DNA of 63,751 nt from Eubacterium sp. AM49-13BH (lineage in GTDB: Bacteria; Bacillota; Clostridia; Lachnospirales; Lachnospiraceae). A program made the position numbers and the translations under genes. The notes beneath the pieces are model-generated. The model ran no database searches and was not told the origin of the DNA. It saw only the letters and a list, made by a program, of their open reading frames with translations. The stretch covers positions 1-63,751 of the forward strand of contig NZ_QSEK01000017.1 of NCBI RefSeq assembly GCF_003464165.1. The letters are read 5' to 3'. This document shows, one piece after another, positions 1 through 63,751 of this stretch. The stretch's first letter is position 1, and each line of letters starts with the position of its first letter.

Positions 1-1
1 T

Positions 2-466
2 GAGGCTGTTAAGGCACAGGGAATTGCTGAAGCAGAAAGCATTAAGGCAAAAGGTCTTGCAGATGCAGAAAGTATTAAGGCAAGAGGTCTTGCTGAGGCT
101 GAGGCTATGGAAAAGAAAGCAGAGGCAATGGCTAAGTATGGTAAAGCTGCTATGACAGAGATGATTATTAAAGTCCTTCCACAGATGGCAGAAGCAATTG
201 CAAAGCCTCTTGAAAGCATTGATAAGGTTACTATTATTGATGGAGGTTCAGGTGAGAACGGAGTAGGAACTTTCAGTGGTAATGTACCGTCAGTTCTTGC
301 TAAGACAATTGAGAGTATCAAGGAAACTACAGGTTTTGACCTGACAGAAGTCATGAAGGCTAATACATATGATGCAAAGACTACTAAGAACGTTAATTTC
401 ACAGGTCTTCCAGAAGAGATGAGTGCAGCAGCTAAAGAGCCTGAAACTGATGGTAAAACAGAATAA
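2..466 (+). CDS. Flotillin/SPFH-like protein, C-terminal part (5' end outside window)
   Basis: The reading frame is open from the first bases of the window, so the N-terminal SPFH domain is missing. What remains starts with an Ala/Glu/Lys-rich coiled coil built of 11-residue units (AEAESIKAKGL, ADAESIKARGL), followed by the hydrophobic C-terminal flotillin segment (PQMAEAIAKPLESIDKVTII) and a polar tail. Known flotillins are membrane-associated scaffolds that oligomerise through such a coiled coil and organise membrane microdomains. The gene ends before a strong terminator at 503-547, so it is transcriptionally separate from the next operon. The family call rests on the C-terminal motif only. 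Confidence 0.82.
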   Translation, partial: EAVKAQGIAEAESIKAKGLADAESIKARGLAEAEAMEKKAEAMAKYGKAAMTEMIIKVLPQMAEAIAKPLESIDKVTIIDGGSGENGVGTFSGNVPSVLAKTIESIKETTGFDLTEVMKANTYDAKTTKNVNFTGLPEEMSAAAKEPETDGKTE

Positions 467-502
467 TACTGATTAATTAAGAATCTAAATGTAAAATGTA
501 TA

Positions 503-547
503 TGCTGGTATCAGATATGGGAAACTATATCTGGTATCAGCATTTTT
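503..547 (+). terminator. Intrinsic terminator after the flotillin-like gene
   Basis: A 16-bp stem (TGCTGGTATCAGATAT pairing with ATATCTGGTATCAGCA through two G-U pairs) has an 8-nt loop and is followed by five T residues. Confidence 0.85.
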
Positions 548-570
548 ACAGTAAGAGCCGGTTTTACAAG

Positions 571-600
571 TTGACAATATAAATTGTAGTGAGTTATAAT
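571..600 (+). promoter_or_regulatory. Sigma-A promoter of the surface-acylation operon
   Basis: TTGACA at 571-576 and TATAAT at 595-600 are both perfect hexamers, separated by 18 bp. Transcription should start near 607, about 50 nt before the lipoprotein gene. Confidence 0.75.
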
Positions 601-630
601 TTTATAATTCGAATTGAAGGAGAATAGCAT

Positions 631-660
631 TTGAATTATACAAGTGCATGTGAACAATGA
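631..660 (+). other. Possible 9-codon leader peptide coupled to the next gene
   Basis: The only good Shine-Dalgarno sequence here (AAGGAG, about 617-622) is 8 nt upstream of a TTG codon at 631, not of the lipoprotein ATG at 657. The TTG opens a 9-codon frame whose TGA stop (658-660) overlaps that ATG as ATGA. An in-frame TGA at 651-653 rules out an upstream start for the lipoprotein gene. Translational coupling would explain the arrangement, but a weakly initiated ATG at 657 is the simpler alternative. Confidence 0.3.
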
Positions 661-1625
661 TTAAACACAAATATTTTGCAGGAAGAGTTCTTGTATATGG
701 ATTGATAAGTGTTACAGTTATGTTATCTGCAGCAATGACAGGATGTAACAACAAGAATAATATTTCAGAAGGAAGTATTAAGACAGAAGGAAGTACTAAG
801 ACAGAAGGAAATAATCAGTCAGAAGAGTTCAGTGAGACAGATGTGAATGACCAGCCGTCAGATATTCATGTTGAGCCACCGGTAATTCATGGTATATCAG
901 ATAAGACATATTATATAGGCAGCAAAGTTTCATATATGACAGATGTATATGCAACAGATTTCTCAGGGCAGGAGATTGATGTTGAGGTTGATAAATCACA
1001 GGTTAATACTTCACAGCCGGGAAGTTATATTGTTTATTATAAAGCAGTAGATTCAGATGGTAATGAGACTATAGAAGAAGTGACATTTACTTTTATTGAA
1101 GAGGAGCCCCAGGAAGTTAAAGTAAACAGCAGTTATTCAACTCTTGATGAAGTTGTAGCTGCAGTTCTTCAGGATATTACAGACAGTTCTATGTCTAAAG
1201 GTCAGAAAGCAAGGGCAATATATAAGTATGCACATGCTAAGATTGGATATACAGGCAACAGCTATACGAAAAGTTCAGAATGGCAGGATGAAGCATTTGA
1301 GGCATTAAAAGAGATTAAGAAGAATGGATATGTGGCTGGTGACTGTTTCACATATGCTTCTGTTGACAGAGCACTCCTGGATGGAATAGGGGCAGAGTGT
1401 ATATGGGTTGATAATCAGGGTGCAAGGTCTGGAGATCATAGCTGGCTTTTATGTAATCTTGGAACAGGCTGGTATCATTTTGATTCAACTAGAATGTATG
1501 ATGGATTTGAATGCTTTATGCTGACAGATTCACAGGTGCAGGATTATATTAACAGAGGAAATTCAATATATAGAAGAGATATGTCTGCGTATCCGGCAAC
1601 TCCTTCAGAAGAGTTTTCATATTAG
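657..1625 (+). CDS. Transglutaminase-like lipoprotein with an Ig-like (DUF5011-type) domain
   Basis: The N-terminus is a lipoprotein signal with lipobox AMTGC (lipidated Cys30). A polar Ser/Thr/Glu linker leads to an Ig-like module at about residues 80-150 (PVIHG.S...Y.IG, then a Tyr-Tyr-x-Ala-x-Asp strand typical of DUF5011-type domains). The C-terminal half has a transglutaminase-like papain fold with a visible triad: Cys230 in GDCFTYAS, His261 in GDHSW and Asp276 in HFDSTR. It is expected on the outer face of the membrane, as a crosslinking enzyme, protease or amidase acting on surface polymers; the substrate is unknown. It is the first gene of an operon with an MBOAT acyltransferase (15-bp gap) and its SGNH partner. 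Confidence 0.85.
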   Translation: MIKHKYFAGRVLVYGLISVTVMLSAAMTGCNNKNNISEGSIKTEGSTKTEGNNQSEEFSETDVNDQPSDIHVEPPVIHGISDKTYYIGSKVSYMTDVYATDFSGQEIDVEVDKSQVNTSQPGSYIVYYKAVDSDGNETIEEVTFTFIEEEPQEVKVNSSYSTLDEVVAAVLQDITDSSMSKGQKARAIYKYAHAKIGYTGNSYTKSSEWQDEAFEALKEIKKNGYVAGDCFTYASVDRALLDGIGAECIWVDNQGARSGDHSWLLCNLGTGWYHFDSTRMYDGFECFMLTDSQVQDYINRGNSIYRRDMSAYPATPSEEFSY

Positions 1626-1640
1626 GGAGGAGTAAGATAA

Positions 1641-3203
1641 ATGTTATTTACATCTTATCAGTTTATTTTATTTGTTCTGATTGCACTTATTTTATATTAT
1701 GTTGTACCAAGGGGCATACAGTGGATAGTACTGTTATGCATGAATATGTTGTTTTATGTTTATTCGGGATTAAGTGGAGTAATATTCATAGTTACAACTA
1801 TTGTGACGACATATACAGGAGCGATGTTTATAAGCAGAGAGAAGGATATTTCTGCACGATATATAGAGGAACATAAAGGTGATATATCTAAGGATGAAAA
1901 GAAAAGGTTTAAGGCACTTTCTGTAAGAAAACAGAAAATGTTTCTTACTATTGTTCTATTTATTAATTTTGGAATACTTGCTGTACTTAAATACACCAAT
2001 ATGTTTATAGTCACATTTACAACATTTAATACGGTTGATTTTGTACTTCCGATGGGAATATCATTTTATACATTCCAGTCTACTGGATACATGATTGATG
2101 TGTATCGCGGTGTTGCAGATGCAGAGAAGAATCCATTCAGATATGCATTGTTTGTGTCCTTTTTCCCACAGCTGGTACAGGGACCTATAAGCAGGTGGAA
2201 TGATCTGAAGAAAAGTCTGCTTGAAAGCCATGCTTTCTCATGGATTAATATACAGTATGGCTTTGAGAGAATTCTGTGGGGATATTTTAAGAAGATGGTA
2301 ATTGCAGACAGGGCAGCCATTGGACTTGCCACAATACAGTCGGATGTTTCGGTGTATTATGGTGCATATGCATTTGTAGGAATGCTGCTGTACGCAATTG
2401 ATCTGTATGCAGATTTCACAGGTGGTATAGATATTACAATTGGTGTTGCACAGATGTTTGGTATTACTCTTCCGGAGAATTTCAGAAGACCATTCTTTTC
2501 AAAGAGTATAGCAGAATACTGGAGAAGATGGCATATTACATTGTGTGCATGGTTTAAGGATTATCTTTTCTATCCGTTATCAATGTCTAAATGGATGAAT
2601 AAGGTATCAAGATGGCTTAAGAAGCACGTTGGAAAGCCAGTAGGTTCAAGATTTCCGGTGTATTTTTCAAGTCTTACTGTGTGGTTTGTGACAGGTATAT
2701 GGCATGGTGCAAGCTGGAATTTCGTAGTTTGGGGACTTTTGAACAGCATAATTATGCTTGTTTCCCAGGAACTTAAGCCACTATATGAGAAGGCAGATAA
2801 CAGGTTAGGTTATAGAAAGTTAAAATATTACAAAGTTTTTGAGATAATAAGAACTACTGCTATAGTATGCTGCCTGCAGATGCTTGATTATTACAGAGAT
2901 ATTGCAGAGGCATTCCGTATGTTTTTCTCGATGTTTACCAGTGTCAATTATGCGGCTGTGTTTACTAAGGGAATGTGGAGTATAGGATTATCAGTAGCTG
3001 ATTATATAGTTATTTTTGCAGGCGTTGTTATAATGTTTGCGGTAAGCCTGCTTGAGAGAAAATGTCCGGTAAGAGACCGGTTAGCAAAGAAGAATTATAT
3101 TATAAGATATACAGTTTTTCTTGTGATTTTTCTGCTTATAGCTGTATTTGGAATCTATGGAACCGGATATGAATCAAGCCAGTTTATATATAATCAGTTT
3201 TAG
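1641..3203 (+). CDS. MBOAT-family O-acyltransferase (AlgI/DltB/PatA-like)
   Basis: A polytopic membrane protein of 520 residues, the usual length for AlgI-type MBOAT proteins. Visible signatures are the central WRRWHITLCAWFKDYLFYPL segment and the GIWHGASWNF segment with the conserved membrane histidine (about His355). These enzymes move acyl groups, usually acetyl, across the membrane for O-acylation of cell-envelope or secreted polysaccharides. The next gene encodes the extracellular SGNH-like partner seen with AlgI or PatA systems, so the two probably form one acetylation machine. The polymer modified cannot be told from the sequence. The start is preceded by GGGAGGAG with good spacing. 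Confidence 0.92.
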   Translation: MLFTSYQFILFVLIALILYYVVPRGIQWIVLLCMNMLFYVYSGLSGVIFIVTTIVTTYTGAMFISREKDISARYIEEHKGDISKDEKKRFKALSVRKQKMFLTIVLFINFGILAVLKYTNMFIVTFTTFNTVDFVLPMGISFYTFQSTGYMIDVYRGVADAEKNPFRYALFVSFFPQLVQGPISRWNDLKKSLLESHAFSWINIQYGFERILWGYFKKMVIADRAAIGLATIQSDVSVYYGAYAFVGMLLYAIDLYADFTGGIDITIGVAQMFGITLPENFRRPFFSKSIAEYWRRWHITLCAWFKDYLFYPLSMSKWMNKVSRWLKKHVGKPVGSRFPVYFSSLTVWFVTGIWHGASWNFVVWGLLNSIIMLVSQELKPLYEKADNRLGYRKLKYYKVFEIIRTTAIVCCLQMLDYYRDIAEAFRMFFSMFTSVNYAAVFTKGMWSIGLSVADYIVIFAGVVIMFAVSLLERKCPVRDRLAKKNYIIRYTVFLVIFLLIAVFGIYGTGYESSQFIYNQF

Positions 3204-3232
3204 AAAACATTTTCTAAGGAATGGAGATAGTT

Positions 3233-4246
3233 TTGAGAAAGAAGATATGTACAGGTATTGCAGTTGTAATAATACCGATAGTATGTCTGTATCTTTTACA
3301 GTGTCTGTTAGTTCCTAAATATGCATCAGATATTAAAGAAGGTGCAATGATTAAGGAATATTATAACAGTGAAAAGAATCATGATGTGCTTATTCTTGGT
3401 GACTGTGAAGTGTATGAGAATATATCCACAGTTACAATGTGGGAGAATTACGGAATATCAAGTTATATCCGTGGAAGTGCGGAACAGCTTATATGGCAGT
3501 CGTATTATCTTTTAGAGGATACACTAAAGTATGAGAAACCGCAGGTCGTTATTTTAAATGTACTTGCAATGACAGAAAGTGATGCCAAAAACGAGGCTTA
3601 TAACAGAATGACACTGGATGGCATGAAGCTTTCAAAGTATAAGATAGCTTCTATAAGGGAGTCAATGACAGAAGAAGAGAATATGGCCAGCTATATATTT
3701 CCATTGTTGAGATATCACTCAAGATGGAGTGAATTGTCATCAGAGGATTTCAGATATATGTGGAAAACACCATCTGTTACGACTAATGGTTATCTTATGC
3801 AGAAGGGCGTAAGACCGGTTACTACTATACCAAAAGCTGCACCGCTTGCTAATTATACATTCAGCAGCAGAAACATGGAATATCTTGATAAGATATATTC
3901 ATTGTGTAAGGATAATGATATTAATCTTGTGCTTATGAAAGCACCGAGTGTATATCCTTACTGGTATGATGAGTGGGACAGGCAGGTGAGTGATTATGCT
4001 GATGAGCATGGAATATTGTATCTTAATACAATTGATGAGGCTGAGAATATAGGTATAGACTATACTACCGATACATTTGATTATGGACAGCATCTTAATG
4101 TGGAAGGAGCTGAGAAGCTGTCGTTATATCTTGGGGAACAGCTTGTTAAGAATTTCAGGCTTACTGACCATAGACAGGATGAATCATATAAGAATGCATG
4201 GAAGACAATAGTTAATAAATATTACGAAGAGAAACAGGGAGATTGA
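3233..4246 (+). CDS. SGNH-hydrolase-like partner of the O-acyltransferase (AlgJ/AlgX/DltD-like)
   Basis: One N-terminal membrane segment (IAVVIIPIVCLYLLQCLL) anchors an extracytoplasmic SGNH-like domain. Block I reads LILGDCEVYENIS, so the usual serine nucleophile of GDS is a cysteine here (about residue 58). The C-terminal block with the catalytic Asp/His is recognisable as FDYGQHLN. A TTG start at 3233 is preferred because GGAG lies 6 nt upstream; an ATG at 3221 would overlap that ribosome binding site. It is 29 bp downstream of the MBOAT gene, the usual pairing for polysaccharide O-acetylation. The function is inferred from that context, because sequence similarity in this family is weak. 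Confidence 0.7.
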   Translation: MRKKICTGIAVVIIPIVCLYLLQCLLVPKYASDIKEGAMIKEYYNSEKNHDVLILGDCEVYENISTVTMWENYGISSYIRGSAEQLIWQSYYLLEDTLKYEKPQVVILNVLAMTESDAKNEAYNRMTLDGMKLSKYKIASIRESMTEEENMASYIFPLLRYHSRWSELSSEDFRYMWKTPSVTTNGYLMQKGVRPVTTIPKAAPLANYTFSSRNMEYLDKIYSLCKDNDINLVLMKAPSVYPYWYDEWDRQVSDYADEHGILYLNTIDEAENIGIDYTTDTFDYGQHLNVEGAEKLSLYLGEQLVKNFRLTDHRQDESYKNAWKTIVNKYYEEKQGD

Positions 4247-4248
4247 TT

Positions 4249-4770
4249 ATGAGAAAGAAGAGTTTAATGTTAGCGGCAGTACTTGCAGCAGGAGTTATGA
4301 TGGCAGCATGTGGAAGTGCATCAACACTGCCAGATAATAGTCAGGAAAAGCCAGTTGCATCACAGCAGACGGAAAGTAAGTATTCATTTGAATTAAAAGG
4401 CATAGAGTTAAAGACAGATGGCAATCTTACAGAATATACATCTAAGCTTGGAGAACCTTCTGGTGGTTACTATGAAGCTAAAAGCTGTGCATTTGAAGGA
4501 ATGGACAAATTCTATTACTATGATAGCGTAACTCTACAGGGATATCAGAAGGACGGAAATGATAAGCTTTATTCTATAACACTTATGGATGATGCTGTTA
4601 AGACTAAAGAGGGTGTCCGTATTGGCGATAAGAAGGATAAGGTTGTATCAGCATATGGAAGTGATTATACAGAAGCTGATGGACAGCTTCAGTATGAATC
4701 AGGTAACACGAAGCTTTCATTCGTTATGAAGGATGATGAAGTACAGAGTATAATATACAGCGTTAAATAA
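4249..4770 (+). CDS. Small lipoprotein of unknown function
   Basis: A lipoprotein signal with lipobox MAAC precedes a mature domain of about 150 residues. It seems to contain two short repeats of the form G(I/V)xL/I.D....YxSKLG/VVSAYG, reminiscent of BamE/OmlA-like or beta-lactamase-inhibitor-like folds, in which an initial 'G..(I/L)GD....V...YG' motif recurs. GGGAG at 4237-4241 is 7 nt upstream of the ATG at 4249; a TTG at 4243 is too close to it. The gene follows the SGNH gene almost without a gap, so it probably serves the same surface acylation system. No specific role can be assigned. Confidence 0.7.
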   Translation: MRKKSLMLAAVLAAGVMMAACGSASTLPDNSQEKPVASQQTESKYSFELKGIELKTDGNLTEYTSKLGEPSGGYYEAKSCAFEGMDKFYYYDSVTLQGYQKDGNDKLYSITLMDDAVKTKEGVRIGDKKDKVVSAYGSDYTEADGQLQYESGNTKLSFVMKDDEVQSIIYSVK

Positions 4771-4786
4771 TTCAATTGAACAGAGC

Positions 4787-4833
4787 AATTAATCCCGTCA
4801 GACTGGTTTACAGACAGTCTGGCGGGATTAATT
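4787..4833. terminator. Bidirectional terminator between convergent genes
   Basis: Two 19-nt arms (4787-4805 and 4815-4833) pair along their whole length with one G-U. They are flanked by A/T-rich runs on both sides and lie between the plus-strand lipoprotein operon and the minus-strand amidase. Confidence 0.85.
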
Positions 4834-4856
4834 GTTGTATGGCTATCAGCGTATAT

Positions 4857-5771
4857 TTATGAGTATACAATATATGTGTTGTATCGGAATTTACGCAGCT
4901 TCTGCTCCATTTTAATGGCGTTTGAAAGCTGTCTGAAAGCACCAACCTGAACTTTATAATAGTCGTTTTCATATATGATAAAAGCTGGGAATCCTTCAAT
5001 AAGCAGGGAATTAAGCATGCGGTCTGCATTATTTTTATTGCGGTAGGCACCAACCTGAACACGATAAAGTGGCTCAGGAGAGAGGTCATCATCACAGTTA
5101 CATGCTGGTTTAGCAGGAGGTGCAGGCTTTTTTTCGCATGCTGCAGGCATGATTTCAGCGGATTTGGCAGAATCTGATTTCACTGATGGGACTTCACCTG
5201 AAGCAGCCTGTGCAGTAGTATTATTTGTCTTTGGTTTAATTCCAAGGGTCTTAAGAATACCATCTGCGATTCCATTTGCAATCTGGTTAAAGTTCTTATC
5301 AAATGTTTCATTATCTTTATCGTTGTTAATAAAGCTGGCTTCTACAAGTACGGCAGGCATTTTTGTCCGTTTGAGTACAACAAGGTTAGGACGTTCGGTA
5401 ATTCCAAGATTTTTAAAGCCAGCCTTTTCCAGCTCAGAATTGATATTGGCAGCCATCTGTGATTTAATACCGGAATTATTGTAAACAAGAGTTTCCACGC
5501 CTGTGTACTGGTTAGGCGTAGGGGATGAATTTCTGTGGATTGAAACAAAATAATCAGCCTTAGCATCATTGGCATCAGTCGCTTTTTTAAAAGGTGTCTC
5601 ATATTCATCAGTGGTACGGGTGTACACAACGTCAATACCATTTTTTTCTAATATATCACCTACGGCAAGAGCGAGCTTTAAGTTGTCATCTTTCTCAGCT
5701 CTGCCATTATATGTTGCACCATAGTCGCTTCCGCCGTGTCCGGCATCTACAGCAATCTTATATTGAGCCAT
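4857..5771 (-). CDS. CwlC-like N-acetylmuramoyl-L-alanine amidase with SPOR repeats
   Basis: Residues 1-180 are an Amidase_3 domain. The zinc ligands are recognisable in VDAGHGG, in the Glu of GRAEKD, and in the His of VSIHRNS; the catalytic Glu is in VEASFINN. After a Pro/Ala/Lys-rich linker, the C-terminus carries SPOR-type peptidoglycan-binding repeats (LYRVQVGAYRNKNNADRM and YYKVQVGAFRQLSNAIKM). The start at 5771 is chosen because GGAG lies 5 nt upstream. No signal peptide is visible, as in Bacillus CwlC, a mother-cell amidase that lyses the sporangium wall. The divergent neighbour is a SpoIID-like protein, which supports a spore or cell-wall-lysis role. Confidence 0.88.
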   Translation of the reverse strand: MAQYKIAVDAGHGGSDYGATYNGRAEKDDNLKLALAVGDILEKNGIDVVYTRTTDEYETPFKKATDANDAKADYFVSIHRNSSPTPNQYTGVETLVYNNSGIKSQMAANINSELEKAGFKNLGITERPNLVVLKRTKMPAVLVEASFINNDKDNETFDKNFNQIANGIADGILKTLGIKPKTNNTTAQAASGEVPSVKSDSAKSAEIMPAACEKKPAPPAKPACNCDDDLSPEPLYRVQVGAYRNKNNADRMLNSLLIEGFPAFIIYENDYYKVQVGAFRQLSNAIKMEQKLRKFRYNTYIVYS

Positions 5772-5869
5772 AATATCTCCGATAATATTAATCATATTAT
5801 TGTATGCAAAAGACATAATAAGCGTACCTGTCACATATATTTATCTTAAGATGAGAAAGAGGACAGATT

Positions 5870-7129
5870 ATGAACGTTGGATATGTACATACATTTGAAG
5901 TGCCAGAAAATAATATTGATAAAGGCCGATTGAAGGTAAGTGTTGTCAATGAAGAAAATGTGCCAATTAAAGGAGCGGCTGTAAGACTGTCGTATACAGG
6001 AAATCCTGATAATATAATAGGAGAAAGTGGTACAGATGGAGATGGGATAAGTATATTTAATGACTTAAGAACGCCTCCAATCGAATATAGCATGGAACCG
6101 GGGAACAGGCAGCCATTCTCAGAGTATGACATAGCTGTAAGTGCGCCAGGATTTGATAATGTAAATATATCAGGCAGTGATATGTTTTCGGGGGAGCTAA
6201 GCATTCAGAATGTAAAGATGTCTGCAAGGGATAATTCACAGAATAATATAGTCATACCTGTTAACACATTATATGGAGATTACCCACCTAAGATTGATGA
6301 AGAAGAGATTAAGCCTATGGGACAGTCGGGTGAAATTGTGCTTGACAGAGTTGTTGTTCCTGAAATTGTAGTTGTACATGACGGACCGCCTAAAGATACT
6401 GAGGCAGATAATTATTATGTTACTTATAAGGATTATATTAAGAATGTAGCAAGCTCTGAGATATATTCAACATGGCCGAGGCAGACAATTGAGGCAAATG
6501 TGCTTGCTATTATGTCATTTACATTAAACCGGGTATATACAGAATGGTACAGAAACAAATTCTATGATTTTACAATAACTTCATCAACTGCATATGACCA
6601 GAAATGGGTTAATGGAAGAAATGTGTTCGAAAGTATATCACAGGTAGTAGATGATATATTTGACAATTACATATCGAGACCTAATGTAAAGCAGCCAATA
6701 CTTACACAGTATTGTGATGGAAAGAGAGTGACATGTCCTAACAGGCTTTCACAGTGGGGAAGCAAGTATCTGGGAGATCAGAATTATTCATCGATTGATA
6801 TATTAAGATATTATTATGGTCAGGATGTGTATATTAATGCGGCAGAACAGATAAGCGGAATTCCTTATTCATGGCCGGGAACTAATCTTGATATAGGTTC
6901 ATCCGGGCAGAAGGTAAGACAGTTGCAGGAACAGCTTAATCTTATTGGGGAGTATTATAATTCCATTCCGGTTCTAAGTACTGATGGAATATATGGTGAG
7001 CAGACGGCAGCAGCGGTTAAGGAATTCCAGCGGATATTCAATCTGCCACAGTCAGGAATAACGGATTTTCCAACATGGTTTACAGTATCAGAAAAATATG
7101 TTGCACTTGCCGGACTGGCGGAATTATAA
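5870..7129 (+). CDS. SpoIID-like protein with C-terminal peptidoglycan-binding domain
   Basis: The N-terminal ~125 residues look like a carboxypeptidase-regulatory (beta-sandwich) domain (LKVSVVNEENVPIKGAAVRL). The middle region (about 180-325) resembles SpoIID/LytB-type proteins: RQTIEANVLAIMSFTLNRVYT, STAYDQKW, QYCDGKRVTCPNRLSQWGSK. The C-terminus (about 340-419) is a PG_binding_1 domain (LDIGSSGQKVRQLQEQLN... DGIYGEQTAAAVKEFQ). No signal peptide is visible. It is transcribed divergently from the CwlC-like amidase with only about 100 bp between starts. It is probably a cortex or cell-wall remodelling protein that acts in the mother cell or is released on lysis; whether it has SpoIID-type lytic transglycosylase activity is not clear. 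Confidence 0.78.
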   Translation: MNVGYVHTFEVPENNIDKGRLKVSVVNEENVPIKGAAVRLSYTGNPDNIIGESGTDGDGISIFNDLRTPPIEYSMEPGNRQPFSEYDIAVSAPGFDNVNISGSDMFSGELSIQNVKMSARDNSQNNIVIPVNTLYGDYPPKIDEEEIKPMGQSGEIVLDRVVVPEIVVVHDGPPKDTEADNYYVTYKDYIKNVASSEIYSTWPRQTIEANVLAIMSFTLNRVYTEWYRNKFYDFTITSSTAYDQKWVNGRNVFESISQVVDDIFDNYISRPNVKQPILTQYCDGKRVTCPNRLSQWGSKYLGDQNYSSIDILRYYYGQDVYINAAEQISGIPYSWPGTNLDIGSSGQKVRQLQEQLNLIGEYYNSIPVLSTDGIYGEQTAAAVKEFQRIFNLPQSGITDFPTWFTVSEKYVALAGLAEL

Positions 7130-7148
7130 GAATGTTAATGAGGTATGT

Positions 7149-7176
7149 AAGGCTGTCACTTTGTGGCAGCCTTTTT
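7149..7176 (+). terminator. Terminator after the SpoIID-like gene
   Basis: An 11-bp stem AAGGCTGTCAC/GTGGCAGCCTT (one G-U pair) with a 3-nt loop is followed by a T run. It lies only 12 bp before the 3' end of the convergent hcp gene. Confidence 0.85.
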
Positions 7177-7187
7177 AGGAGAAACAT

Positions 7188-8859
7188 TTAAACAGCCTGT
7201 CCAAGACATGTCTTAATGTCATCTTCCGGATTGCTTATAAGTCTTAACTGGAAAGTGTCTACAAGGTACTGCAATACATTAGGGCTTAAGAATGCTGGAA
7301 GTGTCGGACCGAGATAAATATTCTTAATGCCAAGGCTTAACAGGGCGAGAAGGTCTGCAACAGCCTTCTGCTCATACCATGAAACAATAAGAGATAAAGG
7401 GAGTCCATTGACATCTGTACCAAATGCATCTGAAAGGGCATTGGCAATAAGAATAGCAGAATATACATCATTACACTGTCCGATATCAAGAAGCCTTGGA
7501 AGTCCGGCAACTGTGCCGAAATCAAGCTTATTGAAACGATATTTGCCGCATGCAAGAGTGAGAATCATGCAGTCATCAGGAACCATAGTGGCAAAATCAG
7601 TAAAATAACTTCTGCCAGGTCTTGCACCATCACAGCCACCAATCAGGAAAAAATGTCGTATCTGTTTTGATTTTACCGCTTCAACAAGTTCAACTGCATG
7701 AGACAGAGCAGCTTCATGTCCGAATCCTACTAGAATTTCTTTTGCTTCCTGCTCTTCGGTAAAGCCTCCAAGTTCAAGAGACTGTTTTATGATTTCAGAA
7801 AAATCCTTTTCACCGTCAGGCTTCTTTTCTATATATTTTATGCCATCCCAGCCTACAACATTAGTAGAATATATACGGTCTTTATATGTGTCTCTTGGAC
7901 GCATGAGACAATTGGTTGTCATAAGGATACAGCCGGGAAGATTATCAAACTGTTTCTGCTGGTCCTGCCATGCGCCGCCAAAATTACCTGCAAGATGCTT
8001 ATATTTTTTAAGACCTTCATAACCATGGGAAGGAAGCATTTCACCATGTGTGTATATATTAATGCCGAGTCCTTCTGTCTGTTTTAAAAGCATTTCAAGG
8101 TCTTTAAGGTCATGTCCTGAAACAATTATAAATGGACCTTTCTTAATGTGTACATTAACTGTGTGAGGCGATGGATTACCGTAAATGGTAGTGTTTGCCT
8201 CATCAAGTTTTTTCATAATTTCGATAGCCATATCACCTGTTTTAAGTGTCAGGCGGATAAGCTCCTCAACGGTGAGAGTATTATCAGTGATTGCTTCAAG
8301 TGCAGTGATATAGAAATTATCAACATTATCACTGTAATATGAAAGTTCTCTTGCCTGATGTCCATAAGCACTGATGCCTTTAAGACCATAAAGAATTGTC
8401 TGCCTTAATGAACGGATATCAGGGTCTAATGCCTTATCGTACATTATTCCTGCCATTGGCGCGTCACGAAGCATGTCTGCTTTAGTTTCAGGCAGTTCAT
8501 AGGCAGCGGCAGGAGTGATATATTCAGTTGCGCCTACCATATTCTTAAGATTATTCTTAATATCACGGGATTGTTTAAGAAGACGGACATGGTCGTCCAC
8601 ATTGAAATTAACATTAGTAAGAGTTGTAAAGAGACAGTTTTCAATAAAGCTGACAATGCTTTTATCAACATTAAGTCCTGAATCAAGAAGATGCTTTGCA
8701 TAAAAGCTTATTCCCTTTAACTGGTAAATAAGTAAATCCTGAGGTTGGAGTCTCAGGTGTCTTTCCACATACACCGACTTTGGTGCAGCCTTTTCCTCCG
8801 GCAGTCTGTTCACATTGATAGCAGAACATATCGTATCCAAGATCCATATTATTACTCAT
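7188..8859 (-). pseudogene. hcp: hcp, hybrid-cluster protein (hydroxylamine/NO reductase), frameshifted near the N-terminus
   Basis: The true start is the ATG at 8859 with AGGAG at 8866-8870. From there the frame encodes the Hcp N-terminal cluster motif [15 protein letters not shown]...GVCGKTPET (Cys13, 16, 25, 31). The rest of the protein, from [15 protein letters not shown] to the C-terminus, is in another frame and lacks these cysteines. The shift is a net one-base insertion (or two-base loss) at about 8739-8750. The remainder is intact and typical: TTNCLMRP, GGCDGARPGRSYFTDFA, LACGKYRFN. Hcp reduces NO or hydroxylamine in anaerobes. With the shift, full-length protein would not form, so this is a recent pseudogene or a sequencing error. 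Confidence 0.88.
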
Positions 8860-8874
8860 ATAATACTCCTTTTT

Positions 8875-8905
8875 GATTCATAATTATTAATTAATATTAT
8901 GAATC
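8875..8905. promoter_or_regulatory. Perfect inverted repeat in the hcp leader (possible operator)
   Basis: GATTCATAAT (8875-8884) and ATTATGAATC (8896-8905) form a perfect 10-bp inverted repeat around an 11-bp AT-only centre, 5 bp upstream of the hcp ribosome binding site. hcp genes are usually under nitrosative-stress regulators; which one acts here cannot be told. Confidence 0.45.
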
Positions 8906-9015
8906 CTGAATATCTGATTTATTCATAAATTTGTATGATATGACAATCGCATACAACACAATGTCAGAGGTAAGTTGAAAGATTTTATAAAGAAATTTTA
9001 ATGATATAAAATGTA

Positions 9016-9061
9016 TGGTACAATAATATATAGAAAGAATATGTGACGGATTCCGTCACAT
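9016..9061 (+). promoter_or_regulatory. Candidate cdaR promoter and palindromic operator
   Basis: An extended -10 element (TG-G-TACAAT, 9016-9024) would start transcription near 9031. Just downstream, 9041-9061 is a perfect palindrome: arms ATGTGACGGA and TCCGTCACAT around a single central T. Its position after the start site suits a repressor or autoregulatory site. The half-sites TGTGA/TCACA are 9 bp apart, which does not fit the 6-bp spacing of CRP/FNR sites. The -35 is poor, so the promoter is less certain than the palindrome. Confidence 0.5.
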
Positions 9062-9086
9062 CCTTATCAAAGAGGAGGTACGTGTT

Positions 9087-10259
9087 ATGCATATATCAAA
9101 GAATTCTGCAACTCAGATTGTTGAAGAAATTTCAAAACTTGTTAAACAGAATATTAATCTTATGGACGAGACTGGACATATAATTGCAAGTCGTGATAAA
9201 TCCAGAATAGGGGATTTTCATTATGGTGCGTATAAGATTATATCTGAAAATCTTGAGGAATATTATATTGATGAAGACGATTTATCAAAAGGTATAAAAA
9301 AAGGAATTAATCTTCCACTTGAACTTGATGGCGAAATAGTAGGAGTAATAGGAATGACAGGTGGATATGAAGAGGTTATAACGTCTGGAAAACTGTTAAA
9401 AAAGATGACGGAAATTCTTTTGATGGAGAGTCGTGCAAGCTATAGACAGCTTATGAATAAGCGTGTAAGGAATGCTTTTTATGAAGAATGGCTTATAAAT
9501 GGAGGATATAAGAATGCTGATTTAGAAGATCGTGGAATGGCTTTGGGAATAGATATTAATAAGCCAAGAAGAGTATTTATTGCCAGTATAGATGAGCTGG
9601 ACAACCTTAAAGATTCACAGCAGGGACAGTCTCAGATTGCAAAATTTGAGACTGATGTTGATGCATTTTTAAAGAGAAATAATTATAAAATGCATTTCAG
9701 GAATGCTTCAAGACAGATAATAATCATAGATAATATGGATACGGAAAATGTGGTTAAATTTGCAGAAAATCTGGCAGGATATGTGTGGAAAAAAGATAAG
9801 TTTGAACTGAATATTGGTATAGATTCAGCCCAAAGCTATGATATGCATGAAGCTTATGTTGAAGCACATAGGGCATGGACGGCTGCAGCTGAAAAACATG
9901 AACAGATTATATGCTATGAGGATATTAGTCTTGAACTTTTAATAAGCAATGTACCGACAGAGATTAAGCTTGAATATTTAAAGAAGGTATTCAAAGATAT
10001 GGATTATAATGATATATGTGAGAATATTGCGTTGCTGAAAGCGTATTTTAATGCACAGGGCTCAATACAGAAAGCAGCAGACAATCTTTATATTCATAAG
10101 AATACATTACAATACAGAATATCAAAACTGAAAGAAATAACAGGACTTGATGTCAGGAAACCAACAGAAAGTCCAGCGTTGTATCTGGCATACATAATTA
10201 CTGATGAATTAATTAATGAAAAATATGATTTACCATTATTGTTACATAATACAAAATAA
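9087..10259 (+). CDS. CdaR/SdaR-family sugar-diacid or glycerate regulator
   Basis: The N-terminal ~130 residues are a diacid-recognition domain (IVEEISKLVKQNINLMDETG, then LPLELDGEIVGVIGMTG). A central GGDEF-like, PucR-type region follows, and a C-terminal PucR/HTH_30 helix-turn-helix (IQKAADNLYIHKNTLQYRIS..) lies at about residues 325-365. Length (390) and order match CdaR, which activates genes for glucarate, galactarate and glycerate use in E. coli. The start has GAGGAGG 8 nt upstream. It lies directly before gntP, a GarR-like reductase and a glycerate 2-kinase and very likely controls them. The effector could be glycerate or a sugar diacid. Confidence 0.88.
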   Translation: MHISKNSATQIVEEISKLVKQNINLMDETGHIIASRDKSRIGDFHYGAYKIISENLEEYYIDEDDLSKGIKKGINLPLELDGEIVGVIGMTGGYEEVITSGKLLKKMTEILLMESRASYRQLMNKRVRNAFYEEWLINGGYKNADLEDRGMALGIDINKPRRVFIASIDELDNLKDSQQGQSQIAKFETDVDAFLKRNNYKMHFRNASRQIIIIDNMDTENVVKFAENLAGYVWKKDKFELNIGIDSAQSYDMHEAYVEAHRAWTAAAEKHEQIICYEDISLELLISNVPTEIKLEYLKKVFKDMDYNDICENIALLKAYFNAQGSIQKAADNLYIHKNTLQYRISKLKEITGLDVRKPTESPALYLAYIITDELINEKYDLPLLLHNTK

Positions 10260-10298
10260 AAATGATATTATGTGCTGTGTAACATTTCACTATTAAAC

Positions 10299-10347
10299 TT
10301 TACATGTTATTATTGTGTCATACAAAGCACAAAGGTTTGTGCAAACC
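10299..10347 (+). promoter_or_regulatory. gntP promoter region with overlapping palindromes
   Basis: TTTACA (10299-10304) and TACAAA (10321-10326), 16 bp apart, form a weak promoter. Immediately downstream GCACAAA-GG-TTTGTGC (10327-10342) overlaps a second palindrome GGTTT-GTGC-AAACC (10334-10347). Two nested palindromes at the presumed start point suggest an operator, plausibly for the adjacent CdaR-like protein. The inference rests on symmetry and position alone. Confidence 0.4.
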
Positions 10348-10379
10348 GTACAACAATAAAATAGAAATGAGGTGTTTTT

Positions 10380-11771
10380 ATGACAGGAGTAGCATTGATA
10401 ATTGCATTTGTGTTGGCTATCATTGTGATGATAGTTGCAATCTCTAAGTTTAAGGTTCATCCTTTCTTAGCAATTATGGCGGTATCACTTATTCTTGCAA
10501 TGATTGCAGGAATTCCATTTGTTGATACTGTAAATCCAGACGGAACAAAGGTGTCTGGAATTCCAACAGTTATAGGAGCTGGATTCTCAGGTACATTCAG
10601 CAGCATCGGTATAGTTATTATATTAGGTGCATTGATTGGCTCGGTACTTGAAAAAACAGGAGCAGCATTGAAGCTGGCAGATATGGTAATTAAGGTAGTA
10701 GGAAAGAAAAGACCAGAACTTGCAATAGAGCTTATGGGCTGGGTTGTTTCAATTCCTGTGTTTTGTGACAGTGGTTTTGTAATTCTTAATCCAATAAGAA
10801 AAGCACTTGTAAAAAGAACAGCAGTTTCAAGTGTAGCAATGACAGTAGCACTTTCAGCAGGACTTTATATTTCTCATGTTTTTATTCCGCCAACACCTGG
10901 TCCGATAGCAGCTGCTAATACACTTGGAGTGGGAGATAATCTTTTACTTGTAATGGGACTTGGTGTTGTATGTTCAATATTTCCTCTTATAGCAGGTCTT
11001 GTATATGCTAAGTTTATTGGAAAGAGAGTAAAGAGTGCTGATGAAGTAACAGACAATGGAGAGGTTACCAAGACATATGAAGAATTAGTTGCAGAGTATG
11101 GAAAGCTTCCTAATGGATTTAATGCATTAGCTCCAATTCTTGTGCCAATCATTCTTATGGCACTTGGTTCAATTTCATCAATGGCTGGCTGGACCGGCGC
11201 ACTTGACATAGCATGCCAGTTCCTTGGAAAACCAATTATAGCACTTGCTGTTGGTACAATATTTGCAGTAATCCAGCTTGCAACGGCACATAAGATGTCC
11301 GATTTTTACAATATTACCAATGAGACATTAAAGACAGTTGGTCCTATACTTTTTGTAACAGCGGCTGGTGGTGTATTAGGAAAGGTTATTTCATCAAGCT
11401 CAATGGTTGCATTTATTACACAGCATGCAGAAGTGCTTTCAGCAGTTGGAATATTCTTCCCATTCCTTCTTGCAGCAATATTAAAGACAGCACAGGGTTC
11501 TTCGACGGTTGCAATTACAACTACAGCAGGTATCATTGCTCCACTGCTTGGAGCACTTGGACTTGCTTCACCTGTTAAGACGGTGCTTTGTGTAATGGCT
11601 ATAGGCGCTGGTGCCATGACAGTATCACATGCTAACGACTCATACTTCTGGGTAGTTACTAATTTTGGTGACATGGATCCTGAACAGGGATATAAGACAC
11701 AGACAGTGTGCACATTAATAATGGGTATTGCAGCAATGGTTGAAATATTTATTCTTTCATTAATTTTATAA
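10380..11771 (+). CDS. GntP-family permease (gluconate/glycerate:H+ symporter)
   Basis: A 463-residue polytopic protein with GntP-family hallmarks: FKVHPFLAIMAVSLILAMIAGIP, GFSGTFSSIGIVIILGALIG, IPVFCDSGFVILNP and HVFIPPTPGPIAAA, plus the late VSHANDSYFWVVTNFGDM segment. The family imports gluconate, glycerate and related sugar acids with protons. Context with CdaR, tartronate semialdehyde reductase and glycerate 2-kinase favours glycerate or another C3 acid as substrate here. GAGG is 7 nt before the ATG. Confidence 0.9.
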   Translation: MTGVALIIAFVLAIIVMIVAISKFKVHPFLAIMAVSLILAMIAGIPFVDTVNPDGTKVSGIPTVIGAGFSGTFSSIGIVIILGALIGSVLEKTGAALKLADMVIKVVGKKRPELAIELMGWVVSIPVFCDSGFVILNPIRKALVKRTAVSSVAMTVALSAGLYISHVFIPPTPGPIAAANTLGVGDNLLLVMGLGVVCSIFPLIAGLVYAKFIGKRVKSADEVTDNGEVTKTYEELVAEYGKLPNGFNALAPILVPIILMALGSISSMAGWTGALDIACQFLGKPIIALAVGTIFAVIQLATAHKMSDFYNITNETLKTVGPILFVTAAGGVLGKVISSSSMVAFITQHAEVLSAVGIFFPFLLAAILKTAQGSSTVAITTTAGIIAPLLGALGLASPVKTVLCVMAIGAGAMTVSHANDSYFWVVTNFGDMDPEQGYKTQTVCTLIMGIAAMVEIFILSLIL

Positions 11772-11785
11772 TATAAATGTTACAT

Positions 11786-11838
11786 AATGCGGCTATACTT
11801 ATGAGAACTATATGGACTTATCAGTATGGCCGCATTAT
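11786..11838 (+). terminator. Imperfect hairpin between gntP and garR
   Basis: AATGCGGCTATAC pairs with GTATGGCCGCATT (one G-U) around a large, partly paired loop, followed by an AT-rich stretch. It could act as a weak terminator or as an mRNA processing or stability element that sets different levels of permease and enzymes. Confidence 0.55.
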
Positions 11839-11896
11839 TATATAAAAGAAAGGTTATAATAACAATACATTTAGAACAATATCAGGAGGATTATAT

Positions 11897-12772
11897 ATGG
11901 TTATAGGCTTTGTTGGATTGGGAATAATGGGAAAACCGATGGCAAAGAATCTTTGCAGAGCTGGATACACATTGATTGTTAATGACCATCATAAGGAAAA
12001 TGTCGATGAACTTGTACAGGCAGGTGCGAGAAGTGGTGATTTAAAACAGATTGGCATGGAAAGTGATGTAGTTATAACAATGCTTCCAAACAGTCCTCAG
12101 GTAAAGGATGTAATGCTTGGGGAAAATGGTATTGCGGATTATATGAAAAAAGGAACATGTTTTATAGATATGAGTTCAATTAATCCTGTCGACAGCAGAT
12201 ATATTGGAAATGTTTTGAAAGAAAAAGGAATTGATATGCTTGATGCACCTGTGTCAGGAGGAGAACCTAAAGCAATAGATGGAACAGTTGCATTTATGGT
12301 TGGTGGAGATGAGAAAACATTTGATAAGTATAAACAGATTCTTACACATATGGGTTCATCAGTTACAAGATGTGGTGAACTTGGAGCTGGAAATACAACA
12401 AAACTTGCCAATCAGATAATTGTTGCATGTAATATCCAGGCAGTTTCTGAAAGTTTCATTCTGGCAAAAAAAGCCGGAGTAGACCCTGAGCGTGTATTTG
12501 AGGCAATAAAAGGCGGACTAGCAGGGTCTACTGTTATGTATGCCAAAGTTCCAATGATGATAGAGGACAATGTTGAACCAGGATTCAGAGTAGATTTACA
12601 TATTAAAGATTTGAATAATGCACTTGAGTGTGCTCATAGTGTTGGAGCTCCAGTACCGATGACGGCACAGGTTCAGGAAATAATGCAGTATCTGCATAAT
12701 AATGGAGATGGAAGCAGCGACCACAGTGCAATTATACATTATTATGAAAAACTGGCAGACACAAAATTATAA
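11897..12772 (+). CDS. garR: 2-hydroxy-3-oxopropionate (tartronate semialdehyde) reductase
   Basis: A 291-residue beta-hydroxyacid dehydrogenase. The N-terminal NAD(P)-binding motif is IGFVGLGIMGKPMAKNL, the substrate-binding motif is DAPVSGGEPKA, the catalytic lysine lies in GNTTKLANQI (about Lys171), and the C-terminal LHIKDLNNALE segment is the GarR/GlxR signature. It interconverts tartronate semialdehyde and D-glycerate. The next gene, only 42 bp away, is a glycerate 2-kinase, so the pair would funnel C3 acids to 2-phosphoglycerate. RBS AGGAGG lies 8 nt before the ATG. Confidence 0.9.
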   Translation: MVIGFVGLGIMGKPMAKNLCRAGYTLIVNDHHKENVDELVQAGARSGDLKQIGMESDVVITMLPNSPQVKDVMLGENGIADYMKKGTCFIDMSSINPVDSRYIGNVLKEKGIDMLDAPVSGGEPKAIDGTVAFMVGGDEKTFDKYKQILTHMGSSVTRCGELGAGNTTKLANQIIVACNIQAVSESFILAKKAGVDPERVFEAIKGGLAGSTVMYAKVPMMIEDNVEPGFRVDLHIKDLNNALECAHSVGAPVPMTAQVQEIMQYLHNNGDGSSDHSAIIHYYEKLADTKL

Positions 12773-12814
12773 ATGTTGTTGACAGGTTATTATAATGTCA
12801 GGAAGGAGAATCTT

Positions 12815-14047
12815 ATGAATAAAGAATTAAGAGCGGTTGCAGACAATATAATTGATGCGGCAATTAAAGCAGTTCTTCCGGATGAAGCAGTTAAGAAAAC
12901 ACTTAATGACAGGAAATTTGATGGGAAAGTTATTCTTGTAGCAGTAGGAAAAGCCGCATGGCAGATGGCAAAGGCGGCAAGTGAATGTCTGGGAGACAGA
13001 ATAAATGAAGGAATTGTAATAACGAAGTATGGACATGTAAAAGAGCCGATTGAAAGAATAGAATGTTTTGAGGCAGGCCACCCTGTTCCAGATGAGAATT
13101 CATTTAAAGCAACACAGGCAGCTATTGAGATGGTAAGCGGACTCAATAAGAATGATACAGTGCTTTTTCTTCTTTCAGGTGGAGGAAGTGCTTTATTTGA
13201 GAAGCCGAAGATTACAGGAGAAGAATTGCAGGATATAACTAATCAGTTACTTGCATGCGGCGCAGATATTGTTGAGATTAATACGATAAGAAAACGCTTA
13301 TCAGAAGTAAAGGGCGGACGGTTTGCAAAATTATGTGAACCGGCGCATGTATTATCAATAGTATTATCAGATATACTTGGTGACCCACTGGATATGATTG
13401 CTTCAGGTCCGGCATGTGCAGATACAACAACATGTGAAGAAGCATGGCACATTGTAGAAAAATATAATCTTAATATAAGTGAAGATGTAAAAAAGCTGAT
13501 GGATATTGAGACACCGAAGAAACTGGATAATGTAACAACTTTTATTAATGGAAGTGTGCGTGAATTATGCAGTGCAGTATCAAGGGAATGTTCAAAGTAT
13601 GGATATGAACCAGTAATGCTTACGGACCAGTTATGCTGTCAGGCAAAAGAAGCCGGAAGTTTTCTTGCATCTATAGCAAAGACACATTGTAAGTCAGGAA
13701 AGAAGCTGGCATACATAGCAGGCGGAGAAACTGTTGTTAATATTACCGGACATGGTAAAGGCGGAAGAAATCAGGAGATTGCATTATCAGCAGCAGAAGG
13801 TATTAAGGGAATGTCAAATGCAGCAGTATTCAGTATAGGCAGCGATGGAACAGACGGACCTACGGATGCGGCAGGTGGATATAGCGATGGTGATACAGCA
13901 GGAGTCTTAAAGAATAAAGGAATAGATATATTTGAAGTGCTTAAGAATAATGATGCTTATAATGCATTGAAACTAACAGAGGGGCTTATTATAACAGGTC
14001 CTACGGGAACAAATGTTAATGATGTTTCTGTGCTTCTTATAGGATAA
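12815..14047 (+). CDS. Glycerate 2-kinase (MOFRL/GckA-TtuD family)
   Basis: The start at 12815 is chosen because AAGGAG lies 6 nt upstream. The 410-residue protein has the two-domain MOFRL architecture: N-terminal VAVGKAAWQMA, LFLLSGGGSALFE and the C-terminal MOFRL core (YIAGGETVVNITGHGKGGRNQE, then FSIGSDGTDGPTDAAGGYSDG). This class phosphorylates D-glycerate at C2, giving 2-phosphoglycerate directly for lower glycolysis, and is unrelated to GarK-type kinases. It is the last gene of the module and is followed by a strong terminator. Confidence 0.88.
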   Translation: MNKELRAVADNIIDAAIKAVLPDEAVKKTLNDRKFDGKVILVAVGKAAWQMAKAASECLGDRINEGIVITKYGHVKEPIERIECFEAGHPVPDENSFKATQAAIEMVSGLNKNDTVLFLLSGGGSALFEKPKITGEELQDITNQLLACGADIVEINTIRKRLSEVKGGRFAKLCEPAHVLSIVLSDILGDPLDMIASGPACADTTTCEEAWHIVEKYNLNISEDVKKLMDIETPKKLDNVTTFINGSVRELCSAVSRECSKYGYEPVMLTDQLCCQAKEAGSFLASIAKTHCKSGKKLAYIAGGETVVNITGHGKGGRNQEIALSAAEGIKGMSNAAVFSIGSDGTDGPTDAAGGYSDGDTAGVLKNKGIDIFEVLKNNDAYNALKLTEGLIITGPTGTNVNDVSVLLIG

Positions 14048-14055
14048 TATATTAA

Positions 14056-14099
14056 AATAGTACTACTGTGAAAAACAATCACAGTGGTACTATTTTTTT
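14056..14099 (+). terminator. Terminator of the glycerate module
   Basis: A 16-bp stem (AATAGTACTACTGTGA with TCACAGTGGTACTATT, one G-U) and a 7-nt loop are followed by a run of T to 14099. The rest of the gap to 14237 holds no gene that I can see. Confidence 0.9.
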
Positions 14100-14237
14100 G
14101 GAAAAAAATTTTAAAATGTATGAATTTGTGTAATGATGGTTGCACCTAAACCTGACTTTAATATTATAATCTTAAAAATTAATATTAAACAAAGTGGCAG
14201 CCCCTTTTTGTGCAAAACATTATTCAGCCTGTATGGA

Positions 14238-15179
14238 TTATTTCTTTCGAGAACCGTATATTTCATGAACTTTGGATTCAAGCTCCGCTATTCTTGATTC
14301 CTGCTCTGCTTTATACTGTTCATATTCATCATTGGCAATCTGAGAGAGAGTTTCTTCATTCTCGAGTGCTTCAAATGCCTGTGAAAGAGTATAAGAATTA
14401 ATAGAGCCTTCGCTGATCTTACTGCTTAGTTCTTCAAGAAAGCCTGTTATAGTAGAATCATCAATAGTTCCATCCTGCATATCTGCAAAATCAAATATCA
14501 TTACGGCATCATTATTAGTTGAAATAGCCTGATTAATCAGATTGGTAAAAGCATTTGACGAACGGATAAAGCTGTAGGAAATGTATAACATTCCATTAGA
14601 AGCAGTTCCTGATGCAAATGTTTCGTTATAGCAGACAAGATGGCTGTAATCATTATCAAGTAATGATTTACGGGCTTCATCTGTATCATATGTATGTCTT
14701 AAGAAAAATGTTTCTTTAAGATTATAATTATTCTTAGTAAGATTATTGCGGACTTTTATTGCAGATGCAAGGACATCATCATCAAAGGTCATGCCTGAAA
14801 GCAGAATGTCGTAATGGTTATTCTGTGACTTTCTTATTATAGAGTCCAGCTCTTTGCTGTCGATAGAACAGTCAGCAATTATTGTTGGCGTGAAATCATA
14901 ACCAGTCATCAGTTCTCTGATTGTATCAATATCATTGGCAGAAGCAGGAACGAATGCAAGAGTAGCACCTGCATTGGAGTTATCTGGGCTGCCAAGCTTC
15001 TGCTTTCTTGACTGAAGCTCGGCGTATATGTCGTTGATTTCATCCTGATATGGAGCAGCTTCTTTTTCAAGATTATTTAGCTCGTTCTGATTCTGTCTCT
15101 GGCTTCTGACTGCGAAAAACGAGCAGACACAGAGAGCACACACTGCTATAGTAATTATAATTCCATATATTTTTTTCAT
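14238..15179 (-). CDS. Membrane-anchored coiled-coil protein of unknown function
   Basis: Starting at 15179 (GGAG 9 nt upstream), the protein has one N-terminal membrane helix (IYGIIITIAVCALCVCSFFAV), a short coiled coil (about residues 30-60), a globular domain (about 75-270) and a second coiled coil at the C-terminus (EYEQYKAEQESRIAELESKV). The globular part has alternating strands and helices (ATLAFVPASANDIDTIRELM, YDILLSGMTFDDDV, HLVCYNETF). This could be a degenerate polysaccharide-deacetylase-like barrel, but I see no intact metal or catalytic motif. It is expected outside the membrane. The fold is a guess. Confidence 0.6.
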   Translation of the reverse strand: MKKIYGIIITIAVCALCVCSFFAVRSQRQNQNELNNLEKEAAPYQDEINDIYAELQSRKQKLGSPDNSNAGATLAFVPASANDIDTIRELMTGYDFTPTIIADCSIDSKELDSIIRKSQNNHYDILLSGMTFDDDVLASAIKVRNNLTKNNYNLKETFFLRHTYDTDEARKSLLDNDYSHLVCYNETFASGTASNGMLYISYSFIRSSNAFTNLINQAISTNNDAVMIFDFADMQDGTIDDSTITGFLEELSSKISEGSINSYTLSQAFEALENEETLSQIANDEYEQYKAEQESRIAELESKVHEIYGSRKK

Positions 15180-15211
15180 CGTTATATACTCCATTCATTA
15201 TTTTATAGGAA

Positions 15212-15240
15212 AGTGTATCTTAAGGTGTTGATAATGTCAA
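15212..15240 (-). promoter_or_regulatory. Promoter of the membrane coiled-coil gene
   Basis: On the minus strand, TTGACA (15240-15235) and TACACT (15217-15212) are separated by 17 bp, about 33 bp upstream of the start. Confidence 0.5.
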
Positions 15241-15316
15241 TGTATAGCACATAAGTACAGAAGAAGTAACAGTAAAAAGGGTCGAGCCAAGGCTTTATAA
15301 TTTTTTAATAAATTCA

Positions 15317-15343
15317 TTAGCACTCACCCCTTGACAGTGCTAA
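15317..15343. promoter_or_regulatory. CIRCE operator (HrcA binding site) of clpB
   Basis: TTAGCACTC, a 9-bp spacer and CAGTGCTAA match the CIRCE consensus TTAGCACTC-N9-GAGTGCTAA in 17 of 18 arm positions. The single departure (G to C at 15335) falls inside the -35 box. HrcA binds this element and represses heat-shock genes; here it controls clpB. Confidence 0.92.
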
Positions 15344-15359
15344 CAATGAGATGTATAAC
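15331..15359 (+). promoter_or_regulatory. Sigma-A promoter of clpB overlapping CIRCE
   Basis: TTGACA (15331-15336) and TATAAC (15354-15359) are 17 bp apart. The -35 box straddles the CIRCE spacer and right arm, so bound HrcA would occlude RNA polymerase. Confidence 0.85.
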
Positions 15360-15431
15360 ATCAATTGTAAGAGGAAAACAATAGATAAACAGTGAAGTTA
15401 AGCATTCATTGTAATAGAAGGAGGTAATCGT

Positions 15432-18029
15432 ATGAACATTAATAAGTTTACACAGAAGTCTATTGAGGCTGTTAACCAGTGCGAGAAGATTGCCTACGAT
15501 TATGGTAATCAGGAGATTGATCAGGAACATTTTCTGTATAGTCTCTTAACTATAGAAGATAGTCTTATCGCGAGCCTGATAGAGAAGATGGGAATTGATA
15601 AGGACACATTTATTAAGAATATTGAGACTCTGCTTAGCCAGAAGAATAAGGTTTCAGGAAATGTACAGCTTTATGTAAGCAATGATCTTAATAAGGTTTT
15701 AGTAAATGCTGAAGATGAAGCAAAGAGAATGGGGGATGCATATGTTTCTGTTGAGCATCTTATGCTTGCGATGATTGCAGCACCTAACAAGGGTATAAAG
15801 CAGCTTTTTAAGACATATGGAATTAACAGGGAATCATTCCTGTCAGCCCTTGCGACAGTAAGAGGCAACCAGAGTGTTACTTCGGATAATCCAGAGGCAA
15901 CTTATGATACTCTTAGCAAATATGCTACTGACCTTGTAGAAAGAGCTAAGGACGGAAAGCTTGATCCGGTTATCGGTAGAGATAATGAAATAAGAAATGT
16001 AATAAGAATCCTTTCCCGTAAGACTAAGAACAATCCGGTTCTTATCGGTGAGCCTGGTGTTGGTAAAACAGCAGTTGTTGAAGGACTTGCACAGAGAATT
16101 GTAAGAGGTGATGTTCCGGAAGGCTTAAAGGATAAGAAGCTTTTTGCACTGGATATGGGCGCGCTTGTTGCAGGTGCAAAGTATCGTGGTGAGTTCGAGG
16201 AAAGACTTAAGGCTGTACTTGATGAGGTTAAGAAGTCTGAAGGTCAGATAATTCTATTTATTGATGAAATTCACACTATTGTCGGTGCAGGTAAAACAGA
16301 AGGTGCTATGGACGCAGGTAATATGTTAAAGCCAATGCTTGCCCGTGGTGAACTTCATTGTATAGGTGCTACAACTCTTGATGAGCACAGAGAGTATATT
16401 GAGAAAGACCCGGCACTTGAAAGACGATTCCAGCCGGTTATGGTTGATGAGCCTACAGTTGAGGATACTATCTCAATCCTTAGAGGTCTTAAGGACAGAT
16501 ATGAAGTGTTCCATGGAGTTAAGATTACAGATGGTGCACTTGTAAGTGCAGCTACTTTGTCAGACAGATACATTTCAGACAGATTTCTGCCAGATAAGGC
16601 TATTGACCTTGTAGATGAGGCATGTGCAATGATTAAGACTGAACTTGATTCAATGCCTGCAGAACTTGATGAGAAGAGAAGAAAGATTATGCAGCTTGAG
16701 ATTGAGGAGGCTGCACTTAAGAAAGAGACTGATAATCTTAGTAAGGAAAGACTTGATGCATTACAGAAGGAATTGTCTGAATTAAGGTCTGATTTCAATA
16801 TCCAGAAAGCTAAATGGGACAGCGAAAAATCTTCTGTTGACCAGGTAAGCAAGTTAAAGGAAGAGATTGACCAGATTAATACCCAGATAGCACAGGCTAA
16901 GAGAGAATATGATCTTAACAAGGCAGCAGAACTTCAGTATGGTAAACTTCCACAGGCACAGAAGGCTTTGGAAGAAGCAGAGAAGAAGTCAAGTAACAGA
17001 GATATGAGCCTTGTTCATGAAAGTGTTACTGAGGAAGAGATTGCTAAGATTATATCAAGATGGACTGGTATTCCGGTTAGCAAGTTAAGTGAGTCTGAAA
17101 GACAGAAAACTCTTAATCTTGATGAACAGCTCCACAAGAGGGTTATCGGTCAGGATGAAGGTGTTACTAAGGTAACAGAGGCAATCATAAGGTCTAAGGC
17201 TGGTATTAAAGACCCGACTAAGCCAATCGGTTCATTCCTGTTCTTAGGACCTACAGGTGTAGGTAAGACAGAGCTTGCAAAGGCACTGGCTGAGAGTCTG
17301 TTTGATGATGAATCTAATATAGTAAGACTTGATATGTCCGAGTATATGGAGAAGTATTCAGTATCCAGACTTATCGGAGCGCCTCCAGGATATGTAGGTT
17401 ATGATGAAGGTGGACAGCTTACAGAAGCTGTAAGAAGAAAACCATATTCAGTTGTTCTTTTTGATGAAGTTGAGAAAGCACATCCAGATGTATTTAATGT
17501 CCTCTTACAGGTACTTGATGATGGCCGTATCACTGATTCACAGGGAAGAACTGTGGATTTTAAGAACACTATAATCATAATGACAAGTAACATTGGTTCT
17601 TCATATCTGCTTGAAGGCATCAATCCTGATGGCTCAATTAAGCCAGAGGCAGAGGAAGCTGTTATGGGTGATTTAAAGAATCATTTCAGACCTGAATTCC
17701 TTAACCGTCTTGATGAGATAATTATGTTCAAGCCTCTTACTAAGGATAATATCAGCAATATTATCAATCTTCTTGTTGCAGATGTTAACAAGAGACTTGC
17801 AGATAAAGAGCTTGAGATTGTTCTTACAGATGCAGCCAAGGATTTCATAGTTGAAAACGGATTTGACCCAATGTATGGTGCAAGACCGCTTAAGAGATAT
17901 GTCCAGAAAACAGTTGAGACACTGGCAGCCAAGTTAATACTTGCAGGCAATATCAATACAGGTGATGATATTGTTATTGACCTTGTAGATGGAAAGCTGA
18001 CAGCCAGAGCTGCTGCAAGACAGAAATAA
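15432..18029 (+). CDS. clpB: ClpB disaggregase
   Basis: A full-length Hsp100 (865 aa). In order: the N-terminal double Clp repeat (about 1-145), AAA+ domain 1 with Walker A GEPGVGKT and Walker [14 protein letters not shown], the long coiled-coil middle domain (about 400-520) that distinguishes ClpB from ClpA/C, and AAA+ domain 2 with Walker [10 protein letters not shown] and arginine-finger region [11 protein letters not shown]. There is no ClpP-binding loop. It resolubilises aggregated proteins with DnaK. AAGGAGG lies upstream of the ATG, and CIRCE at 15317 indicates HrcA repression with heat induction. Confidence 0.97.
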
Positions 18030-18043
18030 TAAGTAATTGATAT

Positions 18044-18090
18044 AGCAGGTGTAATGTGCAGAGTGAGTCTGTATATTATACCTGCTTTTT
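18044..18090. terminator. Terminator of clpB, abutting the convergent DUF4250 gene
   Basis: AGCAGGTGTAAT pairs with ATTATACCTGCT (one G-U) and is followed by a T run. The last two Ts belong to the stop codon of the minus-strand gene, so the structure sits exactly between two convergent genes and may serve both. Confidence 0.8.
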
Positions 18091-18259
18091 AAACAAACTG
18101 GTTCTTTTCACTATTATATTCGTAATTAATTGTCTTTAACTTATCAGTTATCTCTTCCTCAGAAACCATATAAGATTTGCACAGTTCCTCTAATGTATTG
18201 TAATTGTCTCGAAGTTGTGTATTGACAAAGCTTAAAAGCATAACAGGGTCCTTAGGCAT
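18089..18259 (-). CDS. DUF4250-family small protein (56 aa)
   Basis: A short gene on the minus strand, preceded by AAAGGAGG 8 nt before the ATG at 18259. It begins MPKDPVMLLSFVNTQLRDNY and ends YEYNSEKNQFV, which I recognise as the DUF4250 pattern, a small conserved protein common in Lachnospiraceae and other Clostridia. The sequence looks like a compact helical domain (TLEELCKSYMVSEEEITDKL), perhaps helix-turn-helix-like. Function is unknown. Gene context is clpB, convergent, and ppdK, divergent. Confidence 0.85.
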   Translation of the reverse strand: MPKDPVMLLSFVNTQLRDNYNTLEELCKSYMVSEEEITDKLKTINYEYNSEKNQFV

Positions 18260-18443
18260 AGAAAAATCCTCCTTTTATTAAGTGATGGGATATACGGTAT
18301 TAATATTAGTATGAACACATAATTCTTATTCAATGTACATGTTGACCGATGTCCTAAACATCATGAATATTTTCCCATATTAAGCATATTCTGTAAATGT
18401 AAGGCTTGTATATAAAATTGTATTAATTTTAGTACATTTGTGG

Positions 18444-18472
18444 TTGCACTAAAATGATTACTATGTTATAAT
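18444..18472 (+). promoter_or_regulatory. Promoter of ppdK
   Basis: TTGCAC (18444-18449) and a perfect TATAAT (18467-18472) are 17 bp apart, giving a leader of about 55 nt. The rest of the 18260-18535 gap shows no further gene. Confidence 0.75.
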
Positions 18473-18535
18473 TTTAACAACCTAAAGGAAATGGACTACT
18501 TGAATAACTGAATATTAAACTATGGAGGTTTTGTT

Positions 18536-21166
18536 ATGGGAAAGAAATGGGTGTATTTGTTTACAGAGGGTAACGCAGATATGCGTGAGCTTCTCGGAGG
18601 TAAAGGTGCTAACTTGGCAGAGATGACTAATATCGGTCTACCTGTACCACAGGGGTTTACTATTACTACGGAAGCTTGTACCCAGTATTACGAGGATGGT
18701 AGAGAGATCAATGATGAGATCATGGGACAGATTAACGAACATATCGAGAAGATGGAACAGATTACAGGAAAGAAGTTTGGAGATATGGAGAATCCACTTT
18801 TAGTTTCTGTTCGTTCTGGAGCCAGAGCTTCAATGCCAGGAATGATGGATACTATTCTTAATCTTGGACTTAATGAGGATGTTGTTAATGTTATTGCACA
18901 GAAGTCTGGCAATCCAAGATGGGCATGGGACTGCTACAGAAGATTCATTCAGATGTATTCAGATGTAGTTATGGAAGTTGGTAAGAAGTATTTTGAAGAG
19001 CTTATTGACAAGATGAAGGATGAGAGAGGGGTTAAGCTTGATGTAGAGCTTACAGCGGATGATCTTAAGGAGCTTGCAACACAGTTTAAGGCTGAATATA
19101 AGTCTAAGATTGGCAAGGATTTCCCAGATGATCCTAAGGAACAGTTATACGGAGCTATTAAAGCTGTATTCCGTTCATGGGACAACCCAAGAGCTAATGT
19201 ATACAGAAGAGATAATGATATTCCTTATTCTTGGGGAACAGCAGTTAATGTACAGTCTATGGCATTTGGTAATATGGGGGATGACTGTGGAACTGGTGTT
19301 GCATTTACAAGAGATCCTGCAACTGGTGCTAAAGGACTTTTTGGAGAGTTCCTTACTAACGCACAGGGTGAAGATGTTGTTGCCGGAGTAAGAACCCCAA
19401 TGCATATTCAGGAAATGAGTGAGAAGTTCCCAGAAGCATTTGAACAGTTTAAGAATGTGTGTGCAACTCTGGAGGAACATTACAGAGATATGCAGGATAT
19501 GGAATTTACAGTAGAGCATGGTAAGCTGTTCATGTTACAGACACGTAATGGTAAGAGAACAGCACAGGCAGCATTAAAGATTGCATGTGATCTTGTAGAT
19601 GAGGGAATGAGAACAGAGAAGGAAGCAGTTGCAATGATTGATCCTCGTAATCTTGATACACTTCTTCATCCACAGTTTGATGCAGCTGCACTTAAGGCTG
19701 CAACTCCAGCAGGAAGAGGTCTTGGAGCATCTCCTGGCGCTGCATGTGGTAAGATTGTATTCTCAGCAGAAGATGCAGAAGAGTGGAATGCAAGAGGCGA
19801 GAAGGTTGTTCTTGTAAGACTTGAGACATCGCCAGAAGATATTACAGGTATGAAGGCTTCACAGGGTATTCTTACTGTAAGAGGCGGTATGACAAGCCAT
19901 GCAGCCGTTGTTGCAAGAGGAATGGGAACATGCTGTGTATCTGGCTGTGGTGATATTGCAATGGATGAAGCTAATAAGAGATTTACACTTGCAGGCAAGG
20001 AATACCATGAAGGAGATTATATCTCAATTGATGGTACAACTGGTAATATATATGACGGACAGATTCCTACAGTTGATGCAAAGATTGCAGGAGAGTTTGG
20101 AAGAGTAATGGAGTGGGCAGATAAGTACAGAAAGTTAAAGGTTCGTACTAATGCAGATACTCCTAAGGATGCCAAGAAGGCAAGAGAACTTGGTGCAGAA
20201 GGTATCGGACTTTGCCGTACTGAGCATATGTTCTTTGAGGAGGACAGAATTGCAGCATTCAGAGAGATGATATGTTCTGATACTGTAGAAGAAAGAGAAG
20301 CAGCACTTGATAAGATTCTGCCATATCAGCAGGGAGATTTCGAAGCACTTTATGAGGCACTTGAAGGTAATCCTGTAACTATCAGATTCCTTGATCCACC
20401 TCTTCATGAATTTGTTCCTACAGAGGAAGAAGATATTAAGAAGTTAGCTGAATCACAGGGCAAGTCAGTAGAGACTATTAAGAATATTATTGCAAGTCTT
20501 CATGAGTTTAATCCAATGATGGGACACAGAGGATGCCGTCTTGCAGTAACATATCCAGAGATTGCCAAGATGCAGACAAGAGCTGTTATAAGAGCTGCAA
20601 TCAATGTTAAGAAGGCACATCCTGACTGGAATGTTAAGCCTGAGATTATGATTCCTCTTATTTGTGAGGTTAAGGAATTAAAGTATGTAAAGAAGACTGT
20701 TGTTGAGACAGCAGATGAAGAGATTAAGGCAGCAGGAATCGACCTTGAATATGAGGTTGGTACTATGATTGAGATTCCAAGAGCTGCACTTACTGCTGAT
20801 GAGATTGCCAAGGAAGCTGATTTCTTCTGCTTTGGTACTAACGATCTTACACAGATGACATTCGGATTCTCAAGAGATGACGCTGGTAAGTTCCTTAATG
20901 CATACTATGAATCTAAGATATTTGAGAATGACCCATTTGCAAAGCTTGACCAGAATGGTGTTGGTAAGCTTATGGAGATGACAATAAAGCTTGGAAGACC
21001 GGTTAATCCGGATCTTCACATAGGTATCTGTGGAGAGCATGGTGGAGATCCTTCATCAGTTGCATTCTGCCATAAGATTGGTCTTGATTATGTGAGCTGC
21101 TCACCATTCAGAGTACCTATTGCAAGACTTGCAGCAGCACAGGCAGCTATTGCAGAAGAGAAATAA
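18536..21166 (+). CDS. ppdK: Pyruvate, phosphate dikinase
   Basis: The 876-aa length matches PPDK of Clostridium symbiosum. It has the N-terminal nucleotide-binding domain (FTEGNADMRELLGGKGANLAEMT), the phosphohistidine domain GGMTSHAAVVARG with His455, and the C-terminal PEP/pyruvate-binding barrel ending GICGEHGGDP with catalytic Cys832. It interconverts pyruvate, ATP and Pi with PEP, AMP and PPi and is the main pyruvate kinase substitute or gluconeogenic step in many anaerobes. It is monocistronic, with its own promoter and terminator, and codon use suggests high expression. Confidence 0.98.
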   Translation: MGKKWVYLFTEGNADMRELLGGKGANLAEMTNIGLPVPQGFTITTEACTQYYEDGREINDEIMGQINEHIEKMEQITGKKFGDMENPLLVSVRSGARASMPGMMDTILNLGLNEDVVNVIAQKSGNPRWAWDCYRRFIQMYSDVVMEVGKKYFEELIDKMKDERGVKLDVELTADDLKELATQFKAEYKSKIGKDFPDDPKEQLYGAIKAVFRSWDNPRANVYRRDNDIPYSWGTAVNVQSMAFGNMGDDCGTGVAFTRDPATGAKGLFGEFLTNAQGEDVVAGVRTPMHIQEMSEKFPEAFEQFKNVCATLEEHYRDMQDMEFTVEHGKLFMLQTRNGKRTAQAALKIACDLVDEGMRTEKEAVAMIDPRNLDTLLHPQFDAAALKAATPAGRGLGASPGAACGKIVFSAEDAEEWNARGEKVVLVRLETSPEDITGMKASQGILTVRGGMTSHAAVVARGMGTCCVSGCGDIAMDEANKRFTLAGKEYHEGDYISIDGTTGNIYDGQIPTVDAKIAGEFGRVMEWADKYRKLKVRTNADTPKDAKKARELGAEGIGLCRTEHMFFEEDRIAAFREMICSDTVEEREAALDKILPYQQGDFEALYEALEGNPVTIRFLDPPLHEFVPTEEEDIKKLAESQGKSVETIKNIIASLHEFNPMMGHRGCRLAVTYPEIAKMQTRAVIRAAINVKKAHPDWNVKPEIMIPLICEVKELKYVKKTVVETADEEIKAAGIDLEYEVGTMIEIPRAALTADEIAKEADFFCFGTNDLTQMTFGFSRDDAGKFLNAYYESKIFENDPFAKLDQNGVGKLMEMTIKLGRPVNPDLHIGICGEHGGDPSSVAFCHKIGLDYVSCSPFRVPIARLAAAQAAIAEEK

Positions 21167-21190
21167 TCCAATTTCTGACCATAACACGAG

Positions 21191-21230
21191 TTTCGGGGCA
21201 TGGAAGGCGAAAGCTTTTCATGCCCCGAAA
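21191..21230 (+). terminator. GAAA-capped hairpin after ppdK
   Basis: An 18-bp stem (TTTCGGGGCATGGAAGGC with GCTTTTCATGCCCCGAAA, two G-U pairs) is closed by a GAAA tetraloop. The following T tract (TGTTT) is weak, so it may act as an RNA 3' end stabiliser as much as a terminator. Confidence 0.75.
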
Positions 21231-21254
21231 TGTTTAAAATGAAATATTTTTTCA

Positions 21255-21283
21255 TTGCCCCAAATCTTAATATGTTCTATAAT
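21255..21283 (+). promoter_or_regulatory. Promoter of the uracil permease-upp operon
   Basis: TTGCCC (21255-21260) and TATAAT (21278-21283) are 17 bp apart. The leader of about 26 nt is too short for a PyrR-type attenuator. Confidence 0.7.
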
Positions 21284-21315
21284 AATATGAAAATATATAT
21301 TGATTGGAGCGTATT

Positions 21316-22742
21316 ATGGAACAAAAGAAAATCGAACCTATTCGTGATGCCAGAAAGCTTGGCAAAGCGAAGATGCTGATTCTTGGTATTCAGCATATGT
21401 TTGCCATGTTTGGCGCAACTATTCTTGTACCTATTCTGGTATCAGGATATTTTCAGGCTGCCTGCGGTGAGGAGCTTACCAGAGGTCTGTCTGTATCAGT
21501 AACACTTTTCTGTGCAGGCTTTGGTACATTGATATTCCACCTGTGTACTAAATTTAAAGTACCTGCATTCTTAGGATCTTCCTTTGCATTTCTTGGTGGA
21601 TTCTACACAGTAGCTAATCTTGACAGCGGTATGTATGCTGGAATGTCAGCTAATGATAAAGCTGCTTATGCATGTGGTGGTATATTTGTTGCCGGAATGC
21701 TTTACTTTGTACTTGCACTTATAATTAAGCTTGTTGGAGTCAACAGAGTTATGAAATTCCTTCCACCTGTAGTTACAGGACCTATCATTATATGTATCGG
21801 TCTTTCACTTGCAGGTTCAGCTATTACAAATGCTTCAACTAACTGGTTACTTGCATTTGTTGCACTTGCTGTAATTATTATATTCAATATATGGGGCAAG
21901 GGGCTTTTCAAGATTATCCCTATTCTTATGGGTGTAGTAATTTCGTATGTATTTGCACTTATTCTTAATGCATGCGGAGTACATAATCCTGATGGTTCAG
22001 CAATACTTAATTTCTCATCAATTGCATCTGCTTCATGGGTTGGAATTCCAAAGTTCCAGTTTATGAAGTTTGATGTAACAGCAATCCTTGTAATGGCACC
22101 TATTGCTATTGCAACAATGATGGAACATATCGGAGATATGTCAGCTATTTCAGCTACAGTTGAAGAAAACTACTTAGCAGATCCAGGTCTTCACAGAACA
22201 CTTATTGGTGATGGTGTTGCAACAGCATTTGCAGGAGCAATTGGTGGACCAGCTAATACTACATATGGTGAGAACACAGGAGTTCTTGAACTTTCAAAGG
22301 TATATGACCCAAGAGTAATCAGAATTGCAGCAGTATTTGCAATTATACTTTCATTCATACCTAAGTTTCATCAGTTATATCAACTATGCCAACAGCAATT
22401 ATTGGTGGTATATCATTCATGCTTTATGGTATGATTTCAGCTATCGGTGTAAGAAATGTTGTTGAGAACAAGGTTGACCTTACTAAGTCAAGAAACCTTA
22501 TTATTGCAGGTGTTATATTTGTATGTGGTTTAGGCTTCGGTGGTGGACTTACATTTACAATCGGTGGAACATCTATAACACTTACAGCACTTGCAATCGC
22601 TGCTATAGCAGGTATACTTCTTAATGCTATATTACCTGGTAATGATTATGAATTCGGTAAGAATCCAGCAGGGGATGGCAGCCGTGGAGTTTATGTTATG
22701 AACACAGACTCTGAAAAAGAAGAATCAGAGGATAATAAGTAA
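21316..22742 (+). pseudogene. uraA: Uracil permease (NCS2/UraA family), split by a frameshift
   Basis: The ATG at 21316 has TTGGAG 6 nt upstream. The first frame encodes an NCS2 permease (ILGIQHMFAMFGATILVPIL, FLGSSFAFLGG, VTGPIIICIGLSLA, GPANTTYGENTGV) up to about 22367, then runs into unrelated residues (HQLYQLCQQQ). The next frame continues the family exactly (VISTMPTAIIGGISFMLYGMI.. to the C-terminus). About one base is missing at 22367-22373. The intact protein would be about 475 residues, normal for UraA. It precedes upp by 29 bp, the standard uracil salvage pair. A sequencing error or recent inactivation are equally possible. Confidence 0.88.
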
Positions 22743-22771
22743 ATAATAATAAAATTTGGAGGTATTTAATA

Positions 22772-23419
22772 ATGATGGATTTTGAGAATGAGAAGAATAT
22801 AACAATATTTACACATCCACTTATCCAGCATAAGATTTCAATTCTTAGAGATAAGAAAACAGGAACTAATGAATTCAGAAAGCTCGTTGAAGAAATAGCT
22901 ATGCTTGAAGGCTTTGAGGCTTTATCAGACCTTCCGACAGAAGAGGTTGAGATTGAGACACCTATTGAAACTTGTATGACACCTATGATTTCAGGCCGTA
23001 AGCTTGCAATTGTTCCTATCTTAAGGGCAGGTCTTGGTATGGTTCCTGGTGTACTTTCTCTTGTACCAACTGCTAAGGTTGGACATATTGGAATGTATCG
23101 TAATGAAGAGACACATGAGCCGGTACCATATTACTGCAAGCTTCCACATCCAATTGAGGAAAGAACTATTGTTGTAACAGATCCGATGCTTGCAACAGGT
23201 GGTTCGGCAGTTGATGCAATTGACCAGATAAAGAAGGTTGGCGGAAAGCAGATTAAGTTCATGTGTATCATAGCTGCCCCAGAGGGAGTTGAAAAGCTTC
23301 ATAAGGCGCATCCAGATGTTCAGATATACATTGGACATCTTGACAGAGAGCTTAACGCAGATGCTTATATTTGCCCAGGACTTGGGGATGCCGGAGACCG
23401 AATCTTCGGAACTAAGTAA
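22772..23419 (+). CDS. upp: Uracil phosphoribosyltransferase
   Basis: A 215-residue UPRTase (the usual length is 208-210). The family motifs are visible: [31 protein letters not shown] and the PRPP-binding loop [13 protein letters not shown], then the C-terminal uracil-binding segment [17 protein letters not shown]. It converts uracil and PRPP to UMP. It is co-transcribed with the uracil permease gene and has its own RBS, TGGAGG. The first of two adjacent ATG codons (22772 or 22775) is taken as the start; either is possible. Confidence 0.97.
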
Positions 23420-23474
23420 ATAATTATGGGCATGTAATTGCTTTGTGTTAAGAGATATGATAGTGTGTAAAATG

Positions 23475-23498
23475 CGGCTCCCAACGGGAGCCGTTTTT
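23475..23498 (+). terminator. Terminator after upp
   Basis: A perfect 8-bp stem CGGCTCCC/GGGAGCCG with an AAC loop is followed by five Ts. Confidence 0.95.
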
Positions 23499-23530
23499 GT
23501 AACTTATATTATTTAATTAAGGAGATTTCG

Positions 23531-24826
23531 ATGAGCAAGGAGGAAAACAGAAAGAATTTTTCTAAATATGTATCGCAGAATATTCTCGGAATGATAGGGT
23601 TTTCATGCTACGTTCTTGCTGACTCGTATTTTATATCTATAGCAAAGGGAGCAGACGGACTTACAGCATTAAATCTTGTTATGCCATTATATAGTATAAT
23701 ATTCTCAATAGGTGAGATGATTGGCGTAGGTTCAGCTATAAGGTATGCGATTAGTAAGATTAAAAAAGATGCAGATGCAGATGATTATTTCTGGAATGCA
23801 TTAATATGGTGCATAATATCAAGTATGATATTCGTTTTTGCCGGAATATTTTTCTCAGCAGATATCATGCGTGTTCTAGGAGCTGATGAACATATTGTAG
23901 CAGTTGGGAATAATTACACTAAGATATTCATGTGTTTTGCACCTATGTTTATGTGCAACTATGTGACTAATGCATTTGTAAGAAATGACGGAGCCCCGGG
24001 AATTGCTATGAGTGCAACACTTTTTAGCAGTCTGTTTAATATAGTGTTTGACTATATTCTCATGTTCCCGATGAATCTGGGAATGGAAGGTGCAGCACTG
24101 GCAACAGCTTTGTCGCCGATTATAGGTATGGGAATATGCAGCATACATTTCTTCTCAAAGAAAAGCAGTGTCAGGCTTGTTGTGTGTAAGCCTTCAGTAA
24201 GAAAACTTGTGGCAGGAAGCCAGCTTGGTGTATCGGCATTTGTAGGAGAGATGTCGTCAGCGGTCATTACACTTGCTTTTAATTTCGTAATACTTAAGCT
24301 GACTGGTAATGTCGGAGTAGCTGCATACGGAGTTGTGGCTAATATTGCAATTGTCACAACTGCGGTATTTAATGGTGTTGCACAGGGAAGTCAGCCACTT
24401 ATAAGCAGTTGTTTCGGCAGGGGAGACAAGGATGGATGTACACAGTTAAAACGAATGGGATATACAACAGCATTTGTACTTGCAGCGGTTATGTATAGTA
24501 TATTGTTTATATTTGCAGAACAGTTTGTCGCAGTGTTTAACAGTGAAGGTTCAGAAATGTTAAGGCTTTACGCAACAGAAGGCGTTAAGTTATATTTTAT
24601 TGGAATATTCTTTGCGGGAATTAATATTGTAGGTGGCGGTGCATTCAGTGCAACAGAGGATGCGTTTAAAGCGGCAGTTGTTTCTGTGGCAAGAGGGTTT
24701 GTGCTGATTTTAGGCGCGGTTTTTGTGATGTCAGCACTTTTTGGAATGACAGGTGTATGGCTTGCGTATGCTGTCGCTGAGGGAATAACAACATTTATAA
24801 TGCTTGTAATGGCGCTGAGAGTGTGA
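23531..24826 (+). CDS. MATE-family efflux transporter
   Basis: A 431-residue protein with about 12 membrane segments and MATE features: SQNILGMIGFSCYVLADSYFISIAKGADGLTALNLVMP near the N-terminus and the pseudo-repeated second half (GNVGVAAYGVVANIAIVTTAVFNGVAQGSQPLISSCFG). MATE proteins export cationic drugs or metabolites with Na+ or H+. The substrate is unknown. The gene stands alone behind the upp terminator with AAGGAG 6 nt before the ATG. Confidence 0.9.
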   Translation: MSKEENRKNFSKYVSQNILGMIGFSCYVLADSYFISIAKGADGLTALNLVMPLYSIIFSIGEMIGVGSAIRYAISKIKKDADADDYFWNALIWCIISSMIFVFAGIFFSADIMRVLGADEHIVAVGNNYTKIFMCFAPMFMCNYVTNAFVRNDGAPGIAMSATLFSSLFNIVFDYILMFPMNLGMEGAALATALSPIIGMGICSIHFFSKKSSVRLVVCKPSVRKLVAGSQLGVSAFVGEMSSAVITLAFNFVILKLTGNVGVAAYGVVANIAIVTTAVFNGVAQGSQPLISSCFGRGDKDGCTQLKRMGYTTAFVLAAVMYSILFIFAEQFVAVFNSEGSEMLRLYATEGVKLYFIGIFFAGINIVGGGAFSATEDAFKAAVVSVARGFVLILGAVFVMSALFGMTGVWLAYAVAEGITTFIMLVMALRV

Positions 24827-24889
24827 TAGAATATTTGCGGACAAAATTATCCCAGAGATTGGGAAAATATGAAAGGAGTCTATATAATT

Positions 24890-25528
24890 ATGAGCAATAT
24901 TGCAGACAAATTTGAAGAACTTGGAGTAATTCCAGTAGTAGTATTGAATGATGCTAAAGATGCACTTCCATTAGCTAAGGCTTTAGTTGAGGGTGGTCTT
25001 CCTTGTGCAGAGGTTACATTCCGTACAGCAGCAGCTGAGGAATCTATCCGTCTTATGCATGAAGCATATCCAGATATGGTACTTGCAGCAGGTACAGTAC
25101 TTACAACAGAGCAGGTTGACAGAGCTGTAGCAGCTGGTGCTTCAGTTATCGTAAGCCCAGGATTTGATCCAGAAATCGTTGATTACTGTATTTCTAAGAA
25201 CATTCCTGTTATGCCAGGTATCGTTACACCTTCAGAGCTTGCTCAGGCTGTTAAGAGAGGCCTTACAAGAGTTAAATTCTTCCCAGCTACAGCTGCAGGT
25301 GGAATTAAGATGATCAAGGCTATGTGCGCAGCTTACACTAATGTAAGAATCATGCCTACAGGTGGTATCAACACAGCTAACCTTGAGGAATTCTTATCAT
25401 GCGATAAGATCTTCTGCTGTGGTGGATCATGGATGGTTAAGGGTGATATGATTAAGGCAGGAGAATTTGACAAGATTAAGGATATGACAGCAGAGGCTGT
25501 TGCTCTTGTTAAGAAGATCCGTGGCTAA
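24890..25528 (+). CDS. eda: KDPG/KHG aldolase (2-keto-3-deoxy-6-phosphogluconate aldolase)
   Basis: The start at 24890 lies 11 nt after GGAG; an upstream ATG at 24869 would include the RBS. The 212-residue class I aldolase has catalytic Glu41 in CAEVTFRT and the Schiff-base Lys129 in RVKFFPA, plus the phosphate-binding PTGGIN. It cleaves KDPG to pyruvate and glyceraldehyde 3-phosphate, the last step of the Entner-Doudoroff and hexuronate routes. In a pectin user, this fits disposal of galacturonate from the pectate lyase substrate. The regular codon choice suggests strong expression. Confidence 0.95.
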   Translation: MSNIADKFEELGVIPVVVLNDAKDALPLAKALVEGGLPCAEVTFRTAAAEESIRLMHEAYPDMVLAAGTVLTTEQVDRAVAAGASVIVSPGFDPEIVDYCISKNIPVMPGIVTPSELAQAVKRGLTRVKFFPATAAGGIKMIKAMCAAYTNVRIMPTGGINTANLEEFLSCDKIFCCGGSWMVKGDMIKAGEFDKIKDMTAEAVALVKKIRG

Positions 25529-25561
25529 TCACCAGTGATTGTTAATAGCAAATATACATAT

Positions 25562-25596
25562 AAACCCGTATTCTGTTTTGCAGTATACGGGGTTTT
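25562..25596. terminator. Terminator between eda and the convergent aminotransferase
   Basis: AAACCCGTAT pairs with ATACGGGGTTT (one bulged G) around a 14-nt loop, followed by Ts. Confidence 0.75.
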
Positions 25597-25622
25597 GTAC
25601 GTATATTATGTTTTTTAGTGAA

Positions 25623-26771
25623 TTACAGATTAGAAAAAATATTCTCAATTTCTTCATGCGGAAGTACAAGAGCAAATCTTACATGACCTTCGCCAAGGCT
25701 TCCGAAGCTGCTTCCTGGTGTACATAAAACACCAGTCTTATTAAGAAGTTCCATAACATAATCAGCTGAACTGGTATAACCCTCAGGAATGGCAGCCCAT
25801 ACAAACATTGTGCCTTTAACATCAGCAGGTTTAAGTCCAAGCTTCTTAATTCCAGCTACGAGAGCATTTCTTCTTAACTCATATTCGGCACGGTTGTCAG
25901 CGACATATCCTTGCGGACCGTTAAGTGCAGCAACAGCAGCTTTCTGATATATAAAACTTGTTCCATAGTCGAATTGTGAGCGGACAGTTTTGAATTTGCT
26001 TACGATTTCACGGTTTCCGATAAGGAATGAAAGGCGCAGGCCGGTAAGATTATAAGTCTTAGAAAGAGAGTTGAATTCAACTCCGACTTCCATAGCACCT
26101 TCGTGGCTTAAGAAAGAGCCGCCAATTTGTCCGTCATATATAATCTCAGAATATGCGTTGTCGTGAATAATAATGATGTTATATTTCTTAGCAAATGCGA
26201 TGAGCTTATCATAGAATTCATCAGGTGCAGTAGCACATACAGGGTTCAATGGATAAGATACAACCATCATTTTGGCTCTTTTTGCAGTGTCTTCATCAAT
26301 AGAATCAAAATCTATAAGATAATCATTCTCTGGAAGAAGATTGTAATAAGCAATCTGTGCATCGCACAGGAATGGTCCAATCTCAAATATAGGATATCCC
26401 GGATTAGGAACTAAGCATAAATCTCCCGGATTGCATAAAGCAAGGGCAATATGAGCCATACCTTCCTGAGTTCCGAATACAGAGGTGACTTCATCAGGTG
26501 TGATAACGGTGTTGTAACGGCGTTTGTACCATTTGCATACAGCGTCAAGCAATTCATCAGTATCACCAAGTGAGTACTTGTAATTCTCAGGGTCAAGTGC
26601 TGCCTCTGAAACAACCTTCATAACAGATTCATCAGGCTTGAAATCAGGAGTTCCTACAGTAAAGTTATATACCGGCTTTCCCTGTGCAAGTCTGTCATTC
26701 TTTTTCTGATTAAGTATATTAAAAATGTTGCTGCCAAAGCGGTCAGCTCTCTTAGAAAATTCAATATTCAT
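25623..26771 (-). CDS. Class I/II pyridoxal-phosphate aminotransferase (DapL/AlaT-like)
   Basis: The start at 26771 (GGAG 7 nt upstream) gives 382 residues. Fold type I motifs are clear: YNFTVGTPDF, the cofactor region FGTQEGMAHIALALCNPGD, IHDNAYSEIIYDG and the PLP lysine in NSLSKTYNLTGLRLSF. The overall pattern (ADRFGSNIFNILNQKK at the start, PNPGYPIFEIG) is closest to LL-diaminopimelate or alanine aminotransferases. Substrate cannot be decided by eye: lysine/peptidoglycan precursor synthesis or alanine formation are the main options. It is monocistronic and convergent with eda. Confidence 0.85.
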   Translation of the reverse strand: MNIEFSKRADRFGSNIFNILNQKKNDRLAQGKPVYNFTVGTPDFKPDESVMKVVSEAALDPENYKYSLGDTDELLDAVCKWYKRRYNTVITPDEVTSVFGTQEGMAHIALALCNPGDLCLVPNPGYPIFEIGPFLCDAQIAYYNLLPENDYLIDFDSIDEDTAKRAKMMVVSYPLNPVCATAPDEFYDKLIAFAKKYNIIIIHDNAYSEIIYDGQIGGSFLSHEGAMEVGVEFNSLSKTYNLTGLRLSFLIGNREIVSKFKTVRSQFDYGTSFIYQKAAVAALNGPQGYVADNRAEYELRRNALVAGIKKLGLKPADVKGTMFVWAAIPEGYTSSADYVMELLNKTGVLCTPGSSFGSLGEGHVRFALVLPHEEIENIFSNL

Positions 26772-27022
26772 ATGTATACTCCATTTCTTTAAATGCGTAT
26801 CTGCATGCATTTTATCCAGACCCGAAATATAGAAAAATTTCAAGCCTATCGAATAAGATACTAGCATAATTAACAAAAGTCAATTTTAAGGTGTATTTTT
26901 TGGCGAAAATGTGATAGTTTTATATATATAAGTAGAAATAAAAATAAGATATGGCGGTTTGCAAATGTTACATACAGGAACATTAAACGGTAGAATGCAG
27001 ACAGAAAGGAAAGGTAGAAGAT

Positions 27023-28942
27023 ATGTCAGTACAGGATTATCTTAGTGCAGTAAAGATTGGTAAAAAAGAATATCATGCGTGTGTAAATAAGGGTACGTAC
27101 CCATATCTTCCGGTTTTGGAGGATATTATTGATGAAAACAGTATTGACAGAGAAGTCAGTCTTGGAAGTGACCAGATTCCGTTAAGACTTGTGGTTGGAA
27201 CATGTACAGCAGGTAGAACTACTGCATTTGCAGACAACTTCATGCCTATACTTGACTGGGGAACAGAATTTTCAGCAAAGTGGGCTTCGCTTAGCGACAG
27301 TCAGGTGAATGAAGGAATAAGAGACGATATTAAAGTATATGAGTACATGAATAAGTTCTATGTGCTTGAAGGTAATAAAAGAGTCAGTGTACTTAAGTAT
27401 TTTAAGGCAGTGACAGTAAGTGCACAGGTTATAAGAAAGATACCTAAATACAGTGATGATCCTGATGTTAAGATATATTATGAATTCATGGATTTTTATA
27501 AATCTACCAAGTTAAATGATATATATTTCAGTAAAGAGGGCAGTTTTACAACTCTTATGGAGCTGGTTGGAATTACACCAGGAGAACCAATGGATGAGGA
27601 TGATAAGAAAGATCTTGTTTCGTGCTATCTTAATTTCAGGCTTGCTTATGAATCAAGAGGCGGGGATAAGTTTGATTTCCCAACAGGAGATTCATTTTTA
27701 CGCTTCATTCATATTCACGGATATGATGCTGTTAAGAAGATGACTAAGTCTGAGATGGCAAAGAATGTCGCCAAGACATGGGCTGAATTCGAGCTTCTTG
27801 ATGACAACAGCGAGGTGGAACTTAAGATGACGCCGGCAGCAGCACCTAAGAAGAATATATTAAGCTATCTGCTTCCAATGGGTGGAGGAGTTAAGAAGCT
27901 TAAGGTTGGATTTGTGTATGAAAAGACACCGCAGGATTCAGAGTGGTGTTATGCACATGAGCTTGGAAGACAGTATATTGATGATACATTTGGTGACCAG
28001 ATAGAGACATATGTTGAGGAGAATGTGATACCGGAGCAGAGTGATGAGGCGGCAATCAACAGACTTATAGAGAAAGGCTGTGACCTTATATTCGTGACAT
28101 CTTCGGCGATGAATATGGCTGGACTTAAAGCCGCAATTGCACATCCGTCAGTAAAGATTCTTGACTGTTCTCTTAACATTTCACATAAATATATCAGATC
28201 ATATTATGCTAGAATGTTTGAAGCAAAGTTTATAACGGGAATTATTGCCGGTTCACTGGCTGATGACGATAATGTTGGTTATATAGCTGATAATCCGGTT
28301 TATGGGGCATGTGCGAATATTAATGCATTTGCATTGGGAGTAAAGTTTGTTAATCCAAGAGCCAAGGTTTACCTTGAATGGAACAGTATTAAGGATAATG
28401 ATTCTGAGGGGAATCTTGCTAAGAAGAATATAAGCATCATTTCTAATCAGGATATGATAACTCCGGGCAAGAGTAAGAGAAAGTTTGGGTTGTATAAAGC
28501 AAGTAATTCAGATAAGCATCTGGCTATGCCTGTATGGCACTGGGGTGTTTTTTATGAGAAGCTTATCCAGAGCATTATGAGTGGTTCATGGAGCAAGGAT
28601 GAGGACGGCGATAATGTAAAAGCACTTAATTACTGGTGGGGAATGTCGGCAGGAGTTGTTGATCTTATATATTCAGAGAGTCTGCCATCAGCAACTAAGA
28701 GACTTGTAAAGCTCTTTGAGAAAGAACTTAAGGAAGCAAGGTTCAGAGTTTTTGAGGGTGAATTAAAAGATCAGCATGGTAATATAAAGGTTGAAGAAGG
28801 GAAGCTTATTGATCCTGAACATATAATTACTATGGACTGGCTGCTTGATAATGTGGTTGGCAGACTGCCTCAGTATGATGAACTTACAGATAATGCAAAA
28901 TTAAAAATGGCACTTCAGGGTGTTGTCAAAGAAGAAGAATAG
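27023..28942 (+). CDS. ParB-like N-terminal domain fused to a cytosolic BMP/PnrA-type binding domain
   Basis: Residues 1-130 resemble the N-terminal ParB/Srx fold: an early LRLVVGTCTAGRTTAFADNFMPIL stretch, then YVLEGNKRVSVLKYF, which parallels the G-(E/N)-(R/K)-R motif of ParB. A middle helical region follows. Residues about 290-600 are a periplasmic-binding-protein-like domain of the BMP (PnrA/Med) group: KKLKVGFVYEKTPQDSEW, LIFVTSSAMNMAGL, RSYYARMFEAKFITGIIAGSLA, WSKDEDGDNVKALNYWWGMSAGVVDL. There is no signal peptide or lipobox, so the binding domain should be cytosolic. BMP proteins normally bring purine nucleosides to ABC importers; an intracellular version may be a nucleoside or nucleotide sensor. 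A phosphoesterase gene follows 38 bp downstream. Confidence 0.75.
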   Translation: MSVQDYLSAVKIGKKEYHACVNKGTYPYLPVLEDIIDENSIDREVSLGSDQIPLRLVVGTCTAGRTTAFADNFMPILDWGTEFSAKWASLSDSQVNEGIRDDIKVYEYMNKFYVLEGNKRVSVLKYFKAVTVSAQVIRKIPKYSDDPDVKIYYEFMDFYKSTKLNDIYFSKEGSFTTLMELVGITPGEPMDEDDKKDLVSCYLNFRLAYESRGGDKFDFPTGDSFLRFIHIHGYDAVKKMTKSEMAKNVAKTWAEFELLDDNSEVELKMTPAAAPKKNILSYLLPMGGGVKKLKVGFVYEKTPQDSEWCYAHELGRQYIDDTFGDQIETYVEENVIPEQSDEAAINRLIEKGCDLIFVTSSAMNMAGLKAAIAHPSVKILDCSLNISHKYIRSYYARMFEAKFITGIIAGSLADDDNVGYIADNPVYGACANINAFALGVKFVNPRAKVYLEWNSIKDNDSEGNLAKKNISIISNQDMITPGKSKRKFGLYKASNSDKHLAMPVWHWGVFYEKLIQSIMSGSWSKDEDGDNVKALNYWWGMSAGVVDLIYSESLPSATKRLVKLFEKELKEARFRVFEGELKDQHGNIKVEEGKLIDPEHIITMDWLLDNVVGRLPQYDELTDNAKLKMALQGVVKEEE

Positions 28943-28980
28943 AAAGCATGCTGCCTGCAGTGGTGGCTGGGGAATTATTA

Positions 28981-29583
28981 ATGAAAATACTTGTGTTAGC
29001 GGATGTTGAATCAAAGTACTTATGGGATTATTTCGAAAAGGAAAAATTGGAAGGCATAGATCTTATACTTTCAGCAGGGGATTTAAAGCCCCAGTATCTG
29101 TCGTTTCTTGCATCATTTTCGAAAGTACCTATTCTTTATGTGCATGGCAATCATGATGACTGTTATGATATACAGCCACCAGATGGATGCATTGATATAG
29201 AGAATAAGATATATGTGTATAAAGGTGTCCGTATTATGGGACTTGGTGGTTCTATACGCTATAAGAAGGGGAAAAACCAGTATACACAGAAAGAGATGAA
29301 TCACAGAATTAATAAAATGTGGCTTTCAATAAAGAAGAACAGGGGCTTTGATATACTGCTTACACATTCACCGGCAGCGGGCATAAGTGATGGACCAGAT
29401 GAACCGCATAAGGGTTTTGAAGGCTTTAATTATCTTCTTGAAAAATACAAGCCTAAGTATTTTATTCATGGACATATCCATAAGACATATCAGGTTAAGT
29501 TCAAGCAGGAATATCAGTATAACGAGAATACCAGAATAATTAATGGGTATGAGAAATATATATTTGAATATCCAGATACATAA
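28981..29583 (+). CDS. Calcineurin-like metallophosphoesterase
   Basis: The 200-residue protein starting at 28981 has the metallophosphoesterase blocks in order: LVLADVESKYL, SAGDLKPQYL, YVHGNHDD, LLTHSPAAG and FIHGHIHKTYQ. In the first block the usual DxH is DVE, so one metal ligand differs. The family hydrolyses phosphomono- or diesters. Coupling to the ParB-BMP fusion suggests a shared role, possibly with a nucleotide ligand. The ribosome binding site is weak (GGGG 8 nt upstream), which fits translational coupling to the previous gene. Confidence 0.8.
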   Translation: MKILVLADVESKYLWDYFEKEKLEGIDLILSAGDLKPQYLSFLASFSKVPILYVHGNHDDCYDIQPPDGCIDIENKIYVYKGVRIMGLGGSIRYKKGKNQYTQKEMNHRINKMWLSIKKNRGFDILLTHSPAAGISDGPDEPHKGFEGFNYLLEKYKPKYFIHGHIHKTYQVKFKQEYQYNENTRIINGYEKYIFEYPDT

Positions 29584-29588
29584 TAGAT

Positions 29589-29632
29589 ACCATGATACGT
29601 TTATCCAATTGTAAATGTATCATGGTGTTTTT
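29589..29632 (+). terminator. Terminator after the phosphoesterase
   Basis: ACCATGATAC pairs with GTATCATGGT, the stem continues inward (GTTTA/TAAAT), and GTTTTT follows. Confidence 0.85.
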
Positions 29633-29686
29633 GCGTTTTGTATAAATTATTAATATATATGGTACCAAAGTACTATGTAATATAAG

Positions 29687-29755
29687 TTTATTGAAATGTC
29701 AAAATGTGATAAAATTTAATACAAAGTTTGTGTAATTTAAATTATATTGCACAAA
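29687..29755 (+). promoter_or_regulatory. Candidate promoter and operator of the pectate lyase gene
   Basis: TTTATT (29687-29692) and TAAAAT (29710-29715) are 17 bp apart. Just downstream an imperfect inverted repeat (TTTGTGTAAT at 29727-29736 and ATTGCACAAA at 29746-29755) would cover the start of the transcript. It shares the TTTGTGC/GCACAAA half-site with the palindrome in front of gntP (10327-10342). Control by pectin breakdown products would be expected but is not shown. Confidence 0.4.
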
Positions 29756-29780
29756 GAAATGTATCAGGAGGAAAAATACA

Positions 29781-31982
29781 ATGAAAAGATTTAAAGACAT
29801 GAAAAGCAAATGGGCGCTGATTCTTGCATTTGTAATGATTGTGAGCGTTGTCGTACCAGCAGTTCTGTTTTCAGCAACTGATAATGTTAATGCTGCAACA
29901 GGAAAATCTTATGACAAAACAAGTCTTTCTTACACAGGAACTTATACAGATATAAGCCTTAAGAAGGATGCAGATTTTAAGAATGCAAAGTATGTATCAT
30001 CTTCAGATGAGATTATTAGTGCATTACAATCAGCTAAAGCTGGAGATGTAATCATAATCAAAGGTGGAACATACAAGTTTTCTACAAGTGTTATTGTTAA
30101 TAACACAATTAATGGACAGGATGGTTCATACATAATTGTTAAAGCAGAAGATAATCATGATGTTAAGTTTGATTTTTCTGCACAGGTATTTAATAGTCAG
30201 AACAGAGGTTTTATACTTGATGGTGATTACTGGTATTTTGGCGGTATTAATTTCTATGGAGCTGGTGATAACGGAGTATTGCTTGCTGGTAATAATAACA
30301 TTTTTGAAAGATGTGTATTTGAAGCAAACAGAGATACAGGTCTTCAGCTTTCAAGGTATGATACAACTGCTGCAACTAAAGATTTATGGCCATCTAACAA
30401 TCTTATTATTAATTGTACAGCATTTAATAACTGTGATTTTCCTGAGCAGGGAGGTACAGGAGAGAATGCAGATGGATTTGCAGCAAAGCTTACATGTGGC
30501 GAGGGAAATGTGTTTGATGGATGTATATCATACTGCAATTCTGATGATGGATGGGATTTATATGCCAAGACAGCTACAGGACCAATAGGTGTCGTAACAA
30601 TTAGAAACTGTGTAGCATTTGCCAATGGAACATTAACTAACGGCACGCATTATGCTAATGGTGATATGAATGGTTTCAAGCTTGGCGGTTCAGGTGTAGG
30701 TACACCACATAATGTACTTAATTGTCTGTCATTTGATAATGGAGCAACAGGATTTACAGATAACAATAATCCATCAGCACTTACACTTACTAATCTTACA
30801 GCATGGGGTAATGGAAAGAATGCCAAAAAGGGCAATTTCGTATGCTACAGAGCTGGTTCAGGGGCCGAATATTCAGGCCTTATATCAGTAAATGCAGTTG
30901 ATTCAGATAAGTTTATGGGTAATGTGAAGAATTCTATATATTATAATTCTAAGAAGTACTATCAGCTTTCAGGCGATTCATTTACACAGATTCTTAATAC
31001 AAGTGCAGGATATAAGTCAGGAACAGTGGTGAATAACCCTTCAAGTGCATCTGGAACATTTAAGAATATTAATAATACAATTAAATATACAGATAATATT
31101 GATGAGCTCTTAAGAAATGCAGATGGAACAATCAATATGAATGGTCTCTATGAGACAACAGGAAGTTATTCATCTATGGGTGCAAAGTTCAATGTTGCTA
31201 ACCAGATTGTATATGTAACTGGTAAATCATCAGATAATGATAAAGAAACAGAGGGCAGTTCAGAAAATACATCAGAGACAACAACAGCGCAGGAGACAAC
31301 AACAGCGCAGGAGACAACTAAGTCAGACGAACCGGTATCAAGTGCTGCACATGTAATGAATTTTACAACTGATATTACAGAACAGAACGCTTACTTTACT
31401 ATTTCGGGTAATTATTCAGAAAGCAAGGGAAGTGTTATATACAACGGTATGACACTTACAAAGTGTCTTAAGATTGAAACTGCAACAAGCATATCATTTA
31501 CATGTGATACAGATTCAGAACTTACACTTGTATTCAATAGTAATTTTGCTAAAAAGATTAAAATTGACGGAGTAAAGACTGCAGCAACTAATGGTATTGT
31601 TAAAGTTAAAGTTGCAAAGGGAACACATACAATAACTAAGGGTGATACTACTAATCTCTTTTATATTTCTGTAGCACCACTTGGTTCTCAGCAGGAGACA
31701 ACAACAGCAGCACAGGAGACAACAACAGCAGCACAGGAGACAACAACAGCAGCACAGCAGACAACTACAGTTGGTCAGGAGGAATCAGCAACTAAGGGTA
31801 CAGAGCAGGAGATAACAACAGCCAAGACAGAAAAGACTTCAACTGCAGCAAGTGGAGAAGTATCTGATAACTCAACCAAAACAGGTGACAGCAGTCATGT
31901 AATGGTATACGTGATTGTACTTGCAGCATGTGTAATAATATGTGTGGGTGTAATAGTATTTTCAGCTAAGAAAAAGAAATAA
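29781..31982 (+). CDS. Wall-anchored pectate lyase, PL9 family
   Basis: Signal peptide (about 1-40). The catalytic right-handed beta-helix (about 45-400) carries PL9 signatures: GENADGFAAKLTCGEGNVFDGC, SDDGWDLYAK and NGFKLGGSG, where Lys300 corresponds to the catalytic lysine of Pel9A-type enzymes. Two Thr/Glu/Gln linkers frame a beta-sandwich-like module (about 520-630) that may bind carbohydrate. The C-terminus has a sorting-type signal: KTGD at about 700-703, a hydrophobic helix and a KKKK tail. It cleaves polygalacturonate by Ca2+-dependent beta-elimination, at the cell surface. Products would feed the hexuronate route ending at Eda (24890). Confidence 0.9.
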   Translation: MKRFKDMKSKWALILAFVMIVSVVVPAVLFSATDNVNAATGKSYDKTSLSYTGTYTDISLKKDADFKNAKYVSSSDEIISALQSAKAGDVIIIKGGTYKFSTSVIVNNTINGQDGSYIIVKAEDNHDVKFDFSAQVFNSQNRGFILDGDYWYFGGINFYGAGDNGVLLAGNNNIFERCVFEANRDTGLQLSRYDTTAATKDLWPSNNLIINCTAFNNCDFPEQGGTGENADGFAAKLTCGEGNVFDGCISYCNSDDGWDLYAKTATGPIGVVTIRNCVAFANGTLTNGTHYANGDMNGFKLGGSGVGTPHNVLNCLSFDNGATGFTDNNNPSALTLTNLTAWGNGKNAKKGNFVCYRAGSGAEYSGLISVNAVDSDKFMGNVKNSIYYNSKKYYQLSGDSFTQILNTSAGYKSGTVVNNPSSASGTFKNINNTIKYTDNIDELLRNADGTINMNGLYETTGSYSSMGAKFNVANQIVYVTGKSSDNDKETEGSSENTSETTTAQETTTAQETTKSDEPVSSAAHVMNFTTDITEQNAYFTISGNYSESKGSVIYNGMTLTKCLKIETATSISFTCDTDSELTLVFNSNFAKKIKIDGVKTAATNGIVKVKVAKGTHTITKGDTTNLFYISVAPLGSQQETTTAAQETTTAAQETTTAAQQTTTVGQEESATKGTEQEITTAKTEKTSTAASGEVSDNSTKTGDSSHVMVYVIVLAACVIICVGVIVFSAKKKK
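31275..31310 (+). repeat. 18-bp tandem repeat (ETTTAQ) x2 in the pectate lyase linker
   Basis: Two identical copies of GAGACAACAACAGCGCAG encode a Thr-rich spacer before the second domain. Confidence 0.85.
31692..31754 (+). repeat. 21-bp tandem repeat (QETTTAA) x3 in the pectate lyase stalk
   Basis: Three in-frame 21-bp units, almost identical, encode QETTTAA in the wall-spanning stalk. Identity at the DNA level makes copy-number change by slippage likely. Confidence 0.85.
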
Positions 31983-32004
31983 TGCTAAAAAACTCAAAAA
32001 TCTC

Positions 32005-32033
32005 TTGCATTATCCTATAGGCTGTGATATATT
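32005..32033 (+). promoter_or_regulatory. Promoter of asd
   Basis: TTGCAT (32005-32010) and TATATT (32028-32033) are 17 bp apart. The ~80-nt leader shows no lysine-riboswitch core that I can recognise. Confidence 0.6.
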
Positions 32034-32120
32034 TTCTTAGACACAAAAACAAATGTCCGTCACAGAAAGACAGAACAGAGGGAAGTGTCTTTGAGATTTT
32101 ATATATTGAAGGAGTTAAAA

Positions 32121-33218
32121 ATGAGCGATAAGTTAAGAGTTGGTATCCTTGGCGGTACAGGTATGGTAGGACAGAGATTTATAACATTACTGGAGAATCA
32201 TCCTTGGTTTGAAGTTGTTTTAGTAGCAGCTTCAGGACGTTCAGCAGGAAAGCTTTATGAAGAGGCAGTTGATGGACGATGGAAGATGCAGACACCAATG
32301 CCAGAGTTCGTTAAGAAGATGACTGTATATGATATGGATAAGGATTTTGATGAAATTGTTTCTAAGGTGGATTTCGTATTCTGTGCAGTTAATATGCCTA
32401 AGGACCAGATTAAGGCTATAGAGGAAAGATATGCTAAGGCAGAAGTTCCAGTTGTTTCTAATAACAGTGCTAACCGTTGGACACCAGATGTTCCTATGGT
32501 TGTTCCAGAAATCAACCCAGAGCATCTTGAAGTTATTAAGTATCAGAGAGAGAGACTTGGTACTAAGAGAGGATTTATCTGTGTTAAGCCTAACTGCTCA
32601 ATCCAGAGCTACACACCTGCTCTTAATGCATTAAAGGAATTTGGACCAAGCTTGTTGTTGTCAACAACATATCAGGCAATCTCAGGTGCTGGTAAGACAT
32701 TTGAACAGTGGCCAGAGATGGTTGAGAATATCATCCCTTATATTGGTGGCGAGGAAGAAAAGTCTGAGAAAGAGCCTTTAAGATTATGGGGTAAGATTGA
32801 GGATGGAAAGATTGTTCCTGCAAGTGATCCGGTTATCACATGTCAGTGTATCAGAGTTCCAGTTCTTGATGGACATACAGCAGCTGTATTTGTTAACTTT
32901 GAGAAGAAGCCAACTAAGGAACAGATTATTGAAAAGTGGAGAAGCTTCAAGGGAGTTCCACAGGAACTTAATCTTCCAAGTGCTCCAAAGCAGTTCATCC
33001 AGTATCTTGAAGAATATGACCGTCCACAGGTTAAGCTTGATGTAAATTATGAGAACGGAATGGGTGTTTCACTTGGCCGTTTAAGAGAAGACAGTGTGTT
33101 TGATTATAAGTTTGTTGGCCTTTCACACAACACATTAAGAGGTGCAGCAGGTGGAGCTGTTCTTATTGCAGAGCTTCTTAAGGCACAGGGTTATATCACT
33201 CCTAAGGATGCAGAATAA
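32121..33218 (+). CDS. asd: Aspartate-semialdehyde dehydrogenase
   Basis: The start at 32121 has AAGGAG 6 nt upstream. The 365-residue enzyme begins with the NADP-binding LRVGILGGTGMVGQRF, has the catalytic cysteine in VKPNCSIQSYTPAL and the substrate-binding histidine near GHTAAVFVNF. Length and motif spacing are those of the archaeal/fungal-type branch rather than E. coli Asd. It reduces aspartyl phosphate to aspartate semialdehyde for lysine/DAP, threonine and methionine synthesis. It is monocistronic with its own promoter and terminator. Confidence 0.95.
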   Translation: MSDKLRVGILGGTGMVGQRFITLLENHPWFEVVLVAASGRSAGKLYEEAVDGRWKMQTPMPEFVKKMTVYDMDKDFDEIVSKVDFVFCAVNMPKDQIKAIEERYAKAEVPVVSNNSANRWTPDVPMVVPEINPEHLEVIKYQRERLGTKRGFICVKPNCSIQSYTPALNALKEFGPSLLLSTTYQAISGAGKTFEQWPEMVENIIPYIGGEEEKSEKEPLRLWGKIEDGKIVPASDPVITCQCIRVPVLDGHTAAVFVNFEKKPTKEQIIEKWRSFKGVPQELNLPSAPKQFIQYLEEYDRPQVKLDVNYENGMGVSLGRLREDSVFDYKFVGLSHNTLRGAAGGAVLIAELLKAQGYITPKDAE

Positions 33219-33246
33219 TTAAATTCTAATATACACACATACCAGA

Positions 33247-33276
33247 AAAGAGATGTCAGAGATGGCATCTCTTTTT
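33247..33276 (+). terminator. Terminator after asd
   Basis: AAAGAGATGTC pairs with GGCATCTCTTT (one G-U) and is followed by Ts. Confidence 0.9.
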
Positions 33277-33345
33277 ACTTGCTTAAAAACCTATTATGAT
33301 ATAAAATTATGAAACGACTTAAAGAGTAAAGAGGGGACATTTACA

Positions 33346-33933
33346 TTGAAGGAAAATTATTTTTACGCTATGCTGTCGAGAATGAAATATATTAACAGAT
33401 GGGGACTTATGCAGAACACACGTCATGAGAATCTGTGTGAGCATAGTCTTGATGTAGCATTCATAGCACATGCATTAGGAATTATTAACAACGAGATATA
33501 TGGTGGGGATATTAATGCTGAAAGACTTGCAATTCTAGGCATGTATCATGATGTGACAGAGATAATTACAGGTGATTTGCCAACTCCGGTAAAGTATTAC
33601 AATCCGGTTATAAGAAATGCATATAAGGAAGTGGAGCATGTTGCAGAGGATCAGATGCTGTCAGGTCTTGGAACAGATATAAGAGAACGTTACAGAGGTG
33701 TGTTATCTGAGACAGAAGAGGAAGAAGCACTTTGGAAGTATGTCAAGGCTGCCGATAAGATGTCAGCTTATATCAAATGTCTTGAGGAAAAGAAGTCTGG
33801 CAACATGGATTTTGCTGATGCAGAAAAGACAATACATCAGGCTATTGTTGATATGAATATTCCGGAAGCAGATTATTTTATGAAAGAATATATACCGGCT
33901 TATATGGGAACTCTTGATGCTTCAGGAGAATAA
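33346..33933 (+). CDS. yfbR: HD-domain 5'-deoxynucleotidase, YfbR-like
   Basis: The 195-residue HD phosphohydrolase aligns with YfbR throughout: RMKYINRWGLMQNTRHENLCEHSLDVAFIAHAL contains the conserved Arg-Trp pair and first metal histidine, MYHDVTEIITGDLPTPVKY is the HD motif with the catalytic Glu, and the last metal Asp is in KAADKMSAYIKCL. YfbR dephosphorylates dNMPs and takes part in nucleotide pool control. The start is TTG, 9 nt after GAGGGG. The gene overlaps none of its neighbours but is 34 bp from topB and probably co-transcribed with it. Confidence 0.9.
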   Translation: MKENYFYAMLSRMKYINRWGLMQNTRHENLCEHSLDVAFIAHALGIINNEIYGGDINAERLAILGMYHDVTEIITGDLPTPVKYYNPVIRNAYKEVEHVAEDQMLSGLGTDIRERYRGVLSETEEEEALWKYVKAADKMSAYIKCLEEKKSGNMDFADAEKTIHQAIVDMNIPEADYFMKEYIPAYMGTLDASGE

Positions 33934-33967
33934 TAATTGTGTAATAGACACAGAAATGAGGGATATA

Positions 33968-35983
33968 ATGGGAAAATCCGTATATATCGCGGAAAAACCA
34001 AGTGTAGCGCAGGAATTTGCAAAGGCATTGCACGTGAACTTCACAAGAAAAGACGGATATCTTGAGGGTGGAGACCATATTGTGACATGGTGTGTCGGAC
34101 ATCTGGTAACTATGAGCTATCCGGATGCTTATGACCCTAATCTTAAGAGATGGAGCTTTGATACGCTACCATTCATACCGAAGGAATTCAAGTATGAGGT
34201 TATACCTGCAGTTGCAAAACAGTTTAATATAGTTAAAGACATTCTTACAAGGGATGATGTTGAATATATATATGTATGTACCGATTCGGGACGCGAGGGA
34301 GAATATATATACAGGCTTGTGAGGCAGGAAGCAGGCGTTAAAGGCAAAAAAGAACGCCGCGTGTGGATTGATTCGCAGACCGAGGAAGAGATTCTTAAAG
34401 GGATTAATACCGCAAAGGATATATCTGAATATGATAATCTGAGTGATTCAGCGTATCTTCGTGCGAAGGAAGATTATCTTATGGGAATTAATTTCTCAAG
34501 AGTTCTTACATTGAAATATGGACGAAATATTGCCAATTATCTGCACCTTGACAGGGCAGTTGTATCTGTCGGAAGGGTTATGACATGTGTTCTTGGAATG
34601 GTAGTAAGAAGAGAACGGGAGATAAGAAGCTTTGTAAAGACACCTTTCTACAGAGTTATTGGACAGGCACAGGCTGAAAATTCAACATTTGATGCAGAAT
34701 GGCGTGTAAGTGATAAGAGTATGTATGCTGGTACGCCATATTTATATAAGGATAATGGTTTTAAGGACAGGGAGAAGGCAGAGGAGCTGGTTAATTTCTT
34801 ATCTGACCCGCTGCCAGCACAGGGAGTAGTTGATTCTATTGAGAGAAAAAAAGAAACCAAGAATCCACCACTTCTGTACAACCTTGCCGAGATTCAGAAT
34901 GAATGCAGCAAGCTGTTTAAGATAAGCCCTGATGAGACTCTTAATATTATTCAGGAGCTGTATGAAAAGAAGCTAGTTACTTATCCAAGAACTGACGCGA
35001 GAGTGTTATCAACAGCGGTAAGTAAGGAGATACATAAGAATATAGGCGGACTCAGGAATTTTGCTCCTGTGAAGGAGATTGCAGAGCATATATTGCAGAA
35101 TAATATGCAGAAGGGGATTGAAAAGACAAGATATTGCAACGATAAAGCAATAACAGACCATTATGCGATTATTCCGACAGGACAGGGCTTTAATAATCTT
35201 AAGACTTTGTCAGTCACAGCAGCCAGAACTTATGAGATAATTGTAAGAAGATTCTTAAGCATATTCTATCCACCAGCTATTTATCAGAAGGTAAGTATTG
35301 CCAGTGATGTGAAGAATGAAAAGCTGTATGCTTCATTTAAAGTGCTTGTAGATGAAGGGTATCTTAGCGTAGCTAAGAACTCATTTGCAAAGGCGAGAAA
35401 TGATGCAAAAGTAAAGGATGATGATAGCGTCGATAATAAGGATGATAATAAATGTGATGCGGCTTTATTCGAGGTATTGAAAAAATACAGAAAAGGTTCT
35501 ACAATCACATTTAATGGGTTTAATATCAAAGAAGGTGAAACTTCACCTCCAAAGAGATATAATTCAGGTTCTATTATTCTTGCAATGGAGAATGCAGGAC
35601 AGCTTATTGAAGATGAGGAACTGCGGGCACAGATTAAGGGTAGTGGAATAGGAACAAGTGCTACAAGAGCTGAGATTCTTAAAAAACTTAATACTATTAA
35701 GTATATTTCTATTAATTCTAAGACACAGATTATTACACCTACATTTTTAGGCGAGATAATATATGATGTTGTAGACAATTCTATCAGGCATCTGCTTAAT
35801 CCAGAGCTTACGGCAAGCTGGGAAAAAGGACTTACAGGTGTGGCTGAGGGAACCATTACGGCAGATGAGTATATGGAGAAGCTTGATGGTTTTGTTTCAA
35901 GAAGAACAAGGGCTGTTATGGCATTAAGGAATCAGGCTGGTCTTGTAGGACTTTTTAATGATACGGCTAAGAATTATAAGTAA
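33968..35983 (+). CDS. topB: DNA topoisomerase III-like type IA topoisomerase
   Basis: The start at 33968 has GAGGG 5 nt upstream and gives MGKSVYIAEKPSVAQEFAKAL, the TOPRIM start. The acidic TOPRIM residues lie in VCTDSGREGEYIYRLV, and the active-site tyrosine is Tyr339 in LVTYPRTDARVL. The 671 residues end without zinc ribbons, as in TopB rather than TopA. It relaxes or decatenates single-stranded regions during replication and recombination. glmS starts 22 bp downstream, so the two are likely on one mRNA. Confidence 0.93.
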   Translation: MGKSVYIAEKPSVAQEFAKALHVNFTRKDGYLEGGDHIVTWCVGHLVTMSYPDAYDPNLKRWSFDTLPFIPKEFKYEVIPAVAKQFNIVKDILTRDDVEYIYVCTDSGREGEYIYRLVRQEAGVKGKKERRVWIDSQTEEEILKGINTAKDISEYDNLSDSAYLRAKEDYLMGINFSRVLTLKYGRNIANYLHLDRAVVSVGRVMTCVLGMVVRREREIRSFVKTPFYRVIGQAQAENSTFDAEWRVSDKSMYAGTPYLYKDNGFKDREKAEELVNFLSDPLPAQGVVDSIERKKETKNPPLLYNLAEIQNECSKLFKISPDETLNIIQELYEKKLVTYPRTDARVLSTAVSKEIHKNIGGLRNFAPVKEIAEHILQNNMQKGIEKTRYCNDKAITDHYAIIPTGQGFNNLKTLSVTAARTYEIIVRRFLSIFYPPAIYQKVSIASDVKNEKLYASFKVLVDEGYLSVAKNSFAKARNDAKVKDDDSVDNKDDNKCDAALFEVLKKYRKGSTITFNGFNIKEGETSPPKRYNSGSIILAMENAGQLIEDEELRAQIKGSGIGTSATRAEILKKLNTIKYISINSKTQIITPTFLGEIIYDVVDNSIRHLLNPELTASWEKGLTGVAEGTITADEYMEKLDGFVSRRTRAVMALRNQAGLVGLFNDTAKNYK

Positions 35984-36005
35984 ATGAGTGAAAGGAATTA
36001 AATAT

Positions 36006-37826
36006 ATGTGCGGAATTGCAGGATATGTAGGAGACAGAGAAAGCGCAGATGTACTTGTAGATGCATTATCTAAGCTTGAATACAGAGGATATGATTCAGC
36101 AGGTATTGCAGTATTTGATCATGGTAATATCAAGGTTAAGAAATGTAAAGGAAGACTTGCCAACCTTGTTGAGAAGATGGATGAAGAAGGAAAACCACAA
36201 GGACATGTTGGAATTGGCCATACAAGATGGGCTACACATGGGGAACCATCAGATATCAATTCACATCCACATGGCAATAAGAGAGTTACTATTGTACATA
36301 ATGGTATTATTGAGAATTACAAGAAGCTTAAGGATTTTCTTATTGGAGAGGGATATAGCTTTGCAAGTGAAACAGATACTGAGGTTGCAGCAAAGTTGCT
36401 TGATTACTACTATGATGGGGATCCGATGAAGACTATTGCAAAGGTGTTATCAGAGATTAAGGGTTCATACGCACTTGGAATTATGTTCAGGGATTTCCCT
36501 GATGAAATATTTGCAGTAAGAAAGGACAGTCCTCTTATTGTTGGTGTTGGAGAACATGAGAATTTCATAGCATCTGATGTACCGGCTATTATTCATTACA
36601 CAAGAGATTATTATCTTCTTGACCAGAATGAGATTGCAGTTATTAAGAAGGATTCAGTTAAGATATATGATGTTCATGGCAATGAGATACATAAGGAATT
36701 AAATACAGCTGACTGGGATGTTGATGCTGCAGAAAAGGGCGGTTATGCTCACTTTATGCTTAAGGAAATCCATGAGCAGCCAGATTCTGTAAAGAGAACT
36801 ATCATGCCAAGAATTACAGATGATATGCCTGATTTCAGTGCCGAAGGATTCAATCCTGACAAGTTGAAAAGTTACAAGAATATATATATTGTTGCGTGTG
36901 GTACAGCAATGCATGCCGGAATGGTTGGTAAATATATAATAGAGAAGATAGCAAGAGTATCTGTAACTGTTGATATTGCATCAGAGTTCAGATACAGAGA
37001 TCCTCTTATTAATGAAGGTGACCTTATGATTGTTATATCACAGTCAGGTGAGACTGCTGATACTAAGGCTGCACTTGAACTTGCAAAACAGGCAGGCGCT
37101 GATACTATGGCAATCGTTAATGTTAAGGGTTCTTCAATTGCTAGAGAAGCAGATATGGTTGTATATACACATGCAGGTCCTGAGATTTCAGTTGCTTCAA
37201 CTAAGGCATATATGGTTCAGATATCAATTATGTATTTAATTGCATTTGAATTAGCTTATGCTAATGGAAAGATGGATGAGGCAGAATGCAGCAGATACAC
37301 TAAGATGCTTGAAGAAGTACCTGAGGTTATTGAAGAAGCCATTGCACTTGAGAGTAAGTGTCAGTTTGCAGCTTCTAAGCTTATTAATGCAGACAGTCTT
37401 CTTTATATAGGACGAGGTCTTGATTATGCACTCAGTATGGAAGGCTCTCTTAAGTTAAAGGAGATATCTTATATTCATTCTGAATCATATGCGGCAGGAG
37501 AGCTTAAGCATGGAACTATCTCGCTTATTACAGAACAGATGCCTGTAATTGCAATAGCAACACAGAAGAATCTTGAGGAAAAGACTATAAGTAATATTAA
37601 GGAAGTTAAGTCAAGAAGCGCATTTGTAGTGCTTATTGCAGAACCAGAGCTTGATATTGAGGATGGAGTGGCAGATATTGTTATTAAGCTTCCACAGGCA
37701 GATCAGCTCCTTATGCCTATGGTTGCGGCAGTTCCGTTACAGCTTATTGCCTACTATACAGCAGTTCTTAAGGGCAACGATGTTGATAAGCCAAGAAACC
37801 TTGCAAAATCTGTTACTGTTGAATAA
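36006..37826 (+). CDS. glmS: Glucosamine-6-phosphate synthase (glutamine-fructose-6-P transaminase)
   Basis: The start at 36006 (AAGGA 9 nt upstream) exposes Cys2 in MCGIAGYVG, the N-terminal nucleophile after Met removal. The glutaminase domain (about 1-240) contains the GHTRWATHG loop. Two SIS domains follow, with ACGTAMHAG, VISQSGETADT and AEPELDIEDG, and the C-terminal KPRNLAKSVTVE. It makes glucosamine 6-phosphate for peptidoglycan. Unlike many Firmicute glmS genes, no ribozyme can precede it, because only 22 bp separate it from topB. Confidence 0.97.
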   Translation: MCGIAGYVGDRESADVLVDALSKLEYRGYDSAGIAVFDHGNIKVKKCKGRLANLVEKMDEEGKPQGHVGIGHTRWATHGEPSDINSHPHGNKRVTIVHNGIIENYKKLKDFLIGEGYSFASETDTEVAAKLLDYYYDGDPMKTIAKVLSEIKGSYALGIMFRDFPDEIFAVRKDSPLIVGVGEHENFIASDVPAIIHYTRDYYLLDQNEIAVIKKDSVKIYDVHGNEIHKELNTADWDVDAAEKGGYAHFMLKEIHEQPDSVKRTIMPRITDDMPDFSAEGFNPDKLKSYKNIYIVACGTAMHAGMVGKYIIEKIARVSVTVDIASEFRYRDPLINEGDLMIVISQSGETADTKAALELAKQAGADTMAIVNVKGSSIAREADMVVYTHAGPEISVASTKAYMVQISIMYLIAFELAYANGKMDEAECSRYTKMLEEVPEVIEEAIALESKCQFAASKLINADSLLYIGRGLDYALSMEGSLKLKEISYIHSESYAAGELKHGTISLITEQMPVIAIATQKNLEEKTISNIKEVKSRSAFVVLIAEPELDIEDGVADIVIKLPQADQLLMPMVAAVPLQLIAYYTAVLKGNDVDKPRNLAKSVTVE

Positions 37827-37849
37827 TTGATATAAAGAGGATATTAGAT

Positions 37850-38521
37850 ATGAATAACGATGCATTAAAGATAAGTAATCTGTACGACCTTAATGAAACT
37901 ATTGCGGCAAAAGTGTTTGAAGGCTGTACATATCCATGGGAAGTACTTGCAAAGATTGGTGATTTTATTGTAGAACTCGGCAATACCCTGCCGGAAGATG
38001 AATATGAGATGCGTGGGGAGAATATATGGGTTCACAGAACTGCAAATGTATTTTCATCAGCTTATATTGCAGGACCTGCAATTATTGGTAAAGATGCCGA
38101 GGTAAGACACTGTGCATTCATCCGTGGAAAAGCTATTGTAGGTGAGGGTGCTGTTGTAGGTAATTCAACTGAACTTAAGAATGTAATCCTTTTTAATAAG
38201 GTTCAGGTTCCGCATTATAATTATGTTGGTGACTCAATTCTTGGCTTCAAGGCTCATATGGGTGCAGGCTCAATAACATCTAATGTTAAGTCTGACAAGA
38301 AGCTTATTACTATTAAAGGACCTGACTGCAATATTGATACAGGTATCAAAAAGATTGGTGCTTTCCTTGGAGACAATGTTGAGGTTGGTTGTGGCAGCGT
38401 ACTTAATCCTGGAACAATTGTTGGAAGAGAGAGTAATATTTATCCGCTTTCAAGCGTAAGAGGCTTTATTCCGGCAGGTTCTATATATAAGAAGCAGGGC
38501 GAAGTGGTGACTAAGAGATAA
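37850..38521 (+). CDS. Left-handed beta-helix (hexapeptide) protein, GlmU C-terminal-domain-like
   Basis: A short N-terminal part is followed from about residue 60 by hexapeptide repeats (IWVHRTANVFSSAYIAGPAIIGKDAEVRHCAFIRG...). Residues NSTELKNVILFNKVQVPHYNYVGDSILG and GAGSITSNVKSD resemble the acetyltransferase half of GlmU; a nucleotidyltransferase domain is absent. Together with glmS 23 bp upstream it could acetylate glucosamine-1-phosphate or a related amino sugar. Sugar-nucleotide pyrophosphorylase annotations for such proteins are probably over-extended, since that domain is missing. Confidence 0.75.
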   Translation: MNNDALKISNLYDLNETIAAKVFEGCTYPWEVLAKIGDFIVELGNTLPEDEYEMRGENIWVHRTANVFSSAYIAGPAIIGKDAEVRHCAFIRGKAIVGEGAVVGNSTELKNVILFNKVQVPHYNYVGDSILGFKAHMGAGSITSNVKSDKKLITIKGPDCNIDTGIKKIGAFLGDNVEVGCGSVLNPGTIVGRESNIYPLSSVRGFIPAGSIYKKQGEVVTKR

Positions 38522-38568
38522 TTATGTGAAATTTTTGTTTTATTAATGTAAAAATGTTGTGTCTCACA

Positions 38569-38597
38569 TTGACTAATGCAAAAGTTTGTGAGAAAAT
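38569..38597 (+). promoter_or_regulatory. Candidate promoter of the NifU-like/GGGtGRT operon
   Basis: TTGACT (38569-38574) and GAAAAT (38592-38597) are 17 bp apart. An inverted repeat TTGACTA (38569-38575) / TAGTCAA (38597-38603) brackets the promoter, with CTCACA/TGTGAG nested across it. This may be a regulator site. Confidence 0.45.
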
Positions 38598-38610
38598 AGT
38601 CAAGGCTTGG

Positions 38611-38636
38611 ACGACGGCTTCTGGCCGTCGTTTCAT
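38611..38636 (+). terminator. Hairpin upstream of the NifU-like gene
   Basis: ACGACGGC pairs perfectly with GCCGTCGT over a 5-nt loop, followed by TTTCATTT. It either terminates the glmS operon or, if the promoter at 38569 is used, forms a 5'-end hairpin on the downstream mRNA. Confidence 0.65.
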
Positions 38637-38674
38637 TTATAGTAAACACTATGAATTACGAAAGGAGTAATAAG

Positions 38675-39379
38675 ATGATTTACACACAGGAAGTAGAGAA
38701 TATGTGTCCAGTAGCACAGGGCGTTCATCACGGAGCAGCTCCAGTGCCAACAGAAGGTAAATGGGTACAGAATAAGAAGGTTGAAGATATTTCAGGTTTT
38801 ACACATGGTGTAGGCTGGTGTGCTCCTCAGCAGGGTGCATGTAAGCTTACTCTTAATGTTAAGGAAGGTATCATTCAGGAAGCTTTAGTTGAGACTATCG
38901 GATGTTCAGGTATGACACATTCAGCAGCTATGGCAGCAGAGATTTTACCAGGACTTACAGTTATGGAAGCTCTTAACACTGACCTTGTCTGTGATGCAAT
39001 TAACACAGCTATGAGAGAGTTATTCTTACAGATCGTTTACGGAAGAACTCAGAGTGCATTCTCTGAGGGTGGACTTGCAGTTGGTGCCGGTCTTGAAGAT
39101 CTTGGTAAGGGACTTCGTTCTCAGGTTGGTACTATGTATGGTACATTAAAGAAAGGTCCTCGTTACCTTGAGATGGCTGAAGGTTATGTAACAGGTATTG
39201 CCCTTGATAAGGACAACCAGATTATCGGTTACAAGTTTGTCAGCCTTGGTAAGATGACAGACTTCATTAAGAAGGGTGATGACCCTACAACAGCATATGA
39301 GAAGGCTTGCGGACAGTACGGAAGAGTTGCAGATGCTGTTAAGATTATTGACCCAAGAACAGATGAAGAAGTTAAGTAA
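38675..39379 (+). CDS. NifU/IscU-like iron-sulfur cluster scaffold (partner of GGGtGRT protein)
   Basis: The start at 38675 has AAAGGAG 7 nt upstream. The 234-residue protein has cysteines in an IscU-like arrangement: WCAPQQGACKLTL, VETIGCSGMTHSAAMAAE and DLVCDAINTAMRELFL, then a C-terminal domain with KACGQYGRVADAV. The middle cysteine motif parallels the (G/S)C-x-x-x-x-x-(S/A)A element of U-type scaffolds. It is placed 14 bp before the GGGtGRT gene, and this pair is conserved in anaerobic Firmicutes. It probably assembles or carries a cluster for that partner. Codon bias suggests a highly expressed protein. Confidence 0.8.
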   Translation: MIYTQEVENMCPVAQGVHHGAAPVPTEGKWVQNKKVEDISGFTHGVGWCAPQQGACKLTLNVKEGIIQEALVETIGCSGMTHSAAMAAEILPGLTVMEALNTDLVCDAINTAMRELFLQIVYGRTQSAFSEGGLAVGAGLEDLGKGLRSQVGTMYGTLKKGPRYLEMAEGYVTGIALDKDNQIIGYKFVSLGKMTDFIKKGDDPTTAYEKACGQYGRVADAVKIIDPRTDEEVK

Positions 39380-39393
39380 GGAGGACAATTAGA

Positions 39394-40404
39394 ATGGCTT
39401 TATTTGAATCATATGAGAGAAGAATAGATAAGATTACTTCAGTTCTTAACAGCTATGGCATAGCTAGTATTGAAGAAGCTGAAAAGATTACTAAGGATGC
39501 CGGATTAGACGTATATGCTATGGTTAAGGGTATCCAGCCAATTTGTTTTGAAAATGCATGCTGGGCTTACACAGTAGGTGCAGCAATCGCTATCAAGAAG
39601 GGTGCAAGAAAGGCTTCAGAAGCTGCTGCAGCTATCGGTGAAGGTCTTCAGGCATTCTGTATTCCGGGTTCAGTTGCTGACCAGAGAAAGGTTGGTCTTG
39701 GACATGGTAACTTAGGTAAGATGTTACTTGAAGAAGAGACAGAATGTTTCGCATTCCTTGCAGGTCATGAATCATTCGCTGCTGCTGAAGGTGCTATCGG
39801 TATTGCAGAGAAGGCTAACAAGGTTAGACAGAAACCTCTTAGAGTTATCCTTAACGGTCTTGGTAAGGATGCAGCTAAGATTATCTCAAGAATTAACGGA
39901 TTCACATTCGTTGAGACAGAGATGGATTATTCAACAGGCGAAGTAAAGGAAATCTCTAGAACAGCATACTCAGATGGTCTTCGTTCTAAGGTTAACTGCT
40001 ACGGCGCTAACGATGTAACAGAAGGTGTTGCAATCATGTGGAAGGAGAACGTTGATATCTCTATCACAGGTAACTCAACAAACCCTACAAGATTCCAGCA
40101 TCCAGTTGCAGGTACATATAAGAAGGAAAGACTTGAAGCTGGAAAGAAGTACTTCTCAGTAGCTTCAGGTGGTGGTACAGGACGTACACTTCACCCAGAT
40201 AACATGGCAGCAGGTCCTGCTTCTTATGGTATGACAGATACTATGGGACGTATGCACTCAGATGCTCAGTTCGCAGGTTCTTCATCAGTTCCAGCTCATG
40301 TTGAAATGATGGGATTAATCGGAATGGGTAACAACCCTATGGTTGGTGCTACTGTAGCTGTAGCCGTTTCTATTGAGGAAGCTGCTAAGAACGGTAAATT
40401 CTAA
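39394..40404 (+). CDS. GGGtGRT protein (conserved, function unknown)
   Basis: The eponymous motif is visible in SVASGGGTGRTLHPDNMAAG (about residue 265). Other conserved-looking parts are the N-terminal MALFESYERRIDKI, CFENACWAYTVGAAIAIKKG, IPGSVADQRKVGLGHGNLG and the C-terminal GLIGMGNNPMVGATVAVA. The length of 336 is typical. The family occurs in anaerobes next to a NifU-like scaffold, as here (RBS AAGGAGG in the 14-bp gap). The glycine-rich motif suggests a phosphate- or nucleotide-binding loop, but no reaction is known. Codon use (GGT, AAC, CGT) indicates abundant protein. Confidence 0.88.
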   Translation: MALFESYERRIDKITSVLNSYGIASIEEAEKITKDAGLDVYAMVKGIQPICFENACWAYTVGAAIAIKKGARKASEAAAAIGEGLQAFCIPGSVADQRKVGLGHGNLGKMLLEEETECFAFLAGHESFAAAEGAIGIAEKANKVRQKPLRVILNGLGKDAAKIISRINGFTFVETEMDYSTGEVKEISRTAYSDGLRSKVNCYGANDVTEGVAIMWKENVDISITGNSTNPTRFQHPVAGTYKKERLEAGKKYFSVASGGGTGRTLHPDNMAAGPASYGMTDTMGRMHSDAQFAGSSSVPAHVEMMGLIGMGNNPMVGATVAVAVSIEEAAKNGKF

Positions 40405-40423
40405 TAAATAAATACAAAACCTG

Positions 40424-40839
40424 TTAATAAAGGCTTTTGAGGGCTTTCATATCGAGTTTGTCTGATGTGAAGCCTTTACTTTGTTTAGTATTTGGCTTAT
40501 TATTTTTACTGAATTCAGATGGAGAAATTCCGTTGACAAGCTTAAATATATCACCGAAATAATTGGGATTGCAGAAGCCACACTCAGCAGCAATATCTGA
40601 AAGACTTAAGTCTGTTTCGATAAGGTACTAATCATATCCTGATTATTCTTATTATCAGAGTTGGTAATGAATTCTTTTATTTCTTTAGTGATTATGCAGC
40701 AGTCAGAATAGCCATCAATAATATCATATTCCTTTTGTATTTCCCTGAAAAGATAATCTATTCGCTCTCTTTTCTCTTTCTCTCTATATAGAATATATCC
40801 CCACAGATTATGTTCAGCCCAGTTATGATAGGATATCCG
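40424..40839 (-). pseudogene. Remnant of an AraC-family regulator
   Basis: Read on the minus strand, the C-terminal helix-turn-helix is clear: TDLSLSDIAAECGFCNPNYF, then GDIFKLVNGISPSEFSKNN, ending at 40424. Upstream, in another frame, LWGYILYREKEKRERIDYLFREIQKEYD belongs to the linker part of such regulators; the shift is near 40618-40626. The first of the two AraC helix-turn-helix motifs is missing between these pieces, and no N-terminal domain or start codon exists. So at least one frameshift, one internal deletion and one 5' truncation have occurred. It abuts the similarly truncated gene at 40824. Confidence 0.8.
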
Positions 40840-41126
40840 TTACAAAGACACAGAAATCAATCACAATTAATATATCTGTTCCAGATGAATTAATTAATAA
40901 AGATGCTGTTAAGACACCAGCACCAGAGAATCCAACGGTTGAGAATCCAGCACCGGAGACACCTTCCGCTGAAGCGCCAGCAACAGATGTACCGGGCGAG
41001 ACAAAAATTAAGGATACTGACAAGTCTGTAAAGACAGGAGATAAGTCGCCAATCGCAGCACTTATCACAATGCTTGGTTTATCAGGATTAGGAATCTTTG
41101 CTTCAACTAAGAAGAAAAGAGTTTAA
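40824..41126 (+). pseudogene. Remnant of a wall-anchored surface protein (C-terminal end only)
   Basis: Only the last ~100 codons remain: SITINISVPDELINKDAV, a Pro/Glu-rich stalk (APENPTVENPAPETPSAEAPAT), then SVKTGDKSPIAALITMLGLS and the tail KKKRV, i.e. a KTGD sorting-type signal with hydrophobic helix and charged tail. There is no start codon or signal peptide. The open frame runs backwards into the truncated AraC-like gene, so a deletion has removed both 5' ends and the region between. A normal terminator follows at 41154. Confidence 0.75.
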
Positions 41127-41153
41127 TTCACAATAACTGAATAAACACATTTT

Positions 41154-41199
41154 ACCCAGAGCTATTATTGAGATGATTAATAATAACTCTGGGTTTTTC
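41154..41199 (+). terminator. Terminator of the truncated surface gene
   Basis: Sixteen-base arms (41154-41169 and 41179-41194, one C-A mismatch) are followed by TTTTTC. Confidence 0.85.
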
Positions 41200-41226
41200 T
41201 TGACATTTTAATAAGAAATGTATAAT
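41200..41226 (+). promoter_or_regulatory. Promoter of thiT
   Basis: Perfect TTGACA (41200-41205) and TATAAT (41221-41226) hexamers with a short 15-bp spacer. The leader of about 37 nt cannot hold a TPP riboswitch. Confidence 0.65.
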
Positions 41227-41268
41227 CTTTTACGGATGGATAAATGAAAAGGAATGGAAAGGAATATT

Positions 41269-41817
41269 ATGAGCTTCTCAGTTAAGAAAATAAATGCGAA
41301 GCATATTGCATTTGCAGCCATGGCTATAGCACTGGCATTTGTAACTTCTATGATTAAAATAATTAAGCTGCCAATGGGTGGCTCTGTAACATTGTTCAGC
41401 ATGTTTTTTATTGTACTTATTGGATATTGGTATGGGTTAAAGGCAGGATTAGCGTCTGCGATTGCATACGGGGTATTGCAGCTGCTGGTTGATCCATACA
41501 TTCTGAATATTCCACAGGTAATGCTGGATTATATACTGGGATTTGGAATGCTTGGTTTATCAGGAATATTTTCAAAGTCAAAGAATGGACTGATTAAGGG
41601 GTATGTAATAGGAGCAGCTGGAAGGTTTGTCTGCTCATTTCTGTCAGGATGGATATTTTTTGCGGTATATACTCCGGAATTCTTTAATAGTGCAATACTT
41701 TATTCATTTGTTTACAATGTCTCATACATAGGTCTTGAAGCCGTAATAACTCTGATTGTTATATCACTGCCACCTGTCAATAAGGCATTTTCTTATGTTA
41801 AGAATAATCTTGTATAG
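41269..41817 (+). CDS. thiT: Thiamine ECF transporter S component
   Basis: The start at 41269 has AAAGGA 5 nt upstream. The 182-residue protein has six hydrophobic segments and ThiT-like motifs: MAIALAFVTSMIKIIKLPMGGSVTLFSM, YWYGLKAGLASAIAYGVLQLLVDPYI, and the late GWIFFAVYTPEF with thiamine-stacking aromatics. S components bind the vitamin and join a shared energising module (EcfA/A'/T) encoded elsewhere. The absence of a TPP riboswitch is unusual for thiamine transport genes in Firmicutes. Confidence 0.88.
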   Translation: MSFSVKKINAKHIAFAAMAIALAFVTSMIKIIKLPMGGSVTLFSMFFIVLIGYWYGLKAGLASAIAYGVLQLLVDPYILNIPQVMLDYILGFGMLGLSGIFSKSKNGLIKGYVIGAAGRFVCSFLSGWIFFAVYTPEFFNSAILYSFVYNVSYIGLEAVITLIVISLPPVNKAFSYVKNNLV

Positions 41818-41834
41818 GAAAGTTATATAGAAAT

Positions 41835-41875
41835 AAAAAGCTCATGGGGATTAACAATATCCTCATGAGCTTTTT
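41835..41875. terminator. Bidirectional terminator between thiT and tRNA-Pro
   Basis: Sixteen-base arms (41835-41850 and 41860-41875) pair throughout, with one G-U, and begin and end in A5/T5 runs that serve both directions. Confidence 0.9.
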
Positions 41876-41877
41876 AG

Positions 41878-41951
41878 TCGGCGTGACAGGATTTGAACCT
41901 GCGGCCTCGTAGTCCCGAACCACGCGCTCTACCAAACTGAGCCACACGCCG
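41878..41951 (-). tRNA. tRNA-Pro (anticodon CGG)
   Basis: On the minus strand a 7-bp acceptor stem CGGCGTG/CACGCCG, a D arm, an anticodon arm CGTGG-TTCGGGA-CTACG with anticodon CGG and G37, and a T arm with GGTTCAAATCC make a complete cloverleaf. The discriminator base is A and the CCA end is not encoded. A CGG-specific proline tRNA reads only CCG, so another proline tRNA must exist elsewhere. Confidence 0.96.
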
Positions 41952-42152
41952 ATGCCTAAATGTGATTTATATATTATAGCGTATCTACAGAGAAGTGCAA
42001 GCAAAAAAGCAAAATATATTTACATATTTGGTATTATAACTTTAAAATCAGGAATGAACAGACTTGCAAAATGTATCATAAAAGGGCAAAATATATTCAT
42101 ATTATTTCATTAATTACTAATTGATTATTAAAGATGAGAAAGAAGGATAGAT

Positions 42153-42653
42153 ATGGGACACGAACTTACTAAGAATGATATCAAAAAGATGGAAGAAGAG
42201 ATTGAGTACAGGATACATGAGGTAAGAAAGGCTGCACTTGATGATGTCAAGGAGACAAGGGCTCAGGGGGACTTAAGTGAGAATTTCGAGTATCATGCAG
42301 CAAAAAGGTTTAAGAACAAGAATGAGAGCAGAATAAGATACCTGCAGAGAACTATTAAGAATGCGACTGTTATTGATGATTCATCAGCAGATGATGAGGT
42401 TGGCGTTAATAATACGGTTGAGGTATTGTATGAGGATGATGAAAGCACGGAGACTATTAAGATTGTTACTACAATCAGGGCTGATTCGTTAAGCGGTATG
42501 ATCAGTATAGAGTCGCCCCTAGGCAAGGCACTTCTTGGACATAAGAAGGGTGACAGGGTTCTTGTACAGGTTAATCCACAGGTTGAATATTATGTTGTTA
42601 TAAAAGATATATCTAATACTGATGATTCTGATGATAACATAACAAGTTATTAA
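42153..42653 (+). CDS. greA: Transcript cleavage factor GreA/GreB family
   Basis: Of the 166 residues, the N-terminal coiled coil (LTKNDIKKMEEEIEYRIHEVRKAALDDVKETRAQGDLSENFEY) carries the acidic tip and the DLSENFEYHAAK signature. The C-terminal FKBP-like domain contains ISIESPLGKALLGHKKGDRVLV. Gre factors rescue backtracked RNA polymerase by stimulating its RNA cleavage. A divergent second GreA copy is common in Clostridia, and this one has an Asp/Ser-rich tail, so it may be a paralogue. AAGGA lies 5 nt before the ATG. Confidence 0.93.
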   Translation: MGHELTKNDIKKMEEEIEYRIHEVRKAALDDVKETRAQGDLSENFEYHAAKRFKNKNESRIRYLQRTIKNATVIDDSSADDEVGVNNTVEVLYEDDESTETIKIVTTIRADSLSGMISIESPLGKALLGHKKGDRVLVQVNPQVEYYVVIKDISNTDDSDDNITSY

Positions 42654-42679
42654 TAAAATATAAAATATATATTATTAGG

Positions 42680-42708
42680 TTGACACGATAGCGGCATACT
42701 TATATAAT
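42680..42708 (+). promoter_or_regulatory. Consensus sigma-A promoter of the helicase gene
   Basis: TTGACA (42680-42685) and TATAAT (42703-42708) with exactly 17 bp between them: a full match to the consensus. Confidence 0.85.
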
Positions 42709-42759
42709 CTTAATATACATTTGTTTGTGTAAGATTATTATAAGGGGTGCCGCTTTTGC
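42691..42759 (+). promoter_or_regulatory. Large imperfect inverted repeat spanning helicase promoter and RBS
   Basis: GCGGCA...CTTATATAATCTTA (from 42691) pairs with TAAGATTATTATAAGG...TGCCGC (to 42754), followed by CTTTTG. Read-through RNA from greA would contain the full hairpin, which both ends in a short U run and buries the helicase RBS. RNA started at the helicase's own promoter (about 42715) lacks most of the left arm and would be free. Confidence 0.6.
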
Positions 42760-44612
42760 AGTTTAATAAAGCACAGATTCAGGCTATACAACATAATAAA
42801 GGACCGTGTATGGTAATTGCAGGACCAGGTTCTGGAAAGACTACAGTTCTTACACACAGGGTAAGGTATCTTATCGACAGATGCGGGGTCAAGCCGTCTG
42901 ATATTCTTGTTATTACATTTACTAAGGCTGCAGCAGAGCAGATGAAGTTTAAGTTTAAGGGGCTGTCAGAAGGTAGAAGTTCAGCAGTAACATTTGGCAC
43001 ATTTCATGCAGTATTTTTTACCATACTTAAGGCAGCATATAATTATTCTGCACGCTGCATTATTACGCCACATGTACAGCATGAATTCGTGAAAGACCAG
43101 ATACACAGGCTTGAATTGGAGTATGATGATGAGAAGGAAGCTGTAGATGGTGTTTTATCTGAGATAAGCCGTGTTAAGGGTGAGGCTGTTAATATAGATG
43201 AATATGAGAGCAGATGCATTCCGCCACAGAGCTTCAGAATAATATACATGGCTTATGATGATATGCTTGTAAGAAAGCATCTGATTGATTTTGATGACAT
43301 GATTGTACAGTGCCGCGAGCTTCTGATGCAGAGAGAAGATTACAGGAGGGCGTGGCAGAATAAATATAAGTACATTCTGATAGATGAATTTCAGGATATT
43401 AATAAGGCACAGTTTGATGTTGTGAGGATTCTTGCTGATGAATACAGAAATCTTTTTGTGGTGGGGGATGATGACCAGAGTATATATGGATTCAGGGGTT
43501 CTGCTCCACAGATAATGTTAGATTTCAATAAGTATTATAGTGATGCAGTGAGAATTGACATGTGTATTAATTACAGGTCAACGGGCAATATTGTGTTTGC
43601 TTCAAGGGCTGTAGCAGAGGAGAATGAGCATCGTTATTATAAAGATATAACGACGTACAATTCACAAGGAGATACTGTGTCTGTATATGAATTTAACAGT
43701 CTGAATGATGAGAAAGCATTTCTTGTATCAGAGATAAGAAGACTGATTGATACTGGAATAGCTGCTGATGACATTGCTGTGTTATCAAGAACTAATGTAA
43801 TTGGGAATATGTATATGTCAAGGCTTGAAAGTGATGGAATTCCATGCTGCGATTACTCGGTAGTACAGGATATATATGAGCACTGGATAAGTAAGGATAT
43901 TCTTACATATATAAGGATAGCACTTGGCAGCAGGGAAAGAATAGATTTTCTGCGGATTATTAATAAGCCGCTCCGATATATAAGCCGTTCATATATTACA
44001 CAGCCGGCAGATATTAATGCATTGAAGAGAGGCTATGAGGGGAATGAACAGATGAGTAAACAGGTAGAAAAGCTGGTGTCTGATATTAGTATGATAAGAA
44101 GTATGCCTCCATTTGCAGCTGTTAATTATATAAGAAAGGGTGTTGGTTATGATGAGTATATAAGGAATTATATATATGAACACAAGTCTGATAAGGAAGA
44201 ATTATATAATGTGCTTGATGAACTGGCACACAGGGCTTCACAGTATATGAGTCTGTCACAATGGCTTGATGGTATTGCAGAATACATCAGGCAGTGCGAT
44301 AAAGACAGACAGAATAATACAGCAGACGGTGTGCATATGCTTACAATGCACAGCTCTAAAGGTCTTGAATATAAGATTGTACTGGTAATGGATGTCTGTG
44401 AGGGGATAATACCGTATAATAAGTCGATTTTAGATGAGCAGATTGAAGAGGAGAGGAGACTCTTTTATGTTGCGATGACGAGGGCAAAAGAAAAGTTGTA
44501 TCTTCTGTACCCCAAGCAGAGGTACAACAAAGATACAACCCGTTCACGTTTTATAGAAGAGCTTCTTACTGCTCGTTATCCTCTTCTTCGTACAGATCTT
44601 CATACTCCATAG
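42756..44612 (+). CDS. UvrD/PcrA-family ATP-dependent DNA helicase
   Basis: Superfamily 1 helicase of 618 residues with motifs in order: Q-motif FNKAQIQAIQ, Walker A AGPGSGKTTVLTHR, Ia ITFTKAAAEQMK, Walker B ILIDEFQDIN, III VGDDDQSIYGFRGS, IV INYRSTGNIV, V TMHSSKGLEYKIV and VI LFYVAMTRAKEKLYLL. It is shorter than PcrA (about 740) and lacks most of the C-terminal tail. The TTG at 42756 lies 8 nt after AAGGGG; a GTG at 42747 overlaps it. It acts in repair or in displacing proteins from DNA. Its last 47 bp overlap the convergent DUF1292 gene. Confidence 0.9.
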   Translation: MQFNKAQIQAIQHNKGPCMVIAGPGSGKTTVLTHRVRYLIDRCGVKPSDILVITFTKAAAEQMKFKFKGLSEGRSSAVTFGTFHAVFFTILKAAYNYSARCIITPHVQHEFVKDQIHRLELEYDDEKEAVDGVLSEISRVKGEAVNIDEYESRCIPPQSFRIIYMAYDDMLVRKHLIDFDDMIVQCRELLMQREDYRRAWQNKYKYILIDEFQDINKAQFDVVRILADEYRNLFVVGDDDQSIYGFRGSAPQIMLDFNKYYSDAVRIDMCINYRSTGNIVFASRAVAEENEHRYYKDITTYNSQGDTVSVYEFNSLNDEKAFLVSEIRRLIDTGIAADDIAVLSRTNVIGNMYMSRLESDGIPCCDYSVVQDIYEHWISKDILTYIRIALGSRERIDFLRIINKPLRYISRSYITQPADINALKRGYEGNEQMSKQVEKLVSDISMIRSMPPFAAVNYIRKGVGYDEYIRNYIYEHKSDKEELYNVLDELAHRASQYMSLSQWLDGIAEYIRQCDKDRQNNTADGVHMLTMHSSKGLEYKIVLVMDVCEGIIPYNKSILDEQIEEERRLFYVAMTRAKEKLYLLYPKQRYNKDTTRSRFIEELLTARYPLLRTDLHTP

Positions 44613-44877
44613 CATCTAATTCTTCGTCAAATGCTTCAGATACAAGCTCATATTCTTCATCAGATTCAATATTCTCAAGTACAGGTTCGTTGTCGCCTTC
44701 AACCTTGTATCTGTAAAGATATACCTCATCGTTGTCTGCAGCTTCACCCTCAAGTGGAAGAAGTGCGATATAGTCGTTATCTCCAGCAGGGAATATGCGT
44801 ATTATTGCACATTCACATTCTGTGTTATCGTCAAGCATAAGAGTTACTGTGTTATATTCCTGATTATTATTCTCCAT
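44566..44877 (-). CDS. DUF1292-family acidic protein
   Basis: The 103-residue protein is a typical DUF1292 member: TVTLMLDDNTECECAIIRIF, then DYIALLPLEGEAADNDEVYLYRYK and an extremely acidic C-terminus. GGAG lies 5 nt before the ATG at 44877. The family is widespread in Firmicutes and has no known function. Its 3' end lies inside the 3' end of the convergent helicase gene (47 bp overlap), with no terminator between them. Confidence 0.88.
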   Translation of the reverse strand: MENNNQEYNTVTLMLDDNTECECAIIRIFPAGDNDYIALLPLEGEAADNDEVYLYRYKVEGDNEPVLENIESDEEYELVSEAFDEELDAMEYEDLYEEEDNEQ

Positions 44878-44967
44878 AATGTCTCCGTTCTGCCAGTAAT
44901 GGCTTTAGTATTTTCTCTACTCTAACAAATATTATGTATAAAAGCAATGAAAATAAAGAAAAAACAC

Positions 44968-44996
44968 TTGCCATTTTATTATGTAAGGTGTATATT
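44968..44996 (+). promoter_or_regulatory. Promoter of the lrp-type gene
   Basis: TTGCCA (44968-44973) and TATATT (44991-44996) are 17 bp apart; the start would be near 45003, giving a leader of about 113 nt. Confidence 0.55.
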
Positions 44997-45020
44997 ATGC
45001 ATAAGTTAATAATTTAAGTC

Positions 45021-45065
45021 AAAGGGGACGATTTTAGCAACAACGCTAGGATTGTCCCCTTTTTG
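45021..45065 (+). terminator. Intrinsic terminator in the leader of the Lrp-type gene
   Basis: AAAGGGGACGAT pairs with ATTGTCCCCTTT, an inner TAGC/GCTA helix closes the loop, and a T run follows. No gene lies upstream on this strand, so it sits between the candidate promoter at 44968 and the gene at 45116 and may act as an attenuator. Confidence 0.7.
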
Positions 45066-45115
45066 GTTAAATTAATAGCATTTACAACGAATATTATAAT
45101 CTGGAGGTTCACGCC

Positions 45116-45571
45116 ATGGATAAAATCGATAAGAAGATAATTACATTATTACAGCAGAATGCAAGAATGCCATTAAAGGCACTCGCCGAGAATGTTTTCC
45201 TTTCATCACCGGCTGTTTCAGCAAGAATTGAGAGACTTGAGAAGGAAGAGATTATTGAAGGATATGAAGTTAAGATTAATCAGTTAAAGCTGGGATATCA
45301 TATAACAGCATTTATTAATCTTGAAGTTGCTCCTGTGCAGAAACCGGATTTCTATCCATTTATCAAGTCATGCCCTAATGTTGTTGAATGCAACTGTGTA
45401 ACAGGTAATTATTCAATGCTATTAAAGGTTATGTTCCCGAGCACTATGGAACTTGATACATTTATCGGCCAGCTTCAGAAATTCGGAAGAACAAGCACAC
45501 AGATTGTGTTCTCAACACCTGTTGCGCCAAGAGGTATTGATGTTAATCAGGAGATGCCTACAGATAATTAA
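45116..45571 (+). CDS. Lrp/AsnC-family transcriptional regulator
   Basis: Of 151 residues, the N-terminal winged helix-turn-helix is DKIDKKIITLLQQNARMPLKALAENVFLSSPAVSARIERLEKEEII. The C-terminal RAM (effector-binding) domain contains YHITAFINLEVAP and VVECNCVTGNYSMLLKVMF. These regulators sense amino acids and often control their own gene. AGGAGG-like TGGAGG lies before the ATG. The possible attenuator upstream and the monocistronic arrangement suggest tight control of its level. Confidence 0.92.
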   Translation: MDKIDKKIITLLQQNARMPLKALAENVFLSSPAVSARIERLEKEEIIEGYEVKINQLKLGYHITAFINLEVAPVQKPDFYPFIKSCPNVVECNCVTGNYSMLLKVMFPSTMELDTFIGQLQKFGRTSTQIVFSTPVAPRGIDVNQEMPTDN

Positions 45572-45601
45572 TCAAAAGTTCATAATTATTTCACCTATTA
45601 G

Positions 45602-45636
45602 CACTGTCAGACACTTGCTGTTCTGGCAGTGTTTTT
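45602..45636 (+). terminator. Terminator of the Lrp-type gene
   Basis: CACTGTCAGA pairs with TCTGGCAGTG (one G-U) around a 10-nt loop, with five Ts after it. Confidence 0.9.
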
Positions 45637-45644
45637 GTTATAAT
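45615..45644 (+). promoter_or_regulatory. Promoter of the moxR operon, overlapping the terminator
   Basis: TTGCTG (45615-45620) lies in the loop of the preceding terminator and TATAAT (45639-45644) directly follows its T tract, spacing 18 bp. Start would be near 45651, 30 nt before moxR. Confidence 0.6.
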
Positions 45645-45680
45645 TATCTAAGTTTAAATTTCGTGTTACGAGGAGGAATT

Positions 45681-46616
45681 ATGAGTAAGGCTTCAGATAT
45701 ATTAGATAATGTAAGTAAGGTGATTGTGGGAAAGAGAAATGTTTCGGAACTTGTTCTGACAAGTATTATTGCCGGTGGGCATGTTCTTCTTGAAGATGTT
45801 CCGGGAACAGGAAAGACTATGATGGCGAAATCATTTGCCAAAAGTATAGATGGTGAATTTTCAAGAATTCAGTTTACACCAGACCTTTTGCCGTCTGATA
45901 TAACAGGCGTACATGTGTACAACCAGAAAGAGGGGGAGTTCGTATTCAGAAGAGGTCCTGTATTTGCTAATGTTATTCTTGCTGATGAGATTAACAGAGC
46001 AACACCGAGAACTCAGTCGGCACTTCTTGAGTGTATGGAAGAACATCAGGTTACTGTTGATGGAGAATATTCTAAACTGGCAGAACCTTTTATAGTAATT
46101 GCAACGCAGAATCCAATTGAAACAGCAGGAACATATCAGCTTCCAGAGGCACAGCTTGACAGATTCCTTATGAAGATTAATATGGGATACCCGGAAAAAG
46201 ATGATGAGGTACTCATTCTTAACAGATTCCTTACATCTAATCCAGAAATAACTCTTGAAAAAGTGGCAACCTGTGAGGATATTATTGCAATGAAGGAAGA
46301 TGCTAAGAATGTATACATTCATCCGGTGCTTATTGAGTATATTGTTGAACTTGCAAGAATGACAAGAAATGAAGAAAATGTATTAACAGGTGTCAGTCCA
46401 AGAGGAACACTTGGCATGCTGAATGCTGCAAGAGCATATGCGTATGTATCAGGAAGAGATTATGTTGTGCCAGAGGATATTAAGATTTTGGCACCATATG
46501 TATGGGCACACAGACTTGTTTTACAGGCTGGTTTTATGAACAGAGATAATAAAGAACAAATCATAGGCAATGTTGTCTCGAAAACAGCAGTTCCTACTGA
46601 AGATTGGAATAGATAA
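45681..46616 (+). CDS. MoxR-type AAA+ ATPase
   Basis: The start at 45681 is preceded by GAGGAGG. The 311-residue ATPase has Walker A EDVPGTGKTMMAKS, Walker B VILADEINRATPRTQSALLE and sensor 1 VIATQNPIE, then GVSPRGTLGMLNAARAYAY. MoxR proteins act as chaperone-like ATPases together with DUF58 and VWA-type partners in envelope or metal-insertion processes. The stop codon overlaps the start of the DUF58 gene by one base (TAATG), which is the standard neighbour. Confidence 0.95.
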   Translation: MSKASDILDNVSKVIVGKRNVSELVLTSIIAGGHVLLEDVPGTGKTMMAKSFAKSIDGEFSRIQFTPDLLPSDITGVHVYNQKEGEFVFRRGPVFANVILADEINRATPRTQSALLECMEEHQVTVDGEYSKLAEPFIVIATQNPIETAGTYQLPEAQLDRFLMKINMGYPEKDDEVLILNRFLTSNPEITLEKVATCEDIIAMKEDAKNVYIHPVLIEYIVELARMTRNEENVLTGVSPRGTLGMLNAARAYAYVSGRDYVVPEDIKILAPYVWAHRLVLQAGFMNRDNKEQIIGNVVSKTAVPTEDWNR

Positions 46617-47764
46617 TGAATGTTTTGTTAATGCTTTTAGGTGTACTGATTGTGTACCTTGCTGTAAAGCTTGTGTACAGATATAACTGGAATAAAAATC
46701 TTACAGTGAGTCTTGAATTTGATAAAAAGCATGTGGTTAAGGATGATATTGTTAATATTACAGAAGTTGTTACTAATGCCAAGAGACTGCCACTTCCTTG
46801 TATTAATCTTAAATTTCAGGCTGCAAGAGAATTGCTTTTTACAGGTTCAGATACTAATTCAAGCGTATCGGATAAGACTTACCGTAATGATGTATTTTCT
46901 CTTCTTTCTAATCAGAGAATTACAAGAAAGGTTCCTGTCAGGTGCACAAGAAGGGGCGTTTACCGCATTTCAGGCCTTGAGATTGTATTTTCCGGCTTGT
47001 TTATGAATGAAATTAATGTTCTAAAGACTGGTAATAACTGTGAAATAACAGTATATCCAAAACCGGCAGACCCGACAGTGTTAAAACCAGTGAACAGCAG
47101 GATTTCAGGAGAAGTAGAACGAAAAAAATATATGCTTGAAGATCCATTTGTATTCAGAGGAATAAGAGACTATACGGGTAATGACAGCCTTAAGAATGTC
47201 AACTGGAAAGCAACGGCAAGAACCGGCAATCTTATGGTTAATGAATATGATGAGTCTGTCAGCCGGAATGTATGCATTCTGCTAAATCTCGAAGAAGACG
47301 GAGTGTTAAGGTATGATGCGGTTGACGAACAGGCTATAAGTATTGCAGCAGGAATATCACAGATGCTAATTGCATGTGGAATAAATGTTTCAATGCTCAG
47401 CAATGGATGTGATGTTGATACAAAGAGTCCGGTTGTAATAAATAATGGTTCTGGAACAGGACATCTGAATAATATTAATACTGCACTTGCAAGAATTGAT
47501 ACAGGAATTGCTATGGAAGAATACTCTGCTATGCTTGAAAAAATTCTTGAGCCGGATAATATGAGAATAGAAAGTGGATATGTATATGTTTTATCTCTGC
47601 AAGCAGAAGAAAGAAATTGCAGAGTGTTATTAATAAAATCAGCAGGCTTCAGGCGGATATGGTATGGATTGTACCACATTTTCCAGGAGATGATTATGGA
47701 CTGGAATTATGTGATTTTGAGCCGGTTGGATGGGAAGTTAAGTGAGGAGAAGCAATATGAGTGA
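46616..47764 (+). CDS. DUF58 domain protein
   Basis: The 382-residue protein starts with one hydrophobic segment (VLLMLLGVLIVYLAVKLVY), then a beta-rich stretch (RITRKVPVRCTRRGVYRISGLEIVFSGLFM). The DUF58 signature FVFRGIRDYTGNDSLKNVNWKATARTGNLMVNEYDE is at about residues 180-215, followed by a VWA-like part. Partner of the MoxR ATPase, with which it overlaps by one base; its end overlaps the next gene by 8 bp. The set is membrane-associated; its client is unknown. Confidence 0.9.
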   Translation: MNVLLMLLGVLIVYLAVKLVYRYNWNKNLTVSLEFDKKHVVKDDIVNITEVVTNAKRLPLPCINLKFQAARELLFTGSDTNSSVSDKTYRNDVFSLLSNQRITRKVPVRCTRRGVYRISGLEIVFSGLFMNEINVLKTGNNCEITVYPKPADPTVLKPVNSRISGEVERKKYMLEDPFVFRGIRDYTGNDSLKNVNWKATARTGNLMVNEYDESVSRNVCILLNLEEDGVLRYDAVDEQAISIAAGISQMLIACGINVSMLSNGCDVDTKSPVVINNGSGTGHLNNINTALARIDTGIAMEEYSAMLEKILEPDNMRIESGYVYVLSLQAEERNCRVLLIKSAGFRRIWYGLYHIFQEMIMDWNYVILSRLDGKLSEEKQYE

Positions 47765-49130
47765 GTCTGTTGCGCGTTCAGGAAATAAAACATTATATGC
47801 GGCACGGTCAGTTGTGGAATTACTTAGTCAGTGTGTTGTTTTTATGGCATTTGCTGCAATGATAATTCTAGGGGTTGTTAAAAAATCTGATGAATATATT
47901 TTATATGCCACGCTGGTTACTATTCCTGTAGTTATTACATTTTTTGCAAGAAAATATATAAAGTCGTTATTTCTTTTTGCAATGATTCATATAGTACTTA
48001 TTGCAGCAGCAATTATGCTTGGAAGAACAGATGCTGAAAGTACGGCATATTTTGTAAGTGTGTTTGTTGTATGTGTACGATCTGTAAGTGTAAGGATTGC
48101 TAATGTAAGAAAAACTGAATATATGAAGGAGTCGCGGTTCAGCACTAAAACAGAAGATGTTAATGATGATGAAAAGAAAGCGGTAATGCAGACAACAGAG
48201 AGAATGTCAGTGGTGTATTGCATTGTTATGATTGTTGGAAGTACATTTGGAGGACAGAATGGCAGTACAAAACTTGTAAGTTTTGAATCTTTGATGTTTG
48301 CCCTTTTTATAATTCTTTTCCTTATAGGGAATCAGCTTAAAGGAGTTAATGATTTATTTATAAGTAATACAGGTAAATCCGAATTCCCAGCAAGAAGAAT
48401 AACAGGCATTAATATGGCAACTGTGGCTGTTGTAGCTGTATTAATGATAATGGGAATGCTTCTGTTCTACAGAGGAGATGGTGGTAATATATTTGCACTG
48501 ATGGGAAGTATCTTAGGTGTAGTATTCAGACCGCTTCTTAAATTGCTGCTCATGCTTATGAAAGAAAATGACGAAGCTCTGCCTCAGCAGCCAACTCAAC
48601 CAATCAATAAGGATGATGCTTTGTATGACGAAACAGAGATAAAAGAATATGCGGATAATCCTGTTATGCAGGCAGTTTTCGTTGCTTTCACAGTGGTTAT
48701 TATTACAGGGTTATTGATTGCTGTTATATATGTTATTGTAAGATATGCGAGAAAGTTCAAGGAATCAGGGGATGATAATGGAGATGAAGTTGAATTCATA
48801 GGAACAGGCAGGCATGAAAGAAAAATCAGAAGGTCTAAGCATGCTGTGGAGAAAACCAATCTTGCGGTTAATATGCAATATAGAAAAGCATTTAAAAAGG
48901 CAGCGATGCCGGATAAGAGAAAAAGAAAAGAAAAGATGGCTGCAAAAAGTTTGGCTTATATGCAGCCTGAGGATATCACAAGAAATAATATTACTTCAAA
49001 TGCTGTGACTGCTGAAAGAATTACAAGAAGTTATGAAAAAGCCAGATATTCTGATAAGAATATTTCCAAAGAAGAACTTGAATTTATGCTTGACTTTATA
49101 AAAAATGACAAGTATAATAAACATACATAA
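47757..49130 (+). CDS. Multi-spanning membrane protein of the MoxR operon
   Basis: GAGGAG 7 nt upstream supports the ATG at 47757. The 457 residues include about six hydrophobic helices in the first 190, one near 215-235, and another near 310-330 (VAFTVVIITGLLIAVIYVIV), and end in a very basic cytosolic tail (RKRKEKMAAK). In many bacteria the third gene of MoxR-DUF58 operons is a TgpA-type transglutaminase membrane protein; here I see no Cys/His/Asp triad, so the enzymatic domain is absent. The 3' end contains the promoter for the leuA T-box. Confidence 0.72.
   Translation: MSESVARSGNKTLYAARSVVELLSQCVVFMAFAAMIILGVVKKSDEYILYATLVTIPVVITFFARKYIKSLFLFAMIHIVLIAAAIMLGRTDAESTAYFVSVFVVCVRSVSVRIANVRKTEYMKESRFSTKTEDVNDDEKKAVMQTTERMSVVYCIVMIVGSTFGGQNGSTKLVSFESLMFALFIILFLIGNQLKGVNDLFISNTGKSEFPARRITGINMATVAVVAVLMIMGMLLFYRGDGGNIFALMGSILGVVFRPLLKLLLMLMKENDEALPQQPTQPINKDDALYDETEIKEYADNPVMQAVFVAFTVVIITGLLIAVIYVIVRYARKFKESGDDNGDEVEFIGTGRHERKIRRSKHAVEKTNLAVNMQYRKAFKKAAMPDKRKRKEKMAAKSLAYMQPEDITRNNITSNAVTAERITRSYEKARYSDKNISKEELEFMLDFIKNDKYNKHT
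49090..49118 (+). promoter_or_regulatory. Promoter of leuA, inside the preceding gene
   Basis: TTGACT (49090-49095) and perfect TATAAT (49113-49118), 17 bp apart, lie within the last 14 codons of the upstream membrane-protein gene. The start would be near 49125. Confidence 0.8.
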
Positions 49131-49422
49131 TAAGTAAATGCTGTGAAGAGGACTATTAGATAGGAACCAGAGTCAGAGAACTGCCGGGTGGTGCGAGGCA
49201 GTCGAAGGAACTTATTGAACTCGCCTTGGAGCTGCTACCTGAAATCATTATGAGAAGTAGGAGTAGCCGGAAGCCAACCGTTATAGTGGACAGAATATAA
49301 TGCAATACATTTGTTGTACGTATTCAGTGAGTGCATAGCATAGCTATGAAGAAGAGTGGTAACGCGTGAGATTTATCTTTCGTCTCTTTGGGTAGAATTG
49401 CCCATGGACGAAAGATTTTTTT
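49125..49422 (+). promoter_or_regulatory. T-box riboswitch (leucine) controlling leuA
   Basis: The leader has the T-box sequence AGAGTGGTAACGCG (49353-49366) and ends in an intrinsic terminator: ATCTTTCGTC (49375-49384) with GACGAAAGAT (49407-49416) and seven Ts. The probable specifier is CTC (49220-49222) in TGAACTCG, a leucine codon, consistent with the gene controlled. The TGGT in the T-box would pair with an uncharged ACCA end, i.e. discriminator A as in tRNA-Leu. Uncharged tRNA-Leu should favour the antiterminator and leuA expression. Confidence 0.92.
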
Positions 49423-49489
49423 ATGCTTATCTTTAAGGAAGCCTTTACTTATTAACAATACATATTTATATTTTCAGGAGGTTTTAGAA

Positions 49490-51151
49490 ATGTTTGATTA
49501 CAGACAGTATGAAAGAGGCTATTTTATGCCACCAGTTAAGTGCAATGACTGGGTTAACAAAGAGTATGTTGATAAGGCACCAATCTGGTGTTCGGTTGAT
49601 TTAAGAGATGGTAACCAGGCTCTTGTTGAACCTATGAGTCTAGATGAAAAACTTGAATTCTTCCAGATGTTAGTTGAAGTCGGATTTAAGGAAATTGAGA
49701 TTGGTTTCCCTGCAGCTTCTGAGACAGAATATGAATTCTGTCGTACACTTATTGAGAAGAACATGATTCCTGATGATGTTACAATCCAGGTTCTTACCCA
49801 GGCAAGACCACATATTATTAAGAAGACATTTGAAGCTGTAAAGGGTGCTCCAAGAGCAATCGTTCATGTATATAATTCTACTTCATTAGCACAGAGAGAA
49901 CAGGTATTCAAGAAGTCTAAGGAAGAAGTTAAGCAGATTGCTATTGAAGGTGCTAAGTTATTAAAGGAACTTGCTGAAGCTGATGGAGGAAACTTCCTTT
50001 TTGAATACAGTCCAGAGAGCTTTACAGGAACAGAACCAGAGTATGCACTTGAGGTATGCAACGCTGTTGTTGATATCTGGCAGCCAACTCCTGATAAGAA
50101 ATGTATCATCAATCTTCCTGCTACAGTAGAAATGTCACTTCCACATGTATTTGCAAGCCAGATTGAATATATGTCTAAATACATGCACAACAGAGAAAAT
50201 GTTATTATTTCTCTTCATCCACATAATGACCGTTCGACAGGTGTTGCTGATGCAGAGTTAGGACTTCTTGCAGGAGCAGATAGAATTGAGGGAACACTTT
50301 TTGGTAATGGTGAGAGAACAGGTAATGTAGATATTATTACACTTGCGATGAATATGTATATGCAGGGTGTTAATCCTGAACTCAATCTTTCTGATATGCC
50401 ACATCTTGCAGAAGTATTTGAAAGACTTACACAGATGAAGATTGATGACCGCCATCCATGGTGTGGTAAGCTTGTATTTGCAGCTTTCTCAGGTTCACAT
50501 CAGGATGCTATATCTAAGGGAATGCATTACAGAATAGAAAATGATCCTAATAAATGGACAGTTCCATATCTTCCAATTAATCCGGAAGATGTAGGACGTA
50601 CATATGATTCAGATGTTATAAGAATTAACAGCCAGTCTGGTAAGGGTGGTGTTGCTTATGTCCTTGAACATAATTATGGAATGATTGTTCCTAAGGCTAT
50701 GAGAGAAGATCTGGGTTATGCTGTTAAAGATGTATCGGATGTTAATCATAAGGAACTTTCAGCAGATGAAGTTCTTGAGATATTTGAGAAGAGATATAAG
50801 AAATACACACCAGTATTCAAGATTTCTGAAGTACATTTCAAGCAGATTAATGGAATACAGACAGTCGTAACTATTAATGAGAATGGTGAGAAGTACAATG
50901 TTGAAGATGGCGGTAATGGTCGTCTTGATGCTGTAAGTAATGCTCTTGCCAGCCACTTTGGAAAGCCTTGCGATATCTTCTGTTATGAAGAACATTCATT
51001 AAAGAAGGGTTCTGATTCTAGTGCCATTGCATATGTTGGTATCACAGGAGATGATGGAAAGAATTACTTTGGTATTGGTATAGACCATGATATCATCAGA
51101 GCTTCTATTGATGCGTTAGAGTCAGCCATGAACAGAAGTCTTGAAGCTTAA
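49490..51151 (+). CDS. leuA: 2-isopropylmalate synthase
   Basis: The start at 49490 has AGGAGG 8 nt upstream and lies 67 nt after the T-box terminator. The 553-residue enzyme belongs to the longer LeuA branch (about 550-560 aa): N-terminal KAPIWCSVDLRDGNQALVEPM (catalytic Arg-Asp), metal site HPHNDRSTGVADAE, GTLFGNGERTGNVD, and the C-terminal regulatory domain (YVGITGDDGKNYFGIGIDHDI) for leucine feedback. It condenses acetyl-CoA with 2-oxoisovalerate, the first step of leucine synthesis. Confidence 0.97.
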   Translation: MFDYRQYERGYFMPPVKCNDWVNKEYVDKAPIWCSVDLRDGNQALVEPMSLDEKLEFFQMLVEVGFKEIEIGFPAASETEYEFCRTLIEKNMIPDDVTIQVLTQARPHIIKKTFEAVKGAPRAIVHVYNSTSLAQREQVFKKSKEEVKQIAIEGAKLLKELAEADGGNFLFEYSPESFTGTEPEYALEVCNAVVDIWQPTPDKKCIINLPATVEMSLPHVFASQIEYMSKYMHNRENVIISLHPHNDRSTGVADAELGLLAGADRIEGTLFGNGERTGNVDIITLAMNMYMQGVNPELNLSDMPHLAEVFERLTQMKIDDRHPWCGKLVFAAFSGSHQDAISKGMHYRIENDPNKWTVPYLPINPEDVGRTYDSDVIRINSQSGKGGVAYVLEHNYGMIVPKAMREDLGYAVKDVSDVNHKELSADEVLEIFEKRYKKYTPVFKISEVHFKQINGIQTVVTINENGEKYNVEDGGNGRLDAVSNALASHFGKPCDIFCYEEHSLKKGSDSSAIAYVGITGDDGKNYFGIGIDHDIIRASIDALESAMNRSLEA

Positions 51152-51182
51152 TATATTATTTAATTGAATAATCTGTAATAGT

Positions 51183-51238
51183 ACCCATGTCCTTAACGTA
51201 TACTAGAATGATAACGATTAAGGAACATGGGTTGTTTT
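51183..51238 (+). terminator. Terminator after leuA
   Basis: ACCCATGT-CCTTAA pairs with TTAAGGAACATGGGT (one bulged A) across a loop of about 20 nt, followed by TGTTTT. Confidence 0.75.
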
Positions 51239-51258
51239 ATTTATGTAGAATTAAAAAA

Positions 51259-51303
51259 TCCCCCTCAAAGGGGGAAGCGGTACTATAGTACTAATGCTAT
51301 TAT
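51259..51303 (+). promoter_or_regulatory. Palindromes and extended -10 promoter before the surface-protein gene
   Basis: A TCCCCC/GGGGGA hairpin (51259-51275) is followed by the perfect palindrome GTACTATAGTAC (51280-51291) and an extended -10 element TGC-TATTAT (51295-51303). The palindrome covers the -35 area, where a repressor or activator could act. Confidence 0.4.
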
Positions 51304-51371
51304 ACGCTTGTGGGGAGAAAATATAGTTAAAGGGGTAAAACTATTGATTCAAACATTTCGGAGGGATGGTA

Positions 51372-52901
51372 ATGTTTTTAAGAAAACGATTAAGTAGTTT
51401 GAGTGCAAAGTCGAAGAAAATTATTAGTGGTGTTCTTGTTGCAGCAATGGTTGCTGGTTCTGTGATTGCGGGAACTTCATTAAAGGCTGGGGCATATTCT
51501 AAGACACAGGATGTACTTGATGAACTGTTAGGAGCAGCTAAGCCATATGGTGTGGTTGCAGATGAATTTAAGAACGCTAATCATAATCAGACATGTTTTG
51601 CAACCAATAATCTTGTCATAACAGACCAGTGGCTGAGTGCCTGGCTGGATATGAGTGTGGGAACAACTTATATCAGAAGTTTTGATAACACAGGTTCGGC
51701 TGAGGTGTTTATTGACAGGAATGCATTTAATAATCTTGTTCTAGGAACAGATTACGATTATGTTCCGACGGAGAACAAGTGTTATATTAAAGGTGCTGAC
51801 GGAAAAAGAACAGGGGCTGTCATTAACGTCAACAACTGTAAAGATACAATCAATGTTTATTATGCTGAAGATTATATGGACGTAACTGCAGCACTTGATA
51901 AGGTGTATGACAATTTTAAAGAATATGCAGATATTTCTGATGAAGAAGCTGACATCGTTATCAAAGCTAATGATGAGAAAAAGATTGATCTTTCATCATT
52001 TAAGGATAAGCAGATTGTAGTTGTTAATATGTATGCAAGTAATTATAAAGACTGGCAGGGCAATGAAGTATCAACTTATTATGGAGAAGGTCAGTTAAGT
52101 ATAACTAATAAGGCTGATGGTCAGTTTGTTATTATGAATCTTTTAGGTGCAGATGGAGATGCAGAGGTTAAGAGATTCAGCATTAATGGAAAGAATTCAG
52201 GCGGATTAGCAGATGTTGATATATCTGATACAGTAATATTTAATGCTGTTAATGTTTCAGGTAAGCTCAACATGGGGGAGATATGTGGTATAGTAGTTGC
52301 TCCAAGAGCAGATGTTACACTTTCATCAACATGCAATGGAAGGGCAATTGCAAATACATTCGTTAATATTAATGGTCAGATGCATTTCATATCTGATTGC
52401 CAGCAGGAAGGTACAACAGCAAAGGAAACTGCTGCTGAGACAAAGGCTGATGAGTCCACAAAGGTTGCTGAAGAGACTAAGGTAAATGAGACAACAAAGG
52501 CAGCTGAAGAAACAAAGGTAAATGAGACAACAAAGGCAGTTGAAGAAACTACAGTAAGTGATACAACAAAGGCTGATGCAGTAATTAAAGCTGATGATAC
52601 AACAAAAGCTGAAGAGTCGATAAAGACAGGGGATGCGACTAAGAAAGCTGATGATATATCAGGCACAGATGTTACTAAGAAGAGTGGCGAAGTTGCTGGA
52701 GATGAAGAACAGGTAACAGGAAAAGACGGAGTGGCAATTGATGGTTCAAGAGTAAGAAAGAATGGTGAAGTTGCTGCTAATGAAGAAGTTGTAAAGACAG
52801 GTGACAACAATCATGTCTGGGTATATGTTATAGTTCTTGTAGCAGCAGTTGTTATATTCGGAACAGTTATTGTTATAAGCAAGAAGAATAATAAAAAATA
52901 A
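51372..52901 (+). CDS. Wall-anchored choice-of-anchor-A-type surface protein
   Basis: The ATG at 51372 lies 6 nt after GGAGGG; an ATG at 51366 abuts it and is less likely. After a signal peptide (ending near LKAGAYS), residues about 45-345 form a beta-rich domain like the choice-of-anchor A / collagen-binding-like group (ANHNQTCFATNNLVITDQWLSAWLDMS, then DKQIVVVNMYASN, CGIVVAPRADVTLSSTCNGRAIANTFVNINGQMH). A Thr/Lys/Glu-rich stalk with repeats follows, then VVKTGDNNH at about 474-482, a hydrophobic helix and KKNNKK. The KTGD-helix-basic-tail order matches the pectate lyase at 29781. Adhesion or a structural surface role is likely. Confidence 0.78.
   Translation: MFLRKRLSSLSAKSKKIISGVLVAAMVAGSVIAGTSLKAGAYSKTQDVLDELLGAAKPYGVVADEFKNANHNQTCFATNNLVITDQWLSAWLDMSVGTTYIRSFDNTGSAEVFIDRNAFNNLVLGTDYDYVPTENKCYIKGADGKRTGAVINVNNCKDTINVYYAEDYMDVTAALDKVYDNFKEYADISDEEADIVIKANDEKKIDLSSFKDKQIVVVNMYASNYKDWQGNEVSTYYGEGQLSITNKADGQFVIMNLLGADGDAEVKRFSINGKNSGGLADVDISDTVIFNAVNVSGKLNMGEICGIVVAPRADVTLSSTCNGRAIANTFVNINGQMHFISDCQQEGTTAKETAAETKADESTKVAEETKVNETTKAAEETKVNETTKAVEETTVSDTTKADAVIKADDTTKAEESIKTGDATKKADDISGTDVTKKSGEVAGDEEQVTGKDGVAIDGSRVRKNGEVAANEEVVKTGDNNHVWVYVIVLVAAVVIFGTVIVISKKNNKK
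52467..52538 (+). repeat. 36-bp tandem repeat x2 (AEETKVNETTKA) in the stalk
   Basis: Two nearly identical 36-bp units, with a third degenerate one after them, encode the Thr/Glu-rich stalk. Confidence 0.8.
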
Positions 52902-52922
52902 TATTTACTATTAATTATTATT

Positions 52923-52953
52923 AAGGCACAGCATATATTGTTGTGCCTTTTTT
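52923..52953 (+). terminator. Terminator of the surface-protein gene
   Basis: AAGGCACA pairs with TGTGCCTT around an 11-nt loop; six Ts follow. Confidence 0.9.
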
Positions 52954-52965
52954 ATTGGAGTGGTA

Positions 52966-52995
52966 TTGAAGCACTCTGTTTTTTTATGCTATAAT
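52966..52995 (+). promoter_or_regulatory. Promoter of the maf-topoisomerase operon
   Basis: TTGAAG (52966-52971), 18-bp spacer, and TATAAT (52990-52995) preceded by TGC (extended -10). It is the only promoter I see before the seven genes from 53064 to 60461. Confidence 0.7.
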
Positions 52996-53063
52996 GCAAT
53001 ATGTATGAGTCAAAGTAGGCTCTGAACACAAAATACAGTGAAGAACAAGGAGATGGAAGTTTT

Positions 53064-53627
53064 ATGAAACATTTGATACTTGCATCGGGTTCACCAAGAC
53101 GAAGAGAATTAATGAGTCAGGTAGGACTTGATTTTACTGTTGTTACAAGTGATGCAGATGAGAATATTAAAGAGATGGAGCCGGAAGATTATGTAAGAGA
53201 ATTATCTTCTGCTAAGGCACAGTCTGTATTAGAGCAATATGCAGATAAAGAGGATTCTGTAATTGTTATAGGTGCAGATACTATTGTTTACCATAAGGGA
53301 GAGATTCTTACCAAGCCTAAGAATGAAGAGGATGCATTCAGAATACTTAAGTCTTTAGAAGGTCAGATACATCAGGTGTATACAGGTGTAACTATATGCA
53401 GTGCACATAAGAATGTAAGTTTTTATGAAAAGACTGATGTGTGGGTATATGATATGACTGATGAGGAAATCAGGGATTACATTAGCACAGGAGAGCCTAT
53501 GGATAAGGCTGGTGCATATGGTATTCAGGGAAAATTCGCAGCATACATTAAGGGGATTGAAGGCGACTATAATAACGTTGTCGGTCTGCCTGTTGCAAGA
53601 CTTGTACATGAGCTTAAAGTATTTTAA
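53064..53627 (+). CDS. maf: Maf-family nucleoside triphosphate pyrophosphatase
   Basis: The 187-residue protein starts with the Maf motif LILASGSPRRRELMSQVGLDF and contains the catalytic Asp region VIGADTIVYHKGEILTKPK and IEGDYNNVVGLPVARL at the C-terminus. Maf enzymes hydrolyse non-canonical or pyrimidine NTPs (dTTP, UTP, modified bases) and keep them out of nucleic acids. First gene of a tight operon (11 bp to the next). AAGGAG lies upstream. Confidence 0.95.
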   Translation: MKHLILASGSPRRRELMSQVGLDFTVVTSDADENIKEMEPEDYVRELSSAKAQSVLEQYADKEDSVIVIGADTIVYHKGEILTKPKNEEDAFRILKSLEGQIHQVYTGVTICSAHKNVSFYEKTDVWVYDMTDEEIRDYISTGEPMDKAGAYGIQGKFAAYIKGIEGDYNNVVGLPVARLVHELKVF

Positions 53628-53638
53628 GGAGAAAACAT

Positions 53639-54421
53639 ATGGTTAAATTCGTAGCAAGTGACCTTGATGGGACATTGCTTCTTAACGGAGCACAGAGCAT
53701 TGATGAATCGGCTATACAGTATATCAATAAACTTGTTGACAAAGGCGTTATATTCGCACCAGCTAGTGGCAGGCAGATAACGAGTCTTAAGAGACTTTTT
53801 GGCGCTGTCAGTGATAAGCTTGCATATATTGCAGAGAATGGTGCTCTTGTGGAATACAAGGGTGAAACTATTGGAAAGACTGCGATGGATAGGAAGCTTG
53901 CGTTAGAGATAATTGAGGATGTAATTGAGCAGCCTAATTGTGAGGTGCTTGTATCAGGAGAACATACGGCATATATTAAGCCTAAGTCTGAAGAATATTA
54001 TTACAGAATGACAAAAGTGGTCAATTATCATACTACATTAGTCGATAAGTTTACTGACATTGATGAGGATATATTAAAGATAGCTGTGTGTGATATGACA
54101 GGAATTAAGAACTCTAAAGAACATTTTATTAACAAATGGAGTGATAAGGCTTCAGTACTTGTATCAGGAGAACTTTACTTAGACCTTATGGATACTAATG
54201 TCAATAAGGGGAGAGGAATTGAACAGATACAGAAATATTTCAGCTTAAAACCTGAAGAATGTATGGCATTTGGTGATAATTATAATGATATCGCTATGTT
54301 GGATAAGGTATATTATTCATATGTTATGGAGAAAGCTGTAGAAGATGTTAAGAAACACGGGCGTTTCGTAACAGGATGGGTAGAAGGAACATTAAGAGAG
54401 CAATTTAAGGATATAAGATAA
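53639..54421 (+). CDS. HAD hydrolase, Cof subfamily (IIB)
   Basis: The 260-residue protein has all four HAD motifs: motif I VASDLDGTLL, motif II PASGR, motif III Lys in the VNKGRGIEQI stretch, and motif IV AFGDNYNDIAMLD. The large C2B cap is typical of Cof/YidA sugar or nucleotide phosphatases. Substrate unknown. In-operon start with AAGGAG 7 nt before the ATG. Confidence 0.92.
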   Translation: MVKFVASDLDGTLLLNGAQSIDESAIQYINKLVDKGVIFAPASGRQITSLKRLFGAVSDKLAYIAENGALVEYKGETIGKTAMDRKLALEIIEDVIEQPNCEVLVSGEHTAYIKPKSEEYYYRMTKVVNYHTTLVDKFTDIDEDILKIAVCDMTGIKNSKEHFINKWSDKASVLVSGELYLDLMDTNVNKGRGIEQIQKYFSLKPEECMAFGDNYNDIAMLDKVYYSYVMEKAVEDVKKHGRFVTGWVEGTLREQFKDIR

Positions 54422-54434
54422 GGAGATTTAAGTT

Positions 54435-54698
54435 ATGGATAAACATATTGATGAGTGTGCGAAGGTGTTTCTAAGAGATCAGAAACAGCTTTTCGATGAG
54501 CCTGTTGCATATGATTTAGAGGAGGCTAAGGAATTCTTAGAGGACTGTATGGCAGTATACTGCAAGGATATTAAAGAGTTAAGAGAAGTTATGGATGATG
54601 AAGGTATGGATGTATCTGATTTAAGCAATGATGAGCTTCTTGAGCAGTTAGAAGTATTCAAGCTTGATAATGGCGGATATTTCTTCGTGGAAGGATAG
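54435..54698 (+). CDS. Small acidic conserved protein, function unknown
   Basis: The 87-residue acidic helical protein ([41 protein letters not shown], ending [13 protein letters not shown]) has AAGGAG before its ATG and only 5 bp before rlmH. I do not recognise a family with certainty. Its position between a Cof hydrolase and rlmH in a tight operon and its normal codon use make it a real gene. Confidence 0.75.
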
Positions 54699-54703
54699 TA
54701 CAG

Positions 54704-55183
54704 ATGCGTATAAATGTTGTATGTGTAGGCAAGATTAAGGAAAAGTTTTATACCCAGGCAGTTGATGAGTATTCCAAGAGACTTTCAAGATATTGTAAGT
54801 TGGATATAGTTGAACTGGCTGATGAGAAAACACCGGATAATGCAAGTAATGTTGTCAATGAACAGATTAAGAATAAGGAAGGGGAGAGAATCCTTTCTGT
54901 CATTAAAGATGATGCTTATGTATGTGCACTTGCAATAGAAGGAAAAATGCTTGATTCTGTTGAACTTTCTGAGAAGATTGACAGACTTGGAATAGAAGGA
55001 ACAAGTAACATAACATTTGTAATAGGAGGCTCTTTGGGACTTGCAGATGCAGTACTTAAGAGAGCTGATTATAAGCTGAGTTTTTCAAGGATGACATTTC
55101 CACACCAGCTTATGAGAGTTATTCTTTTGGAACAGATATACAGGGCTTACAGGATTATGAAGAATGAGCCATATCACAAATAA
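54704..55183 (+). CDS. rlmH: 23S rRNA (pseudouridine1915-N3)-methyltransferase
   Basis: The 159-residue SPOUT methyltransferase has the expected size and motifs: [38 protein letters not shown], the SAM-binding [17 protein letters not shown] and the C-terminal [22 protein letters not shown]...PYHK. It methylates pseudouridine 1915 in helix 69 of 23S rRNA, late in ribosome maturation. Co-transcribed with the neighbours. Confidence 0.97.
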
Positions 55184-55199
55184 TTAAAGAGGATAGAAT

Positions 55200-56198
55200 A
55201 TGAAAAGAAGAAAAAAACCATTTATTATATTAGCAGTTATTCTTGTTGTAGTTTTATTGGTTGCAGGATATATTAAGTTCTTTAATGGATGTCTGATATA
55301 TTTTACAACAGGAATGAAGAGCGGTGAGCTTATTAAGACAGCAGGACAGAAGATAACTTATACATGTGAGGCAGATATTCTCATGTCTGATGTGAAGAAG
55401 GAATATGAGGAAATGTTTGGCAGTAATATATGGAGAGAGAAAATTGGTGATGCTGATTTTGAAAGCTATATTAAGGACCAGATTAAGAGTAAGTTAATGC
55501 GCGTCAAGGCTATGAATGTTAAGGCTAAGGAACGCGGTGTTGTGCTTGGAAGAGAAGAAAAAGATTCTGTGGGTAAGGCTGTTGATGCATTTTACAATGA
55601 ATTAACAGAATCGCAGATAAGCAGTACAGGAATAACTAAGGATAAACTGAATACAATGTTTACTGAATTTGCAATAGCACAGAAACTCTACGATGACCTT
55701 ACTTCCAGCATGGATATTGAAGTAAGCGCAGATGAGGCAAGAGTTATTGATATCCAGTATATTGTATCAGATTCAGAGGAAAATATTAATAAGGCATATA
55801 ATCTTGTGAATTCAGGAAGTTCATTCTTTGCTGTTGCCAAGGAATACAATGCGGATGGCGAATATGAGTACGAACTGAAACGTGGCGAGATGGATGCAGC
55901 ATTTGAAAAAGCAGCATTCAATCTGTCTACTGGTGAGATGAGCAGTATAGTTGAGTCAGCAGGCAGATATTACATTATAAGATGTACATCGGATAATGAT
56001 AAGGCTAAGACCGAGGTTAATAAGTCTGCAATTCTTGAAAAGAGAAAGTTAGAGCAGTTTAATACTGATTTTGAGAAATATGAAGCTGGTATATATATGG
56101 AATTTAATAATAGCGAATGGAAGAAATTAAGTATTCAGGATGCGTATACGTTGGGAAGCAGCTTTGAGGATACTTTCAATGCGTATTTTGGAAAGTAA
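55200..56198 (+). CDS. Membrane-anchored PpiC/parvulin-type foldase (PrsA/SurA-like)
   Basis: One N-terminal membrane helix (KPFIILAVILVVVLLVAGYI) with no lipobox is followed by a helical SurA_N-like region (about 60-170). A parvulin-like rotamase domain spans about 180-265: DIQYIVSDSEENINKAYNLV, SFFAVAKEYNADGEYEYELKRGEM, FEKAAFNLSTGEMSSIVESAGRYYIIRC. It should fold exported proteins outside the membrane. Unlike PrsA it is not a lipoprotein. It precedes the topoisomerase genes by 18 bp. Confidence 0.85.
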   Translation: MKRRKKPFIILAVILVVVLLVAGYIKFFNGCLIYFTTGMKSGELIKTAGQKITYTCEADILMSDVKKEYEEMFGSNIWREKIGDADFESYIKDQIKSKLMRVKAMNVKAKERGVVLGREEKDSVGKAVDAFYNELTESQISSTGITKDKLNTMFTEFAIAQKLYDDLTSSMDIEVSADEARVIDIQYIVSDSEENINKAYNLVNSGSSFFAVAKEYNADGEYEYELKRGEMDAAFEKAAFNLSTGEMSSIVESAGRYYIIRCTSDNDKAKTEVNKSAILEKRKLEQFNTDFEKYEAGIYMEFNNSEWKKLSIQDAYTLGSSFEDTFNAYFGK

Positions 56199-56216
56199 AG
56201 AGGAGAGTAATTAATA

Positions 56217-58133
56217 ATGGCAGCTAATAAATATGATGCTAACAGTATATCAATACTGGAGGGTCTTGAAGCGGTAAGAATGAGACCAGGTATGTATATT
56301 GGAAGTGTCGGAACAAAAGGTCTTAATCATCTTATATATGAGATTGCGGATAATTCAGTGGATGAACATCTTGCGGGTTTTTGTACACAGATAAATGTAA
56401 CTCTTAATGATGATGGAACAGCAACTATCAAGGATAATGGACGAGGTATTCCTATCGGAATCCATCCTAAAGCCGGAATACCTGCGGTTGAGGTTGTATT
56501 TACAGTACTTCATGCAGGCGGCAAGTTCGGAGATGGCGGATATAAGATATCAGGAGGACTTCACGGCGTTGGTGCATCTGTAGTTAATGCACTTTCTGTA
56601 TGGCTTGAGGTTGAGATAAGAGTTGATGGTGGTGTGTACAAGCAAAGATACGAGCGTGGAAAAGCAACAGCACCGCTTGAAAAGATTGGTACATGCAGAA
56701 AAAATGATACTGGTACAACTGTTACATTTCTTCCTGATGGAGAAATATTTGAAAAGACTAGATTCAAAGCAGACGCGATAAAGAGCAGGCTTCATGAGAC
56801 TGCATATCTTAATCCGGGGCTTACAATTGAGTTTGAAGATAAGAGAAAGGGCAGTGAGGATAAGGAAACTTTCCATGAGCCTGACGGACTTAAGGCATAT
56901 ATCAAAGAACTTAACAATGGCAAAGAGACAGTATGCGATATCGTCTACTTTAAGAAGAAGCAGGAAGATATTGAGGTTGAAGTAGCATTTCAGTTTGTTA
57001 ATGAATTTGAGGAAAATATTCTTGGCTTCTGTAATAACATATACACTCAGGAGGGTGGAACGCATATTACAGGCTTTAAGACCAAGTTTACAATGATTAT
57101 CAACCAGTATGCGAGAGAACTTGGCATCTTAAAGGAGAAGGATGCGAACTTTACAGGTCTTGATGTAAGAAATGGTATGACTGCAGTTGTTGCAGTTAAG
57201 CACCCTGCACCAAGATTTGAGGGACAGACCAAGACCAAGCTTGATAATCCGGATGCTGGTACAGTTGTTGCAAATGTAACAGGAGACGAGGTACAGCTTT
57301 ATTTCGACAGACATTTGGACGACCTTAACGCTGTAATTGCATGTGCTGAAAAATCTGCGAAGATACGAAAAGCAGAAGAAAAGGCTAAGACAAATATGCT
57401 TACAAAGCAGAAGTTCTCTATAGACAGCAACGGAAAGCTTGCCAACTGTGAGAGCAAGAATCCGGAGGAATGTGAGGTGTTCATTGTTGAGGGAGATTCA
57501 GCTGGAGGTTCAGCAAAGACTGCAAGAAACAGAAGAACTCAGGCAATTCTTCCAATCAGAGGTAAGATTCTTAATGTTGAAAAGGCAAGTATAGATAAGG
57601 TACTTGCCAATGCCGAGATTAAGACAATGATTAATTCATTCAACTGTGGATTTTTAGAGGGCTACGGCAATGACTTTGATATCAGCAGATTAAGATATAA
57701 TAAGATTATTATCATGACTGATGCCGATGTGGATGGAGCACATATTGATACACTGCTTCTTACATTTTTCTACAGATTCATGCCTGAGCTTATTAATCAG
57801 GGGCATGTATATATTGCCACACCACCTCTTTACAAGGTTGTTCCTAAGAAGGGCGAGGGTGAATATCTATATGATGATAAGGCACTTGAGGATTACAGAA
57901 AGAAGCATACGTCAGGAACATTTACACTTCAGAGATACAAAGGTCTTGGAGAGATGGATCCTGACCAGCTATGGGAGACAACTCTTAATCCTGAAACAAG
58001 AATTTTAAAGCAGGTTGAGATTGAGGACGCTAGGCTTGCAACTGAGGTTACAGCAATGCTTATGGGTACAGATGTACCACCTAGAAGAGAATTTATATAT
58101 ACGCATGCTAATGAAGCTGAGATTGATGCGTAA
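56217..58133 (+). CDS. Type IIA DNA topoisomerase, subunit B (GyrB/ParE type)
   Basis: The 638-residue protein starts with SISILEGLEAVRMRPGMYIGS and has the GHKL ATP-binding motifs (DNSVDEHLAGF, DNGRGIPIGIHPKAGIPAVEVVFTVLHAGGKF, GGLHGVGASVVNALS), the transducer, and the TOPRIM motifs (EVFIVEGDSAGGSA, IIIMTDADVDGAHID) and C-terminal RRYIY-type end. It pairs with the A subunit 18 bp downstream. The position, away from dnaA, and the lack of a gyrase box in the partner suggest a second enzyme (topoisomerase IV type), though the sequence is GyrB-like. Coumarin-type inhibitors would target this subunit. Confidence 0.93.
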   Translation: MAANKYDANSISILEGLEAVRMRPGMYIGSVGTKGLNHLIYEIADNSVDEHLAGFCTQINVTLNDDGTATIKDNGRGIPIGIHPKAGIPAVEVVFTVLHAGGKFGDGGYKISGGLHGVGASVVNALSVWLEVEIRVDGGVYKQRYERGKATAPLEKIGTCRKNDTGTTVTFLPDGEIFEKTRFKADAIKSRLHETAYLNPGLTIEFEDKRKGSEDKETFHEPDGLKAYIKELNNGKETVCDIVYFKKKQEDIEVEVAFQFVNEFEENILGFCNNIYTQEGGTHITGFKTKFTMIINQYARELGILKEKDANFTGLDVRNGMTAVVAVKHPAPRFEGQTKTKLDNPDAGTVVANVTGDEVQLYFDRHLDDLNAVIACAEKSAKIRKAEEKAKTNMLTKQKFSIDSNGKLANCESKNPEECEVFIVEGDSAGGSAKTARNRRTQAILPIRGKILNVEKASIDKVLANAEIKTMINSFNCGFLEGYGNDFDISRLRYNKIIIMTDADVDGAHIDTLLLTFFYRFMPELINQGHVYIATPPLYKVVPKKGEGEYLYDDKALEDYRKKHTSGTFTLQRYKGLGEMDPDQLWETTLNPETRILKQVEIEDARLATEVTAMLMGTDVPPRREFIYTHANEAEIDA

Positions 58134-58151
58134 AAGCTAAAGGAGTAGAAA

Positions 58152-60461
58152 ATGGCTGAGAAGATTATAAGGACTGAGTATTCTGAGGTTATGCAGAAGT
58201 CCTATATAGATTATTCCATGAGCGTTATTACAGCAAGAGCACTTCCTGATGTAAGGGACGGTTTAAAGCCGGTACAGAGAAGAGTGCTGTATGCCATGGA
58301 CCAGTTGGGGCTTAATTACGACAAGCCTCACAGAAAGTCTGCACGTATCGTTGGTGATACAATGGGTAAATACCATCCACATGGTGACAGTTCAATATAT
58401 GAGACACTTGTTGTACTTTCACAGGATTTTAAGAAGGGTATGGCGCTTGTTGACGGACACGGAAACTTTGGCTCTATCGAAGGTGACGGAGCTGCCGCCA
58501 TGCGATATACAGAAGCTAAGTTAAAGAAGTTCACACAGGATGTATATCTTGCTGACCTTGATAAAAATGTTGTGGATTTCGTGCCTAACTTTGATGAGAC
58601 AGAAAAAGAGCCTGAGGTTCTTCCTGTAAGAGTACCTAATCTGCTTGTAAATGGTGCAGATGGTATTGCGGTTGGTATGACAACTAATATCCCTCCACAC
58701 AATCTTTCAGAGGTTGTTGATGCAGTATGTGCATATATGGATAATGAGGATATCACAACAGACGAGCTTATGCAGCTCTGCCCTGGTCCGGATTTTCCTA
58801 CAGGTGGAATTGTAATTAATAAAAGCGAGCTTGGTGCAATATATGAGACTGGAACAGGTAAGATTAAGTTAAGAGGCAAGGTTGTATTTGAGCCTGCCAA
58901 GAACCGTTCTGAGAAGGACAAGCTTGTTATTACAGAGATTCCATATACAATGATTGGTGCTAACATAGGTAAATTTATATCTGATGTTGTAAGCCTTATA
59001 GAAACTAAGAAAACTACCGATATTGTCGACATTTCCAATGAATCTTCTAAGGAAGGAATAAGAATTGTCCTTGAACTTAAGAAGAACGCTGATGTCAAGA
59101 ATCTTGAAAATCTTCTTTACAAGAAGACCAAGTTGGAAGATACATTTGGCGTAAATATGCTGGCTATCGTTGATGGAAGACCTGAGACCTTAGGTATTAA
59201 GGATATAATAAAACACCACATTAATTTCCAGTATGAGCTTGCTACAAGAAAGTACACAACACTTCTTGAAAAGGAGAAGGCTAACAGGGAGATTAAGGAA
59301 GGTCTTATAAGAGCATGTGATATTATTGACCTTATTATCGAGATATTACGAGGCAGTGCTAATCTTAAGATGGCTAAGGACTGCCTTGTCAATGGTAATG
59401 TCGAGGGAATCAAGTTTAAGTCAGAGCAGTCAAAAAAGCAGGCTGCAGGTCTTGATTTCACAGAGAGACAGGCTGGCGCAATATTAGAAATGCGTCTGTA
59501 CAAGCTGATTGGCCTTGAAATTCTTAATCTTCAGAAGGAATATGATGAATGTGTCAAGAAGATTGAGAAGTATGAAAAGATACTTGGCAGCAGAAAAGAG
59601 ATGGCTAAGGTTATCAAGTCTGACCTTCTTAATATTAAGAAGGAATATGGTGTTGCAAGAAGAACTGTAATTGAAGACGGAGAAGCTGCTGTATTTGAGG
59701 AAAAGAAGATTCCAGAGATGGAAGTTATGTTTATTATGGACAGATTCGGATATGCAAGAACCATTGATATGGCTGCATTTGAGAGAAATAAAGATGCTGT
59801 ATTTAATGAGAACAAATATGTCATTCCGGTAATGAACACAGATAAAATCTGCATATTTACTGATACGGGAGACATGCATCAGTTAAAGATAAAGGATCTG
59901 CCATTCACTAAGTTCAGAGATAAAGGCACACCGATTGATAATCTGTGTAACTATGACAGCTCTAAGGAGATAATTGTGTACATTACTCCATTTGAACGAC
60001 TTAAGAATCAGAAAATGCTGTTTGTCACAAGACAGGGAATGATGAAGCTTGTAGACAGCGAAGAATTCCAGGTTGCAAAGCGTACAGTTGCATGTACCAA
60101 ATTAGCAGATGAAGATAAGCTTATCGGAATGTATTCAACAGACGCAAGAGTAGAGATTTATTCCAAATTCTCGCTTGATGGTGAAATCAAGGAAGAAGAG
60201 GTTGTCGAGAGCAACCAGAATGTAATTGTACAGACAGAAAATGGAGTGTTCTTAAAATTTCCATTAACAGACATTCCAATGAAGAAGAAGAGTGCTGTTG
60301 GCGTAAGAGGAATCAAGCTTTCAAAGGATGATTATATAGAAGATGTATTCCTGCTTACAGAAGGTGACGAGTTCACAATGGAATATAAGGGCAAGAGTAT
60401 CAGCTTTGCCAAGATGAAGACGGCACACAGGGATACTAAGGGAACTAAGATAAGAGTATGA
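58152..60461 (+). CDS. Type IIA DNA topoisomerase, subunit A (GyrA/ParC type)
   Basis: The 769-residue subunit has the winged-helix with quinolone-determining region KYHPHGDSSIYETLVVLSQDF (wild-type Ser), catalytic tyrosine in AAAMRYTEAKL (about Tyr123), coiled coil and C-gate (about 340-480), and a C-terminal beta-pinwheel with six blades (FIMDRFGYARTID, DKICIFTDTGDMHQL, MLFVTRQGMMKLV...). No canonical GyrA box (QRRGGKG) is visible, which argues for decatenation rather than supercoiling activity. Last gene of the operon; its stop is directly followed by the 229-bp hairpin element. Confidence 0.9.
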   Translation: MAEKIIRTEYSEVMQKSYIDYSMSVITARALPDVRDGLKPVQRRVLYAMDQLGLNYDKPHRKSARIVGDTMGKYHPHGDSSIYETLVVLSQDFKKGMALVDGHGNFGSIEGDGAAAMRYTEAKLKKFTQDVYLADLDKNVVDFVPNFDETEKEPEVLPVRVPNLLVNGADGIAVGMTTNIPPHNLSEVVDAVCAYMDNEDITTDELMQLCPGPDFPTGGIVINKSELGAIYETGTGKIKLRGKVVFEPAKNRSEKDKLVITEIPYTMIGANIGKFISDVVSLIETKKTTDIVDISNESSKEGIRIVLELKKNADVKNLENLLYKKTKLEDTFGVNMLAIVDGRPETLGIKDIIKHHINFQYELATRKYTTLLEKEKANREIKEGLIRACDIIDLIIEILRGSANLKMAKDCLVNGNVEGIKFKSEQSKKQAAGLDFTERQAGAILEMRLYKLIGLEILNLQKEYDECVKKIEKYEKILGSRKEMAKVIKSDLLNIKKEYGVARRTVIEDGEAAVFEEKKIPEMEVMFIMDRFGYARTIDMAAFERNKDAVFNENKYVIPVMNTDKICIFTDTGDMHQLKIKDLPFTKFRDKGTPIDNLCNYDSSKEIIVYITPFERLKNQKMLFVTRQGMMKLVDSEEFQVAKRTVACTKLADEDKLIGMYSTDARVEIYSKFSLDGEIKEEEVVESNQNVIVQTENGVFLKFPLTDIPMKKKSAVGVRGIKLSKDDYIEDVFLLTEGDEFTMEYKGKSISFAKMKTAHRDTKGTKIRV

Positions 60462-60467
60462 TTTTAA

Positions 60468-60696
60468 CGGTTGGGGAGTCGAAGAAGTGCTTCACACCAT
60501 CACAACTAAGGTAAGCGGTCCTAGTTGCTGTAAATGCCGCCATATACAGAGTTTATAACGGTGCTGGAAATCAAAACGCGCTTCGCTTGAGCGAGATTTC
60601 CAGCACCGAACTTTTGTATATGGCGGTATTAACACCCACACGGACAGCTTACAATTTAGTTGTGATGGTGTGAAGCACTTCTTCGACATGACCACC
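60468..60696. repeat. 229-bp long-hairpin element (MITE-like) behind the topoisomerase operon
   Basis: A perfect 32-bp inverted repeat (60478-60509 with 60656-60687) encloses a second inner inverted repeat (CCGCCATATACA and CGGTGCTGGAAATC on the left, their complements on the right), with a small CGCT/AGCG hairpin at the tip. Outside the perfect arms the ends still match partly (GGT.G). TTTTAA lies on both sides (60462-60467 and 60697-60702) like a target duplication. No protein-coding gene is present. It may be a mobile MITE-like element, or work as a transcription barrier. No other copy occurs in this window. Confidence 0.7.
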
Positions 60697-60745
60697 TTTT
60701 AATAGATAAAATTTCATAAAGAAAATTTGTTCGTGCAACAAAGTA

Positions 60746-60774
60746 TTGACATTGACATACAAAGAAAGTATCAT
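60746..60774 (+). promoter_or_regulatory. Promoter of the restriction-modification operon
   Basis: TTGACA (60746-60751), 17 bp, TATCAT (60769-60774). A second TTGACA (60753-60758) overlaps the spacer. The transcript would begin about 25 nt upstream of the first gene. Confidence 0.7.
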
Positions 60775-60803
60775 AAATTTATGAAGAAGGAGGAACAAAT
60801 GAG

Positions 60804-60986
60804 ATGAGAAAATCAATTTCAATCAGTATAAGAGTGAGCGAAGAAGAATTAGATAAGTTTAAGGAAGCAGCAAGATTAGAAGCGTATTCATCATATAGTG
60901 AGTTTATAAGAAGAACAGCATTAATAGAAGCTGCCAGAATAATTAAAGAAAACAATGAAGGAGAGGATACCCATGAACATAATTAG
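60804..60986 (+). CDS. Ribbon-helix-helix DNA-binding protein
   Basis: The 60-residue protein starts with a beta strand and two helices typical of the MetJ/Arc fold: [47 protein letters not shown], close to the CopG/Arc-type and antitoxin-like (DUF1778/DUF6290) proteins. AGGAGG lies upstream. Its end overlaps the start of the fused methyltransferase-endonuclease gene by 14 bp, so translation is probably coupled. It could control expression of the restriction-modification gene (as control proteins do) or be an antitoxin-like part of it; neither is proven. Confidence 0.75.
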
Positions 60987-62991
60987 TTTGTTTAGTGGAT
61001 GTGGAGGATTAGATTTGGGTTTTGAAAGAGCAGGGTTTAATATTCCTGTTGCGAATGAATTTGACAAAACAATATGGTTGACATTTAAAGCTAATCATCC
61101 TAATACTCATCTGATTGAAGGTGATATAAGACAGGTAACAAAAGAAGATATTGAACAGTTTATAGATGGAGAAGTTGATGGAATTATCGGTGGTCCACCT
61201 TGTCAGTCATGGTCTGAGGCAGGTTCATTAAAAGGGATTAAAGATGCCAGAGGACAGTTGTTTTTTGATTATATTAGAATATTAAAGGAATTCCAACCTA
61301 AATTCTTTTTGGCAGAAAATGTAAGCGGAATGTTGGCAAACAGACATTCAGAAGCGGTGCAGAATATTCTAAATCTTTTTGATGATGCAGGATATGATGT
61401 ATCATTCACACTCGTAAATGCAAAGGATTACGGAGTTGCAGAAGAAAGAAAGAGAGTGTTTTATATAGGTTTCAGGAAGGATTTGCATATTGATTTTGGA
61501 TTCCCTAAAGGTTCAACAAAGGATGATGATAAGAAAAAAACTCTTCGTGATATTATATGGGATTTGCAGGATACGGCTGTTCCGTCAGGAGAGAAAAATC
61601 ACCACAATCCAGAGGCAATCAATAACAATGAATACTATACTGGAGCATATTCACCAATATTTATGAGTCGTAATAGAGTAAAAGGATGGGATGAACAGGC
61701 ATTTACAGTTCAGGCATCAGGAAGACAATGTCAGCTTCATCCACAAGCACCTAAAATGGTTAAAGTGGCACAGAATGATTGCAGATTTGTAGAAGGAAAA
61801 GAACATCTTTATCGTCGAATGACAATTAGAGAGGTTGCCAGAGTACAGGGATTTCCAGATGATTTTAAATTTATATATGAGGATACTAATACAGCATATA
61901 AAATGATTGGCAATGCTGTTCCGGTTAACCTTGCATATGAAATAGCTGTTGCAATAAAGAAATACTTAGAAGGTAATGGTGCAGAGGTTGTTGTAGATAA
62001 TGAGGTTATAGATGCAAAGGAGGTTAATGAGAAAAAAGTGAGTACAAAGAGTAATGATCAGGGTAGAGCATATGAGTATGCTTGGATAAAAACACTTTAT
62101 AAGGCGTTATGTGATATGCGAAAAACTAGAATAGTTGATAATTCTAGTTTACATGCAAATGAAAAGGCATGGGCTCTTATGGATGAGGAAATGCAGCAGA
62201 CATTTATGATATCAGCAGAATCAGCCATTGATACAGTGCTTGAAATGGAACCTAAAATGTCAGAGGGCTGTAATGATGAATTGACATTAGAGTTTCAGAA
62301 GGACGGAGCTGGCGTAAAGGGGGATGTAAGAGACATTGTTATTAGAAGAAATGATATTGAGTGGGAAATAGGATTAAGTATCAAACATAATCACGATGCC
62401 GTAAAACATAGCAGATTAAGTCATAAACTTGATTTTGGTAAAGAATGGTTTGATATGCCTTGTAGTGATGCATATTGGAATGGGGTTCAACCAATATTTG
62501 ATATGCTAAAGAATGAGAAGGATAATGGTTCAAGATGGTCTGAAATCAATGATAAAGACGAAGTAGTATATGTACCTTTACTACAGGCATTTATGGATGA
62601 GGTTAATAGAGCATATAAAGAAGATAAGAATATGCCACGTAAGATGATAGAATATCTTATTGGAATGGAGGATTACTATAAGGTTGTCAGCCGTGATAGT
62701 AAGCGTCTTACAATGATTCATACTTTTAATATGCATGATACTTTAAATAAACCAAGTGAAAATAAGGTATCGGCAATTACTGTGCCAGTAGTAGAGTTAC
62801 CGACAAGACTTGTAGCACTTGAGTTTAAGCCTGGAAGCACTAATACAGTAGAAATGTTTTTGGATAATGGATGGCAATTAAGTTTCAGAATCCATAATGC
62901 AAGTACAAAGGTTGAACCAAGTTTAAAATTTGACGTGCAGTTTATTGGTATGCCTACATCAGTGCTAAATATTGAATGTAAATGGAAATAA
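60973..62991 (+). CDS. Fused C5-cytosine DNA methyltransferase and HaeIII-like restriction endonuclease
   Basis: The start at 60973 (GGAGAGG 6 nt upstream) gives 672 residues. Residues 1-330 are a C5 methyltransferase: motif [17 protein letters not shown], motif [15 protein letters not shown] with catalytic Cys77, motif [10 protein letters not shown] with Glu115, motif VIII-like region, and motif [17 protein letters not shown]. After a linker (about 335-358), residues 360-672 start [19 protein letters not shown] and contain GDVRDIVI (Asp451, Asp454) and [20 protein letters not shown] (Glu465, Lys471), resembling HaeIII-type endonucleases, whose target is GGCC. One polypeptide would thus both methylate and cut. 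The catalytic assignment in the second half is by resemblance only. Confidence 0.85.
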
Positions 62992-63004
62992 GGCGGTACA
63001 AATA

Positions 63005-63475
63005 TTGAGAAAAATGCTATTAAGTTTCAGACCGGATGTTTATGAAAAAATAAAATCTGGTGTGAAGATATTTGAACATAGAAGAAATTTTCCAGATGAA
63101 CCTATAATGGCATATATGTATGTTAGCTCACCGGTGAAAGCAATCACCGGTGTTGTGTACTTAGGTAAAAGGCATTGTCTATCTGACTGGCTGGAAGACT
63201 ATAAAGAAGATAGCAATGCTACTACTCGAATAAAAGAATATATAGAAAAGTATCATTATAGGTATGTTATGGAAATAGAGAGATTTCAGGAAACATCACA
63301 GATATCACTAGAAGACTTAAGAAAAAATGTTCTGGGTTTTGTAGCACCGCAGATGTATATATATTTGGATGGTACAGAATTGTTGAAGTATATAGAGAGT
63401 AACTTGAAAATGGCAGATTTGCAGGTAGTACATTCATTTGAAAGAATAGAGGCTTGTCAGGTTTGTGTGCATTAA
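63005..63475 (+). CDS. ASCH-domain (PUA-like) protein in the restriction-modification operon
   Basis: A TTG at 63005, 8 nt after AGGCGG (62991-62996), is the best start; the next in-frame ATG is at 63014. The domain reads LLSFRPDVYEKIKSGVKIFEHRRNFPDEPIMAYMYVSSPVKAITGVVYLGK, the ASCH pattern with a G-x-K-x-(F/Y)E-x-R motif. ASCH proteins bind RNA or modified nucleotides, and some are nucleases or amidohydrolases. It starts 13 bp after the fused enzyme, so it belongs to the same operon. A role linked to methylated bases or to the defence response is an inference. Total length about 156 residues. Confidence 0.75.
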   Translation: MRKMLLSFRPDVYEKIKSGVKIFEHRRNFPDEPIMAYMYVSSPVKAITGVVYLGKRHCLSDWLEDYKEDSNATTRIKEYIEKYHYRYVMEIERFQETSQISLEDLRKNVLGFVAPQMYIYLDGTELLKYIESNLKMADLQVVHSFERIEACQVCVH

Positions 63476-63551
63476 CATTATGGCAAAATATTAAAAATTA
63501 ACAATTTTATTTATAAATGCAATGCATCATGAAAATTAAGGTAAGTTATGT

Positions 63552-63751
63552 ATGGAATACGAATTTGAAGAATGGGCATTTAAAAGTTTGGATGAGATAA
63601 CAGATAAAATTAATGACGGAACTCTTTTATGCAAAGAGAATCAAAATCTAATAAAAAAATTTTTATTTGAAGACGGAACTCTTTTATGCAAAGAGAATCA
63701 AAATCTAATAAAAAAATTTTTATTTGAAGAGCAAGCTAAAATGCATGCTGA
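63552..63751 (+). CDS. Unidentified gene with tandem duplication, truncated by window end
   Basis: The frame starts MEYEFEEWAFKSLDEITDKIN, with AAGG 10 nt upstream, and stays open to the end. A 19-residue unit (DGTLLCKENQNLIKKFLFE) occurs twice in a row. The pattern N-x-x-LI-x-KFL...EEQAK could be the N-terminal core-binding part of a tyrosine recombinase, but with 66 residues this is a guess. It follows the restriction-modification operon on the same strand. Confidence 0.5.
   Translation, partial: MEYEFEEWAFKSLDEITDKINDGTLLCKENQNLIKKFLFEDGTLLCKENQNLIKKFLFEEQAKMHA
63615..63728 (+). repeat. Perfect 57-bp tandem duplication
   Basis: Two identical 57-bp copies (63615-63671 and 63672-63728) keep the reading frame. 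Each holds an AAAAAAATTTTTAT stretch. The perfect identity points to a recent event or to length variation. Confidence 0.95.

Follow-up and report, generated by a model that had tools for sequence, protein, structure and literature searches.

A C5-cytosine methyltransferase and a HaeIII-family restriction endonuclease are encoded in a single frame of Eubacterium sp. AM49-13BH, and such fusions are natural and recurrent in the HaeIII-type enzyme family, not a one-off. DNA-marking enzymes and the matching DNA-cutting enzymes are usually encoded by two genes. In the DNA analyzed here (contig NZ_QSEK01000017.1, 63,751 nucleotides, the whole of which is called the window), the fused gene is preceded by a gene for a small RHH protein and followed by one for an ASCH-fold protein. 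The best explanation, to which we give a rough probability of 0.6, is a Type II restriction-modification (R-M) system in which the fused frame would also hold an inner start for a free endonuclease, the RHH protein would act as a repressor and the ASCH protein would be an accessory. The features of the locus are as follows.

60726..60742, + strand: inverted repeat TTTGTT-N5-AACAAA, candidate operator
60746..60774, + strand: promoter-like sequence, -35 TTGACA, 17 nt, -10 TATCAT (11/12 consensus)
60804..60986, + strand: RHH gene, 60 aa, PF01402 above cut-off; L023-L026, L036 and L171 have homologues in the corresponding position
60973..62991 including stop (60973-62988 without), + strand: fused C5-methyltransferase/HaeIII-family endonuclease ORF, 672 aa
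60973..61962, + strand: methyltransferase domain, residues 1-330, predicted catalytic Cys77 (PF00145; M.HaeIII 1dct/3ubt)
62017..62023, + strand: AAGGAGG, SD-like, inside the fused ORF
62038..62040, + strand: in-frame GTG where unfused relatives start their separate endonuclease gene
62062..62955, + strand: HaeIII-family endonuclease domain, residues 364-661 (PF09556)
63005..63475, + strand: ASCH-fold gene, 156 aa, TTG start (an ATG at 63014 would give 153 aa)

The fused protein and its genomic setting

The 672 codons of the fused ORF run without interruption, and an alternative in-frame start, ATG at 60955, would extend the product to 678 aa. The RHH gene overlaps the start of the fused gene by 14 nt and the ASCH gene lies downstream, which bears out the operon-like layout that the earlier note, made from the sequence alone, had described. 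Residues 1-330 match the Pfam family DNA_methylase (PF00145) with an E value of 2.8e-101, and the C5 methylase motifs PCQ, ENV and the last GN.V are all present. Residues 364-661 match RE_HaeIII (PF09556) over 298 of 298 model positions (E 1.9e-138, 461 bits against a cut-off of 25). These full-length matches in one frame confirm the single chain of C5 methyltransferase and HaeIII-like endonuclease seen in the earlier note, which had proposed this very Pfam comparison for the C-terminal half. Furthermore, PADLOC made two separate Type II calls, the methylase for residues 1-338 and the endonuclease for residues 358-671, and the closest solved relative of the methylase half is M.HaeIII (1dct, E 1.6e-133). 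Among solved proteins, a sequence search with the endonuclease half gave no convincing relative, only two chance-level matches (E 0.47 and 0.55). No endonuclease fold is claimed from the AlphaFold model (alignment A2; mean pLDDT 65.2, with the endonuclease core partly below 50), and the 50 Foldseek matches listed for this model were methylases only, with no endonuclease.

The methylase residues C77, Q78, E115, N116 and V117 are each conserved in at least 97% of 92 rows. In the endonuclease half, D451, R453, D454, S469 and K471 are conserved in at least 99% of 94 rows and all are intact in the window protein; the earlier note had let its reading depend on the conservation of key residues in homologues. 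Some of these near-invariant positions may be catalytic.

The recognition and methylation target is probably GGCC, as judged from the likeness to HaeIII (M.HaeIII; 61-62% identity in the structure match), and on this similarity the target proposed earlier stands as a sound deduction. GGCC occurs 22 times in the window against 73 expected. This depletion was rejected as evidence for the R-M system, since it is genus-wide: GGCC is below expectation in 11 of 12 stretches (L159-L170) from 10 same-genus genomes, in which no match to the endonuclease half was found. GATC is depleted in all 12 of these stretches and in the window as well (58 against 189 expected in the window).

Chance or an assembly error is an unlikely source of the arrangement, because clusters of the fused protein were found on 5 contigs (97% identical in the endonuclease part) and on 9 (90% identical), and the RHH-fusion-ASCH trio is present again in the single-contig genome G1099 (locus L171). 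In L171, a recombinase-like gene, identified by eye, lies upstream of the trio. In G001 and G012, a convergent gene, presumably argH, comes after the gyrA end of the window and the hairpin repeat behind it (96% and 93% identical); G012 has a second, partial copy of the hairpin between the gyrA-side repeat and the convergent gene, and G009 has gyrA and the convergent gene without the full hairpin. As the trio is absent from the gyrA spot in all three, it represents extra DNA in the lineage of the window. Matches to the endonuclease half were found in three of 61 genomes of relatives (G052, G053 and G061), all outside the genus. The long imperfect hairpin at 60463-60702, between gyrA and the R-M system, belongs to a repeat that is dispersed in the genus: G001 has 12 matches, G012 has 15 and G009 has 4, counts in which some sites appear on both strands. 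On the other side of the trio, the next ORF (63552 onward, running off the window) contains a 57-bp tandem duplication, 96% identical, at 63610-63723.

Recurrence of the fusion and the old endonuclease start

Six divergent endonucleases were used to search genome contigs, and 282 relatives were confirmed. Among the best 80, which were kept, 21 are fused, a share that is favored by the ranking according to likeness to the window; none of 10 viral loci is fused. A tree was made of 96 rows (the window, 80 genome loci, 10 viral loci and 5 other loci), of which 22 are fused, 64 have split genes in the order M-R, 7 have the order R-M and 3 have no nearby methylase. By a quick method, and with long branches present, the fused label requires eight changes on this tree, at least five of them forced by well-supported branches, indicating that fusion or splitting occurred several times. 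In a protein search, 118 of the 120 homologues listed, out of 456, carry both Pfam domains; this search takes only proteins of 0.55-1.75 times the query length and thus passes over free endonucleases. The earlier note had called a fusion with a C5 methyltransferase unusual. That holds among the described Type IIC enzymes, those named in PMC4081073 carrying gamma- or alpha-class methylases, but in the present family fusion is a regular state, as the 21 of the best 80 of 282 loci indicate. No natural fusion of a C5 methylase and a HaeIII-type endonuclease, nor an inner start in one, was found in the literature searched, and REBASE may well list such proteins.

In most relatives, the endonuclease gene follows the methylase gene head to tail, the two overlapping slightly or being separated by a short gap. 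In a close relative, L026 on an isolate's contig, the two genes are split through one missing linker base, and in L103 the endonuclease frame is shortened. The order R-then-M is confined to seven loci (L080, L082, L083, L089, L095, L100 and L102), all from Bacteroidota.

In the split relatives, ATG or GTG is the usual start of the endonuclease, with AGT or AGC as the next codon, near or overlapping the methylase stop, and this start is retained in most of the fused genes. At the equivalent in-frame codon, the 22 fused rows have ATG (11), GTG (9), CTG (one, L031) or ATA (one, L039). Valine at this position is thus GTG in 9 of 9 cases, against 145 of 937 (15.5%) for the other valines of these genes. 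The first start codon of the separate endonuclease frame of L026 is the GTG equivalent to that at 62038-62040 in the window. Upstream of the codon, the pairing energy of 15 bases with the 16S tail averages -7.0 kcal/mol in the fused rows (18 of 22 at -5 or below), compared with -1.9 over 491 in-frame ATG/GTG codons elsewhere (Mann-Whitney 6e-12; rows are related, so that p-values here are overstated, while the direction is clear) and with -7.9 at 51 starts of split relatives (51 of 64 rows, the other 13 not fitting the start pattern). Weaker values were obtained for L046 (-1.5), L042 (-3.0), L036 (-4.8) and L040 (-4.9), and the CTG of L031 and the ATA of L039 are not customary start codons. 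In the window, AAGGAGG and GTG are separated by 14 nt, longer than usual; in other fused lineages (L032, L034, L048 and L076), GGAGG lies nearer to the start. Moreover, Lys-Glu of the DAKE motif in the linker is encoded by AAGGAG in 10 of 12 rows and in 11 of 99 other Lys-Glu pairs (Fisher test).

Because the old start and an SD-like sequence are retained, and are common to most of the fused relatives, a free endonuclease is probably also translated from the GTG at 62038-62040, an expectation that we hold somewhat more strongly than its opposite. A start retained in recent fusions may be a relic, and precedents from the bench are of interest. For the natural endonuclease fusion NsoJS138I, a C-REase, only the full-length protein was detected according to the available part of that report (PMC3850674), and coupling at overlaps of the PvuII type was tested and, as far as the available text of that study goes, not found (PMC2997769). 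The premise of a single polypeptide, on which the earlier note had based its question of host protection, therefore stands in so far as one frame encodes both enzymes, but the retained start may give a second product.

The RHH and ASCH genes

The RHH protein scores 23.2 bits with PF01402 (RHH_1; cut-off 20.5), and together with the 14-nt overlap this corroborates the small RHH protein described before. The first base of the -35 box, 60746, is also where the stretch covered by the earlier note begins. Over the window, the promoter scan gave 16 sites against 14.1 in shuffles, about equal numbers. The inverted repeat ends three bases before the -35 box and is the sole exact match in the window, 0.02 being expected in shuffles. 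It is found at the same place in L023-L026, with exact arms and varying spacer bases, and in L171 with one mismatch. In these loci the whole promoter block is conserved and not the repeat in isolation; as the surrounding bases are conserved too, the repeat is taken as a candidate operator and not as a footprint. It is absent from L036, though the RHH protein there is 63% identical. A second palindrome, at 60772-60783, was rejected as operator, being not conserved.

Ten split relatives (L001, L074, L075, L090, L092, L097, L098, L099, L101 and L103) have a small Cro/CI-like helix-turn-helix protein, identified by eye, in the position of the RHH protein, which therefore looks like a swap-in controller. 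By tblastn, RHH homologues were found in five of 95 loci (L023-L026 and L036) and ASCH homologues in three (L023-L025), all in one clade of 34 rows, with L171 of G1099 in addition. Joint travel of the three genes, a question raised in the earlier note, is thus not the rule; the trio is a local assembly confined to close relatives and not a fixed unit.

The third gene of the trio gave no match to the Pfam family ASCH (PF04266). Nevertheless, its identification as a true ASCH-fold protein, made in the earlier note, is upheld by profile and model. A profile of 18 relatives matches ZmASCH (E 3e-9), and the AlphaFold model (pLDDT 86.5) has ZmASCH as its first Foldseek match (E 5e-9), followed by the ASCH domain of TRIP4 and, more weakly, by YTH and EVE domains. 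Among eight relatives scanned, that of L147 exceeds the Pfam ASCH cut-off (24.4 against 21.2), that of L144 scores 19.6, and the other six have no ASCH match. The profile PDC-M11B of PADLOC, a name (PDC-M11) not found in the literature searched, gives 48 bits with the window protein and 160 with L182, an ASCH protein of the control group, so that it fits another ASCH subfamily better. In ZmASCH, a ribonuclease and the closest solved fold, Tyr47 and Lys53 are described as important for nucleic-acid binding (PMC5615036). Counted by hand along the alignment, they correspond to Y39 and K45 of the window protein, and Ser128 to M117; two of these three ribonuclease residues are thus shared, while Ser is replaced by Met. 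In the alignment of 18 rows (A4), Y39 is invariant and K45 is not. In L024 the fused frame is intact although the ASCH copy next to it is broken, and no ASCH homologue is present in L026 and L036, indicating that ASCH is dispensable.

Sequence searches for ASCH homologues matched 12 of 397, 17 of 391, 6 of 392 and 1 of 398 genomes (overlapping sets, the last two at a stricter limit) as well as three plasmids; none was confirmed in viral contigs. Ten full-length close members (L142-L147, L149 and L171-L173) served as the neighborhood set. In seven of them (L142, L144, L147, L149, L171, L172 and L173), ASCH has a C5 methylase gene no more than about 2.5 kb away, accompanied by a LlaMI-family endonuclease in L149 and by Bsp6I-family endonucleases in L147 and L172. 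N4/N6 methylases are found near ASCH in L145 and L146, and no methylase in L143, where the locus stops at the contig end. The same tblastn search detected no C5 methylase near other ASCH proteins in 16 control loci, one of which has an N6 methylase 4.5 kb away, and a Pfam scan of the two nearest ORFs in each control locus gave one N6_Mtase/HsdM, one Methylase_S and no C5 family among the 25 of 51 families listed. The difference of 7/10 and 0/16 (Fisher, 1.8e-4) persists when L171, a trio like that of the window, is removed (6/9, 4.7e-4), in a test whose seeds came partly from the test loci and favor them.

An incomplete homologue in G277 (E 7e-22), with OLD-like and UvrD-like genes nearby by eye and no adjoining methylase gene, was left out of the ten; its inclusion gives 7/11. 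Weak matches in G034, G096, G155, G164, G257, G319, G001, G769 and G814 were also left out, like two weaker plasmid matches from Sinorhizobium and Rhizobium, the former with no methylase among seven annotated features. The ORF found where the match in L181 was recorded gives no clean ASCH reading.

Several neighboring ORFs were noted. Directly behind the ASCH gene of L142, a 1006-aa protein combines an Eco57I/TaqI-type N6 methylase with the C5 methylase (L142:4789-7809). ASCH is adjoined in L144 (8130-9047) and in L143 (4359-5240) by ORFs that resemble each other, have some 300 aa and match no Pfam family, that of L144 also adjoining the C5 methylase; they are possible candidates for a new endonuclease. 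In a proteobacterial MAG, an ASCH-like 100-aa ORF, seen by eye, precedes a split HaeIII-type system (L053:3544-3846).

The link of this ASCH subfamily to Type II systems, mostly of the C5 kind, is supported by these neighborhoods. Alternatively, the ASCH gene may be unrelated cargo that lies downstream by chance: a homologue is present in just three of 95 loci, one of them broken, and R-M genes cluster in islands, where any island gene can be a neighbor. Set against this, homologues that were found by their own sequence lie near a C5 methylase of HaeIII, LlaMI or Bsp6I systems in seven of ten cases and other ASCH proteins in none of 16, which makes the cargo reading doubtful, though not negligible.

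Proposed mechanism and known systems

In the favored explanation, the locus would be a Type II R-M system, probably specific for GGCC, whose methyltransferase and endonuclease genes were turned into one frame. In the ancestor, as in most relatives, the M and R genes would have stood head to tail with only a short gap or overlap between them. The long M-R product would methylate as soon as it is made, probably as a monomer, and would cut once the endonuclease halves meet on unmethylated DNA. Protection timed by assembly, with the monomer methylating first, has been proposed for Type IIC chains in a review (PMC12707154). The inner ribosome site and start probably give free endonuclease, in an amount governed separately from that of the long product. 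The RHH protein, whose gene opens the operon, probably acts on the inverted repeat next to the -35 box and so represses the promoter that the genes share. The ASCH protein would be an accessory of Type II (mostly C5) systems that probably binds a modified or flipped cytosine, or RNA, tuning restriction. A joint version is put forward tentatively. In it, one gene would encode two nested in-frame proteins, the fusion, which both protects and restricts, and an endonuclease made at an inner start that is under selection; the balance between the two, together with the RHH repressor, would allow safe entry, and the ASCH protein, of a subfamily dedicated to Type II systems, would read the 5-methylcytosine state and tune cutting.

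The 672-aa chain could also be the only product, as in a plain Type IIC enzyme, with the inner start and SD as relics of recent fusion. The scatter of fusions on the tree and the weaker inner SD of L046, L042, L036 and L040 agree with this, and the engineered RM.Eco29kI is reported to work as one chain in vivo (PMC3039593). However, the codon at the old start alternates between ATG and GTG, no other valine codon occurring there, the inner SD comes close in strength to that of split genes, and the AAGGAG bias of the DAKE motif (10/12 against 11/99) is of the same direction; the single-product reading is thus possible but not probable. Much less likely is a decayed locus with an inactive endonuclease half, whose protein would act only as a methylase. 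Relatives with broken parts do exist (ASCH in L024, the endonuclease frame in L103), but the intact near-invariant positions and the full-length Pfam match without a stop make such decay improbable for the window, and we give it little weight beside the Type II fusion with an inner start.

The system shares with Type IIP R-M systems of the HaeIII/NgoPII type both enzyme halves, the order M then R of most relatives and the presumed GGCC target; there, M and R are separate, whereas here they form one frame with additional RHH and ASCH genes. With Type IIC enzymes (MmeI, BpuSI and BtgZI), it shares methylase and endonuclease domains, whose activities are predicted here, in one chain, to which the inner start may add free endonuclease. 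As described in PMC4081073, those enzymes mostly have an N-terminal nuclease and a gamma-class methylase (alpha-class in BtgZI) and cut away from the site, and the usual form combines an N-terminal PD-D/EXK nuclease, a gamma-class N6 methylase and a shared recognition part. The window protein departs from this form, with a C5 methylase first and a palindrome-type endonuclease behind it. RM.Eco29kI likewise joins a C5 methylase to a Type IIP endonuclease and functions in vivo, but it is laboratory-made, has R before M and a GIY-YIG nuclease, restricts roughly 100-fold less than its unfused counterpart, and has no inner start in the available part of its description (PMC3039593). NsoJS138I is, like the window gene, a natural fusion of neighboring R-M genes, maybe arisen repeatedly, but there the controller is fused and not the methylase, and the available account mentions the full-length protein only (PMC3850674). 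Earlier work placed ASCH and EVE proteins, small and PUA-like, near Type I R-M systems and PIN-GNAT operons (PMC7641849); the window ASCH is similar in standing beside R-M genes but belongs to a separate subfamily beside Type II systems.

Natural C5 R-M frames with a retained inner start allow the old question of how methylation stays ahead of cutting to be addressed with one gene. The fusion has been gained or lost repeatedly, once by a single linker base, which provides matched natural pairs such as the window and L026. If the tie of the ASCH family to Type II systems is true, it would be a new restriction accessory and a possible reader of 5-methylcytosine, and if the nested two-protein gene is true, a single-frame R-M system could enter a new cell safely.
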